DNA from: Planctomycetales bacterium | GTDB lineage: Bacteria > Planctomycetota > Planctomycetia > Isosphaerales > Isosphaeraceae | Direction of reading: 5' to 3' | DNA: 34,815 nucleotides | Assembly (NCBI GenBank): GCA_027451885.1 | Contig: DAIDHX010000045.1 | Coordinates: 1-34,815, forward strand | Part shown: positions 1 to 34,815 of the stretch, piece after piece | How positions within the stretch are numbered: position 1 is the first letter of the stretch | How the letters are laid out: the number at the start of each line of letters is the position of its first letter | Made by a program: the position numbers and the translations under genes | Notes under the pieces: model-generated | What the model was told of the DNA's origin: nothing | The model's input: the letters and a program-made list of their open reading frames with translations, nothing else | Database searches by the model: none

Positions 1-30
1 GTGCATGCCCGCGATCGAGAGAATTCGGGC

Positions 31-65
<35 letters not shown>

Positions 66-117
66 AGAGGGCGGAGGTAACGCGACCTAAACACTCCCGT
101 TGCCCCCGCTACTCGAC

Positions 118-718
118 CGCACGCGTGATGGGTTCGGTTTCTCATGGTTGCTGGGTTCGATTTGTCACAGAGGATGGGTTCGTTTTCCTGGCTCGAATGC
201 GTTCGCTTCGGAGACGAGCGGCTTCGCCATGGACCACGGGGATTGCCCGGGGAATTGGTACACCCGATCACCGGTTGGATTTGTCAGTCGCCGAGCGTTG
301 TGGGGCGGCGTGTACACGGGCCTGGGCGCACCCGGCTGTGGCCGGGATGGGTATCGATGTGGATCGGCGAGGTTGTGCGATTGGAAGAGACAGGCAGAAA
401 TCGCCGTTGCTCACTTCGAGGGGAACGAGCAAGGCTCAGGCAGTCGCCTGGCATTTTCTCATATTCAACTTAACGCACATTGGCTTGCCTCGATCAAGGA
501 GACGCATGAATTCGTGGTATGCAGGATCAGCCTGCATGGAGGATGAGGGTCGTAACGAAGAAACGCGATGGACCGCCCGGCGAGGCGTTCGGCGTCGCTC
601 TGTGCCTGGGGTTACGCGCGTGCGCTGATTGGAGTGTATTCAAGCGGGATTACCCAGTGGGTAAGAAGCGTATCGCGGAGAAGAAAGTGCACTACGGTAA
701 GAGTCTACAGCCGGGGTT
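118..718. other. About 600 bases downstream of the intron end with no convincing gene
   Basis: Several frames stay open here, as expected at this GC content, but none has a ribosome binding site, a recognisable domain or a protein-like composition. The overlapping frames are rich in Arg, Gly, Cys and Trp. I see no tRNA or obvious repeat. The stretch may be decayed DNA next to the intron insertion site or an unrecognised non-coding region. Confidence 0.4.
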
Positions 719-1003
719 TTAATACACGCGACCAGGCTCGTTTGGGAACTGCACTCGGTATACCAGGCGGAGCGAAGGAATCTCGAGTGCCCGCGAGATC
801 ATGTAGCTGACTCCGTCTCCCCTGGACGGATTCAAATCGCTCAGGGAAGAAAACGCGTTGAGCAGGTCGGCGAGGGGCTCGTTTCCGGGAGACTCCCACC
901 CATTCCAGGTCAAATAGGCCCGATTCCCGTTGGCTGTGTCTTCAACGGCCGCGAGGATGTGCTCATCGAAGTGTTCTCGCGGAGACGGGGTGTTCTCGCT
1001 CAT
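719..1003 (-). CDS. Small hypothetical protein, 94 aa
   Basis: The reading frame is much longer upstream, but the sensible start is the ATG at 1003, which has an AGGAG ribosome binding site 10 nt before it. The 94-residue product begins MSENTPSPREHFDEHILAA and has a protein-like, mildly acidic composition (DLLNAFSSLSDL, SLRLVYRVQF), unlike the Arg/Pro-rich sequence upstream of that Met. There is no signal peptide, membrane segment or motif that I recognise. It is transcribed away from the DUF6714 gene. Function unknown; that it is a real gene rests on the ribosome binding site and composition. Confidence 0.5.
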   Translation of the reverse strand: MSENTPSPREHFDEHILAAVEDTANGNRAYLTWNGWESPGNEPLADLLNAFSSLSDLNPSRGDGVSYMISRALEIPSLRLVYRVQFPNEPGRVY

Positions 1004-1325
1004 TCCAGGGGATCTCCTCGAGCGGCCCGAGAGTCGTCGCGTCGAATTCGAATCACTAGAATAGCGAGATGCAACTGCCATGTCGCGGGATGCGCAGGCG
1101 GCGAGCAGCTTCAGGCGTCGACCGAGCGCTGGGTTCCTGGAGTGGCTCGGCCTGGCCGGGCCGCGGGCTGGCCGCGGTCTGGTGATCGCGCGAAGGCAGG
1201 GCCGTTGCCGGGTGGGCTGCCAAGGCATGGTAATGCGAATGCGTGAAGAGATCTTGACACGTGCGATTGTGTTCCCGCGGGCGCAGCGTTTCGGGGTTGG
1301 GGTTGATTGACATGAGGCTGAGATC
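1004..1325. other. Divergent intergenic region, nothing recognised
   Basis: This stretch separates the small minus-strand gene from the DUF6714 gene and should hold both promoters. A perfect TTGACA occurs at 1254-1259, but I could not find a convincing -10 box at the right distance. The open frames across it are Arg-rich and look non-coding. Confidence 0.35.
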
Positions 1326-1874
1326 ATGTCGCCACGCGACGAGGTCATGTTCGCGTTCTCGAAGGTGCCCTATCCGGGCGACGACGCGCTTGCGTGCTGC
1401 GGCTGCGACGAATGCCGGTGGGAGGTTGCCCAGCTCCGGGGGAAGAAGTGGACGCGCCTCAGCCTGGACGACTTTGCCGCTGCGAACTTCGGACTGCTAA
1501 CGCCGGCGGCTTTCCATTATTTTCTGCCGGGTCTGATTCTGCTTGCGCTTGACCATCCTGCGCTCCTGGGTGAGATCGTCGGCACGGTGGTCCGCCGGCT
1601 GACGGTGTCGGACCGGGAGGGGGATGGCGCTCGGGCGCAGGTTGATCATGGCATCAAGCGGCTCTCGAGCCGGCAACGCCGTGTGGTCATCGACGTGATC
1701 CGCCAGGCGGAGGGCCGGGCGCCCCATGTGCCGGCGATCTGGCAATCGGCCCTCATGAACCTGATCGACGGCGCAGCCACGCCCTACAGCCAAACCGCGG
1801 TGGAGCGTTGGCTCAGGGAGCAAACTGGAGGTGGATCGGGGCAGCCGCAGCCGCCGAGCGGGCGCGAACCCTGA
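1326..1874 (+). CDS. DUF6714 family protein
   Basis: The 182-residue product has the pattern I associate with DUF6714. An N-terminal segment FSKVPYPGDDAL is followed by a cysteine cluster (CCGCDEC, about residues 22-28), then LSLDDFAAANFGLLTPAAFHYFLPGLILLALDHP, which is the diagnostic 'LTPEAFxYFLPxYLxxSL' stretch, then a helical region ending near SQTAVERWLRE. The last 15 or so residues are Gly/Pro-rich. No enzymatic function is established for this family as far as I know. The cysteines could bind a metal, but that is conjecture. It lies just upstream of the ATPase/RloB pair on the same strand, separated by about 140 bases; I see no evidence that they form one transcript. Start at ATG 1326, with no strong ribosome binding site. 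Confidence 0.7.
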   Translation: MSPRDEVMFAFSKVPYPGDDALACCGCDECRWEVAQLRGKKWTRLSLDDFAAANFGLLTPAAFHYFLPGLILLALDHPALLGEIVGTVVRRLTVSDREGDGARAQVDHGIKRLSSRQRRVVIDVIRQAEGRAPHVPAIWQSALMNLIDGAATPYSQTAVERWLREQTGGGSGQPQPPSGREP

Positions 1875-2013
1875 GCGCGCCAACGGGCTCAGTTCGCGGC
1901 GGCTCCGGCCCGCCCGCGCTGCGATTCTCGCTGGGTGAAACCAGCCCAGCGTGAAAGCATCCCAGGGAAGAAATCAAACAGCTAACGGCCTCTGTTTGAC
2001 GTGGGCGGCGCTC

Positions 2014-3339
2014 ATGCTCCTCGAATTTCGCCTCGGTAACTTCCGGTCCTATGCCGCGGAGAAGCGTTTTAGCAGGGTTGCGGGATCCGGGAAGGAGCTT
2101 CCCGCGAACACGGTGACTGTTGAGGGGTTCAACCGCTCCCCGCTGCCACGGAGCGCAGTGATTTACGGAGCCAATGCTTCGGGAAAGAGCAACCTTGTCC
2201 AGGCGTTTGCCTTCTTCCGGCACTTCGTGCTTCACTCCTCCGAGACGCGACAAGAGGGGGACTGGATACCTGTGTACCCCTTCTTGCTCGACCCGAAACT
2301 CGCCAGGGATCCGAGTCACTTCGAGATGACGTTTCTCCTGGGGGGCGTGCGCCATCAATATGGGTTCGTCGTGTCTCGGGAGCGTGTGCACGAGGAATGG
2401 CTGACGGTTTATCCCAGGGGTAAGCCGCAGGAATGGTTCCACCGGACCGTGGACCTGAAGGGGAAATCCACATGGGCCTGGAGCCGGACTCACCTCCGCG
2501 GAGCCAAATTGCAGCTCGCCGAGCGTACCCGGGAGAACGCCCTTTTTCTTTCGGTCGCGGCCCAGTGGAACCATACGCAGATCAAACCGGTCTATCACGG
2601 GTTCCGCGGCAAGCTCAAGGTCTTGCGCCGAGAGACCAACGTGATGGGACACACGCGAGCCCAGCTCCTCAGCAACCGGACGTTTCGCGAGTGGCTAACC
2701 AGGGTCCTGAAGGCGGCTGATATGGGAATCTGCCGGGTGCTCGCCAGGGAGAGCAAGAGCCATAAGGATCGTTTCCGTTTTCCGAGTGAGATGCCGGCCG
2801 AAATGGGGAGCCTGCTTTCGGATGAGTCCCCGGGCAAGCCCTGGGTGGAGGTTCGAACCACCCACCGCTTGCCTGGCACGCGCGGCGAGGTTGAGTGGGA
2901 CCTGGATCAGGAGTCGGACGGTACACAGCGGATGCTCGCGCTCCTTGGACCAATCCACGACGCGCTTCGGGATGGGGCGGTCCTGGTCATGGACGAGCTA
3001 GACACAATCCTACATGCTTATATGACCATGGCGCTTGTTCAGCTCTTCAGCCGTCCCACGACAAACCGAGGAAACGCCCAGCTTGTTTTCACGACGCACG
3101 ACACGAGCCTGTTGGACCCGACCCTCTTCCGCCGAGATCAGATCTGGTTCACTTCAAAGGACGGCTCAGGCCAGACGGATCTCTATTCGCTCGAGGACTT
3201 CAGCCCGAGGAAAGGAGAGGCGCTCCAGAAGGGGTATCTGGCTGGGAGGTACGGTGGGATCCCGGACCTTGTCGACCTTGAGTTTTCTCAAATTCAGAAG
3301 CCGCAGGGTGAGGCGGAACTCGTGAGCCCGGAAGGATGA
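2014..3339 (+). CDS. AAA family ATPase, RloA-like (AAA_15/AAA_21), predicted defence ATPase
   Basis: The 441-aa product starts with MLLEFRLGNFRSYAAEK, the usual beta-strand opening of overcoming-lysogeny/RecF-like ATPases of the AAA_15/AAA_21 group. This is why ATG 2014 is preferred over the in-frame GTG at 1951. Walker A is GANASGKS at residues 52-59. A signature-like segment SDGTQR sits at 301-306. Walker B is VLVMDELD at 323-330, and FTTHDTSLLD follows as the switch/H-loop. These are ABC-type ATPase features, intact and in order. The next gene encodes a RloB-type protein, and ATPases of this group are typically paired with RloB. By analogy with other AAA15 plus TOPRIM pairs such as PARIS, the ATPase may sense or scaffold an effector, but no activity can be read from sequence. 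Confidence 0.85.
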   Translation: MLLEFRLGNFRSYAAEKRFSRVAGSGKELPANTVTVEGFNRSPLPRSAVIYGANASGKSNLVQAFAFFRHFVLHSSETRQEGDWIPVYPFLLDPKLARDPSHFEMTFLLGGVRHQYGFVVSRERVHEEWLTVYPRGKPQEWFHRTVDLKGKSTWAWSRTHLRGAKLQLAERTRENALFLSVAAQWNHTQIKPVYHGFRGKLKVLRRETNVMGHTRAQLLSNRTFREWLTRVLKAADMGICRVLARESKSHKDRFRFPSEMPAEMGSLLSDESPGKPWVEVRTTHRLPGTRGEVEWDLDQESDGTQRMLALLGPIHDALRDGAVLVMDELDTILHAYMTMALVQLFSRPTTNRGNAQLVFTTHDTSLLDPTLFRRDQIWFTSKDGSGQTDLYSLEDFSPRKGEALQKGYLAGRYGGIPDLVDLEFSQIQKPQGEAELVSPEG

Positions 3340-3411
3340 ACCCGCCCGGCGCCTGGGTGTTCGGTTGCATGAAACGGGCATTGTTGCGGGCGTTGTTGGG
3401 GGGTGTATCGA

Positions 3412-4245
3412 GTGGGCAGGCGATCGCGCGTGAGACATGAGAGCGAGCTTGGCCGAAGCCAGCCATCACGAAGGCCGCGCGAGTGCATCCTGGTCGTCTG
3501 CGAGGGCGAGCAAATGGAGCCCAATTACCTCAAGGCTTCACGCAAGCGTATCAATCTGAGCACGCTCGACGCGGAAATCGTCGGTGAAGCGGCCGAGATT
3601 TTGGGCGTGGTGGAGGGAGCCAGGCGGCTGAAGGAGGAGCGTGAGGCCGCGTCGAGCGAGAGCGTGCGTCTTGCTCCCTGCGACGAGATCTGGCGCGTGG
3701 TCGACACCGAGAGGCGGAATGATAATCCATCCCGGGAGCGAGGCGTCGACCGCGCGTCCGCGCTCGGGTTCCGTCTCGCCTGGTCCAATCCATGCTTCGA
3801 TTACTGGCTACTGTTGCACTTTGAGCGGATCGGCCGCATTTTCGATGGATTTGCCGTACTCCGGCCGTTCCTGAGCAAGCACATCCCTCGCTATGAGAAG
3901 AGCAAGGACTACTCCAGGCAGCTTGCTCCGCGTCTCCCTACCGCAATCGAAAACTCCAGACACATCCATCGGGCGCAGTGGCAAGATACCCCGCGGCAGA
4001 TCGACTGTAATCCCGCCACCACTGGCCGCGAGCTCGTCGAACGGCTTATGGATGTTGCTGGGATCACGATCGCTGAATATCAGGCTCGTTACCCGATGCC
4101 AGGGACAAAGCCGAAGCAGACGAAGCTGAAGAGGACGAAGCGTGCCCGTCGTTCCTGGCTCGGAGCTTCTCGGTGTTCCTGGAGCGTCCTTGGGCTACCT
4201 GATGCGGCCGGTTGCGTGGGCTGGATTCGTGCGGCATCGAGCTGA
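3412..4245 (+). CDS. RloB-like protein (TOPRIM-like nuclease candidate)
   Basis: The product (about 277 aa) has the RloB hallmarks in order: a basic N-terminus (RRSRVRHESELGRSQPSRRPRE), the strand CILVVCEGEQMEPNYL with the acidic residue of CEGE, then EIWRVVDTERRND as a second acidic strand end, and NPCFDYWLLLHFE. The first two match a TOPRIM-like arrangement of a conserved Glu followed by Asp; the last is typical of the family. Start at GTG 3412 is chosen because a run of G at 3398-3403 sits 8 nt upstream; GTG 3403 is possible. It begins 72 bases after the ATPase gene on the same strand, so co-expression is likely. The last 40 or so residues are Lys/Arg/Ser/Trp-rich and unlike the family; a late frameshift or a natural tail are both possible. 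Confidence 0.8.
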   Translation: MGRRSRVRHESELGRSQPSRRPRECILVVCEGEQMEPNYLKASRKRINLSTLDAEIVGEAAEILGVVEGARRLKEEREAASSESVRLAPCDEIWRVVDTERRNDNPSRERGVDRASALGFRLAWSNPCFDYWLLLHFERIGRIFDGFAVLRPFLSKHIPRYEKSKDYSRQLAPRLPTAIENSRHIHRAQWQDTPRQIDCNPATTGRELVERLMDVAGITIAEYQARYPMPGTKPKQTKLKRTKRARRSWLGASRCSWSVLGLPDAAGCVGWIRAASS

Positions 4246-4492
4246 GCAAAAACGACCTACAGCGAGGCTGGAGGCATACCTGGCAAGCATTTTCACCACG
4301 CGGAGGAAAGGGCGCTGGCGTGGGTGACGGAAAGACGGGGCGCCTGGTGTGGGTTGTCGCGTGGGTGGGGCCGAATCTGCCGCGTGGGGCGGTCCGTTCC
4401 GCGCTCTTTCACCCCGCGGTCTTGACGCTGGCGGGATTTGGCCCAAACTAGTACTTGCGCTCTGGTTGGGCGCACTTTGAAGGAGATTGCGT

Positions 4493-5047
4493 ATGCGACT
4501 TCGTCTCGCGGCCGCGATCCCCGTCGTGGTGGCAACCATCGCAGTGGTGGGCGCCAGCAGGGCGGGAGATCCTGTGAAGTCTGGCCTCGGGATCGGTGAC
4601 ATTTGCGTTCCATTTGATGTGGACGACGTCACCGGGCCGAACAAGGGCACGACTCTCTGCTATCGCTGAAGGTACGGTTCCTCCCCGGTCGTTTGCGTGT
4701 TCGCCCGCGCAACGTCCGAACCCTTGGCCAGTCTGGTCAAGCAGATCGATGAGAAAATAGGCGAAAACAGCAAGCTCAAGGCGTTCGTCGTCTTGCTTGC
4801 GACGGACAGCAAGAAGGCTTCGAGCGAATTGTCCGAGCTCGCGAAGAAGCACGAGATCAAGCACGTCCCGCTCACGATGCTCGGCGAACCCGACGGTCCC
4901 CCCCAGTACGACCTCACGAAAGAGGCGGGAATCACGGTCCTGATGTGGCTCGATGGCAAGGTGAAGGTGAACCACGCCTACAAGGGCGAGTTGACCGACA
5001 AGGACATTCGCACCATCGTGGCTGACATTCCCAGGATTCTCGAGTAA
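4493..5047 (+). CDS. Exported thioredoxin-like protein with in-frame TGA: candidate CxxU selenoprotein (otherwise a nonsense-interrupted gene)
   Basis: Read from ATG 4493 (AGGAG at 4481-4485), the frame encodes a signal peptide (MRLRLAAAIPVVVATIAVVGASRAG) and a short domain up to TTLCYR, then a TGA at 4667-4669. It continues without another stop for 125 codons to TAA at 5045-5047. Continuing through TGA gives LCYR-x-RYGSSPVVCVFAR, then a thioredoxin-like alpha/beta domain ending in KVNHAYKGELTDKDIRTIVADIPRILE. From memory, planctomycete exported relatives have LCYRCKxG...PVVxVFAR, so the TGA falls on the second cysteine of a CxxC redox motif (C56, position 59). A SECIS-like hairpin follows at the right distance. 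The full length would be 184 residues. The downstream part has no plausible start or ribosome binding site of its own. Alternatives are a TGC/TGT-to-TGA nonsense mutation or a sequencing error. The gene ends at a strong terminator. Confidence 0.75.
4687..4717 (+). promoter_or_regulatory. Bacterial SECIS-like hairpin after the in-frame TGA
   Basis: The RNA can fold as follows: G4687-G4688 pair with C4716-C4717, a U-U mismatch follows, 4690-4693 (CGUU) pair with 4711-4714 (AACG), U4694 lies opposite G4709-C4710, 4695-4697 (GCG) pair with 4706-4708 (CGC), and the apical loop is UGUUCGCC (4698-4705). The stem starts 17 nt after the TGA and the loop 28 nt after it. Bacterial SECIS elements place the loop about 16-37 nt after UGA, with a G in the first two loop positions. 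The E. coli fdhF element has an unpaired U three pairs below a loop containing GU, as here. The structure is also protein-coding, so chance pairing in GC-rich DNA must be excluded. Confidence 0.5.
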
Positions 5048-5099
5048 GTCTGTGTCCCTCCTGCGGGGGGATTTCATAAGTTTTAGCCCGACCAGCGCA

Positions 5100-5138
5100 G
5101 GGGCGGCTCAGGAATGGACCTGGGCTGCCCCTTTGTGT
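5100..5138 (+). terminator. Intrinsic terminator after the thioredoxin-like gene
   Basis: A 13-bp stem (5100-5112 with 5119-5131, including two G-U pairs) encloses a six-base loop AATGGA and is followed by TTTGTGTT. It lies about 50 bases after the stop of the thioredoxin-like gene. This would end that transcript before the transposase homologue. Confidence 0.7.
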
Positions 5139-5288
5139 TGCGCAGCGGTGCGGGTTCGCGTGGTTTGCTGGCGGCGGTTGCCTGGTTTGGGCGTGGAAGC
5201 TGGGGGATTGCCCTGGCGTGGCGGCGGGGGGATAATCCGGGGCGTTGCGGCCTGAGAGAGAATGGGATTCTCGTGTGATTGAGTGTGC

Positions 5289-5993
5289 ATGCCAAGGGCA
5301 GCCCGATCGATTCCCGGCGGTTACGCGTACCACGTGTTGTGCTGTGGGCAGGGCGCGGATGTGGTTTTTCATGACGCGAGCGAGTTTGCCGCGTTTCAGG
5401 GATTGATGGCGGAGGCGTCGCTGCGTGTGGGGTTGCCTGTGGCGGCGTACTGTTTGCTGCCGAGCCAGGTTCGTCTTGTGCTTTTGCCGCGTGGCGATGG
5501 CGTGGTGAGCCGCTGGATGCACTGGTTGTTGACGACGCATGCGAGCCGTTACCGGCAGCGGCATGGCACGCGTGGGCCGATCTGGCGCGGGCGGTTCCGG
5601 GCGTTTCCGATCGAGACGGGGGAGCCGCTGGCGGCTGTGATCCGCCATGTGGAGCGGAATCCGCGGTGTGCGGGGCTGGTGCCGCGGGCGGAGGATTGGC
5701 GGTGGTCGAGCCTGTGCTGGCGGAGCGCGCCCGAGCATGCGCCCGTGCGGCTTGAGCGGATCCCGCAGGTGGATCAGCCGGGCTGGGGGGCGAAGGTGGA
5801 ACGGGGGCTGTGCGAGGCGGAGCTTGAACAGATCGCGGTCTCGATCCGCCGCGGCCGACCATTTGGTTCCTCGTCCTGGGTGCGAGAGACGGTTTTGAGG
5901 CTGGGGCTGGAATCGAGCGTGCGTCCCCGCGGCCGCCCGCGCCTGGAAGCGGGGGAGAGTCTGGACACGCGCGACCGCCTGGGAACGCGCTAG
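5289..5993 (+). CDS. IS200-like / REP-associated transposase homologue with all catalytic residues replaced
   Basis: The 234-aa product aligns along its length with Y1-type transposases of the RAYT group common in planctomycetes: PRAARSIPGGYAYHVL at the start, YCLLPSQVRLVLLP in the middle, RGRFRAFPIET, VIRHVERNPRCAGLVPRAEDWRWSSL, and RGRPFGSSSW...LGLESSVRPRGRPR at the end. The usual HUH motif (NHWH) is SQVR here, so the histidines are Gln60 and Arg62. The Tyr of RYVERN is His120. The frame is nevertheless uninterrupted, which suggests it is kept for something other than transposition, for instance DNA binding, or that it decayed recently by substitutions only. I saw no clear flanking REP palindromes. 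It stands 82 bases upstream of ribF. The start at ATG 5289 lacks a clear ribosome binding site. Confidence 0.8.
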   Translation: MPRAARSIPGGYAYHVLCCGQGADVVFHDASEFAAFQGLMAEASLRVGLPVAAYCLLPSQVRLVLLPRGDGVVSRWMHWLLTTHASRYRQRHGTRGPIWRGRFRAFPIETGEPLAAVIRHVERNPRCAGLVPRAEDWRWSSLCWRSAPEHAPVRLERIPQVDQPGWGAKVERGLCEAELEQIAVSIRRGRPFGSSSWVRETVLRLGLESSVRPRGRPRLEAGESLDTRDRLGTR

Positions 5994-6075
5994 AGGCTCG
6001 TCGCGGCTGGTTGGTTACAATAAGAGACGAGCGGGGTTGTGAGCATGGACCTGGAGGCGAGGGGGATAGGGCGCG

Positions 6076-7020
6076 GTGATCTTGATCAGTGAGGCGCGGG
6101 AGTTTCCCTCGAGCTGGCGGGGATGTTTCGTCACGGTCGGCAATTTCGATGGGGTGCATCTGGGGCACCGGGCCTTGATCGACCGGCTTCGCGCCCGCGC
6201 GGGCGCGAGCAGCGCCCGGGCGCTGGTGTTGACGTTTCAACCGCATCCCGCGTCGATTCTGCGTCCTCAACTGGCGCCTGAGCCGTTGGTCTGGCCTGCG
6301 CGCGAGGTCGAGCTGCTCGAGCAGGCTGGGGCGGACGAGGTCGGTGTGTTTGCCACGGGGCCGTGGTTGCTGTCGATGTCCGCGCGGCAGTTCTTTGACG
6401 AGATCCTGCGTGGGTTGGTCGGGGCGCGGGGGCTTGTGGAGGGGCCGAATTTCGCATTTGGGCAGGATCGTCAGGGGGGCGTGGCGAATCTGGCGGAATG
6501 GAGCGCGGCGGCGGGGATGGAGTTTGAGGTCGTGGAGGCTGCGCGGGTGGGGGATGGGTTGGTGTCGTCGTCGCGGATACGCGAGTGCATCCGGGCGGGG
6601 GATGTTGCGCTTGCGACCCAGCTTCTCGGCCGCCCGCACCGGATCCGCGGCACCGTGGGCGTCGGCGCGGGCCGAGGCGCGCGCATCGGATATCCCACGG
6701 CCAATCTGGGGCAGGTCGAGGTGATTCTACCCGGCGACGGCGTTTACGCCGCGCTCGCCTCGATCGACGGCCAAACCAGGCGCTTCGCCGCTGCGTGCAA
6801 CCTGGGGCCAAACCCCACCTTTGGCGAATCCGCGCGCAAGATCGAAGCGCACCTGATCGGCTTCGAGGGCGATCTCAGGGGCCGGCGAATCGAGCTCGAT
6901 TTCCTGGCTCGCCTGCGGTCGACCGTGCGATTCGCGAGCAAGGATGCACTTCTGGAGCAGCTTGCCATCGACGTCAAACGCGCGGGCGAAGTCGCGCAGG
7001 CCCATTCTGCCACTCCGTAG
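6076..7020 (+). CDS. ribF: Bifunctional riboflavin kinase / FMN adenylyltransferase
   Basis: The 314-aa cytoplasmic enzyme makes FMN from riboflavin and then FAD from FMN. The N-terminal adenylyltransferase domain carries the nucleotidyltransferase motif VGNFDGVHLGH (residues 21-31), FQPHP, a diverged LVEGPNFAFGQDRQG segment, and SSSRIR near residue 160. The C-terminal kinase domain begins near residue 188 with IRGTVGVGAGRGARIGYPTANL, then DGVYAAL and CNLGPNPTFGE. Length is typical. The start is GTG 6076, preceded by a purine-rich stretch (GAGGCGAGGGGGATAGG) that serves as ribosome binding site. It stands alone between the transposase homologue and the DUF1570 gene. Both domains look intact. 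Confidence 0.93.
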   Translation: MILISEAREFPSSWRGCFVTVGNFDGVHLGHRALIDRLRARAGASSARALVLTFQPHPASILRPQLAPEPLVWPAREVELLEQAGADEVGVFATGPWLLSMSARQFFDEILRGLVGARGLVEGPNFAFGQDRQGGVANLAEWSAAAGMEFEVVEAARVGDGLVSSSRIRECIRAGDVALATQLLGRPHRIRGTVGVGAGRGARIGYPTANLGQVEVILPGDGVYAALASIDGQTRRFAAACNLGPNPTFGESARKIEAHLIGFEGDLRGRRIELDFLARLRSTVRFASKDALLEQLAIDVKRAGEVAQAHSATP

Positions 7021-7069
7021 CCAGAACGCCCCATCCCCGGGTCCCTGGCGCCATTTTTCATGCCGCGGA

Positions 7070-7098
7070 ATGACAAAAGTCGAAAGCTTGCTAATAAT
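7070..7098 (+). promoter_or_regulatory. Candidate sigma-70-type promoter for the DUF1570 gene
   Basis: ATGACA at 7070-7075 and AATAAT at 7093-7098 each match the -35 and -10 consensus at five of six positions and are 17 bp apart. They lie in an AT-rich patch between ribF and the DUF1570 gene, about 100 bases before its ATG. Confidence 0.5.
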
Positions 7099-7195
7099 TC
7101 CTCATGAGTCCTGATCCGCCCCCGAGCCGACCGTTCCGCGGCGGACTCGCATCGCGTGAGCCCGCCTGCTTCGCCCTGTTCGAACGGAGAGAACG

Positions 7196-8212
7196 ATGCG
7201 GCCATTCACCCGCCGAGCCTGGGCACAGGCATCGCTTCTGGGAATGATCTCTGGACGGGCTTTGGGCTTTCAGCAGAGTGCGGGGCAGGAGGGTGTGGGC
7301 GGCGGCACACGAGCGCCGGCCGCGCCTCGCGGGCGCAAGGCGAGCGGGCTCAAGCCGGAGGAGCTCGCCGAGCTTGAGCTCGACGAGGCCCGGCAACAGC
7401 TCAGGTCAATCAGCCGCCGCGCGATCGTGTCGGACCAGACCGAGCATTTCCAGGCGATTGGGGACGCGTCGCGCCAGTTCCTGCGGCTGACCCTGGACGA
7501 TTGCGAAGCGCTCGCGGGCGAGTTTCTCAAGCATTACCGGGCGAGGGGCTTCGAGGTCGCCGCGCCCGGGCGGAGACTGACCTTGCTCGTGCTCGAGGAC
7601 GCGCGCAGCTTTCGCCAGATCGCCCCGAATCTCCCCCCAGTCGTCACCGGGATGTACAAGCGGAACGAGAACTGGCTTGTGCTCTATGACTTCCGCAATG
7701 CGCCCCGGGGCGCGCGGCCGGCGGGATACTCGAATATCTCCACGCTGGCACATGAGTCAACACATTTATTTACGTTTAATTATGGATTGCTGGATCGGGA
7801 GTCGGACACGCCGAGGGCGATTCTGGAGGGATTGGCGACTTACGCGGAGGAGCACCGGGTGCAGGGGGGTGATGCGCCTGGGCGGCTGAATGCGATTCGG
7901 CTGGACGACCTGGCGCACGTTCAGCGCAGGGTGGCGTGGATCCCGCTTGAGACGTTGCTCAGCGACGATCAAGGGTCATTTGCCTCGACAATCGATCGCG
8001 TGCTGCTGGCATACGCGCAGAGCTGGCTTTTGATTTACACGCTGATGTCGACCCCGGCCTTGACGCCGAAACTGGTGGCGTATCTCAAGGCGATTCGAAC
8101 GCGCAAGGACCAAACGCACAGGGTTGCCGATGCGCGTGCGCAGCTTGGCGACCTGAATGCGCTTGATGCGCTTTTGAAGCGGGAATCGATCCGGCTCCAG
8201 CGTTTGCGCTAG
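7196..8212 (+). CDS. Secreted DUF1570 protein, putative zinc metallopeptidase
   Basis: The 338-aa product starts with a signal sequence containing paired arginines (MRPFTRRAWAQASLLGMISGRALGF). A helical region (residues 50-115) precedes the conserved DUF1570 part: ARGFEVAAPGRRLTLLVLEDARSF, then TLAHESTHLFTFNYGLL with the HExxH motif at 186-190, and AILEGLATYAEEH, whose Glu211 is placed to be a third zinc ligand as in gluzincin-type peptidases. The family is common in planctomycetes and its substrate is not known to me. ATG 7196 follows GGAGAGAACG. It converges on the DUF1501 gene, with only 15 bases between the stops. Confidence 0.85.
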   Translation: MRPFTRRAWAQASLLGMISGRALGFQQSAGQEGVGGGTRAPAAPRGRKASGLKPEELAELELDEARQQLRSISRRAIVSDQTEHFQAIGDASRQFLRLTLDDCEALAGEFLKHYRARGFEVAAPGRRLTLLVLEDARSFRQIAPNLPPVVTGMYKRNENWLVLYDFRNAPRGARPAGYSNISTLAHESTHLFTFNYGLLDRESDTPRAILEGLATYAEEHRVQGGDAPGRLNAIRLDDLAHVQRRVAWIPLETLLSDDQGSFASTIDRVLLAYAQSWLLIYTLMSTPALTPKLVAYLKAIRTRKDQTHRVADARAQLGDLNALDALLKRESIRLQRLR

Positions 8213-8227
8213 AGCCGGGGCGAGGTT

Positions 8228-9574
8228 TCAAACGAGCTCGGTGATGGGACCCATCTCGGTGAGATACTGGGGCCTGCCGGTGGGGTCGATGATGGTGGTT
8301 TTGGAGACGTCGAGGCCCAGGTTGTGGTAGAGGGTGGCCAGGATTTCCTGGACGTGGACCGGCCTGTCCTTGGCGTGCTCTCCGAGCCGGTTTGTGGATC
8401 CGATCGCCTGCCCGAGCCGCATGCCGCCGCCGGCCAGGAAGGCGCAGCTTACGGGTGCCCAGTGGTCGCGGCCAGCGCTTGGGTTGATGCGCGGGGTGCG
8501 CCCGAACTCACCCCAGGCGATGACGGTGACATCGTCGAGCATGGAGCGAGCGGAGAGGTCCTCGATCAGGGCGCTGAGGGCCTGATCGAGCTTGGCGCCA
8601 TGGTCGCGCACGAGCCCGAAGTTATCGGAATGGCTATCCCAGCGGCCGTAAGACAGGGTGACGCAACGCGCTCCCGCTTCGACCAGCCTGCGGGCGATCA
8701 GCAGATGCTCGTTGACGGTGGGAGCACCGTCGTACTGGAACTTATAGGGCTGGCCGTTGCCGTAACGATCGCGAACGCGAGGATCTTCCTTCGAAAGATC
8801 AAGCGCATCGACCAGGCGGCTGGAGGTGAGGACGTCGAAGGCGAGCTCGGTTGCGGTATCCGCGCCGGCGAGAACTCCACCGGCGTCCCGCTTGCGCTTG
8901 AGGCCGTCGAAGGTGGCGAGCAACTTGCGGCGGTCGGCGAGACGGTCGGTGCTGATGCGAGGCTTCATGTTCTCAAGCGCGGGGCCGTCGGGCTTGAAGG
9001 GCGCATGGGCGGGACCCAGAAAGCCGGTCGCACCCGGGTCAGACCAGGGCGCGTGCTGGGTCCGATCCGCCAGCCCCACAAACGCCGGCACCGAAGGATC
9101 AACCGGGCCCTGGAGCCGAGAAATCGCCGCGCCAATGCTCGGCCTGCCGCCAATCGATCGCAAACTGTCCGGCGTCCAGCCCGTAAAACACTGGAACGAC
9201 TCGTGGCGATCCACCGCGCCCACCACCGAGCGAATCACCGCCGACCGGTGCATCAGCCCCGCAAGCTTCGGGAAAACCTCGCAAATTGAGATCCCAGGAA
9301 CACTTGTGGCAATAGGCTTGAACTCGCCGCGGATCTCGCTGGGGGCCTCGGTCTTGATCTCCCACATGTCCTGGTGGGGTGGTCCGCCCCCCAGAAAGAT
9401 GTTGATCACCGCCTTGTGCCGCGACCGCGTGCCCGCATTCGCCTCGGCCCGGAAGAGATCCGCAAGCGAGAACGACGCCAGCCCGCCCATCGCCAGGCTG
9501 CCGATCCGGATAAACTCGCGGCGGCGGATCCCATCACAGCCGCCGGCCACGCGCCCACCTTCGATCGTCAACAT
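8228..9574 (-). CDS. DUF1501 family secreted protein
   Basis: The 448-aa product has a twin-arginine leader (RRREFIRIGSLAMGGLASFSLADLF) and the DUF1501 core: VINIFLGGGPPHQDMWEIKTEAP, GEFKPIATSVPGISICEVFPKLA, SVVGAVDRHESFQCFTG, LLIARRLVEAGARCVTLSYGRWDSHSDNF, VTVIAWGEFGRTPRINPSAGRDHW, and a C-terminal ILATLYHNLGLD. The family belongs to the alkaline phosphatase/sulfatase fold superfamily and is expanded in planctomycetes; its reaction is unestablished. In many planctomycetes a DUF1501 gene follows a DUF1549/DUF1553 cytochrome-like gene; none is next to this one. GGGAGG lies 7 nt before ATG 9574. Confidence 0.92.
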   Translation of the reverse strand: MLTIEGGRVAGGCDGIRRREFIRIGSLAMGGLASFSLADLFRAEANAGTRSRHKAVINIFLGGGPPHQDMWEIKTEAPSEIRGEFKPIATSVPGISICEVFPKLAGLMHRSAVIRSVVGAVDRHESFQCFTGWTPDSLRSIGGRPSIGAAISRLQGPVDPSVPAFVGLADRTQHAPWSDPGATGFLGPAHAPFKPDGPALENMKPRISTDRLADRRKLLATFDGLKRKRDAGGVLAGADTATELAFDVLTSSRLVDALDLSKEDPRVRDRYGNGQPYKFQYDGAPTVNEHLLIARRLVEAGARCVTLSYGRWDSHSDNFGLVRDHGAKLDQALSALIEDLSARSMLDDVTVIAWGEFGRTPRINPSAGRDHWAPVSCAFLAGGGMRLGQAIGSTNRLGEHAKDRPVHVQEILATLYHNLGLDVSKTTIIDPTGRPQYLTEMGPITELV

Positions 9575-9626
9575 TGCGATTCCTCCCGTCTTCCATCATC
9601 AATTCATCGACCGCTTGTCAAAAAAT

Positions 9627-9655
9627 AGTTTAACAACGCTTCCGAGTCATGGCAA
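9627..9655 (-). promoter_or_regulatory. Candidate promoter for the DUF1501 gene
   Basis: On the minus strand TTGCCA (9650-9655) and TAAACT (9627-9632) are 17 bp apart and match the -35 and -10 consensus at five and four positions. The site lies in a short AT-rich patch about 50 bases upstream of the ATG, the only such patch in the 178-base gap. Confidence 0.35.
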
Positions 9656-9752
9656 CTGGCTTTGATTGATGAGAATGCAGGCACGCGTGGGCGCATGGTG
9701 TGTTCTCGGAAAGCGCGTGGCGGAGCTTGCGGGTGTGTGCTTGGTTTGTGGG

Positions 9753-11849
9753 TTACGCCTGCCTGGCGGGCTTGAGCCAGCGGACCAGGAACGACCCCGC
9801 GATGACGCCCGCGCAGACGATGAGCATGGCGGTGAGGCCGATGTTGAGCCAGCCGCGGTAGGGTGCGGCGCCTGTTGCCATGGTCCAGAAGCGTCCGGTG
9901 ATTTCGCGGTAGGCGGTGGTGGTTGTGGTGGTGGCGACGAAGAGCATGGGCAAGAGGACGACGGGAAGGTACTTGCGCGCGGGGGAGTCGATGATCACGG
10001 CGGCGACGACGGCGAGGGCGATGACGGCGAGGAGCTGGTTGGCCATTCCGAACATGGGCCAGATGGTTTCGATGCTGCCGGTTGCGATGAAGTAGGACCA
10101 GCCGCCGACGACGAGCGCGGTGGCCAGGCAGGACCCCAGGATACTGTGGAGATTGCCCAGGGGTTTCCAGATTCGGCCCAGGAATTCCTGGACCAGGAAG
10201 CGGGCGATGCGGGTGCCGGCGTCGATGGTGGTGAGGATGAAGAGGGCCTCGAACATGATGGCGAAGTGGTACCAGTACTTGAGGAGGAAGCGCATGCCGG
10301 GGATGGCGTCGGAAAAGATGCGGGCCATGCCGACGGCGAGAGTGACTGCGCCTCCCGTGCGGCCGTGGAGCGATTCCTGGACCTCGCGTTCCATTTCGAC
10401 GAGCGCGGAGGGGCCGGCTTCGAGGTCGTTGGCGGCGAGAAGGCGAGCGAACTCGGGGTGTTGCGCCAGGTAGTCAGGTCTGCGTGAGAGGTCGATATTG
10501 ATGTCGTAATACATGGAGTTGGGCAGGGCGGCGGCGGCGATGAGCGCAACCACGCCCACGAGCCCCTCCATGAGCATGGCGCCATAGCCGATCATGCGGA
10601 CGTCGGATTCTCGGCTGATCATTTTGGGCGTGGTGCCGGAGGAGACGAGCGAGTGGAACCCTGAGATGGCGCCGCACATCACGCAGATGAAGACATAAGG
10701 GAAGATTGGGCCGTCCAGATTCGGGCCTCCGCCGGCGGCGAAGTGCGGGCTGATCGGGGGCGCTTCGAGCCTGGGGTTGGCGGCGATCACGCCGGCCACG
10801 AGCAGGATCACGGTGCCGATCTTGAGGAAGGTGGAGAGATAGTCGCGCGGCAAGAGGAGCATCCAGACGGGGAGCACGGCCGCGGTGAAACCGTAGGCGG
10901 CGAGCGCGAAGACGGTCATCTCGCGCGACAGGGAAAAGTAGGGTTCGAAGCGCGAGCCGGGCACAAGTGCGCCGGCGATGGTCGCCCCCAGCACGAGCGC
11001 TGCGCCCAGGAGCGAAGCCTCGAGTATCTTACCGCGGCGAAAACGGTACATGTACCAGCCGACGAGAAGGGCGATGGGGATGGTGCAGGCAATGGTGAAG
11101 GTTCCCCATGAGCTGCCGGGCACGAGCCGCTTTGCGCCTTCTGGGATCAGCAGGCCGGGGCCGCCGGGATTCGACTTGAGCGACTCGCGGGGCGGGACGC
11201 TGAGGTTGAAGCCTTCGTGGAAGGTCATCGAGTGATCGGGCGTCTTGCCATAAAGATATGTCGACCCGGGCGGGACGGTGTAGAGAGTCGGCGAGCCAGG
11301 CGCGAGCTTCTTGACGATATTCGAGCCGGCGGGGAACACGAGCGTGGTGCCGGGCTTGAGGGAGACTTGCTCGCCGCCCAGGGCCTTGACGACCACGACG
11401 CCGAGGCCGGCGAGGGCGATGATGACGATGTAGAGGATGGCGACGGCGGCGGCGATGCCGGCGGGCCGGCCGAGCTGGTCGCGGCAGAGCGTGGCGAGGC
11501 TTTTGCCGTCGTGGCGAGTGGAGACGGCGAGGACCATCATGTCCTGCACAGCGCCCGCGAGGCAGACGCCGAGCACCAGCCAGACCAGGCCGGGGAGATA
11601 TCCGAACTGGATGGCGAGCACGGGCCCGATGAGCGGCCCCGCGCCTGAGATCGCGGCGAAGTGGTGTCCGAAGAGCACCCAGCGATTGGTGGGCTCGAAG
11701 TTCTGGCCGTCCTCGAAGCGGTGCGCGGGGGTGGTGCGTGAGTCGTCGAGCATCGCCACGCGTGCCGCCAGAAAGGCGCTGTAGTAGCGGTACGCGACCG
11801 CCAGGATCCCCAGAACGAGCAAGATAACGGGGGTCGCGTGAACCGACAT
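9753..11849 (-). CDS. cstA: Carbon starvation protein CstA family transporter
   Basis: The 698-aa multi-pass membrane protein carries the CstA signature RFEDGQNFEPTNRWVLFGHHFAAISGAGPLIGPVLAIQFGYLPGLVWLVLG near the N-terminus, many hydrophobic segments, and the conserved FHSLVSSGTTPKMISRESDVRMIGYGAMLMEGLVGVVALIAAA and FEALFILTTIDAGTRIARFLVQE stretches. Family members import peptides or pyruvate and are often induced on nutrient limitation. A hydrophilic insertion (about residues 165-240, KLAPGSPTLYTVPPGSTYLYG) faces one side of the membrane. The start MSVHATPVILLVLG at 11849 is chosen because AGGAGG lies 4 nt upstream; the frame extends further upstream but without such a site. Confidence 0.93.
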   Translation of the reverse strand: MSVHATPVILLVLGILAVAYRYYSAFLAARVAMLDDSRTTPAHRFEDGQNFEPTNRWVLFGHHFAAISGAGPLIGPVLAIQFGYLPGLVWLVLGVCLAGAVQDMMVLAVSTRHDGKSLATLCRDQLGRPAGIAAAVAILYIVIIALAGLGVVVVKALGGEQVSLKPGTTLVFPAGSNIVKKLAPGSPTLYTVPPGSTYLYGKTPDHSMTFHEGFNLSVPPRESLKSNPGGPGLLIPEGAKRLVPGSSWGTFTIACTIPIALLVGWYMYRFRRGKILEASLLGAALVLGATIAGALVPGSRFEPYFSLSREMTVFALAAYGFTAAVLPVWMLLLPRDYLSTFLKIGTVILLVAGVIAANPRLEAPPISPHFAAGGGPNLDGPIFPYVFICVMCGAISGFHSLVSSGTTPKMISRESDVRMIGYGAMLMEGLVGVVALIAAAALPNSMYYDINIDLSRRPDYLAQHPEFARLLAANDLEAGPSALVEMEREVQESLHGRTGGAVTLAVGMARIFSDAIPGMRFLLKYWYHFAIMFEALFILTTIDAGTRIARFLVQEFLGRIWKPLGNLHSILGSCLATALVVGGWSYFIATGSIETIWPMFGMANQLLAVIALAVVAAVIIDSPARKYLPVVLLPMLFVATTTTTTAYREITGRFWTMATGAAPYRGWLNIGLTAMLIVCAGVIAGSFLVRWLKPARQA

Positions 11850-11908
11850 ACGGCCTCCTGATGAGAACGGCTGCCGGATTTCGGCTGCCGCCAATCGCTG
11901 AGCGAAGA

Positions 11909-12358
11909 TTAGCTGCGCCTGAGCAGATCGAGGAATGCGGCAACTTCGTCGTGGGTCTCGGGAGTGTGGCGGATGATGAGAGCCGGCGGCATGAGCCAGG
12001 GTGTGATCGCGCCTGGCGGGCGTGCGCCAGCATTCGATGCGCCTCTGCGCGCCTTGCGTGCGCGCCTGCGCTCGACCGTGCGGCGAATCGATGCCTGGTA
12101 ATCCGCGCCTGGCTCTTGCCGGGGCGCGGCGGCCCCCTTGGCGTCCGGCTTTTGAGCCCGCGGCGGCGATTGCTTCGAGGCCGCCTGGGGCGATTGCTTC
12201 GAGGCCGCCTGGGGCGATTGGCTGGTGATCGATTGCCGTGGACTCGAGGACGCCGGGCGCGGCGTCGAGGTTTTTTGCTGGGCGTGCGCGGGGGCGAGTC
12301 CGAACGCCAGTATCACCACTCCCAGCATCAGGCCCCGCGTCAATCCTGGCGATTCCAT
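11909..12358 (-). CDS. Secreted Ser/Pro/Ala-rich small protein with a C-terminal conserved tail
   Basis: ATG 12358, with AGGAG upstream, opens a 149-aa product with a signal peptide (MESPGLTRGLMLGVVILAFGLAPAHAQQ). Residues 30-85 are low complexity and include a repeated SQSPQAASK unit. A basic segment (RRTVERRRARKARRG) follows, and the C-terminus PPALIIRHTPETHDEVAAFLDLLRRS resembles a tail seen in planctomycete secretin-like proteins (xIVRQTPEVHEEIxxLLxxLRR), here in isolation. The function is unknown. It starts 37 bases after the stop of the preceding gene and ends 59 bases before cstA, so co-transcription is plausible. Confidence 0.6.
   Translation of the reverse strand: MESPGLTRGLMLGVVILAFGLAPAHAQQKTSTPRPASSSPRQSITSQSPQAASKQSPQAASKQSPPRAQKPDAKGAAAPRQEPGADYQASIRRTVERRRARKARRGASNAGARPPGAITPWLMPPALIIRHTPETHDEVAAFLDLLRRS
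12166..12213. repeat. 24-bp direct repeat, two full copies plus a partial third
   Basis: Copies start at 12166 and 12190, and the first bases of a third copy start at 12214. The repeat encodes the SQSPQAASK-type unit in the secreted Ser/Pro/Ala-rich protein, so it keeps the frame and could change the linker length by slippage. Confidence 0.85.
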
Positions 12359-12395
12359 CGATTCCTGCTCCTGGTCCGGGCGGGCAAGGCGTGCG

Positions 12396-12932
12396 CTAGT
12401 TTTCACGATCCCTGCGCCAGATCGCAAGCTGCGGCTGATTGTATTCGAGAAACCAGATTTCTTCCTCAACACCAAGCTCGGCGGCGAACCGGTGCGCGAC
12501 CAGGAAATTGACGACCTCCAGCGAGGCGGCCAGGAAGTCGGTGCGCTTGTCGCTCGCGTCGCTGGGGTTGTGGAAGATGAAGCGAATCACGAGCACGCGT
12601 TCGTCGACCGGTCCCGCCGCGCTGAGATAGCGCCCGTCCATTTCGTAGATCGAGTATCCGCGCGAGGCCTGGCAGAGCGTGCGAATGAAGTCGTCCTCGT
12701 CGAAATCCCCGCGCTGTTTGCGCCTGGCCTCGATGGCGTCCTTGACGAAGGGAATTGCGCGCACGGCCTGTTCGTCGAAGAGATCCTCGAGCACTTCCTC
12801 GATTTTGGCGAAGTAGCCGAGCTTCTTGGGGAGAATGACCTCGTACATTCGGGCGGGCTTGGGTCCTTCGAGCTTGTAGGAGGCTCGGGCGGGCTGGCGG
12901 CGGCGGTTGCGTGGTGGGGGAGACTTAGCCAT
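12396..12932 (-). CDS. Conserved-looking hypothetical protein, 178 aa
   Basis: The product has a basic Pro/Arg-rich N-terminus (MAKSPPPRNRRRQPARASYKLEGPKPARMYEV), then a well-mixed, acidic-helical soluble domain: LPKKLGYFAKIEEVLEDLFDEQAVRAIPFVKDAIEARRKQRGDFDEDDFIRTLCQASRGYSIYEMDGRYL, and strands VDERVLVIRFIFHNP and EEEIWFLEYNQPQLAIWRRD. I do not recognise a named family; no catalytic motif is evident. Its ATG at 12932 overlaps the last 8 bases of the upstream HhH gene (ATGGCTAA contains both the start and the stop), which implies translational coupling. A partner role with that protein is possible but only inferred from position. Confidence 0.7.
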   Translation of the reverse strand: MAKSPPPRNRRRQPARASYKLEGPKPARMYEVILPKKLGYFAKIEEVLEDLFDEQAVRAIPFVKDAIEARRKQRGDFDEDDFIRTLCQASRGYSIYEMDGRYLSAAGPVDERVLVIRFIFHNPSDASDKRTDFLAASLEVVNFLVAHRFAAELGVEEEIWFLEYNQPQLAIWRRDREN

Positions 12933-13626
12933 CGATCTCGCGTGCGCCTCCGTGTGGTAGGAAGGGTTCGAGCGGGCAGCCCTGGCAGCACGGGGATTTG
13001 ACTCGGCAGTAACGCGCGGCGGTGGAGGAGAATCCCTGTTCGACCGCGGCCAGGCGGTTCGCATCACCGGCGGCCTGGCCGGCCACGAGCGTGCTTGCCT
13101 CGTCGTAGCCGCTGTCGGGATCGATCCAGCCGTGGCGGACCAGCACGCGATACGCGCCCCGGGAGACGGGGAATGCCGGGCGGCCAAGCGCATGGAGCAG
13201 CAAGCCATCAACCCGCGCGGGGCCGAGGCCGGGGATTTCGGCCAGGGCCTCGCGAATGGCGGAGGTGGAGCGGTCGGGATCGAGCAGGCGCTCGGCGTCC
13301 CCCTGTTCGTGCTCAACCAGGTATCGCGCCAGCTTCTGGATGGGAGCGACATCGCGGGCCTGAGCGCGCGGGAACGCCTCTCGCACCACGTTCAGCAGGT
13401 CGACGGGGTGCAGGCGGACCATCGCCGCGGGCTCGAGCAGGCCGTCCTCCTCGAGCAGCGCGCGCACGCGATCCACCCCCGTGCCCGTCTCCCCCAGAAT
13501 CCCAGCGATCATCCGCGCGAAGACGCCCGCCGATTGATCCCGAGCCCGTGACGAGCCCGAAAGCAAGGCGAGCGCATCGATTGCGGAGCCGAGGTTCGGC
13601 ATGGGTCGACGGGAACTCGATGACAT
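12925..13626 (-). CDS. Endonuclease III-like HhH-GPD family protein lacking usual catalytic residues
   Basis: The 233-aa product has the HhH-GPD arrangement: helices from residue 13, the helix-hairpin-helix LAEIPGLGPARVDGLLL (128-144), the FPVSRGAYRVLVRHGWI segment (152-168), and a cysteine cluster near the end (C207, C213, C214, C217). In endonuclease III the hairpin reads LPGVGRKTA with a catalytic Lys and the next segment VDTHV with a catalytic Asp. Here these places hold Ala137 and Ser155. Three cysteines match the C-x6-C-x2-C iron-sulfur spacing, but the fourth place is Leu223. So it may bind DNA without cutting it. ATG 13626 is chosen; GTG 13647 or ATG 13602 are alternatives, none with a strong ribosome binding site. 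It follows rpsT by 47 bases. Confidence 0.75.
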   Translation of the reverse strand: MSSSSRRPMPNLGSAIDALALLSGSSRARDQSAGVFARMIAGILGETGTGVDRVRALLEEDGLLEPAAMVRLHPVDLLNVVREAFPRAQARDVAPIQKLARYLVEHEQGDAERLLDPDRSTSAIREALAEIPGLGPARVDGLLLHALGRPAFPVSRGAYRVLVRHGWIDPDSGYDEASTLVAGQAAGDANRLAAVEQGFSSTAARYCRVKSPCCQGCPLEPFLPHGGAREIDG

Positions 13627-13673
13627 CCCATCCCAAGGAGGACGCACGCGCCGACCCGTGCCACACGGATGGG

Positions 13674-13955
13674 CTAGACGGTCTTGCTCCTGGCAGCGGC
13701 CTTGTTAAGCGCCCTTGCCAGCTTACTTTTGCGCCTGGCGGCCGTGTTCGGGTGCAGGACCCGCCGGGCGCCGGCCTTGTCGATCTTCGAGACCGCTGCG
13801 CGGAAATCCACCGTCGCCTTGTCGAGCTCGTTATGAGCGGCCTCGGTGAGCGTGCGCTTCATGAGGGTCTTGATGACCTTCTTGGTGATCCGATTATGCT
13901 TGCGCCTCTTGGCGCCCTGGCGCATCCGCTTCGCGGCGGAGGGTGAATTGGGCAT
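13674..13955 (-). CDS. rpsT: 30S ribosomal protein S20
   Basis: The 93-aa highly basic protein matches S20 across its length: MPNSPSAAKRMRQGAKRRKHNRITKKVIKTLMKRT at the start, a central helix (EAAHNELDKATVDFRAAVSKIDKAGARRVLHPNTAARRKSKLARALNKAA), and a short basic end. S20 binds 16S rRNA in the small subunit. The length is normal. It appears to be the first gene of a minus-strand run that includes the HhH protein 47 bases downstream. Confidence 0.95.
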   Translation of the reverse strand: MPNSPSAAKRMRQGAKRRKHNRITKKVIKTLMKRTLTEAAHNELDKATVDFRAAVSKIDKAGARRVLHPNTAARRKSKLARALNKAAARSKTV

Positions 13956-14077
13956 GGATCAAAAGCTTCCGTCGTCGTTCAAGGGAAACAGGCTGGCGCG
14001 GCCGGCGTTCATGCCGGCCTCCATGGAAAGGGCGAAGACTTCTCGCCCATGATCGGAATCTACCATGGAACCGTGAT

Positions 14078-15478
14078 TTAGTTCAAGTTCCGGAGCCGCT
14101 GGGCGACGTCCTCGTAGTTATAATCGATGGCGCCGACTTCGTTGTAATGCTCGTTGGCTTTTTCGTTGTCGCCGAGGGCTTCTGCGACGCGGCCGAGCCG
14201 GTAGTGCAGATTGAGGAAGTTTTCGCGATCGTCTTCCTCGAGCGTCTTGAGTGCCTCGCGATAGCTGCGATCGGCCAGTTTATAGGCGCTATTGGCCTCG
14301 AAGCTGAGCCCGGCGTTATAGAGGGCGGCGAGTTTATGGGCAGGGCTGTTGCGGGCCTGCTGGAATTCGCCGATCGCCTCGTCGTGCTTGCCCTGGCGCG
14401 CGAGGGCGAGGCCAAGCTGGAGCCGGAGCGCGGAATCGGTGGGATGCAGATTCACCCGGCGGCGGAACGCGGCGAGCTCGTACTTGGAGAGGGCTTCGGT
14501 AAGCTGATCGAGCTTGATCTTGATGCCGGTGTCATCGGGTCGTTCGCGGAATTTCTGGGTCTGGCCCTCGATCGCCTTCTTGAGCCGGGCGATCTGGGTG
14601 TCTTCATAGACGGAGGTGATCCCGTTGTCGTCGGGATTGGCCTTGAGCCCCTTGGCCAGGACTTTCTCGGCTTTTTCGAGGTCGCCGCGGCCGCGGTAGA
14701 TTTCGGCGAGTTCGATGTAGGCGTGGGTGAGCGAGGGATCTTCGTTGATTTCCTTGATGAGCCGTTGCTCGGGCGTGAGCTGTTCGCGCTTGAGGCGTTC
14801 GAGCGCCTCGGCGGTTTCGGCGGGATCGGGGCCGGCGGGGGTGGCCTTGCGTTCGAGCGAGTCTTCGAGATTGGCCCGTTTGATGGTTGACTTGGCGGAC
14901 AGGGCGTTGATCTGGCGATTGGCGTCCTGATCGTTCGGGGAGAGCTTCTTGACGGTTTCCCAGCAGCCGATGGCCTTGGCCCAGCTTTCGCAGTTCTCGT
15001 GGATGTGGGCGGCGAACTTGAAGAAGTTTACATCTTTTGTGATGTTCTGGACCGACTCGACGTACCACTGGGCGAGGTTCAGGAGGCCCAGCTCCTCGGC
15101 GGATTCGGCGGCTTCCCAGGCGGCGGAGACATCCCAGGGGTTGTGGACGAAGGCGTCCTCGAGGGCCTCGATCGCCTCGGCGTGCTTGCCGCGCGACCGG
15201 GCGGCCTTGGCCTTCAAGCGGACGGGCTGGGTCTTGGCGGCGACGAGCATGCCGACCTTGCTGGGGTCGTTGTTGAACTTGCGCCGTTCAATTCCTCTGA
15301 GCGCCTGGCGATAGACCAGGTTGTCAGGAACGAGCTTGCACGCTTCCTTGTACATGTTGATTGCGTAGTCGAAGTTCGACTTGAGTGCGGCGTCGTTGCC
15401 GTACTGAAAGAACGTGGCAGCCTTTTGGGCTGCCGCGGCCGACGCCGTCCCTGCTGGCGAATCCGACCCCGAGCTCAT
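14078..15478 (-). CDS. TPR-repeat protein
   Basis: The 466-aa protein has no obvious signal peptide (MSSGSDSPAGTASAAAAQKAATFF) and is built of tetratricopeptide repeats: FQYGNDAALKSNFDYAINMYKEACKLVPDN near the start, GKHAEAIEALEDAFVHNPWDVSAAWEAAESAEELGLLNLAQWYVE, THAYIELAEIYRGRGDLEKAEKVLAKGLKANPDD, LRLQLGLALARQGKHDEAIGEFQQA and YRLGRVAEALGDNEKANEHYNEVGAID at the end. A charged helical stretch (about residues 205-245) links the two halves. TPR proteins scaffold complexes; no partner can be named here. The family resembles widespread planctomycete TPR proteins of similar length. It is divergent from the SMP-30-like gene and 122 bases upstream of rpsT. Confidence 0.88.
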   Translation of the reverse strand: MSSGSDSPAGTASAAAAQKAATFFQYGNDAALKSNFDYAINMYKEACKLVPDNLVYRQALRGIERRKFNNDPSKVGMLVAAKTQPVRLKAKAARSRGKHAEAIEALEDAFVHNPWDVSAAWEAAESAEELGLLNLAQWYVESVQNITKDVNFFKFAAHIHENCESWAKAIGCWETVKKLSPNDQDANRQINALSAKSTIKRANLEDSLERKATPAGPDPAETAEALERLKREQLTPEQRLIKEINEDPSLTHAYIELAEIYRGRGDLEKAEKVLAKGLKANPDDNGITSVYEDTQIARLKKAIEGQTQKFRERPDDTGIKIKLDQLTEALSKYELAAFRRRVNLHPTDSALRLQLGLALARQGKHDEAIGEFQQARNSPAHKLAALYNAGLSFEANSAYKLADRSYREALKTLEEDDRENFLNLHYRLGRVAEALGDNEKANEHYNEVGAIDYNYEDVAQRLRNLN

Positions 15479-15685
15479 CGTGTTGCTCTCCGAACGAACG
15501 TGCGTGATGCGTCTTGTGCACCCGTCGGATCCGACGCGGGCGCGGCCCGATCAACCCATATCGGACCAGCGGCGTTGAGCACGTGCTTTCTTTGAATCAA
15601 ATTGTAATGGATGATCGTGGGCATCTCCACTGCGAAACGTGAAAGAGCCGCCCTGGCCGCGGGAAATTCGGATCAGGAGGGATGC

Positions 15686-16564
15686 ATGGCGTCGATTCTG
15701 TGGAACGCGGGGCTTGCCGATCTGGTCGACGGCGAGGTCGAGCGCGTGGCGGACGGCTTTCGGTTCACCGAGGGGCCGCTCTGGTTCCGGGACGGGAGCG
15801 TGCTGTTTCAGGATCTGAAGAGCGATCGCACGCACAGGCTTGATCCGCGGGGTCGGTGCACGATACTGCGTGAAAACACGGGGGCCGCCAACGGCCAGAC
15901 GCACATGCCCGGCGGTCGTGTGGTTTTCTGCGAGCAGAACGGCCGCAGGGTTTCGACGATGAATCCCGATGGCGGCGACGTGGAAACGCTGGTGGAAAGC
16001 TGGAGCGGAGCGCGGCTCAACAGCCCGAATGACGTCGTTTGCCATTCCTCCGGCCTGATCCTGTTCACCGACCCTCCGTATGGCGTTGCGCCTGAGGATC
16101 GGTCGCTGCATTTTCAGGGGGTATATCGCCTTGACCCTGCGCGGGGGCCGGGCTCGCTCGAGCTGATCGCCGACGACTTCGAACGCCCCAATGGACTGGC
16201 CTTTAGCCCGGACGAGCGCATCCTTTACGTCTGCGACACAGCGCGGTATCACGTGCGGGCGCTTGAGCTTTCCCAGGGAGGCGGGGTGAGGAGCCGGGTT
16301 TTTGCCCGGATGGAGCCTGGCGTCCCTGGCGGCCCGGATGGCGTGAAGGTCGACCGTGACGGCCGGGTTTACGTGGCCGTTGCGCTGGGGATCTGGGTGT
16401 TCGAGCCCTCGGGCGACCTGCTGGGAGTCCTGGAATTACCGGCTCGGCCGTCGAATTTGACCTTCTGCGATCCCGACGGCCGCGGGCTCTTGATCACCGC
16501 CGTCGACGCCGTTTATCGGGTGCGGCTCAAGGTCGCGGGGATCTTGCCCCCTTTTCTGCCATGA
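15686..16564 (+). CDS. SMP-30/gluconolactonase/LRE family protein
   Basis: The 292-aa product is a six-bladed propeller of the SMP-30 type. Visible motifs are GFRFTEGPLW (with the metal-binding Glu), GRCTILRENTGAANGQTHMPGGRVVFCEQNGRRV, GARLNSPNDVVCHSSGLILFTDPPYG (metal-binding Asn), RPNGLAFSPDERILYVCDT (second Asn) and GGPDGVKVDRDGRVYVAV (Asp). These residues form the divalent metal site in characterised lactonases, so a sugar-lactone hydrolase is likely; the substrate is unknown. ATG 15686 is preferred over the in-frame ATG 15611 because AGGAGG lies just upstream. There is no signal peptide, so it is cytoplasmic. Confidence 0.9.
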   Translation: MASILWNAGLADLVDGEVERVADGFRFTEGPLWFRDGSVLFQDLKSDRTHRLDPRGRCTILRENTGAANGQTHMPGGRVVFCEQNGRRVSTMNPDGGDVETLVESWSGARLNSPNDVVCHSSGLILFTDPPYGVAPEDRSLHFQGVYRLDPARGPGSLELIADDFERPNGLAFSPDERILYVCDTARYHVRALELSQGGGVRSRVFARMEPGVPGGPDGVKVDRDGRVYVAVALGIWVFEPSGDLLGVLELPARPSNLTFCDPDGRGLLITAVDAVYRVRLKVAGILPPFLP

Positions 16565-16779
16565 AGCGGCTCAAGGACGCTGTTCAAGACGTCGAATGTC
16601 GATTATTCTGATCTGACCCGGCAGTTCCCGCCGCACTGGTGCGTGATTGACCAAAGCGGATCGTAGCGAGCGCCCTGGCCAAACGGGGCCTGGCTCGATC
16701 GCCGGCAGGTGGGATACGTTCCGAAACCAGCATGACCCAGGCCCCGCTCCCGGGGCGGGTTGTTCCATTGGAGATCCGC

Positions 16780-16998
16780 GTGCCCAAAGAGGAACCGATT
16801 CGCATGGAGGGGCGCATTACGGAAGCCCTCCCCAACACCCAGTTCATGGTTGAGCTGGAAAACGGCCATCGCGTGCTGGCCCACATTGCCGGCAAGATGC
16901 GCAAGAATTTCATCCGCATTGTTCCCGGCGACCGGGTGACGGTCGAGATCACACCCTACGACCTGGACAAGGGTCGGATTGTTTACCGCGAGCGTTAG
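16780..16998 (+). CDS. infA: Translation initiation factor IF-1
   Basis: Starting at GTG 16780, with GGAG 6 nt upstream, the product is 72 residues, the standard IF-1 length. It reads [72 protein letters not shown], a complete S1-like OB fold with the conserved GKMRKxxIRIxxGDxVxVExxPYDLxxGRI segment. The ATG at 16732 would add a 16-residue extension that lacks similarity and is rejected. IF-1 binds the A site of the small subunit during initiation. It has its own terminator directly after the stop. Confidence 0.95.
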
Positions 16999-17031
16999 CC
17001 GCTCTCATTCGAGCGGCCCCACCCTTTATTT
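16998..17031 (+). terminator. Intrinsic terminator after infA
   Basis: A 7-bp GC-rich stem (16998-17004 with 17011-17017) with a six-base loop begins at the last base of the infA stop codon and is followed by CCCACCCTTTATTT. It overlaps the end of the convergent RNase HII-like gene. Confidence 0.6.
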
Positions 17032-18003
17032 CGCTCGCCACCAGAGTTCGGGATCGAGCGCGAGGCTGCGTGCCACGGGTTCCACGGCCTGGCGAAAGCG
17101 TCTGGCGTCGGTGGGATAACCGGCGGTGGGTTTGAGTCCTGGCACGTGTTCGATCCAGAATGTGTTGAAGAGGTCCATCCAGAGCTCGCGGACCGACTTG
17201 GAGACCATGGAGGCGAGGGCGACGAGCCCATCGCCGGCATCCGCCCGGGGCCGGAGCTCGAGCTCGAGGTGCGCCTCGCCGGCCCGGATTCGGTAGCAGG
17301 AGCGTGCGTTGCTTTCCTCGCCGCGGTCGATCCACATGTCTGGGAAGGCGGAGGAGAGGGGCTCGAGATAATAGCGCCTGCCGCCATGGATATCGCTGAC
17401 TGTGCGTGTGCGCCCGGGCGCGGGCCAAACCGAGCGCAGGAGCGATGCGAAGGTCTCGAAATGCACGGCGGCCTTGGATTGCAGGCGGTCGAGGGCGAGG
17501 TTGAATTGCCGTGGGCCGACGAGGGCGCACGCGACCTGGGCGATCCGCCATCGTCCGGCGGGGTGGACGAGCGCCTGGGCGTTTCGGTATCCGGCGGTGG
17601 GAGCAGCGATGTCCCAGGGACGGTCGAGGCGGGCGTTCACGGCGGGGGCCGACAGCCACGGTTCGAGCTCAGCGGCTGCGAGCGTGTGTTGCCCGAGGCG
17701 TTCCAGGAGCGCCCGGAAGCAATGGGGGCGCTCGCCTGCCGCGGCCTCGAGCGCGGCAAGCGCGCCTTCCTCAAGCCGCGCGCGGCCGCCGCGCTGGCGG
17801 TGCACAGCTTTTGAATCATCGACCCAGAGGCAGTCGCTTTTGCCCCCGGCGCGGTCGACCTGACCGGCAAGCTCGCCCCAGAGATCGAACGCGGAATCGG
17901 CTGGCTCCGGTTCCGCTCGCACCGATTCGGCAACCACGGCCGTCATCACCAGCGGGCCCAGGTTGGGACCGTATCCCGCCTCGTCGATTCCCACCCACCG
18001 CAA
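17026..18003 (-). CDS. RNase HII-like protein with an atypical GYG motif
   Basis: The product begins RWVGIDEAGYGPNLGPLVMTAVV, which corresponds to RNase HII GIDEAGRGPxxGPVVxAAV with its first acidic pair. Later segments TVSDIHGGRRYYLEPL, LVALASMVSKSVRELWMDLFN and PGLKPTAGYPTDARRFRQAV match the second Asp, the (A)SxxAKxxRD helix and the GYGT region. It is about 325 aa, well above the usual 200 or so, with an insertion between the first and second motifs. The GRG that reads the RNA-DNA junction is GYG. TTG 18003 is chosen, with GAGGGGAG 6 nt upstream and the motif starting at once; ATG 18111 would overlap the divergent gene and add an unrelated leader. RNase HII activity is plausible but not assured. 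Confidence 0.7.
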   Translation of the reverse strand: MRWVGIDEAGYGPNLGPLVMTAVVAESVRAEPEPADSAFDLWGELAGQVDRAGGKSDCLWVDDSKAVHRQRGGRARLEEGALAALEAAAGERPHCFRALLERLGQHTLAAAELEPWLSAPAVNARLDRPWDIAAPTAGYRNAQALVHPAGRWRIAQVACALVGPRQFNLALDRLQSKAAVHFETFASLLRSVWPAPGRTRTVSDIHGGRRYYLEPLSSAFPDMWIDRGEESNARSCYRIRAGEAHLELELRPRADAGDGLVALASMVSKSVRELWMDLFNTFWIEHVPGLKPTAGYPTDARRFRQAVEPVARSLALDPELWWRAK

Positions 18004-18109
18004 GTGGATGCTCCCCTCACGCGCCGCCGCGCCGTATGCTTGTGCTGAATTTGCGAGCCCAGCAACAATCCCCTCGATCCGTCCGCGTTCCTCGACCGGA
18101 GATGCCCCC

Positions 18110-18949
18110 ATGCGCCCCGCAACCAGGCGGAACCTTAAGCCCGAGCTCGTCACTCTCGAGGAACGAACGCTCCTGAGCCTCGCCCCCGCGCTCGACCTGG
18201 CCGCCACCCATCCCCACGCCGAGCTGGCCCGTCACCCTCGCTTCACCACCAACCCCGCCGGCGTCGCCGCCATCCTGAGCGCCATCAACGGCGGCGCAGG
18301 GCACGAATTCGTTACCCTCATTCGCAAGGAAGTCCACAACCTGCCCGGCGTGATCCTGGGATTCGAGACCGGGCGCATCACTCAGTACACCATACCCGGA
18401 ATGGTCGCCAAGATCCCCAACCTTCAGCCCGCCTACGCCGGACCCGCCTTCGACCGCATGGCGCTTACCCTCGGAGGCGCTGTGCTGCTCAAGGGAGGCC
18501 GGCTTGAGCTTGGCGCGGTGACCCGGGGCGCATTCTTTGCCAGCAATGCCACCTCGACCGTGGTCTTCGGCCTCAATCGAGGCCAGGGGGCGAAACTGGG
18601 ACCAATCTTCCCGGCACGCCCGGGCATCACCCCCGACCTGCTCGTCACCGTGACGATCGCCCCCTACGCGCAGTCATATTCCGGGCAGGTCCAGGACCTT
18701 GTCACCGGCGCGACCACACCGCTCGCCGCCAGCCAGATTCAGGTCGACGGCCCGACGGTACGCGTGTTTCTGAACCTGAACCAGACACCCAGCGAAGGCT
18801 TCAAGATCCCGAAGTACCACTTCGCGGTGTGGACCGATCTGCTCCCCGCGGCGGGAATCGCCACGGTCGGCAGCTTTGTTCCCGAGAGTCAGATGATTCC
18901 GATCGGGCTCCTGGGGCAGCCGCCGCGGCCCAGACCGAGACGGCGCTAA
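18110..18949 (+). CDS. Planctomycete protein with LEER-TLLS N-terminal motif, probably exported
   Basis: The 279-aa product starts MRPATRRNLKPELVTLEERTLLSLAPAL. The LExRxLLS motif (here residues 16-23) opens many planctomycete exported or surface proteins. The rest is rich in beta-type sequence (GVILGFETGRITQYTIPGMVAKI, MALTLGGAVLLKGGRLELGAVTRG, TVTIAPYAQSYSGQVQDLVTG), consistent with an extracellular beta domain, and ends in a Pro/Arg-rich tail. I recognise no enzyme motif. ATG 18110 has GGAG 8 nt upstream. Its start is about 107 bases from that of the divergent RNase HII-like gene, so the promoters must be interleaved with coding or leader sequence. Confidence 0.7.
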   Translation: MRPATRRNLKPELVTLEERTLLSLAPALDLAATHPHAELARHPRFTTNPAGVAAILSAINGGAGHEFVTLIRKEVHNLPGVILGFETGRITQYTIPGMVAKIPNLQPAYAGPAFDRMALTLGGAVLLKGGRLELGAVTRGAFFASNATSTVVFGLNRGQGAKLGPIFPARPGITPDLLVTVTIAPYAQSYSGQVQDLVTGATTPLAASQIQVDGPTVRVFLNLNQTPSEGFKIPKYHFAVWTDLLPAAGIATVGSFVPESQMIPIGLLGQPPRPRPRRR

Positions 18950-18962
18950 GCGGCGCGGCCGC

Positions 18963-19817
18963 CTACGCCGCGCTTTCGATTGAGCCCTTGCCCTCGCCGT
19001 CCGATCCCCCCTGGCGCCAAAGCGCGGCGGGCTCATGGCCGCGGATCTCCGACGCCAGCGAGGCGTAATCCTCCGCCCCTCGGCTCGCGGGCGAGTACTC
19101 GAAGATCGACTGCCCGAAGCTCGGGCACTCCGCCAGCCGAATGTTGCGCCTGATCCGCGTTGCAAACACCTTCGCGTTCGCCCACGGCGAGTCCGCTTGC
19201 CTGCGCTCCACGAAGAAATGCTCGAGATCCTCGATCACCTCGCCGCCGTGGCGCGTGCCTGAGTCATACAGGCAAAGCACAATGCCGCCGACCTTGAGCT
19301 CACGATTGACCCGCTTCGAGACCAGGCTCACCGTCTCGAGCAGCTTCGACAGGCCGTGCAGCGCCAGGAAGTGCGCCTGGAGCGGAATCAACACCTCCGT
19401 CGCGGCGCAAAGCGCATTGAGCGTGAGCACCGAGAGCGAGGGAGGGCAGTCCATCAAGATATATTCAAAGGATTCGCTGTCAGCGAGGATCTGGTCGCGG
19501 AGGATGACCTCGCGGCCGACGGTTCCGAGGAGCTCGAGCTCCGCGCCCGCGAGATCGATGCTGCTGGGGCAGACGTAGAGGTTTTCCGCGACCTTGCGGC
19601 GGACCCTGGAGAGCGTCATTCCCTCGGTCAGGACCTCGTAGAGCGTGGGGCCCGTGCGGTTGTGCGCCAGCCCCAGGTGCAGCGAGGCATGCGCCTGCGG
19701 ATCCAGGTCAAGAACCTGCGTCTTCGCGCCTCCAAGCGCAAGCGCGGCGGCCAGGTTGACCGCCGTCGTGGTCTTGCCGACCCCACCCTTCTGGTTCAGG
19801 ACCGCGATCCTTCGCAT
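18963..19817 (-). CDS. ParA family (Soj-like) ATPase
   Basis: The 284-aa protein starts [27 protein letters not shown] with the deviant Walker A (KGGVGKTT, residues 10-17), followed by [34 protein letters not shown] (Walker B region) and [15 protein letters not shown]. These are standard ParA/Soj features. ParA ATPases move or position DNA or protein cargo, usually with a ParB. No parB-like gene is next to it, so it could be a solitary ParA with another cargo, or the partner may be elsewhere. ATG 19817 has GGGAGG upstream. A 7-bp hairpin (19847-19866) lies in the leader region. The gene downstream on the opposite strand ends 13 bases away. Confidence 0.92.
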
Positions 19818-19992
19818 CGAACCATTCCTCCCTGACCGAGCCTGGCGCGAAGGGCTCCGCCTTCGCTCCCACAAGCACCGAAGCTTAGCCGCATTCGCCA
19901 CATGCGCTAAGAGGAATGGCTCCGGTTACGCACAAAACACACCTGGAGCCAACCCAGATCTCCCAGTCTGCGCCCGTGACGGTGATTGGCGG

Positions 19993-21759
19993 TCAATCCT
20001 GGAGTTCGGGGTCTCCCCCGAGGGCGATGTTGCCCAGCCTGGCGCAGAAGTCGCCAAACGATTCGCCGTGGTCACGTTCCGCCTTGAAACGCTCGAGGAC
20101 GGGGGTGAGCCGGCGGACGATGTCGTCGTAGGGTACGTAATCGAGGAACGGGGCATTGAGCCGGTCGCCCTGGGTTCTGCCGCCCAGGAAGATGGTGTAT
20201 TTGCCTGGGCCTGGGGTGCCGTCAGAATTGATGTGGGCGCCCCGGCCCACGAGGCCGATGTCGGAGTTATAGGGCCGGGCGCAGCCATTGGGGCAGCCGG
20301 TCATGCGCACCGTGAGTCGTTCGTTCGCCAGGCCAATCGTGGCGAGCGCGGATTCAAGACGGTCGATCACGCCGGGCAGCGCGCGCTCGGCCTCGGTGAC
20401 GGCCAGGCCGCAGGTGGGCAGAGCGGGGCACGCCATCGACCATCTGCGCACGGTGGAAACGTCGTCCACGCCGGCGATGCCGTATTCCCGCATCCAGGCT
20501 TCAATCTCCGGCTTCCAGGCGGGCTCGAGATCGGCGAGCAAGATCGACTGCTGGCAGGTCAGGCGGCCGCGCACGTTGTACTTCTGGAAGAACGCACGCA
20601 GGCCGCTTAAAAGCCGCGCAGGGCCAGCGTCCTTGATGCGGCCGTTCTCAATCGGCAAGCCCAGATAGAACTTGCCGTCCCCTTGCGCACACCAGCCCAG
20701 GTGGTCGTCGACATCGCGCACCCGCACCGGGCGGGGGTCTTCAAGCACGCGCCCCAGGTAGTCTTCAATCTTTGCGCGGAAGGCCGGCAAGCCCCAGTCA
20801 TGAATGATGTACTTGAGCCGGGCCCGCTTGCGATCGGAGCGATTGCCAAAGTCGCGGAAGACCTTGAGCACGGCCTCGCCGACGTCCAGGATCTCCCCCC
20901 GGGGTGCAAAGCAAAGCGGAACCGCCAGGAACGGGAACGTCTTTTGCGCGCTTGGCGTGGTGCCCAGTCCGCCGCCGACGAGCACATTGTAGCCTGTGAT
21001 CCGCCCCTGCTCGACGATCGCCAGGAAGCCCAGGTCATTGGCGTGCACGTCGGTGCAGTTGTCGTCTGGAAAGGCGAATGCGGTTTTGAACTTGCGCGGC
21101 AGGTACGTCTTGCCGTAGATCGGCTCGACAGGGTCGTCCGCGGTGGTGTGCACGCGCGCGGGGCCGGCGGGCGGGAGGGATTCGATTTTCTTGCCGTCGA
21201 GCCACAGGTCCCAGTAACTCGACGACCTGGGCGCGGCGTGCGAGGCCCACGCCAGGGCGTCGTCGTGCATCGCCTGGTGGAGCGGGTCGCAGGTGGGCGC
21301 GGGGCAGAAGAGCACGTTGCGCTCCACGTCGCCGCAGGCGGCGAGGGTCGACATGAGCGCTTCGTTGATGCGTTTGATGGTGGGTTTCAGGTGCTGCTTG
21401 AGAACGCCGTGGATCTGGAATTCCTGCCGCGTGGTGATTCGCAGCGCCCCGTTGCCGAGCGTGGTGGCGAGCTCGTCGCACACCAGATACTGGGCGGCTG
21501 TCATGAGCCCCCCCGGCATCCGCACCCGCACCATGAACTGGAACGCCTTTTCCTTGCGTTCCTTTTTCAGGCGAGTGCGCGTATCGCGGTCGTCTTGCTG
21601 GTACGAGCCATGAAACTTGAGGATCGACGCGGCGTCCTCGCTCATGTGCGTACCGTCAGCCGCAAGTGCTTCCTCCACCTGGACCTTGAGATACTTGCTT
21701 GCTTCCTTGAGGGCCTCAACCTTGCTGAGTTTCGGCGCGGGATCCTGGTGCGGCTCCAT
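19993..21759 (-). CDS. Assimilatory sulfite reductase hemoprotein (siroheme/4Fe-4S), CysI/Sir-like
   Basis: The 588-aa protein has two nitrite/sulfite reductase half domains: KAFQFMVRVRMPGGLMTAAQYLVCDELA and LRITTRQEFQIHGVLKQHLKPTIKRINEAL early, NCTDVHANDLGF and YNVLVGGGLGTTPSAQKTFPFLA in the middle. Cluster ligands lie in MACPALPTCGLAVTEAERALPG (cysteines near residues 443 and 449) and MTGCPNGCARPYNSDIGLVGR (near 486 and 490). It reduces sulfite to sulfide for cysteine synthesis with siroheme and a 4Fe-4S cluster. The electron donor cannot be read: no flavoprotein CysJ or ferredoxin is nearby. The gene lies 54 bases after the LolA-like gene. ATG 21759 follows GGAGG at a slightly long spacing. 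Confidence 0.92.
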   Translation of the reverse strand: MEPHQDPAPKLSKVEALKEASKYLKVQVEEALAADGTHMSEDAASILKFHGSYQQDDRDTRTRLKKERKEKAFQFMVRVRMPGGLMTAAQYLVCDELATTLGNGALRITTRQEFQIHGVLKQHLKPTIKRINEALMSTLAACGDVERNVLFCPAPTCDPLHQAMHDDALAWASHAAPRSSSYWDLWLDGKKIESLPPAGPARVHTTADDPVEPIYGKTYLPRKFKTAFAFPDDNCTDVHANDLGFLAIVEQGRITGYNVLVGGGLGTTPSAQKTFPFLAVPLCFAPRGEILDVGEAVLKVFRDFGNRSDRKRARLKYIIHDWGLPAFRAKIEDYLGRVLEDPRPVRVRDVDDHLGWCAQGDGKFYLGLPIENGRIKDAGPARLLSGLRAFFQKYNVRGRLTCQQSILLADLEPAWKPEIEAWMREYGIAGVDDVSTVRRWSMACPALPTCGLAVTEAERALPGVIDRLESALATIGLANERLTVRMTGCPNGCARPYNSDIGLVGRGAHINSDGTPGPGKYTIFLGGRTQGDRLNAPFLDYVPYDDIVRRLTPVLERFKAERDHGESFGDFCARLGNIALGGDPELQD

Positions 21760-21813
21760 CGGGCGCAATCGACCTCCGGGAGGGAAGGAAAGAAGCATCC
21801 GGGCGCGGCCGGA

Positions 21814-22944
21814 TCAGGGCTTCGCGGGGGTTTCGGCGGGCTGGCCGGGGACGCTGATCGATTTCTCGAGCACATCGCCGTCCTTCTTCGCCGCCTCCGA
21901 CCGCTTGAGGTTCTTCTCACGCTCGATGGCCGCGTCGAGGCTCTTCACGAGCATCTCGGTTGTATCTTCCACCTGGGCCTGTGGGGGCGCGGTGAAGGCG
22001 AATTCATCGAGCTTGATCGTGGGATTCAACTTCACATTGGTGTAGACAAGCTCGATGCGGCTGGGGTTCGGCTTCTCGAGCAAGCGCTTGGAGCCGCTGA
22101 CGCGGTTATCCGCGCCACGCATGCGGGTGTCAATCAGGTCGGTGGGGGGCCGGCCGATCATCACGAGCTTGTAGGGCCAGGAATCGTCCGCGCCCAGGTA
22201 GAGCGTGGCATCGCTGGGCACGTAGAACGGCAGGGCGCCGGTGGGGGGCACGGGCTGGTTATTGGGCAGAACAAGCCCCTGGCGATTCGCCCAGGTGCCG
22301 CGGAGGATCAGCACCTTGCGACCGTCGAGCGCGCCGGTTTCCTTCTGCTCGAACTTGATTACCCGCCGCAGGCCCACAAGCAGGGCCTCCGGGCCGGCAA
22401 ACCCCATCTCGACCGTGGCCCGATCGCGGATGCGGGGGTCGAGATCAGGCGAATTCAGGCGTTCCAGGATCGGCTTGATCGAGGTCTTGACGTAGCGCTG
22501 GTTCTCGAGGACTTGCTGGTAATCCCACAGCGTCTCGCCATCGCAGATCTGGAGCATGGTGCCGGTCGATTCAGGCAGACCGGAGACCGCCAGGCGCAGG
22601 TAAACGCGATGATCGGGCGCCTTCAGGTAGCGCCCCTTGAGCGAGAACTTTTGCGAGAGCATCTCGACGTTTTGCTCAAGATCCGCGGCGACCGATTTGA
22701 GCTCCCGCAGCTTGCCGACGGCGGCGTCGATCAGGAGCTCGGCCTCGGTGGGGGGCTCGGCCGGCTTCTCGGCCGCGGTGCCCAGCGACCCTGCCGGTTG
22801 CGCCAGGCCTGCCGGCCCTGCCGCTTGCGACGGTCGATCCGAGGGGACCGTTTGAGCCCCCGCCAGGGCGCTCGAAACGATCAAGAAAAACACCGCTCGG
22901 GACGACCCGAAAACCAGGCCGCGGATTGACGGATTATTAAGCAT
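21814..22944 (-). CDS. Secreted LolA-like / outer-membrane lipoprotein-sorting type protein
   Basis: The 376-aa product starts MLNNPSIRGLVFGSSRAVFFLIVSSALAGAQT, a signal peptide, followed by a Pro/Ala linker. The folded part begins at AELLIDAAVGKLRELKSVAADLEQNVEMLSQKFSLKGRYLKAPDHRVYLRLAV and continues MLQICDGETLWDYQQVLENQRYVKTS, LILRGTW, YLGADDSWPYKLVMIGRPP and NPTIKLDEFAFTAPPQ. That is the order of elements in LolA/LppX-like proteins, which bind lipoprotein acyl chains between membranes. Planctomycetes have several such secreted proteins of unclear role. A C-terminal charged tail (EREKNLKRSEAAKKDGD) is added. ATG 22944 is chosen for the signal peptide; ATG 22995 is an alternative. The gene is divergent from the secreted paralogue pair. 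Confidence 0.75.
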   Translation of the reverse strand: MLNNPSIRGLVFGSSRAVFFLIVSSALAGAQTVPSDRPSQAAGPAGLAQPAGSLGTAAEKPAEPPTEAELLIDAAVGKLRELKSVAADLEQNVEMLSQKFSLKGRYLKAPDHRVYLRLAVSGLPESTGTMLQICDGETLWDYQQVLENQRYVKTSIKPILERLNSPDLDPRIRDRATVEMGFAGPEALLVGLRRVIKFEQKETGALDGRKVLILRGTWANRQGLVLPNNQPVPPTGALPFYVPSDATLYLGADDSWPYKLVMIGRPPTDLIDTRMRGADNRVSGSKRLLEKPNPSRIELVYTNVKLNPTIKLDEFAFTAPPQAQVEDTTEMLVKSLDAAIEREKNLKRSEAAKKDGDVLEKSISVPGQPAETPAKP

Positions 22945-23321
22945 GGTTGGGATGTACGGCAATTCCTCAAGGGTCACTTTGGAATGCCCGATCATAATCG
23001 CAGAGCGTCTCAGGACGCAAGTCCGGCATCCGGTCCGGAGCGAACGAGAAGTCCTCTTTCGTCGCCAGCTTCAAGCATCGACCGAGGGGGACTCGTCGGC
23101 CGAGCCGAGTCGGAGACCTGAAGGCCAGCTCTGAGCCTGCCGTCTGGAGGAAGCGGCAGGGTCGGACGGCCCGCAAGGGTCTTGAGCGAGTGCAGGACTC
23201 GACTCGACCGTGGCCGAGTCGGTCGCGGTGTGACGCAGGAAGCGTTAACGATCTCCCCGGGGACAGGCGTGGCGGGCCGCCCAAAGGCCGTGCCGCGCAG
23301 CGCGGGGGAGTGGAGGATCCC
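22945..23321. promoter_or_regulatory. Divergent intergenic region with two GACTCG inverted repeats
   Basis: This 377-base gap separates two divergent genes for secreted proteins and must hold both promoters. It contains GACTCG-N10-CGAGTC at 23090-23111 and GACTCG-N8-CGAGTC at 23201-23220, with an extra GACTCG at 23196-23201 next to the second. These could be operators or leader hairpins for the rightward gene. No clear -35/-10 pair was identified, and the open frames through the region look non-coding. Confidence 0.4.
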
Positions 23322-24287
23322 ATGCAAGCGTTAGGAGTGCTGCTGCTGGCGGCAGCGACCGCCGGCGACGGGTTCGGTTACAGCTCCCCCGGTGTGGGGG
23401 GCAAGAAATGGTTCCGTTCACACGTGGTGGGGTCGGCGAACGCCCCCGGGGCGCCGCAGTACACCGCCGCCAATCTGGCGGGGACTCACTCGATGGCCGC
23501 GGCCGGCCGCCGTTTCGCCACCACCAAGAGCCAGATCTACTTCCTGGATCCAACCGGGATGCAGATCGGCTGGCAGGTGAGCGGTCAGGGGGGCGAGAAG
23601 ACCTATAGCACCGCCGCCCTCACCGTTCCAGCCCGCTACAATTTCAACCAGGGCTATATCTACCGGCTCAAGATCACGAATATCGCGGGCCGGGCCTCGG
23701 CCGCGCTCTATCCGTCGATCGAGGTCGCGCCCACGACCCCGGCCACCGACGCCTACCTGGCGCACAACGCGATCCCCGTCCAGTTCACGGCGGAGGACTT
23801 CGACCAGGTGATCGACGGCGGCAACTTTGTGACCAAGGTGATCTACCTGCCCGATCCGAAGTACCAGGAACTGGCGGTTTCGGGTGTTGAGACTCTGGTT
23901 TCGACCCGGCTTGAGCCTGGCGTGGACCCGATTCTCGAGGCGGACAAGCGGGGGACGATCCTGCTGATCATCCGCATGGGTGCGATCGACCTTGAGGCGT
24001 CGAGTGCTCCCGCGGGGGTTGCGGCCACGGGGCCGGGTGCGAGCCTGGAAGCCGCGCCTGCGCCGAGCATGCTGCCCCCGGGCGTGACCTCGAGCACGCC
24101 GGCGCAGAACACGGTGATCCTGGACCCGGCCCCCGCGCCTGGCCAGGCCGCGCCAGCGCCCGCGACGGTGCCCCCCGCGCCCACGATCCCCGCGCCCAAG
24201 CCGGCCGCGGCCACCCCCGCGCCCGCCCACGCCTCGACCTCCACGCCGACTCTCGAAGGCGCAGTGGCCGTGCCGTCGGGCAACTGA
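23322..24287 (+). CDS. Secreted planctomycete protein, first of two tandem paralogues
   Basis: ATG 23322 is preceded by GGAGG at 5 nt. The 321-aa product has a very short hydrophobic leader ([15 protein letters not shown]), a Gly/Ser/Tyr-containing region with [16 protein letters not shown] (70-85), and a beta domain at 111-182 ([26 protein letters not shown]...[29 protein letters not shown]) that matches residues 117-186 of the next gene. [16 protein letters not shown] segment follows, also matched in the next gene. The last 100 residues are Ala/Pro-rich low complexity. The function is unknown; presumably it is a cell envelope or extracellular protein. Only 140 bases separate it from its paralogue, so they probably share a transcript. 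Confidence 0.75.
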
Positions 24288-24427
24288 TGACCTAACCCGA
24301 TCCGGGTCCCACGTCGTCGTCCATGAGCCCCGGCGGATGCGTGCGAGCAACACGTTCCGTCGGGGTCTTTTTCCAATGCGGTCCAGGACGGATCCGCCCC
24401 TCTTTGCCTGTTCAGGATGGAAAGACG

Positions 24428-26203
24428 ATGAGCCGCCAAGGAAGGACGACAATTCGCGCACTCGGGGCCATGTTCAGCCTGGGGCTCGCCGCTTTCGCCG
24501 GTCCAGCCCAGGAGGCAGGCGCGCAAGCGCCCGCCGGCCCGCAAGCGGGTGTGATCGTCTCCGAGCCCGCCGAACGCGCCCCCGCCGCGCCCGAAGCGCC
24601 CGGCGTCGCCGAGGTCGGACCCGGAACCACCCCCCCCGCGCTCCCAGACGAAGTTCAGGTCGTGCGCTTTCAAGGGCCGGAAGGGCTCAAGGTCGAGGTC
24701 CTTTCGCCCGCCCCCGAGCCCGCACCCGTCGGCGACAACGGCGGCATCGCCACCGTCGGCCTCAAGCGCGGGATCGGCTATCGCCTGCGGCTCTCCCACT
24801 TGCCGGAACGCCCCGGCGTTGAGCTCTTCCCCGTGATCGAGCTGGTGGGCCACCTGCATCGCCCCGAAAACATCGACCCCGCCCGGTTCCCGATCCGCGT
24901 CGTCTTCAACCAGGAAGATCTGGACGACGTGGCTGATCATGGCCGGCTGGTGACCAAGGTGCTCTACCTTGAAGACCCCGATCAGGCGATTCCGTTCCGG
25001 GTGAACAAGGATCAGGTGTCGTCGCTGACCCTGAACCCCAGTGAGCAGCCGCTGCGTGTGGCAGGCGCGCTTGGCCGGCCGATGGCGATCGTGCGCATCG
25101 GCGGCCGGCGTCCGAGCGCGGAGGAGCTTGCCCGCGGCGCGGGGGACATGGGGATCGACTACGCGGAATCCCTGGGCGCGGCCCCTTGCCCGTTTCTGCA
25201 CGGCAACGGTGCGAAGTGCGAGCTGCCCTGCGGCCCGATCTGCACCAGCGCACCCAGGGTCACGAAACCCATGATGCCGCGCGATGAATATCTGTGCGAC
25301 GGCGGAGACCGCGGCGTTCCCGCCTCGCCCGGCGGCACCAACGCCCCCGGCGCAGTCGGCGGCGTCGAGCCCCGCGACGCCGTCATTCGCTTCGATATCG
25401 GTACCAAGGGCACATCCAGGCCCCGCATCCTGCCCACCAACGTCGTCTGCGTCTACGCCCCACGCTTCGCCGAGGTCCGCATCGCCACAGGCGCAAGCGC
25501 CTCCGTCAACGTGCAGGCGCCCATCACCAACAAGCACATGCAAAAGCTCGACAAAATGGCCAACAACGTGCCCCCTCGCCGGCTCGTGCAACACCAGTCC
25601 GCCGAGCTCGCTCGCGAGCGCGCTCGCGCCTCCGCCATCCGCACCCGCGAACAGCTTGACGAGGAATCAGGCAGCCGCGGCATGGCAGGATACTCAGGCG
25701 CGCTCATGACGTCGCAGAACGAGCAGAAGCAAAACCCCGAAATCACCCGCAATCGCCAGCAAGCCGCGCTCCACCGCGAGAAACGCAAGGCCATCGGCAT
25801 CAAGACAGGCGCAAGCCCCGTCGTCACCGGCATCGTCGAAGGCGCCAGCCAGGCCGTGAAGGTCTGGGGACCGCACGCCATGACCGGCGTGGAAACCCCG
25901 CCCGATCTCCCCGGACTCGCCGTCATCAAACGCGCCAACGTCACCGAGGCCGAGCCCGGCGATATCATCACCTACGTCATCATCTACCGCAACATGGGCA
26001 ATACCCCCATCAAATCGGTGAGCATCGTCGATAGCCTGCTGCCGCGGCTCGAATACAAGAAGGGAACCGCCCGCGGACCAGAGGGGACCATGTTCTCAAC
26101 CGCGATCAACAGGGTCGGCTCGCTCGAGCTGCGCTGGCTGCTCGCCGATACGCTCGCCCCGGGCGCGACCGGGTATGTCTCGTTCGAGGCGATCGTGCGC
26201 TGA
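24428..26203 (+). CDS. Secreted planctomycete protein with C-terminal DUF11 domain, second tandem paralogue
   Basis: The 591-aa product has a signal peptide (MSRQGRTTIRALGAMFSLGLAAFAGPAQEAGA), an Ala/Pro linker, and the same beta domain as its neighbour (117-186: YRLRLSHLPERPGVELFPVIELVG...FPIRVVFNQEDLDDVADHGRLVTKVLYLEDPD). Then come a Cys-rich stretch (CPFLHGNGAKCELPCGPICT), a region VRFDIGTK-like followed by VVCVYAPRFAEVRIATGASASVNVQAPI, a charged helical part, and a C-terminal DUF11/CARDB-like domain of about 97 residues (PGLAVIKRANVTEAEPGDIITYVIIYRNMGNTPIKSVSIVDSLLPRLEYKKGT...LAPGATGYVSFEAIVR). DUF11 domains occur in bacterial surface proteins. The role is structural at best guess. ATG 24428 follows GGAAAGACG. 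Confidence 0.8.
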   Translation: MSRQGRTTIRALGAMFSLGLAAFAGPAQEAGAQAPAGPQAGVIVSEPAERAPAAPEAPGVAEVGPGTTPPALPDEVQVVRFQGPEGLKVEVLSPAPEPAPVGDNGGIATVGLKRGIGYRLRLSHLPERPGVELFPVIELVGHLHRPENIDPARFPIRVVFNQEDLDDVADHGRLVTKVLYLEDPDQAIPFRVNKDQVSSLTLNPSEQPLRVAGALGRPMAIVRIGGRRPSAEELARGAGDMGIDYAESLGAAPCPFLHGNGAKCELPCGPICTSAPRVTKPMMPRDEYLCDGGDRGVPASPGGTNAPGAVGGVEPRDAVIRFDIGTKGTSRPRILPTNVVCVYAPRFAEVRIATGASASVNVQAPITNKHMQKLDKMANNVPPRRLVQHQSAELARERARASAIRTREQLDEESGSRGMAGYSGALMTSQNEQKQNPEITRNRQQAALHREKRKAIGIKTGASPVVTGIVEGASQAVKVWGPHAMTGVETPPDLPGLAVIKRANVTEAEPGDIITYVIIYRNMGNTPIKSVSIVDSLLPRLEYKKGTARGPEGTMFSTAINRVGSLELRWLLADTLAPGATGYVSFEAIVR

Positions 26204-26282
26204 GCCGCTCGACCCAGATCGAGCGCAACAAACGCCGCGGACCAGGGCAAACACACCCCGGCTCGCGGCGAATTTGTTGAAT

Positions 26283-26288
26283 TATAAT
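26283..26288 (+). promoter_or_regulatory. Candidate -10 box upstream of the second DUF1501 gene
   Basis: A perfect TATAAT lies in the only AT-rich patch of the 170-base gap, about 85 bases before the ATG at 26374. No matching -35 hexamer is visible at 16-18 bp. Confidence 0.35.
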
Positions 26289-26373
26289 TGAAGAACGGTT
26301 AAGCTTCGCGGAGAGAACGCCTGCCTTCCTTTTCGATCGCGCGTGCCGCGAGCCCAGGAGTCGCGTCCCCGCC

Positions 26374-27864
26374 ATGATCCGCGTGCTGGGTGGTCCCAAA
26401 CGGCTGTGTGACGGCATCACCCGCAGAGACCTGCTCTGGGCGGGTTCGCTGGGGATGCTTGGCCTGGGGGCGGGGCGGGCGCTCGCGGCCCAGAAGCCTG
26501 GCTCATCGAGTGGGCTTCCCGGTTTCGGCCAGGCCAGGTCGTGCATTTTGCTATTTCTTTACGGTTCGCCGAGCCAGCTCGAGACGTTTGATCCCAAGCC
26601 GGACGCACCGTTGGAAATCCGCGGCGCCCTGGGCACGATTTCTTCGAGCATCCCGGGCGTCTCCGTGTGCGAGGGGCTCCCTCGGCTGGCCCAGGTGCTC
26701 GACAAGCTCTCGATTCTCCGGGCCGTGTCGCACCCGTATCCCGTGCATGGGGTTGCGTACGCCACGACGGGCATTCCCCGGATCGAGATCCCGATGGAGC
26801 TCAATCCGCGAGATCCCGCCCAATGGCCGTTCATCGGCTCGGTGGTCGATTATGTCGACGAGCAGGGCCGCCGCCCGCGGGATTCCGCCTTGCCGGGCAA
26901 CCTGGTGTTGCCCTGGGCCTTCAGCAGCCAGCGCGTGGGTGAGACGGCCCGCGCAGGGCCTTACGGCGGTTTTCTGGGCCCGCGATACGATCCGATCAGT
27001 GCCGAATTCGTGGGCAAGGGCACGCGAAACGCGCGCAAAACCTTGCAGGAAATGGTGTGGGAGGATGCCGAGCCCTATCGCGGCATCACCCCCGAGAGCC
27101 GGTTCCGCCTGGGCGTGGCCGAGGCTGGGCCCACGCTTTCCATCGACCGCATGAAGACGCGCAGGGGCCTGCTCGAACAGCTTGAAAGCCTGCGCAAGGA
27201 CGCCGATTCCGCGGCCTCCCGCTCCAGCATCGACCGCAATCGCAGCCTGGCGCTTGAGCTCCTCTCATCCCGCAAGGTACGCGAGGCGTTCGACCTGGGC
27301 CAGGAGCCGGATCATGTCCGCGACCTCTACGGCATGACCCTCTTCGGCCAGGCTGCGCTCACCGCGCGGAGACTCGTCGAGGCGGGGGCTCGGTTCACGA
27401 CCGTGTTCTGGGACGAATACGGCCTGGCAGGCACCGGCTGGGATACCCACTGGGATCACTTCCCGCGCATGAAGGATGAGCTCCTGCCCGGGCTCGACCA
27501 GACGCTCGCCGGGCTCCTGATCGATCTCGACCGCCGCGGCCTGCTCGAAACCACGCTCGTGGTGGTCCTTTCCGAGCACGGGCGCACGCCCAAGCTCGCG
27601 AACGTGCAGGGGGGCGGGCGCGACCACTGGTCGCGGTGTTACTCAGTGGCGCTGGCGGGGGGCGGAATCGGCTGCGGTCGCGTCATCGGCCGCTCCGACA
27701 GGACCGCCGGCGACCCCCTCGAACGCAGAGTCTCGCCCAAGGACGTCCTTGCCACCATGTACCACTTGCTTGGCATCGATCCCGCCATGATGATCAGGGA
27801 TCAACAAGGCCGCCCGCTGCCAATCGTGCCCGACGCGGCCGTGATCCCCGAATTGCTGGCCTGA
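26374..27864 (+). CDS. DUF1501 family secreted protein
   Basis: The 496-aa protein has a twin-arginine leader (GITRRDLLWAGSLGMLGLGAGRALAA) and the DUF1501 segments CILLFLYGSPSQLETFDPKPDAPLEIRGALGTISSSIPGVSVCEGLPRLAQVLDKLSILRAVSHPYPVHG, ALTARRLVEAGARFTTVFWDEYGLAGTGWDTHWDHF, TLVVVLSEHGRTPKLANVQGGGRDHW and VLATMYHLLGIDP. It belongs to the alkaline phosphatase/sulfatase superfamily, with no assigned reaction. It differs strongly from the other DUF1501 in this window, so this is not a recent duplication. The amidohydrolase gene starts 22 bases after its stop, which suggests an operon. AGGAG lies 13 nt before the ATG. Confidence 0.92.
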   Translation: MIRVLGGPKRLCDGITRRDLLWAGSLGMLGLGAGRALAAQKPGSSSGLPGFGQARSCILLFLYGSPSQLETFDPKPDAPLEIRGALGTISSSIPGVSVCEGLPRLAQVLDKLSILRAVSHPYPVHGVAYATTGIPRIEIPMELNPRDPAQWPFIGSVVDYVDEQGRRPRDSALPGNLVLPWAFSSQRVGETARAGPYGGFLGPRYDPISAEFVGKGTRNARKTLQEMVWEDAEPYRGITPESRFRLGVAEAGPTLSIDRMKTRRGLLEQLESLRKDADSAASRSSIDRNRSLALELLSSRKVREAFDLGQEPDHVRDLYGMTLFGQAALTARRLVEAGARFTTVFWDEYGLAGTGWDTHWDHFPRMKDELLPGLDQTLAGLLIDLDRRGLLETTLVVVLSEHGRTPKLANVQGGGRDHWSRCYSVALAGGGIGCGRVIGRSDRTAGDPLERRVSPKDVLATMYHLLGIDPAMMIRDQQGRPLPIVPDAAVIPELLA

Positions 27865-27886
27865 CACGCCGGCGGAGCCGCTCGCC

Positions 27887-28735
27887 GTGGAACCCTACAT
27901 CGACGCCCACTGCCACGTCTGGACCCCAGATCTCGCGCACTACCCGCTCGCGCACGGCTTCGCCAAAAGCGACATGAGCCCCGCCTCGTTCACCGCGGAA
28001 GAGCTGCTCGCCGCCTGCCGCCCCGCCGGCGTCGGCCGCGTCAACCTGATCCAGATGAGCTATTATGAATTCGACAATCGTTATATGCTTGATATGATCA
28101 AGCAGTACCCTGACCGCTTCGTCGGCACGGCGATTGTCGACCCGCTCGCGGCCGATTCAGCCGCCGCCATGCGCAGGCTGTTCGCCGGCGGCGTGCGCGC
28201 GTTTCGCATTCAGCCGCAGTATAGCAAGCTCCCCCCCGCGCGCTGGCTCGAGCCCGAGGGCTATCGCGCCATGTTCGCCCTGGCCTCCGAAACCCGCGCA
28301 GCGCTCTCCTGCCTGATCGACCCCAGCGGCTTTCCCGAGGTCGACCGCATGTGCACCCGCTATCCCCGCGCGCCCGTGATCATCGATCACCTGGGGCGCA
28401 TCGGCGTCGACGGCACTCTCCGCGACGCGGATGTGGACGCGCTCTGCGCGCTTGCCCGCCATGAGAACGTCCACGTCAAGGTGGGGGCGTTTTACGCCCT
28501 GGGCAAGAAAACGCCGCCGTATCACGATCTCTTGCCGCTCATCAAGCGCGTGGTGAAGGCGTTCACCCCCCAGCGCTGTCTTTGGGAAAGTGATTCGCCG
28601 TTTCAGGTTGTGAATCACAAGTACGCGGACAGCCTGGCGCTCATCCGCGACTGGGACGGTCTCACGCCTGAGGATCGCGACTGGCTCCTCTTCCGATCGG
28701 CCCAGGAAACGCTGTTTCGCCCGCTCGCCATCTGA
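27887..28735 (+). CDS. Amidohydrolase family (Amidohydro_2) metal-dependent hydrolase
   Basis: The 282-aa product is an amidohydrolase-related TIM barrel: YIDAHCHVWTPD at the start (the HxH metal motif), DRFVGTAIVDPLAADSAAAMRRLFAGGVRAFRIQP, VIIDHLGRIGVDG (third His), VHVKVGAFYALG, and QRCLWESDSPFQV (the Asp near the C-terminus). Enzymes of this group include lactonases such as 2-pyrone-4,6-dicarboxylate or sugar-lactone hydrolases and decarboxylases; the substrate is undetermined. GTG 27887 starts it 22 bases after the DUF1501 stop. There is no signal peptide, so it would be cytoplasmic while its upstream neighbour is exported. The last residues RSAQETLFRPLA are typical of the family end. Confidence 0.88.
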   Translation: MEPYIDAHCHVWTPDLAHYPLAHGFAKSDMSPASFTAEELLAACRPAGVGRVNLIQMSYYEFDNRYMLDMIKQYPDRFVGTAIVDPLAADSAAAMRRLFAGGVRAFRIQPQYSKLPPARWLEPEGYRAMFALASETRAALSCLIDPSGFPEVDRMCTRYPRAPVIIDHLGRIGVDGTLRDADVDALCALARHENVHVKVGAFYALGKKTPPYHDLLPLIKRVVKAFTPQRCLWESDSPFQVVNHKYADSLALIRDWDGLTPEDRDWLLFRSAQETLFRPLAI

Positions 28736-28855
28736 GCGCCGGCTTGACCGGATCATGCCCGAACCGCTATGATTCCATCGAGTTGTGACATGCGAGCTTG
28801 ATGGGTCGTCCGCCCCCTGGCACACGGATTGGGGGTGGTCTCGAGGCCGATTGGG

Positions 28856-29950
28856 ATGAAGAAAACGCCGCCGAGCAAACGAAATAACACGCCTCCGACG
28901 CCGCCCCGCCACGAGTTCGCGGAAGCCGCGCCGACGGTGATTCACCACCCTGAAGAAGACATGACGGCCCTGGCGCGGGTGGTTCAGCGCGTGGTTGAGA
29001 CGCAGGGGAAGCGAATTGGGCCGATTCTGGCCGCGGCGGTGGGTCTGGCGGCGGCGGTTGTGCTCTGGAACGCGGCCTCGAGCGGGCGCTCGGGCGATGC
29101 GCAGGTCTGGGCCAGGATCGAGTCGGCCCGCAAGTCCGATGATCTGATCACCCTGGCCAAGGAGAACGCGGGTACGCCGGCGGCAACCTGGGCCCTCTAT
29201 CGTGCGGCGGGTGAGCTGTACAACGAGGGCCTGATGGACATGCCGAACAATCAGGACGTCGCCCGGCCGCTGTTCCGCCGCGCGCTCGATCTTTTCGAGC
29301 AGGTGGTCAAGGAGACGAAGTCGGATTCGCCGCTCCATCGCGCGGCGGCCCTGGGCAAGGCCCGGGCCTACGAGGCGCGGAACGAGCTTTCGAAGGCGAT
29401 TGAAGAGTACAACCTGGTGGCGAAGACGTGGCCAGGCACGCCTGAAGCCGAGGAAGCCGCCGCCAGATCCCGGATTCTGGATCAGCCGGAGTCGGCCGTG
29501 TTTTACAAGGAGCTGGCGGCGTATTCGCCGGCACGCGTCACGCTCCCCAGCGAGCCGGGATCGAGCACGGCCATTCCGGGGCTGCCGGGCGGCTTGCCGT
29601 CGATTCCGCCGCCGAGCTCGACGATCGAGCTCCCCGCCTCCTCGACCACCAACGTGCGCGTGGAGCCCGCGCCGGCTCCCATGCCCACGCCCCGCGTCGA
29701 GCCCGCCAGCCCCGCGACGCCCAAAACCCCAACCCCCGCTCCCGCCGCGAAGTCCGACGCGCCCAAGACGGGGACAACCCCCGCTCCCGCCGCGAAGCCC
29801 GACGCGCCCAGGGCGGGCACGACACCCGCTCCCGCCGCGAAGCCTGACGCGCCCAGGGCGGGCAGGACACCCGCTCCCGCCGCGAAACCCGCGGCGGATC
29901 TACCCAAAAACGTCCTGGCGCCACAAAGCAAGCCCGCCGCGCCCAGGTAA
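28856..29950 (+). CDS. Membrane-anchored TPR-like protein with Pro/Ala repeat tail
   Basis: The 364-aa product has a short cytoplasmic N-terminus, a single membrane segment (IGPILAAAVGLAAAVVLWNAASS, about residues 56-78), then a helical TPR-like region: ARIESARKSDDLITLAKENAGTPAATWALYRAAGELYNEGL, ARPLFRRALDLFEQVVKETKSDSPLHRAAALGKARAYEARNELSKAIEEYNLVAKTWPGTPEAEEAAAR. This resembles the YfgM/tetratricopeptide-like anchor proteins often called TPR_21. The last 140 residues are Pro/Ala-rich and contain three 15-residue repeats. The function is unknown; it may have an envelope-chaperone role like YfgM. ATG 28856 with GAGG upstream is preferred over TTG 28829. It ends 64 bases before the pseudouridine synthase. 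Confidence 0.72.
   Translation: MKKTPPSKRNNTPPTPPRHEFAEAAPTVIHHPEEDMTALARVVQRVVETQGKRIGPILAAAVGLAAAVVLWNAASSGRSGDAQVWARIESARKSDDLITLAKENAGTPAATWALYRAAGELYNEGLMDMPNNQDVARPLFRRALDLFEQVVKETKSDSPLHRAAALGKARAYEARNELSKAIEEYNLVAKTWPGTPEAEEAAARSRILDQPESAVFYKELAAYSPARVTLPSEPGSSTAIPGLPGGLPSIPPPSSTIELPASSTTNVRVEPAPAPMPTPRVEPASPATPKTPTPAPAAKSDAPKTGTTPAPAAKPDAPRAGTTPAPAAKPDAPRAGRTPAPAAKPAADLPKNVLAPQSKPAAPR
29735..29869. repeat. 45-bp tandem repeat, three full copies plus a partial fourth
   Basis: Units start at 29735, 29780 and 29825, and a partial one at 29870. They encode PAPAAKPDAPRAGTT-type 15-residue units in the tail of the membrane-anchored protein. The units are nearly identical, so the array may be recent and length-variable; 45 bp keeps the reading frame. 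Confidence 0.9.
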
Positions 29951-30014
29951 GTCGCGGCGTTGCCGATCGATCCTGCTCCAGCTCGCTGCGCCTCCTGGGC
30001 GCGGCCTTTTCGCC

Positions 30015-31028
30015 ATGTGGCCACCCCCGCTTTCTGAAACGCCGCAGGAGTTCGAGGCCAGGCCGCGCAGCGACGGCAAGCGGCTCGATCAATACCTCGC
30101 CAGCCGCTTCACCGACTACTCCCGCGCAGTGCTGCAAAAGGTGATCGACGCCGAGGCGGTGCTCGTCAACGGCCGCCCGGTCAAGGCGTCGTACCGCGTA
30201 CGCACGGGGGACCTGGTCAGCGTGCGCTTGCCGGAGCTCCCGTCCACCACCCCGAAGCCGGAAGACATTCCCCTCTCGGTGGTCTACGAGGACGAGTGGC
30301 TCACGGTCGTTGACAAGCCGGCCGGCATGGTCACCCACCCCGCGCGGGGGAACTGGAAAGGCACGCTCGTCAACGCGCTCCAGTTCCATTTCGATGAGCT
30401 TTCAACCCTCGCCGGCGCCCATCGGCCTGGCATTGTGCATCGGCTCGACCGCGACACCACCGGCCTGCTCGTCGTGGTCAAGGATGAACGCGCGCACGCC
30501 AGGCTGGCGACGCAGTTCGAACAGCGCGAGGTCAAGAAGGAATACCTGGCGATCGTGAATGGCGTGCCGGGCCGCCATAGCGACTACGTCGAACGGCCGA
30601 TTGGCTTTCATCCCACATGCCGTGAAAAGATGGCGATCCGCGACCTTGCCGACGGCGGCAAACCCGCGTCGACCTATTACGAAGTCGCCGAGCGTTTCCG
30701 CGGCTATGCGCTTGTGCGTTGTCGGCCTGAAACGGGGCGGACGCACCAGATCCGCGTGCATCTCGCCCACGTTGGCTGCGCGATCGTGGCCGACAAGGCG
30801 TATTCCGGGCGCGACCGGCTCACCCGCGGCGATCTGGCGGCGGGGATGACTGGCAAGCCGCTCGCCGAGGCAGACGATCCAGCGCTGCTCATCGACCGCC
30901 AGGCGCTGCACGCGCATGCGATCTCGTTCAGGCACCCCATCACCGAGGCCACAATCGAGCTCCGAGCGCCCGTCCCGCCTGACATGGAACGGACGCTCGA
31001 GGCGCTCCGGCTGTTACGCCCGGCCTGA
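30015..31028 (+). CDS. RluD-type 23S rRNA pseudouridine synthase
   Basis: The 337-aa protein has an N-terminal S4 RNA-binding domain (GKRLDQYLASRFTDYSRAVLQKVIDAEAVLVNGRPVKASYRVRTGDLVSV, residues 21-70) and an RluA-family catalytic domain with PGIVHRLDRDTTGLLVVVKDERAH, where Asp145 is the catalytic aspartate, plus RPETGRTHQIRVHLAHVGCAIVADKAYSG. Members of this group modify helix 69 or related uridines in 23S rRNA; the exact site cannot be read from sequence. A longer upstream frame exists but belongs to the frame-shifted shadow of the preceding gene. ATG 30015 is used; no strong ribosome binding site is seen. Confidence 0.9.
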   Translation: MWPPPLSETPQEFEARPRSDGKRLDQYLASRFTDYSRAVLQKVIDAEAVLVNGRPVKASYRVRTGDLVSVRLPELPSTTPKPEDIPLSVVYEDEWLTVVDKPAGMVTHPARGNWKGTLVNALQFHFDELSTLAGAHRPGIVHRLDRDTTGLLVVVKDERAHARLATQFEQREVKKEYLAIVNGVPGRHSDYVERPIGFHPTCREKMAIRDLADGGKPASTYYEVAERFRGYALVRCRPETGRTHQIRVHLAHVGCAIVADKAYSGRDRLTRGDLAAGMTGKPLAEADDPALLIDRQALHAHAISFRHPITEATIELRAPVPPDMERTLEALRLLRPA

Positions 31029-31043
31029 GGCCAGGCGCCCGGC

Positions 31044-32633
31044 TCAGTCGACGACGACCGAGGTCGGCAATTCCTCAAGGTGGGGCGGGGTTTTCCCAGA
31101 GCCCAGCACGCTGTTCTTCATGCCGTACAGGAAGTAGATAACCAGCCCGATCAGCATCCAGACGATCAGCCGAATCCAGGTGTCGCGCGGCAGCGTCGCC
31201 ATCAACATCACGGCGGTGATCACCCCCATGGGCGCAGTGAACCAGATGGCGGGCGCCCGGAACGGGCGTTCGACTTCCGGCTGAGTGATCCGCAGATAGA
31301 GCACGCCGCCCGAAACCACGGCAAAGGCGAAGAGCGTGCCGATCGACGTCAGCTCTCCCGCCCAGGAGAGCGGCACGATACCCGCCGCGATCGTGACAAT
31401 AAGCCCCGTGATCATCGTGGTGATATAGGGCGTGTGGAAGCGGTGATGGATCCTGGCGACCCACGACGGCAGGAGCCCATCGCGCGCCATCGCGTAGAAG
31501 ATCCGCGGCTGGCTCATGAGCATGACCAGAATCACCGACGACAGCCCCGCGATCGCGCCGATCTTGACGTAAAAGGAGAGCCAGGGCTTGCCCATGGCGT
31601 CGGTTGCCACGGCCACGGGATCGGGCACGAAGAGCTGCTGGTAATTGACCACGCCGGTGAGCACAAGCGCGCCCAGGCAGTAGAGAATGGTGCAGATCAC
31701 GAGCGAGCCGATGATGCCGATCGGCATGTCGCGCTGGGGGTTCTTGGCCTCCTGCGCGGTGGTGGAGACGGCGTCGAAACCGATGTAGGCGAAGAACACC
31801 ACGCCCGCGGCCCGGAAGATGCCGCTCCAGCCGTAATGGAACCACTCGTCGGATTTGGGAATGAACGGCCCGCCCCAGTTCTCGCTGCTAATGAGCGGCA
31901 GCCCAAGCGCGATCAGCAGGACAAGGATCGACACCTTGATGAACACGATGACGTTGTTCACCCGGGCCGATTCCCGGACGCCGACCACGAGCAGAATGGT
32001 CACCAGCACCACGATCAGCATCGCGGGCAGGTTGATGATGCTGGTCATGCGGGGATAGGCTGAGAAATCGATCTGCGCGGCCTCGAGCCGCGTGGACACC
32101 GACTCGAGCATCGACCAGCCATGGCGCAGGTGGAGCTTGCTGGCGACATCGTCCGGGACCTCGATCATGACGGTTCCCGGCGAGGCCAGATACCGCGCTG
32201 GCAGGTCGATGCCGCGATCGTGCAGGAAGCTCGCCACGTAGCCGGACCAGTTGATGGCCACGGTCGTGGCGCCGACCATGTATTCGAGAATCAGATCCCA
32301 ACCGATCAGCCAGGCGATGAACTCGCCCATCGTGGCGTAAGCATAGGTATAGGCTGAGCCGGCGACGGGCACGGTGGAGGCCATCTCGGCGTAGCAGAGC
32401 CCGGCGAACGCGCAGACCACGCCCCCCAGGACGAAGGAGACCGAGATCGCCGGCCCGGCGTACCGGGCCGACGCTTCGCCCGTGAGTCCAAAAAAACCAG
32501 CGCCGATGACGGCGCCGATGCCAAGAAGAATGAGATTCGTGCCGGTCAACGTGCGCTTGAGCCCGTGGCCATCGCTGGCGGCCGCCTCGGCCTTGAGCAT
32601 GCTGATTGATTTCTTCACCCACAGATTCGCCAT
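31044..32633 (-). CDS. APC-superfamily amino-acid permease, cationic amino-acid transporter-like
   Basis: The 529-aa protein begins MANLWVKKSISMLKAEAAASDGHGLKRTLTGTNLILLGIGAVIGAGFFGLTG, the usual first membrane helix of the cationic amino-acid transporter (CAT/YfnA) group. It also has the GFDAVSTTAQEAKNPQRDMPIGIIGSL segment that is conserved there, and about twelve hydrophobic segments. A soluble loop of about 55 residues (FLHDRGIDLPARYLASPGTVMIEVPDDVASKLHLRHGWSMLESV) lies between helices, longer than in typical members. It imports amino acids across the inner membrane; the substrate is inferred only by group. ATG 32633 has GAGAGG 5 nt upstream. It converges on the pseudouridine synthase gene. 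Confidence 0.9.
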   Translation of the reverse strand: MANLWVKKSISMLKAEAAASDGHGLKRTLTGTNLILLGIGAVIGAGFFGLTGEASARYAGPAISVSFVLGGVVCAFAGLCYAEMASTVPVAGSAYTYAYATMGEFIAWLIGWDLILEYMVGATTVAINWSGYVASFLHDRGIDLPARYLASPGTVMIEVPDDVASKLHLRHGWSMLESVSTRLEAAQIDFSAYPRMTSIINLPAMLIVVLVTILLVVGVRESARVNNVIVFIKVSILVLLIALGLPLISSENWGGPFIPKSDEWFHYGWSGIFRAAGVVFFAYIGFDAVSTTAQEAKNPQRDMPIGIIGSLVICTILYCLGALVLTGVVNYQQLFVPDPVAVATDAMGKPWLSFYVKIGAIAGLSSVILVMLMSQPRIFYAMARDGLLPSWVARIHHRFHTPYITTMITGLIVTIAAGIVPLSWAGELTSIGTLFAFAVVSGGVLYLRITQPEVERPFRAPAIWFTAPMGVITAVMLMATLPRDTWIRLIVWMLIGLVIYFLYGMKNSVLGSGKTPPHLEELPTSVVVD

Positions 32634-32724
32634 ACACGCCTCTCGATGTTCGGTCTCGCTCAAAAGATGGGGTCGGTTGGAGTGCGTCGTTCTCCGCGCG
32701 GCGCCATTTTTGCGCAAGAAGCTC

Positions 32725-32748
32725 GGGGCGGCCGCGCTCGACCGCCCC
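32725..32748 (-). terminator. GC-rich hairpin after the DUF1080 gene, possible terminator
   Basis: A 7-bp stem GGGGCGG/CCGCCCC with a 10-base loop lies just past the stop of the DUF1080 gene on the minus strand, before the permease gene. The T content after it is modest (GAGCTTCTTGCG), so termination is uncertain. Confidence 0.3.
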
Positions 32749-32760
32749 AGGCTCCGTCGG

Positions 32761-33402
32761 TCACTTGCCCTTGTCGTTGAGCTCCATCACCTCGATCTTG
32801 CGAATCTCCACCTTGCTGCCGGGATCATGCTGCTGGAAGGCGAAGTAGCCCTTGTCCCACGCCTTGGTGCGGTCGATGAACTCGAAGAGCAGCTCGCCGT
32901 TGATCGTCACCTTGATGTGCGGCACCACGAGCCCGCGCCAGTTCTTGTTGACGACCTCGACCTCGTAGGTGAACCAGGTGTCGGGGGGCACGATCGTCTT
33001 GTAGATGTGCATGAAGCCGTAGATCGACCCGGTGCGGATGGGGTCGCGGTGGGTGCTGTCGATCTGCGCTTCGTAGCCGCTCGAGAAGTCGCCGTCGGGC
33101 TTGGGCGCGCGGAAATAGAGGCCGGAATTGCCGCCGTCGCTGATCTTGACCTCGGCCTTGAACTTGAAATTCTTGTAATCGCCCTTGGGGCTGTAGAGCA
33201 TGCCGGACTCGCCCGAGCCGACGATGACGCCGTCCTTCACATCCCAGTGGCAGGCGCCCGGCTTGTGCGAAACGGGGATCCAGCCGGAGAGGGTTGAGCC
33301 GTCGAAGAGTGAGACCCACTCGCCGGCCGTGGCGGTCTGTGCGGCCAGGCAAAGGAGTCCGCCGGCGACCACGCTCCGAGCAAATTGCGAGAATCGAATC
33401 AT
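32761..33402 (-). CDS. Secreted DUF1080 (3-keto-disaccharide hydrolase) family protein
   Basis: The 213-aa product starts with a signal peptide (MIRFSQFARSVVAGGLLCLAAQTATAG), then the DUF1080 concanavalin-like domain: EWVSLFDGSTLSGWIPVS, WDVKDGVIVGSGESGMLYSPKGDYKNFKFKAEVKISDGGNSGLYFRAP, SGYEAQIDSTH, TGSIYG, WFTYEVEVVNKNWRGLVVPHIKVTINGELLFEFID, KGYFAFQQHDPGSKVEIRKIEVMEL. The domain is very common in planctomycetes. Family members hydrolyse 3-keto-glycosides in some bacteria; others probably bind glycans. The product is probably periplasmic or extracellular. The start ATG 33402 follows GGGAAAA; ATG 33417 is possible. The gene lies 127 bases upstream of the permease gene on the same strand. Confidence 0.9.
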   Translation of the reverse strand: MIRFSQFARSVVAGGLLCLAAQTATAGEWVSLFDGSTLSGWIPVSHKPGACHWDVKDGVIVGSGESGMLYSPKGDYKNFKFKAEVKISDGGNSGLYFRAPKPDGDFSSGYEAQIDSTHRDPIRTGSIYGFMHIYKTIVPPDTWFTYEVEVVNKNWRGLVVPHIKVTINGELLFEFIDRTKAWDKGYFAFQQHDPGSKVEIRKIEVMELNDKGK

Positions 33403-33775
33403 GTGTCGTTTTCCCATGTCAGGGGCGCGAGGCAACCGCTCGGCGCGGGCATCGCCGACCCGTCGCGCGATTCGAGGCGGCGAGCCGTAGCCGGCGGCCA
33501 TCCACCGACTGTGGGCATGTCCAGCACAAGGCGTCATGCGCCGAGCGCGTCCAGTATCCGTCGAGCCGAAAGTGTATTCGACCGAGCCCGCCGCCGCTAG
33601 AGCCTGCCCTCATAACGGCTTGGGATCGAAACAGGCCGCAACCGCAGGCAAGCGCCCTCCCCGCGCGAACCGCGGCCCGGGGCGACCGCACGCTGGATGA
33701 GCTCGCCCCGGTTGTTTAACCTTGGTGATCACGCCCGAGCGCCTTCGCGCCCGGGATCGCTCGCCCTGGAGACGT

Positions 33776-34507
33776 ATGAAGATGCGAACCAAACTGTATC
33801 GGTTGACAACAGCATCCGCGATCATCGCCACCTGCCTCGCCGCGGGCGCCTGCCTGTTTGCCCAGGACAAAACCCCCGACACCGTGAAGCCCGTGCCGCG
33901 CGATGGCAACTGGATGCAGCTCCACAAGCGCTATGTCGAACGCGCCAAACAGGGGAATGCCCCGCTCGTCTTCCTGGGCGATTCCATCACCCAGGGATGG
34001 GGCGGCAACGAGGTCTGGAAGCGCTTCTATACCCCGCGCAACGCCGTCAACTTCGGCATCGGCGGCGACCGCACCCAGCACGTCCTTTGGCGGATCGAGA
34101 ACGGCGAGTTCGACGGCATCACGCCCAAACTGATCGTGCTCATGATCGGCACGAACAACATCCATAACGATACCCCAGACGAAATCGCCAAGGGGGTCGA
34201 GACGATCGTGCACAAGCTGGGCGAGAAACTCCCCGCGACGAAGATCCTGCTCCTGGCCGTCTTCCCCCGCGGCGAGAAGCCCTCGGCCGTGCGCGAGCGC
34301 ATCAAGGCGCTCAACGAAAAGATCGCCAGGCTGGACGATGGCTCGCGCGTGCATTACCTCGACATCGGCAAGTCGTTCCTCGAGCCCGACGGCACGCTCT
34401 CGCGCGAGACCATGCCCGACTTCCTGCACCTGAGCCGCAAGGGCTATCGCATCTGGGCCGAGGCCATGGAGCCCACGCTCTGGTCGATGCTCGACGAGGC
34501 GCACTGA
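33776..34507 (+). CDS. Secreted SGNH/GDSL hydrolase
   Basis: The 243-aa product has an N-terminal hydrophobic leader (MKMRTKLYRLTTASAIIATCLAAGACLFAQ) and the SGNH blocks in order: APLVFLGDSITQGWG (Ser70), NFGIGGDRTQHVLWRIENGE (Gly block), LIVLMIGTNNIHNDTP (Asn block, about 127-128) and MPDFLHLSRKGYRIWAEAM (Asp215 and His218). It closely resembles acetylglucosamine-6-sulfatase-like or platelet-activating-factor acetylhydrolase-like esterases of bacteria. Its likely reaction is ester hydrolysis on a carbohydrate or lipid outside the cytoplasm. GGAG lies 4 nt before ATG 33776; ATG 33782 is a close alternative. It is divergent from the DUF1080 gene. Confidence 0.9.
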   Translation: MKMRTKLYRLTTASAIIATCLAAGACLFAQDKTPDTVKPVPRDGNWMQLHKRYVERAKQGNAPLVFLGDSITQGWGGNEVWKRFYTPRNAVNFGIGGDRTQHVLWRIENGEFDGITPKLIVLMIGTNNIHNDTPDEIAKGVETIVHKLGEKLPATKILLLAVFPRGEKPSAVRERIKALNEKIARLDDGSRVHYLDIGKSFLEPDGTLSRETMPDFLHLSRKGYRIWAEAMEPTLWSMLDEAH

Positions 34508-34662
34508 GCGAGCGCGAGCGCTCAATCACCCGGTGTGGCGCATGTGTTCACAGGTAAGCATGTGAAGTTCTTGATCCTCCGCGCGAGATGCGCGGGGGAT
34601 CGCGCCCCGCGGGCGCTGCCCGCCGCCTGGAGCGGCGGGTGCGGCACGGGCGCGGCCGGTTC
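34508..34662. other. Convergent intergenic gap with a strong GC hairpin
   Basis: CCCGCCGC at 34619-34626 pairs perfectly with GCGGCGGG at 34632-34639 around a CTGGA loop. There is no T-run on either side. A weaker inverted repeat (34506-34525) follows the SGNH stop. Either could limit read-through between the convergent genes. Confidence 0.35.
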
Positions 34663-34815
34663 TCAGGATCGAAACAGGTCCCTGGGCTTGAGCCTGGGGA
34701 TATCGTCGAAGCCCTGGCGTTCGTCGGCGAAGGGGTGCGCGGGGCCGCTCGGGCGGTCGGGTTCGATCATGGGCAGGATCGCGGTTGCCAGCTTGAGATC
34801 AAGCGCGGTGGTGAT
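34663..34815 (-). CDS. C-terminal end of an unidentified protein, cut by the window edge
   Basis: The minus-strand frame is open from the right edge to a TGA at 34663-34665 and encodes 50 residues ending in ALDLKLATAILPMIEPDRPSGPAHPFADERQGFDDIPRLKPRDLFRS. The composition is protein-like. It converges on the SGNH gene, with a GC-rich hairpin (34619-34639, 8-bp stem) in the gap that might serve as a terminator. I cannot name the family from this end alone. Confidence 0.55.
   Translation of the reverse strand: MTTALDLKLATAILPMIEPDRPSGPAHPFADERQGFDDIPRLKPRDLFRS

Follow-up and report, generated by a model that had tools for sequence, protein, structure and literature searches.

A probable Cys-x-x-Sec selenoprotein family of planctomycetes with a candidate SECIS hairpin about 60 nt downstream of the UGA codon

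Introduction

In the folds of thiol-disulfide oxidoreductases and thiol peroxidases, the reactive cysteine begins the helix that follows the first central strand. TlpA/ResA and AhpC-TSA proteins (PF00578) have a canonical active-site Cys, and TlpA/ResA proteins are exported. A single selenocysteine (Sec) in a CxxU or related motif is found in the SELENOW-like, AhpD-like, Trx7/PDZ, and Sec.1/Sec.2 thioredoxin-like selenoproteins. For planctomycetes, our search of the open-access literature found selenoproteins only in PMC4807772, in the accessible part of which strains P1 and P2 have Sec machinery and the selenoprotein fdhA.

The bSECIS model of bacterial SECIS elements asks for a G in the first two loop positions, a loop of 3 to 9 nt, and a stem of 4 to 16 bp. 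For most bacterial elements, the distance from the UGA to the apical loop is 16 to 37 nt, with a subset of elements falling outside the model (2026 review, PMC13188914). Here, we describe a gene in a 34,815-nt stretch of planctomycete DNA (the window) whose product shares a CxxU motif with the selenoproteins above and a predicted fold with TlpA/ResA and AhpC-TSA proteins. Its probable SECIS has the short stem and G-U loop of bacterial elements such as that of Escherichia coli fdhF but lies 60 to 63 nt from the UGA, with a second conserved hairpin in between.

Results and discussion

A single in-frame TGA

The features of the gene are collected in Table 1. The frame translates as MRLRLAAAIPVVVATIAVVGASRAGDP...TTLCYR, a stop, RYGSSPVVCVFAR...RILE, and a final stop. 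The sole internal stop is the TGA, after which 125 codons stay open until TAA, as the first-pass annotation of this DNA had stated. The start that it proposed, an ATG with a ribosome binding site, was also found, with AAGGAG lying 7 nt upstream. The signal peptide that it named is plausible by eye, with a charged N terminus, a hydrophobic core, and SRA/G. We found no conserved operon around the gene within 1.5 kb.

Table 1. Coordinates in the window of the gene and its proposed elements
Feature	Position	Strand	Basis or remark
Ribosome binding site AAGGAG	4480..4485	+	7 nt before ATG at 4493; sequence
Probable selenoprotein gene, 184 codons (TGA as Sec) plus TAA stop	4493..5047	+	Homologues, alignments, pN/pS
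Probable signal peptide, residues 1-25, cleavage near SRA/G	4493..4567	+	By eye; low pLDDT at residues 1-20
Putative redox motif Cys56-Tyr-Arg-Sec59 (TGC TAT CGC TGA)	4658..4669	+	Alignments
TGA, probable selenocysteine codon 59	4667..4669	+	Frame, homologue column, machinery coupling
Hairpin 1, proposed bridge; conserved stem-loop in the segment from UGA to hairpin 2	4683..4721 (core 4686-4718 in the window's copy)	+	
SEPL, residues 75-78, at about the canonical CxxC/peroxidatic Cys place, without Cys	4715..4726	+	Model secondary structure, profile alignment
Hairpin 2, probable SECIS, CUUGGCCA-GUC-UGGUCAAG; AGUCU loop region 4730-4734	4723..4741	+	

The TGA column across homologues

A homologue search gave matches in 32 of 294 sampled planctomycete genomes and in 24 of 45 genomes of the same order; most of the genomes compared are draft assemblies. 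In the Sec column, 32 gene copies from 30 planctomycete genomes have TGA, and 19 genomes have Cys. Close homologues in the same taxonomic family (23 copies in 21 genomes) each have exactly one TGA, always in this column. Other planctomycete lineages have TGA or Cys there, with TGA scattered over the phylum, and the Cys forms (TGC or TGT) come from other families of the same class. The only exception among clear homologues is a Ser (CYAS, in L020). Both Cys56, three residues ahead of the TGA, and Cys/Sec59 are nearly invariant in the alignments. On a tree built without the Sec column, the distribution of TGA and Cys needs at least three changes. Relatives thus have either CxxU or the CxxC that the first-pass annotation had given for them.

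A nonsense mutation, a pseudogene, or a base-call error would also appear as a single internal stop in one sequence. That explanation is refuted, and its probability is negligible: the identical TGA stands in 30 genomes of several families, and the part after it is under purifying selection. A read error is excluded by the recurrence of the TGA in the genomes of many relatives, and the earlier view that a random nonsense mutation did not place it there holds. Downstream of the TGA, comparison of the window's gene with its nearest relatives gave pN of 0.19 to 0.26 and pS of 0.49 to 0.60 (0.195 and 0.60 with L033; 0.192 and 0.514 with L034). With pN well below pS, this part is being conserved as protein.

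Several copies deserve separate mention. Two genomes have tandem duplicates (L046/L057 in G332 and L048/L056 in G334) with TGA in both copies, the second reading CYVU and not CYRU. In L020 (G264:C96), CYAS is followed in frame by the apparent beginning of another thioredoxin domain (VVVVDLWALW), and that genome has selB and tRNA-Sec, with selA not found. Four distant homologues in the same taxonomic family (L053, L054, L055, and L058) have no Cys at the Sec column.

Coupling to the selenocysteine machinery

We scored 77 genomes for selB, tRNA-Sec, and selA. Two or more of these were present in all 30 genomes with a TGA homologue compared to 1 of the 19 genomes with a Cys form (Fisher p 1.6e-12). 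All three were found in 24 of the 30 TGA genomes, and the other six, where one is missing, are draft assemblies. None of the three was found in 18 of the 19 Cys genomes; the remaining one, G266, has them all. Its homologue (L016, G266:C9) is a Cys form with the machinery kept, possibly a recent loss of Sec to Cys. Within the same taxonomic family, a TGA homologue was present in 21 of 31 machinery-positive genomes versus 0 of 14 machinery-negative genomes (p 1.2e-5). The first-pass annotation had pointed to selA, selB, selC, and selD as genes to look for, and the window's own genome has all four: selB encodes 643 amino acids with the SelB winged-helix domain, the tRNA-Sec has anticodon UCA and scores 69.5 bits, selD is present, and selA is split into two fragments, both cut off by contig ends.

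Readthrough of the UGA without Sec, in which a suppressor tRNA or a change of code inserts another residue, would leave an open frame that looks identical. We regard this as exceedingly unlikely, since it is at odds with the strict coupling to selA, selB, and tRNA-Sec, with Cys as the replacement residue, and with a SECIS-like loop common to fdhA; moreover, internal TGA codons are absent from other genes of the same genome, e.g., selB and selD. The reading of the TGA as Sec is supported, at the level of sequence, by the conserved column, the machinery coupling, and the coding constraint downstream. With Sec and Cys forms, and presence and absence of the machinery, in one phylum, the family offers a natural series for Sec-Cys exchange.

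Predicted fold and the place of the CxxU motif

An AlphaFold2 model made with 53 relatives has a mean pLDDT of 90, mostly 92 to 98 in the mature domain, and shows a single domain formed by both halves flanking the TGA. A fold search with this model returned thiol-disulfide oxidoreductases and thiol peroxidases, among them FetE (Z 16.8, rmsd 2.2, 137 residues aligned), Tpx (Z 16.3), and ResA (Z 15.7), which supports a predicted thioredoxin/peroxiredoxin-like fold. The earlier label of a thioredoxin-like protein therefore stands on the confident model and the fold search, although no Pfam model matches; PF00578 itself matched none of the 53 family members at E 0.05.

The motif is not where that label would put it. 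In the model, the first central strand spans residues 66 to 71 and its helix spans residues 76 to 91. Cys56 lies directly before a short helix (residues 57 to 61) ahead of that strand, with Sec59 in the first turn. When profiles were aligned with AhpC-TSA proteins from the same genome (probability 93), CxxU again fell ahead of the strand, and SEPL came to lie approximately where TlpA/ResA and AhpC-TSA proteins have their canonical active-site Cys. Thus, the CxxU redox center proposed in the first-pass annotation is borne out as a CxxU/CxxC motif of the relatives but not as the usual thioredoxin site. In the model, the geometry of Cys56 and Sec59 is like that of usual CxxC motifs, which suggests a redox function. 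That a thioredoxin fold should carry CxxU away from its usual site is a structural question in itself.

The model also bears on whether the UGA could serve mainly as a selenium-dependent stop. The gene would then yield a short peptide, with readthrough now and then or a restart farther downstream (e.g., at GTG 4697), and the full protein would be a minor product. Competition by RF2 does leave bacterial UGA recoding incomplete, and recoding in E. coli is given as 30 to 40% in the accessible part of PMC4513850. Nevertheless, the parts on both sides of the TGA are required for CxxU and are predicted to form a single fold in the mature domain. We consider a mainly terminating UGA very unlikely and favor synthesis of the full-length selenoprotein.

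Hairpin 2 is a probable SECIS

Beyond hairpin 1, the profile of synonymous change has a stronger block at codons +18 to +24 (CCY TTG RCC AGT YTG GTC AAR), which is nearly invariant though the genes have otherwise diverged. This block forms hairpin 2, with the sequence UUGACCA-GUU-UGGUCAA and variants. Across 30 copies, all 240 of 240 pair cells are standard, with double changes at five of the eight pairs. These counts were never reached in 500 shuffles, and slid versions paired at 49% or less. RNAalifold, run unsupervised, recovered the helix. With codon-preserving shuffles, the mean z was −2.7 for hairpin 2 and −2.0 for hairpin 1, compared to −0.74 to +0.21 in other segments of the gene; Cys homologues gave no such signal in either hairpin region (z of −0.3 to −0.7).

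A hairpin with an RGUYU loop 60 to 63 nt after the UGA is present in 29 of the 32 TGA genes versus 0 of 20 non-TGA homologues. The exceptions are L028, without hairpin 2, and L026 and L027, with an AGGUU loop. The loop (A-GUY-U or GGUCU) and the stem of 7 to 8 bp agree with the bSECIS loop and stem rule of PMC13188914, but the spacing lies outside its 16 to 37 nt. An Rfam scan of the locus gave no score near the gathering threshold, and we found no precedent in the open-access literature for a bacterial SECIS at about 60 nt.

The loop has counterparts closer to the UGA in other genes. Among fdhA TGA genes of the same and related planctomycetes, 11 of 12 have an RGUYU-loop hairpin (GGUCU) 18 nt after the UGA, and GGUCU also occurs in five copies of the new family (L018, L021, L023, L050, and L051). 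The fdhA of the window's genome (L102, G000:C219) has its TGA near contig position 958 and a GGUCU hairpin 18 nt after it; in the deiodinase-like gene of this genome (L123, G000:C95; TGA at local positions 1129 to 1131), an AGUUU loop follows the UGA by 16 nt. The probable SECIS loop of the new family is thus about three times farther from the UGA than these loops of the same organism.

Taken together, hairpin 2 is probably the SECIS, judged as a covarying RGUYU hairpin with atypical spacing that SelB would bind. Such spacing questions the 16- to 37-nt rule for finding bacterial selenoproteins, so that searches based on this rule may miss others.

Two further searches were set aside. Applied alone, the published bSECIS constraints passed 10 of 32 TGA genes and 6 of 20 non-TGA genes, which does not discriminate, and they were dropped as a classifier. 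In a motif search for further copies of hairpin 2 in the same genome, only the window's copy was exact. A one-mismatch match inside selD, near its 5′ end, was judged to be chance because a control pattern matched as often overall.

Hairpin 1 and the spacing question

Folding of each TGA gene placed hairpin 1 at about 19 to 51 nt after the TGA. It covaries less than hairpin 2 (75% of cells paired) and is weak in L018, L026, and L027; over both hairpins, 11 of 22 pairs show double changes. Hairpin 1 alone was our first choice of SECIS and was demoted after the stronger synonymous block was seen at codons +18 to +24.

The same selenoprotein could still use hairpin 1, with its loop about 30 nt after the UGA, as the SECIS, and hairpin 2 might be something else, e.g., a palindrome in the DNA that a regulator recognizes or a brake on translation. 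The spacing would then be conventional, and the window's copy fits the published model (GUUCGCCC loop at 29 nt, −13.2 kcal/mol). Hairpin 1 is also selected at synonymous sites, and hairpin 2 is a near-palindrome at the DNA level as well. However, the loop G rule is broken in most copies of hairpin 1. Its loop also does not resemble the RGUYU loop that fdhA and the deiodinase-like gene have in common with hairpin 2. At one position of hairpin 2, 13 of 30 copies keep a G-U pair, which is compatible with an RNA stem but not with a palindrome in DNA, and hairpin 2 is absent from the Cys forms. We consider hairpin 1 an unlikely SECIS and retain hairpin 2 in that role.

How SelB on hairpin 2 could serve a UGA so far upstream was approached by folding the segment between the two with its first ten bases held open. 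The backbone path came to 21 to 31 nt (median, 24), which falls within the usual range, compared to an average of 26.6 nt for synonymous shuffles (p 0.02). Because shuffles already reach 26.6 nt, the shortening of the path is weak evidence by itself, and with so small a gain we propose the bridging role of hairpin 1 as a reading of the fold.

In the mechanism that we propose, SelB-GTP-Sec-tRNA(Sec) would bind the RGUYU loop of hairpin 2 during translation. Hairpin 1 would fold outside the ribosome and shorten the path. This would bring the A site, about 60 nt upstream, within reach of SelB, and UGA 59 would be decoded as Sec and not as a stop. Once its signal peptide is removed, the exported selenoprotein would have about 160 residues, and in the periplasm its Cys-x-x-Sec center would act as a selenol/thiol-disulfide center. 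In lineages that lack the Sec machinery, the protein is retained with Cys.

The analysis itself shows the conserved TGA column with its machinery coupling, the constraint on the codons downstream, both hairpins, the loop in common with fdhA, and the predicted fold. From these, we infer the binding of SelB to hairpin 2, the bridging by hairpin 1, the export, and the redox function. An exported Cys-x-x-Sec selenoprotein with a thioredoxin/peroxiredoxin-like fold, made with hairpin 2 read by SelB and hairpin 1 bridging, is in our view very likely the best explanation of the locus. We hold with less confidence, though still as the probable case, that the locus combines two novelties. One is a two-part SECIS at about 60 nt, in which hairpin 1 bridges and hairpin 2 binds the same SelB that serves elements at 16 to 18 nt in fdhA and the deiodinase-like gene. 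The other is a new exported thioredoxin-fold family with CxxU/CxxC at a new place in the fold.

Relation to described families

The window protein had no above-threshold match in Pfam or NCBIfam, and the 53 family members had no family in common there beyond weak matches. Weak matches to NF038285 (deiodinase-related) occurred in 11 of the 53 (best E 1.3e-4), the window protein not among them. Apart from these, neither the window protein nor the 53 members matched any selenoprotein family of a 2026 inventory that has an NCBIfam or Pfam identifier, and the family matches none of the Pfam or NCBIfam models of the SELENOW-like, AhpD-like, Trx7/PDZ, and Sec.1/Sec.2 groups.

We equated none of the 119 prokaryotic selenoprotein families of the inventory with the new family, and the accessible text of the inventory names no planctomycetes. 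The family is likewise not among the selenoproteins described in the accessible part of PMC4807772, and we found no paper on it in the open-access literature. A search of solved structures by sequence returned nothing useful. The suggestion of a new family in the first-pass annotation is thus in keeping with the Pfam and NCBIfam results and, as far as the accessible text of the inventory goes, with its absence from that list. The family appears to add to the selenoproteins of a phylum whose selenoproteome is little described; standard annotation cuts such genes at the TGA or misses them.

Neighboring and other selenoprotein genes

Just upstream of the gene, at 1951 to 4245 of the window, lies an abortive-infection pair with matches to AbiLi (2.7e-93) and AbiLii/RloB. 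An open reading frame at 5283 to 5993 resembles REP-associated transposases by eye and has no Pfam match. Elsewhere in the genome, the fdhA selenoprotein gene is cut by a contig end. The product of L123 combines an EF-hand with a deiodinase-like part (PF00837) and reads GSFTUGPF at its in-frame TGA, making it another selenoprotein gene. L124 (G000:C260) is TlpA-like, with DGUGPC at the canonical active site and a GGUC-loop hairpin about 31 nt after the TGA.

Follow-up and report, generated by a model that had tools for sequence, protein, structure and literature searches.

Several features of bacterial SECIS elements are well described. Their apical loop is located 16-37 nt from the UGA (PMC13188914), and the bSECISearch consensus expects a G in the first two loop positions, an upper stem of 4-16 bp and an energy of at most -7.5 kcal/mol; the bSECIS consensus model is also treated in PMC10778597. 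The SECIS of E. coli fdhF possesses a bulged U, U17, in its 5' stem (PMC8659212). FdhA is one of the verified selenoprotein families (PMC13188914), and the use of selenocysteine (Sec) by planctomycetes is already known (PMC4807772). According to reviews, some bacterial selenoprotein genes have SECIS elements which break the consensus model, and the nature of these elements is not stated there. Our literature search found no description of a two-hairpin or distant bacterial SECIS; this does not prove that none exists, and the original spacing experiments (Heider 1992) lay outside the search. In the genomes studied here, 11 FdhA genes, that of the source genome included, share the hairpin GUCGCC-GGUCU-GGCGAC after the Sec UGA, with the loop 18 nt away and no separate hairpin interposed. 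We take this planctomycete hairpin to be homologous in position to the SECIS of E. coli fdhF.

The window, which is the whole stretch of 34,815 nt that was analysed, contains a gene with a single in-frame TGA (Table 1). Our best explanation, to which we assign a probability of roughly 0.8, is that this gene encodes an exported selenoprotein of the thioredoxin/peroxiredoxin fold, and that its UGA is recoded through a two-part signal in which one hairpin (hairpin 2) would be the SelB site and another one (hairpin 1) a folded spacer. The explanation draws on the alternation of UGA and Cys, the Sec machinery, the conservation and covariation of hairpin 2 together with its FdhA-like motif, and the selection on the folding of hairpin 1, all of which are read from the sequences.

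Table 1. Features of the putative selenoprotein gene and of its predicted recoding signal, in window coordinates.
Feature	Position	Strand	Basis
Shine-Dalgarno-like AAGGAG, 7 nt 5' of the ATG	4480..4485	+	read from sequence
ORF of 184 residues, one in-frame TGA read through	4493..5047	+	translation
TGC, Cys56, partner Cys of the CxxU motif	4658..4660	+	homologue alignment
In-frame TGA, predicted Sec59, matched by Cys in homologues from other families	4667..4669	+	alignment
Hairpin 1, the hairpin of the earlier note plus one outer pair	4686..4718	+	folding, homologue comparison
Hairpin 2, CUUGGCC-AGUCU-GGUCAAG, near-invariant SelB-type stem-loop	4723..4741	+	conservation, covariation
Loop at the tip of hairpin 2, AGUCU (RG[U/G]YU in the family), 60 nt from the UGA to the loop start	4730..4734	+	sequence, FdhA match of the CC/GG-flanked loop

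The collected homologues comprise 49 distinct genes with the TGA, which are spread over the Planctomycetota and form 18 clusters at 75% nucleotide identity, and 62 genes without it (59 with Cys, 3 with Ala). Elsewhere the homologues carry Cys at this codon. Close homologues of the same family all carry the TGA at the same codon, and other families have either TGA or Cys, so that the in-frame UGA is aligned with a conserved, redox-type Cys. The homologue tree requires eight changes between the TGA and the Cys label, seven of them forced by well supported branches. SelB is present in 38 of the 42 genomes with a TGA gene and in 7 of the 39 which contain Cys forms only (Fisher p 1e-11, a value which ignores kinship and the incompleteness of the genomes, mostly draft MAGs). 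As some of the TGA-bearing genes, for example L021, also terminate in TGA, this codon is not reassigned. The source genome encodes a SelB scoring above the curated cut-off, a tRNA-Sec with the anticodon UCA and SelD, as well as a formate dehydrogenase FdhA with an in-frame TGA. Its SelA is found as two halves on two contigs of the draft assembly and for that reason scores below the cut-off; SelA, SelB, tRNA-Sec and SelD are thus all represented. From these comparisons the UGA is very probably a Sec codon.

Codons +19, +20, +21 and +23 after the UGA are synonymously invariant in the TGA genes, and these codons form hairpin 2 (family consensus CUUGRCC-RGUYU-GGYCAAG). The earlier note knew of one hairpin only; hairpin 2 lies directly 3' of it and is the better conserved of the two. 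Its Leu codon is TTG in 24 of 24 cases and its Ser codon AGT in 22 of 22, while TTG accounts for 11% of Leu and AGT for 3.5% of Ser in these genes. All 47 main-type TGA genes contain hairpin 2, in which the loop G never varies and the next base is U or G, whereas one apparent relic is seen among the 59 Cys genes. If any hairpin with an NG[G/U] loop is counted, it is found in 49 of 49 TGA genes and in 2 of 62 others, one of the latter being a chance match at 89 nt. The distance from the UGA to the loop of hairpin 2 is 60 nt, or 63-69 nt in three relatives. Codon shuffling resulted in a z of -2.35 for the TGA genes against -0.47 for the Cys genes. In the alignment of 47 sequences all cells are paired, and five of the eight pairs have changes on both sides; the covariation of 0.296, compared with 0.196 in shuffled alignments, was reached in none of 500 shuffles and exceeds all slid controls. 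Some of the compensations have a price in the protein: UUG/AAG to CUG/AGG (UUG..CAA to CUG..CAG) costs K to R, and UUG/GUC to UUC/GUG costs L to F. A further pairing, between an upstream CAAGGG and a CCCUUG near hairpin 2, was suggested by the first alignment and was rejected, being broken in several relatives.

The relic is a Cys gene (L121:1492-2040 on the minus strand, identical to L176:3025-3573) with a perfect hairpin 2, CUUGACC-GGUCU-GGUCAAG, 60 nt after its TGT. The L121 genome still has SelB, and the hairpin is plausibly a fossil SECIS after a recent switch from Sec to Cys.

The closest counterpart of hairpin 2 is the FdhA SECIS, which has the same tip, CC-RGUYU-GG, occurs in the same genome together with the same SelB, and is likewise located in the coding region 3' of the UGA. 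When a covariance model was built with hairpin 2 as sole input and no FdhA sequence, its best match was the FdhA SECIS in 11 of 11 FdhA loci. The two elements differ in the distance of the loop (60 nt against 18 nt), in the stem below the tip, which is unrelated, and in the interposed hairpin 1, which has no counterpart in FdhA. The loop of hairpin 2, like that of the planctomycete FdhA hairpin, has G-U, but neither stem has the bulged U of E. coli fdhF, and the two are therefore not of the fdhF type. Compared with the bSECISearch model, hairpin 2 agrees in all points except the spacing (its upper stem has 7-8 bp and, from the difference between two folds, an energy near -10 kcal/mol in the window copy), and a conserved hairpin is inserted between the UGA and the putative SelB hairpin. 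Because the spacing is 60 nt and not 16-37 nt, hairpin 2 is by its sequence assigned to the bacterial SECIS elements as a variant, not as a standard member. Neither the scan of the source genome with the hairpin 2 model nor an exact search of 45 genomes revealed a convincing second gene of such architecture; the nearest matches coincide with SelD or with motifs lacking a plausible in-frame TGA.

Two distant homologues with a CPVU motif (L145 and L146, family f64) possess a single hairpin with a GGU loop, 19 nt from the UGA, and no remote hairpin 2. This canonical arrangement is in keeping with a SelB hairpin that can change its position. The two genes provide a natural comparison of a near and a remote SECIS within one protein family.

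Hairpin 1 was the subject of the earlier note, which had described a 9-bp interrupted stem at 4687-4717, beginning 17 nt after the TGA (GG-CC, CGUU-AACG and GCG-CGC), with U4694 unpaired and an 8-nt loop UGUUCGCC (4698-4705) with G at position 2. All of this is present in the window copy. RNAfold gives -13.0 kcal/mol for 4687-4717 and prefers two further pairs, which reduces the loop to UUCGCC; the MFE fold spans 4676-4722 and thereby adjoins hairpin 2. The range 4660-4740, which had been proposed for the folding check, turned out to be unremarkable (z -1.31), and the shorter 4687-4717 is moderately better than chance (z -2.48; 4 of 200 dinucleotide shuffles fold as well). Under codon-preserving shuffles the window copy alone is borderline (p about 0.07) and the TGA homologues are clear: 48 TGA genes have a mean z of -2.32, with 73% at p<0.05, against -0.39 and 15% for 62 non-TGA genes (Mann-Whitney p 4e-10; control regions near zero). 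The evidence is thus strong only because the homologues are considered together. The expectation that Cys homologues lack the hairpin is borne out, as the excess folding is absent there. Compensatory changes, also anticipated, do occur in TGA relatives, but the covariation in the main register is modest to weak (3 of 500 shuffles as high). Most copies of hairpin 1 span roughly +13 to +52 relative to the UGA and stop at most a few nucleotides short of hairpin 2; in two f3 relatives (L062 and L063) the hairpin is less clear. Its loop and stem sequences differ or are unrelated between relatives, while the structure is retained in the TGA homologues. Judged from this comparison, hairpin 1 is real and under selection as a structure.

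The resemblance to E. coli fdhF and to SelB recognition, for which the loop G, the GU and the unpaired U had been cited, did not extend to the family. The loop G occurs in 10 of 43 relatives, and the unpaired U is likewise not conserved; the likeness is largely coincidental. With regard to the bSECIS consensus, the distance of 28 nt from the UGA to the loop lies within 16-37 nt, and G in the first two loop positions is a property of the window copy and not of the family. Because neither the loop G nor the bulged U is conserved, hairpin 1 was rejected as the sole SECIS. What stands of the claim that it supports recoding is that hairpin 1 forms part of the signal, occurring in TGA but not in Cys relatives; what is not supported is its role as a SelB-type element. 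On the sequence evidence the hairpin belongs to the Sec signal but is probably not the part that SelB reads.

We propose that the UGA is read as Sec within a CYRU redox motif and that the recoding is directed by the two hairpins, both inside the coding region. Hairpin 2 would offer the tip recognised by SelB, since it has the unvarying loop G with U or G after it and the tip of the FdhA SECIS, while the loop G and the bulged U of hairpin 1 vary among relatives. Hairpin 1, between the UGA and hairpin 2, would fold and shorten the 60-nt path, and the A site would then be within reach of SelB carrying Sec-tRNA on hairpin 2, as in FdhA, where the distance is 18 nt. From the geometry, the simplest reading of hairpin 1 is that of a folded spacer which places hairpin 2 at the short distance from the UGA that the FdhA hairpin has. 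The path is also shortened by the folding of shuffled sequences, so the effective folded distance does not discriminate, and it is the excess stability of hairpin 1 which argues for the spacer role. Against our explanation count the 60-nt spacing, the less clear hairpin 1 in L062 and L063, the L121 Cys gene with its hairpin 2, and the SelA in two pieces.

Of the other explanations, the one that survives best also places SelB on hairpin 2 and gives hairpin 1 an active role, either in ribosome stalling or as a second contact with SelB or the ribosome, instead of that of a passive spacer. We regard it as unlikely, though worth keeping in mind: the stability of hairpin 1 is selected and it adjoins hairpin 2 in many copies, but it has no conserved sequence, which is expected equally of a passive spacer and of a stability-dependent roadblock, so that the data do not separate the two. 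Distinctly less probable is the version of the earlier note, that hairpin 1 is the SelB-binding SECIS, with hairpin 2 then an accessory. The canonical distance of hairpin 1, its selected folding and the loop G and bulged U of the window copy speak for this version; however, the loops and stems of hairpin 1 are unrelated among relatives, the FdhA tip and the synonymous invariance belong to hairpin 2, which is retained in relatives from other families, and L145 and L146, which lack the remote hairpin 2, carry their GGU-loop hairpin at the near position.

Hairpin 2 could also be conserved for a reason other than Sec, as an operator, another RNA element, or through a constraint on protein or codons, and its exact copies are indeed essentially confined to this one gene across 45 genomes, as would be expected of a gene-specific regulatory site. 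We consider this very improbable, because hairpin 2 tracks the TGA and not the phylogeny over at least seven switches, is missing in Cys genes, even where the Cys paralogue forms a tandem with a TGA copy (in the pairs L062 and L163 it is found in the TGA copy and not in the Cys copy), has a tip equal to that of the FdhA SECIS, and is maintained by compensations that change amino acids. That the TGA truly stops translation or has decayed as a codon, and is followed by a pseudogene or a separately started protein, has its only support in an ORF starting at GTG 4697 and is the least credible explanation, given the same TGA at the active-site Cys codon in 49 homologues of many families, a protein conserved on both sides of it, the co-occurrence with SelB and a mean pLDDT of 90.7 for the read-through protein. 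In three further tandem pairs (L058, L059 and L133) both copies contain the TGA and hairpin 2. Just 5' of the UGA, in window 4637-4666, the TGA genes display synonymous conservation of the codons CCG at -10, CTC at -4 and CGC at -1.

Returning to the reading of hairpin 2 as SelB site and hairpin 1 as spacer, it seems rather probable, if less so than the reading for this gene, that the signal represents a distinct class of bacterial SECIS across the Planctomycetota, in which roughly 60 nt separate the UGA from the SelB hairpin and a dedicated hairpin of no fixed sequence acts as folded spacer. If so, the accepted spacing rule would be one of folded geometry and not of nucleotide count, and selenoprotein finders restricted to 16-37 nt would miss such genes. 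It would provide a concrete and evolutionarily supported case of a consensus-breaking SECIS, in which the SelB tip is kept, shifted 42 nt further, and the intervening RNA folded. How SelB spans the distance between UGA and hairpin, a long-standing question, would become directly testable.

The window protein shows no Pfam match reaching the gathering cut-off and no match in NCBIfam; members of its family match weakly to AhpC-TSA and deiodinase-related models, and a profile search against solved structures yielded no match. The AlphaFold2 model of the read-through protein, built with 34 homologues, aligns with 8t4c (Z 17.0, rmsd 2.2 over 137 residues), and Foldseek gives an E of 1e-7. The similarity is domain-wide, and the modelled protein is of the thioredoxin/peroxiredoxin fold. 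A hydrophobic stretch at the N-terminus, recognised by eye, suggests that it is likely exported. Cys56 is invariant in the 34 aligned homologues, as is position 59 with Sec or Cys, and we infer that CYRU is a redox active-site motif. Both fold and CxxU motif resemble the thioredoxin-like CxxU/UxxC selenoproteins (PMC13188914); in contrast to these, where the motif usually follows a strand, CYRU appears from the model to precede the strand 66-71. The catalogue of prokaryotic selenoprotein families counts 119 (PMC13188914), and among those having a Pfam or NCBIfam model none has one that matches the window protein. The best reading is a selenoprotein family absent from current catalogues; an earlier mention of the gene may exist in the supplement of PMC4807772. 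In a Cys59-type homologue from a Fuerstiella MAG (L162:3156-3158, JAQWOH010000002.1) an in-frame TGA takes the place of the first CxxC cysteine, giving UYRC instead of CYRC, and hairpin 2 is lacking. The codon may mark a second Sec position, or reflect a pseudogene or an error in the assembly.

The genes surrounding the selenoprotein gene are of a different kind. An AAA_21/AbiLi-type ATPase followed by an RloB/AbiLii-like gene (window 1951-4245) is located directly 5' of it, and the two are a candidate anti-phage pair. At window 29-117 the end of a group II intron RNA was identified (RF00029, 48.9 bits). Just 3' of the gene, at window 5283-5993, follows an ORF without a Pfam match which resembles by eye a REP-associated transposase.

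Follow-up and report, generated by a model that had tools for sequence, protein, structure and literature searches.

Domestication of RAYT proteins is usually argued for members that retain their nuclease, and among the IS200/IS605-type elements the TldR proteins are nuclease-dead derivatives of TnpB that are used as repressors and are conserved across species. The RAYTs and TIRYTs aligned in the available parts of two publications conserve both the HUH motif and the catalytic tyrosine (PMC3733652, PMC6006769), the latter having selected sequences with both motifs, and the same sources give a terminal motif, GGGGWSAS. For TnpA-REP of E. coli, as far as the available text goes, N119 is described as the third metal ligand (PMC6006769), Y115F as a catalytic mutant and Q95 as one of the residues contacting GTAG (PMC8266576). 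A literature search for a dead RAYT or Y1 protein found no report in titles and abstract openings, which is not proof of absence.

The gene described here (the target) lies in a window of 34,815 nucleotides, the whole stretch of DNA that was analysed, from the assembly GCA_027451885.1 of a Planctomycetales bacterium (contig DAIDHX010000045.1). With the TIRYTs (TnpA-Y1 subclass 2.1, with a C-terminal helix-turn-helix-like domain) its product shares a Y1 core and a conserved C-terminal helical extension, and some of its close homologues carry GGGGACAG-type ends that resemble GGGGWSAS as given in the published text, whereas the target itself has neither HUH, Tyr nor such ends. E. coli TnpA-REP (a RAYT, PDB 4ER8) has the same predicted fold and aligns with residues 8–146, but the equivalents of its HUH motif, Tyr115 and Gln95 are replaced in the target, which has about 90 extra C-terminal residues and no REP palindromes around it. 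The proposed likeness to TldR is that in both cases a nuclease of an IS200/IS605-type element would have lost the active site but persisted as a regulator that binds DNA; the differences are that TldR derives from the RNA-guided TnpB and not from TnpA, and that cross-species conservation is known for TldR while no orthologue with the substitutions of the target was found in the genomes searched. We lean, with slightly better than even confidence, towards the target being an immobile, nuclease-dead descendant of an RAYT/TIRYT-type HUH transposase that is kept under constraint as a DNA-binding protein.

The locus and its neighbours

The thioredoxin-like gene, a hairpin, the target and ribF follow each other on the same strand (Table 1), and translation of the target gives 234 residues with a single terminal stop and no internal stops. 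The GC content at third codon positions is 0.79, the same as in ribF, the pI is about 10.6 (median of the other homologues 10.2) and the protein contains six cysteines compared with at most four in other homologues. The genome amounts to 6.18 Mb in 316 contigs and is 98% complete. An Rfam scan gave no match at the target gene.

The upstream gene is likely to encode a CxxU selenoprotein, CYR-TGA-RYG, and is listed as a candidate. TGA stands at this codon in 20 of the 30 loci read (own included) and TGC (Cys) in the other 10, which belong to other families of the class, and the own genome has selB above cut-off together with a tRNA-Sec (anticodon TCA). Compared with shuffled sequences the hairpin that follows the TGA has little stability (z -1.1), and a CYRU family was not seen in the available text of a review of prokaryotic selenoproteins (PMC9312934). 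Further upstream a pair of genes was identified which, judged by its profile matches, is likely an AbiL-type phage-defence system, and a group II intron RNA is situated near the contig start.

Table 1. Features of the window and of related loci (coordinates without a contig refer to the window)
Feature	Coordinates	Strand	Basis or remark
Group II intron RNA	29..117	+	Rfam, 48.9 bits against a gathering score of 40
AAA_21 ATPase and RloB pair	1951..4245	+	PADLOC AbiLi and AbiLii matches, E 2.7e-93 and 5.9e-22
Secreted-looking thioredoxin-like protein	4487..5047	+	Judged by eye; Pfam gave nothing above cut-off
Candidate selenocysteine codon, TGA	4667..4669	+	
Terminator-like hairpin, 14 pairs	5099..5132	+	Between upstream gene and target
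Sigma-70-like promoter match	5208..5236	+	Consensus match only
RAYT/TIRYT-like Y1 homologue, putatively catalytically dead	5289..5993	+	234 codons plus stop; translation, NCBIfam, alignment
Residues 18–21, CCGQ against NRGN of relatives, end of strand beta1	5340..5351	+	Alignment
Residues 59–62, SQVR against NHFH of relatives, HUH motif lost	5463..5474	+	Alignment
Residues 97–100, P..R against H..Q of relatives; Q100 = E. coli Q95	5577..5588	+	Alignment; PMC8266576 (available text)
Codon 120, His replacing the nucleophilic Tyr (= E. coli Y115)	5646..5648	+	Alignment
Codon 124, Asn kept (= E. coli N119, third metal ligand)	5658..5660	+	Alignment; PMC6006769 (available text)
C-terminal three-helix segment, residues 166–205	5784..5903	+	AlphaFold2 model and conservation; near-invariant RGRPFG and W kept
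PRGRP core, residues 213–217, AT-hook-like tail	5925..5939	+	Seen in 38 of the 51 homologues counted, the target among them
ribF	6076..7020	+	
Homologue L024	G077:C124:40080-40745	-	Catalytic Tyr to Phe, HUH intact
Longer subfamily, L143 (own genome)	G000:C58:55789-56736		HLH kept, FIDLVP for YIDLNP: Tyr to Phe, Asn to Val
Longer subfamily, L145	G008		H to R, N to L
Longer subfamily, L149	G002		H to Q, Y to S, N to I
Longer subfamily, L158	G016		Both H lost, N to C
Longer subfamily, L164	G001		H to Q, N to A; tyrosine still present

Family, active site and fold

The NCBIfam profile REP_Tyr_transpos matches residues 11–140 (profile positions 9–146) with an E value of 3.5e-9 and 36.7 bits against a cut-off of 80 bits, Pfam Y1_Tnp is marginal (13.2 bits, cut-off 23) and the nearest other protein is 51% identical over 223 residues. 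Going by sequence homology over the Y1 core, the target is a Y1/RAYT-TIRYT transposase by descent. A profile of 41 members aligns 4ER8 with an E value of 2e-11, covering the residues of the target given above, and from this alignment the equivalences Y120 = Y115, N124 = N119 and Q100 = Q95 were obtained.

When residue states were read by column in 53 aligned proteins, the target included, His was found at position 60 in 52 and at position 62 likewise in 52, with Gln60 and Arg62 occurring only in the target, while position 120 is Tyr in 51, Phe in L024 and His only in the target. Position 100, which contacts the REP GTAG in E. coli, is Gln in 50 of the 53 and Arg in the target, positions 18 and 19 (the NR of NRGN) are CC in the target, and position 124, the third metal ligand, is Asn in all 53. 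The first-pass annotation had described SQVR (Gln60, Arg62) and His120 in an intact 234-codon frame with the C-terminal RGRPFG...LGLESxxRPRGRPR retained; all of this is present as described, and the substitutions are unique among the 53 proteins. Its claim that every catalytic residue is lost holds for the HUH histidines and the Tyr but is too strong because N124 is retained, the losses being the nucleophile, two of the three metal ligands and one recognition residue. With the HUH histidines, the nucleophilic Tyr and the NR/Q residues replaced, single-strand nicks would be neither made nor resealed, and since the catalytic residues are lost no cleavage by the target is expected. Its catalytic death is, in our judgement, nearly certain.

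An AlphaFold2 model was built from six sequences, with homologues that have intact sites, and gave a mean pLDDT of 67 (about 75–90 for core residues, about 70 for the C-terminal helices). The preservation of the fold, which structure prediction had been proposed to check, is supported at the level of the model, since Foldseek ranked 4ER8 first (probability 1.00, TM by target 0.61), followed by the ISDra2 and IS608 transposases; as the model is driven by the homologues this indicates that the target is compatible with the fold and is no proof of folding. By sequence, the open frame is kept along with the hydrophobic core and a basic C-terminal domain, and retention of the fold is predicted.

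The PRGRP core, found near the C-terminus of the short Y1 subfamily, resembles an AT-hook; Pfam AT_hook matched 2 of the 41 members scanned, both weakly, and as an AT-hook the tail is a suggestive motif only. The loss of the GTAG-contacting Gln and of the NR pair in beta1 makes canonical REP-hairpin recognition unlikely, and binding would therefore probably be by the C-terminal half, in a non-catalytic manner, through the helical domain and the PRGRP tail. That DNA binding is the retained function we put a little below an even chance. A local repressor, an architectural protein or a competitor at target repeats are possible roles.

Relatives, substitutions and the question of decay

Matches at E<=0.001 were found in 67 of the 99 genomes searched (own included), many of them multicopy and several with internal stops. 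The main alternative to a protein kept under constraint is a dying copy without catalysis whose frame has drifted unselected only recently, remaining free of stops by chance in GC-rich sequence; we hold this to be possible but doubtful. It is favoured by the lack of orthologues: when the search was extended to genomes of the family (45), the class (397) and the phylum (392), neither an orthologue with the substitutions of the target nor a relative closer than the 51% match was found among the matches listed (in the class and phylum draws at most seven candidates per genome were scored and matches were listed at E <= 1e-50 and 1e-60). The same is true of copy number, as the target is single-copy in its genome, where the other matches are very weak (E 0.01 and 0.07). 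A search of genome contigs returned seven loci and no close relative of the target, and one of viral contigs a single partial match. The orthologues sharing the substitutions, which had been suggested as a check and whose absence had been named beforehand as a sign of a recently dead copy, were thus not recovered, nor was a conserved position upstream of ribF, as no copy of the target and no other Y1 gene was present in the flanking sequence fetched (at most 1.5 kb) for 29 ribF loci other than its own.

When analysing the surroundings of the target no inverted repeat pair bracketing it was found in 4900–6300, nothing REP-like was seen in the flanks searched and no GGGGWSAS-type end occurs within 400 bp. 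Such an end is found in the expected orientation in 17 of 52 homologues and is missing in 35, and its absence is only weakly informative because the 17 arise partly by chance, which by a hand estimate gives a sizeable share. The sequence GGGGACAGGCAC is located upstream of L005, L088 and L089, and a similar end in reverse complement downstream of L084 and L089. With no REP pair, no GGGGWSAS ends and the residues that read the foot of the REP gone, a role outside REP biology is likelier than REP capping.

Conservation was judged from 49 other proteins, the homologues L018, L025 and L035 being left out. At 43 columns that are at least 95% conserved in these the target departs at 11 (N18C, R19C, D32E, H60Q, H62R, H97P, Q100R, K104R, H113P, Y120H and N171E), compared with a mean of 1.1 and a maximum of 8 in the others, and none of the nine columns conserved to this degree in residues 180–234 is altered. 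D32E and N171E, together with R127C, are changes of conserved non-catalytic residues and as such count for a dying copy. In the codon data 25 of 89 slow sites (start Met excluded) are altered, and the changes fall on polar rather than core positions (18 of 38 polar against 7 of 51 non-polar sites, Fisher p=0.0007), a bias which argues against such a copy, and to a weaker degree on the four catalytic or REP-contacting segments (13 of 30 against 12 of 59 elsewhere, p=0.027), these p-values being generous because segments and polar/non-polar split were chosen after the changes had been seen; no significant contrast was obtained for the C-terminus (p=0.22). The terminal branch of the target is long, at 1.7 changes per column where the median is 0.24 (in a tree excluding L018 and L025), and yet carries no stops, which again speaks against decay, although a single change could produce a stop in only 61 of the 234 codons.

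The codon data comprised 218 codons from 22 of the 53 taxa, with three background site classes fitted on the 21 other taxa, and synonymous sites on the target branch are saturated. Constant selection gave lnL -635.0 and neutrality throughout -637.8 (-642.0 with a stop penalty), whereas selection followed by neutrality reached -627.5 (-629.3 with the penalty), a gain of 7.5 units over constant selection that is in line with a dying copy. Uniform relaxation gave -621.7, and the best model was one in which a fraction of the sites is released and the remainder constrained as before (-618.5, r=0.35), ahead of selection followed by neutrality by 9–10.7 units with the same number of parameters, which argues against late death. 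With a 10% heterogeneity baseline release still leads late death by 4.4 units and none of 100 parametric bootstrap simulations was as extreme, and four site classes give the same picture (-618.7 against -627.4/-629.4). For 21 other branches the same test gave r of 0–0.10, no gain from a neutral phase and a gain of release over constant selection of at most 7.9. After the catalytic loss constraint would have remained on roughly two thirds of the codons.

A neutral period of the whole gene amounting to 2–3.6 substitutions per codon is expected to leave 10–18 stops, where none is observed, and within the best late-neutral phase (t2 0.34–0.42) the joint chance of the changes at H60, H62 and Y120 is 1.3–2.2%. 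Adding a neutral phase at the end of the branch lowers lnL by only about 1–1.4 units if its length is ~0.1 substitutions per codon and by 2.2–3.2 if it is 0.2, so a recent late phase of about 0.1 per codon is compatible with the data. Recent death is moreover invisible to the codon test, since L008 and L012, with one real internal stop each, show no neutral phase (L021 shows a weak one), and internal stops are common among the homologues of the family, both of which leave room for a dying copy. L032, in which HUH and Tyr are intact, favours release even more strongly (r=0.27, gain of 13.4 over late death), and the signal therefore means fast but constrained evolution and not exaptation in particular. 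We read the history of the target as long, fast, but constrained, most simply that of a protein kept without its nuclease, and a retained function is in our judgement rather probable. Exaptation, which the first-pass annotation had preferred to simple decay, is partly supported: fold residues are kept and constraint fits better than pure neutrality, but no orthologue with the substitutions was found in the genomes searched, synonymous sites on the target branch are saturated and L032 shares the branch signal, so that it stands as the better-supported reading and not as a demonstrated one.

Alternatively the target could act on an active relative encoded by this genome, either as its partner or as its competitor, through dead heterodimers or by occupying its targets. 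Further Y1 relatives do occur here, one long copy split over C6/C61 that looks intact and one on C58 with Phe in place of Tyr, and IS200-type transposases work as dimers according to the available text of PMC6006769, but these copies are of a different, longer subfamily with the very weak similarity given above, mixed dimers with the target are therefore unlikely, and we find the explanation improbable. Dominant-negative interference with a close sibling was given little weight, as the genome has none that is intact. That the target is a divergent transposase still active through a rewired site, with for instance His120 or another residue as nucleophile, is very improbable, since both metal-binding histidines, the nucleophile and the REP-contacting residues are gone in one protein, which has no other copies in the genome and no GGGGWSAS-type end nearby (as in most homologues), even if N124 and several basic residues are kept and L032 illustrates fast, constrained evolution with catalysis intact.

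Parallel losses in a longer subfamily

The search for siblings in the own genome led to a longer Y1 subfamily of about 340–400 residues, in which 16 loci (own C58 included) have a stop-free alignment covering both motifs in one piece. Catalytic residues are lost in five of the 16 and the metal-ligand Asn is absent in all five (Table 1), while the own-genome copy split over C6 and C61 (L156) is apparently intact. L149 and L164, from two species of one genus, are sisters in the tree (100/98), L143 is the sister of L156, the intact-looking copy of the same genome, so that the label of catalytic loss must have changed at least twice in the tree. Comparison of L149 with L164 gave an omega of 0.112 (lnL -2206.3, against -2299.1 at omega 1, worse by 93 units), which shows that this pair is under purifying selection; for three pairs of intact copies of the subfamily omega is 0.02–0.06. 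As L164 keeps its tyrosine the date of the catalytic loss within the pair is not fixed. The tree makes the two sisters but does not place them at one locus, and their contigs as fetched (6.9 and 8.2 kb) have no other gene in common.

Open frames in which the active site is incomplete thus recur in this bacterial family, and the target looks like one instance of this. A wider reading is that Y1 HUH transposases in the family repeatedly become nuclease-dead proteins under purifying selection with fold and C-terminal domain kept; this would comprise the target in the short subfamily and at least two separate origins in the longer one (C58 and G001/G002, with G008 and G016 in addition), and we consider it tentative and rather unlikely. 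If the target is just a dying copy, it amounts to an ordinary future pseudogene. If, however, the nuclease was lost, constraint was kept and the relatives are true parallels, the DNA-binding role of these proteins would be separable from cleavage and they would offer testable candidates for transposase-derived bacterial regulators, and repeated conversion, if true, would be the TnpA counterpart of the dead regulators derived from TnpB.
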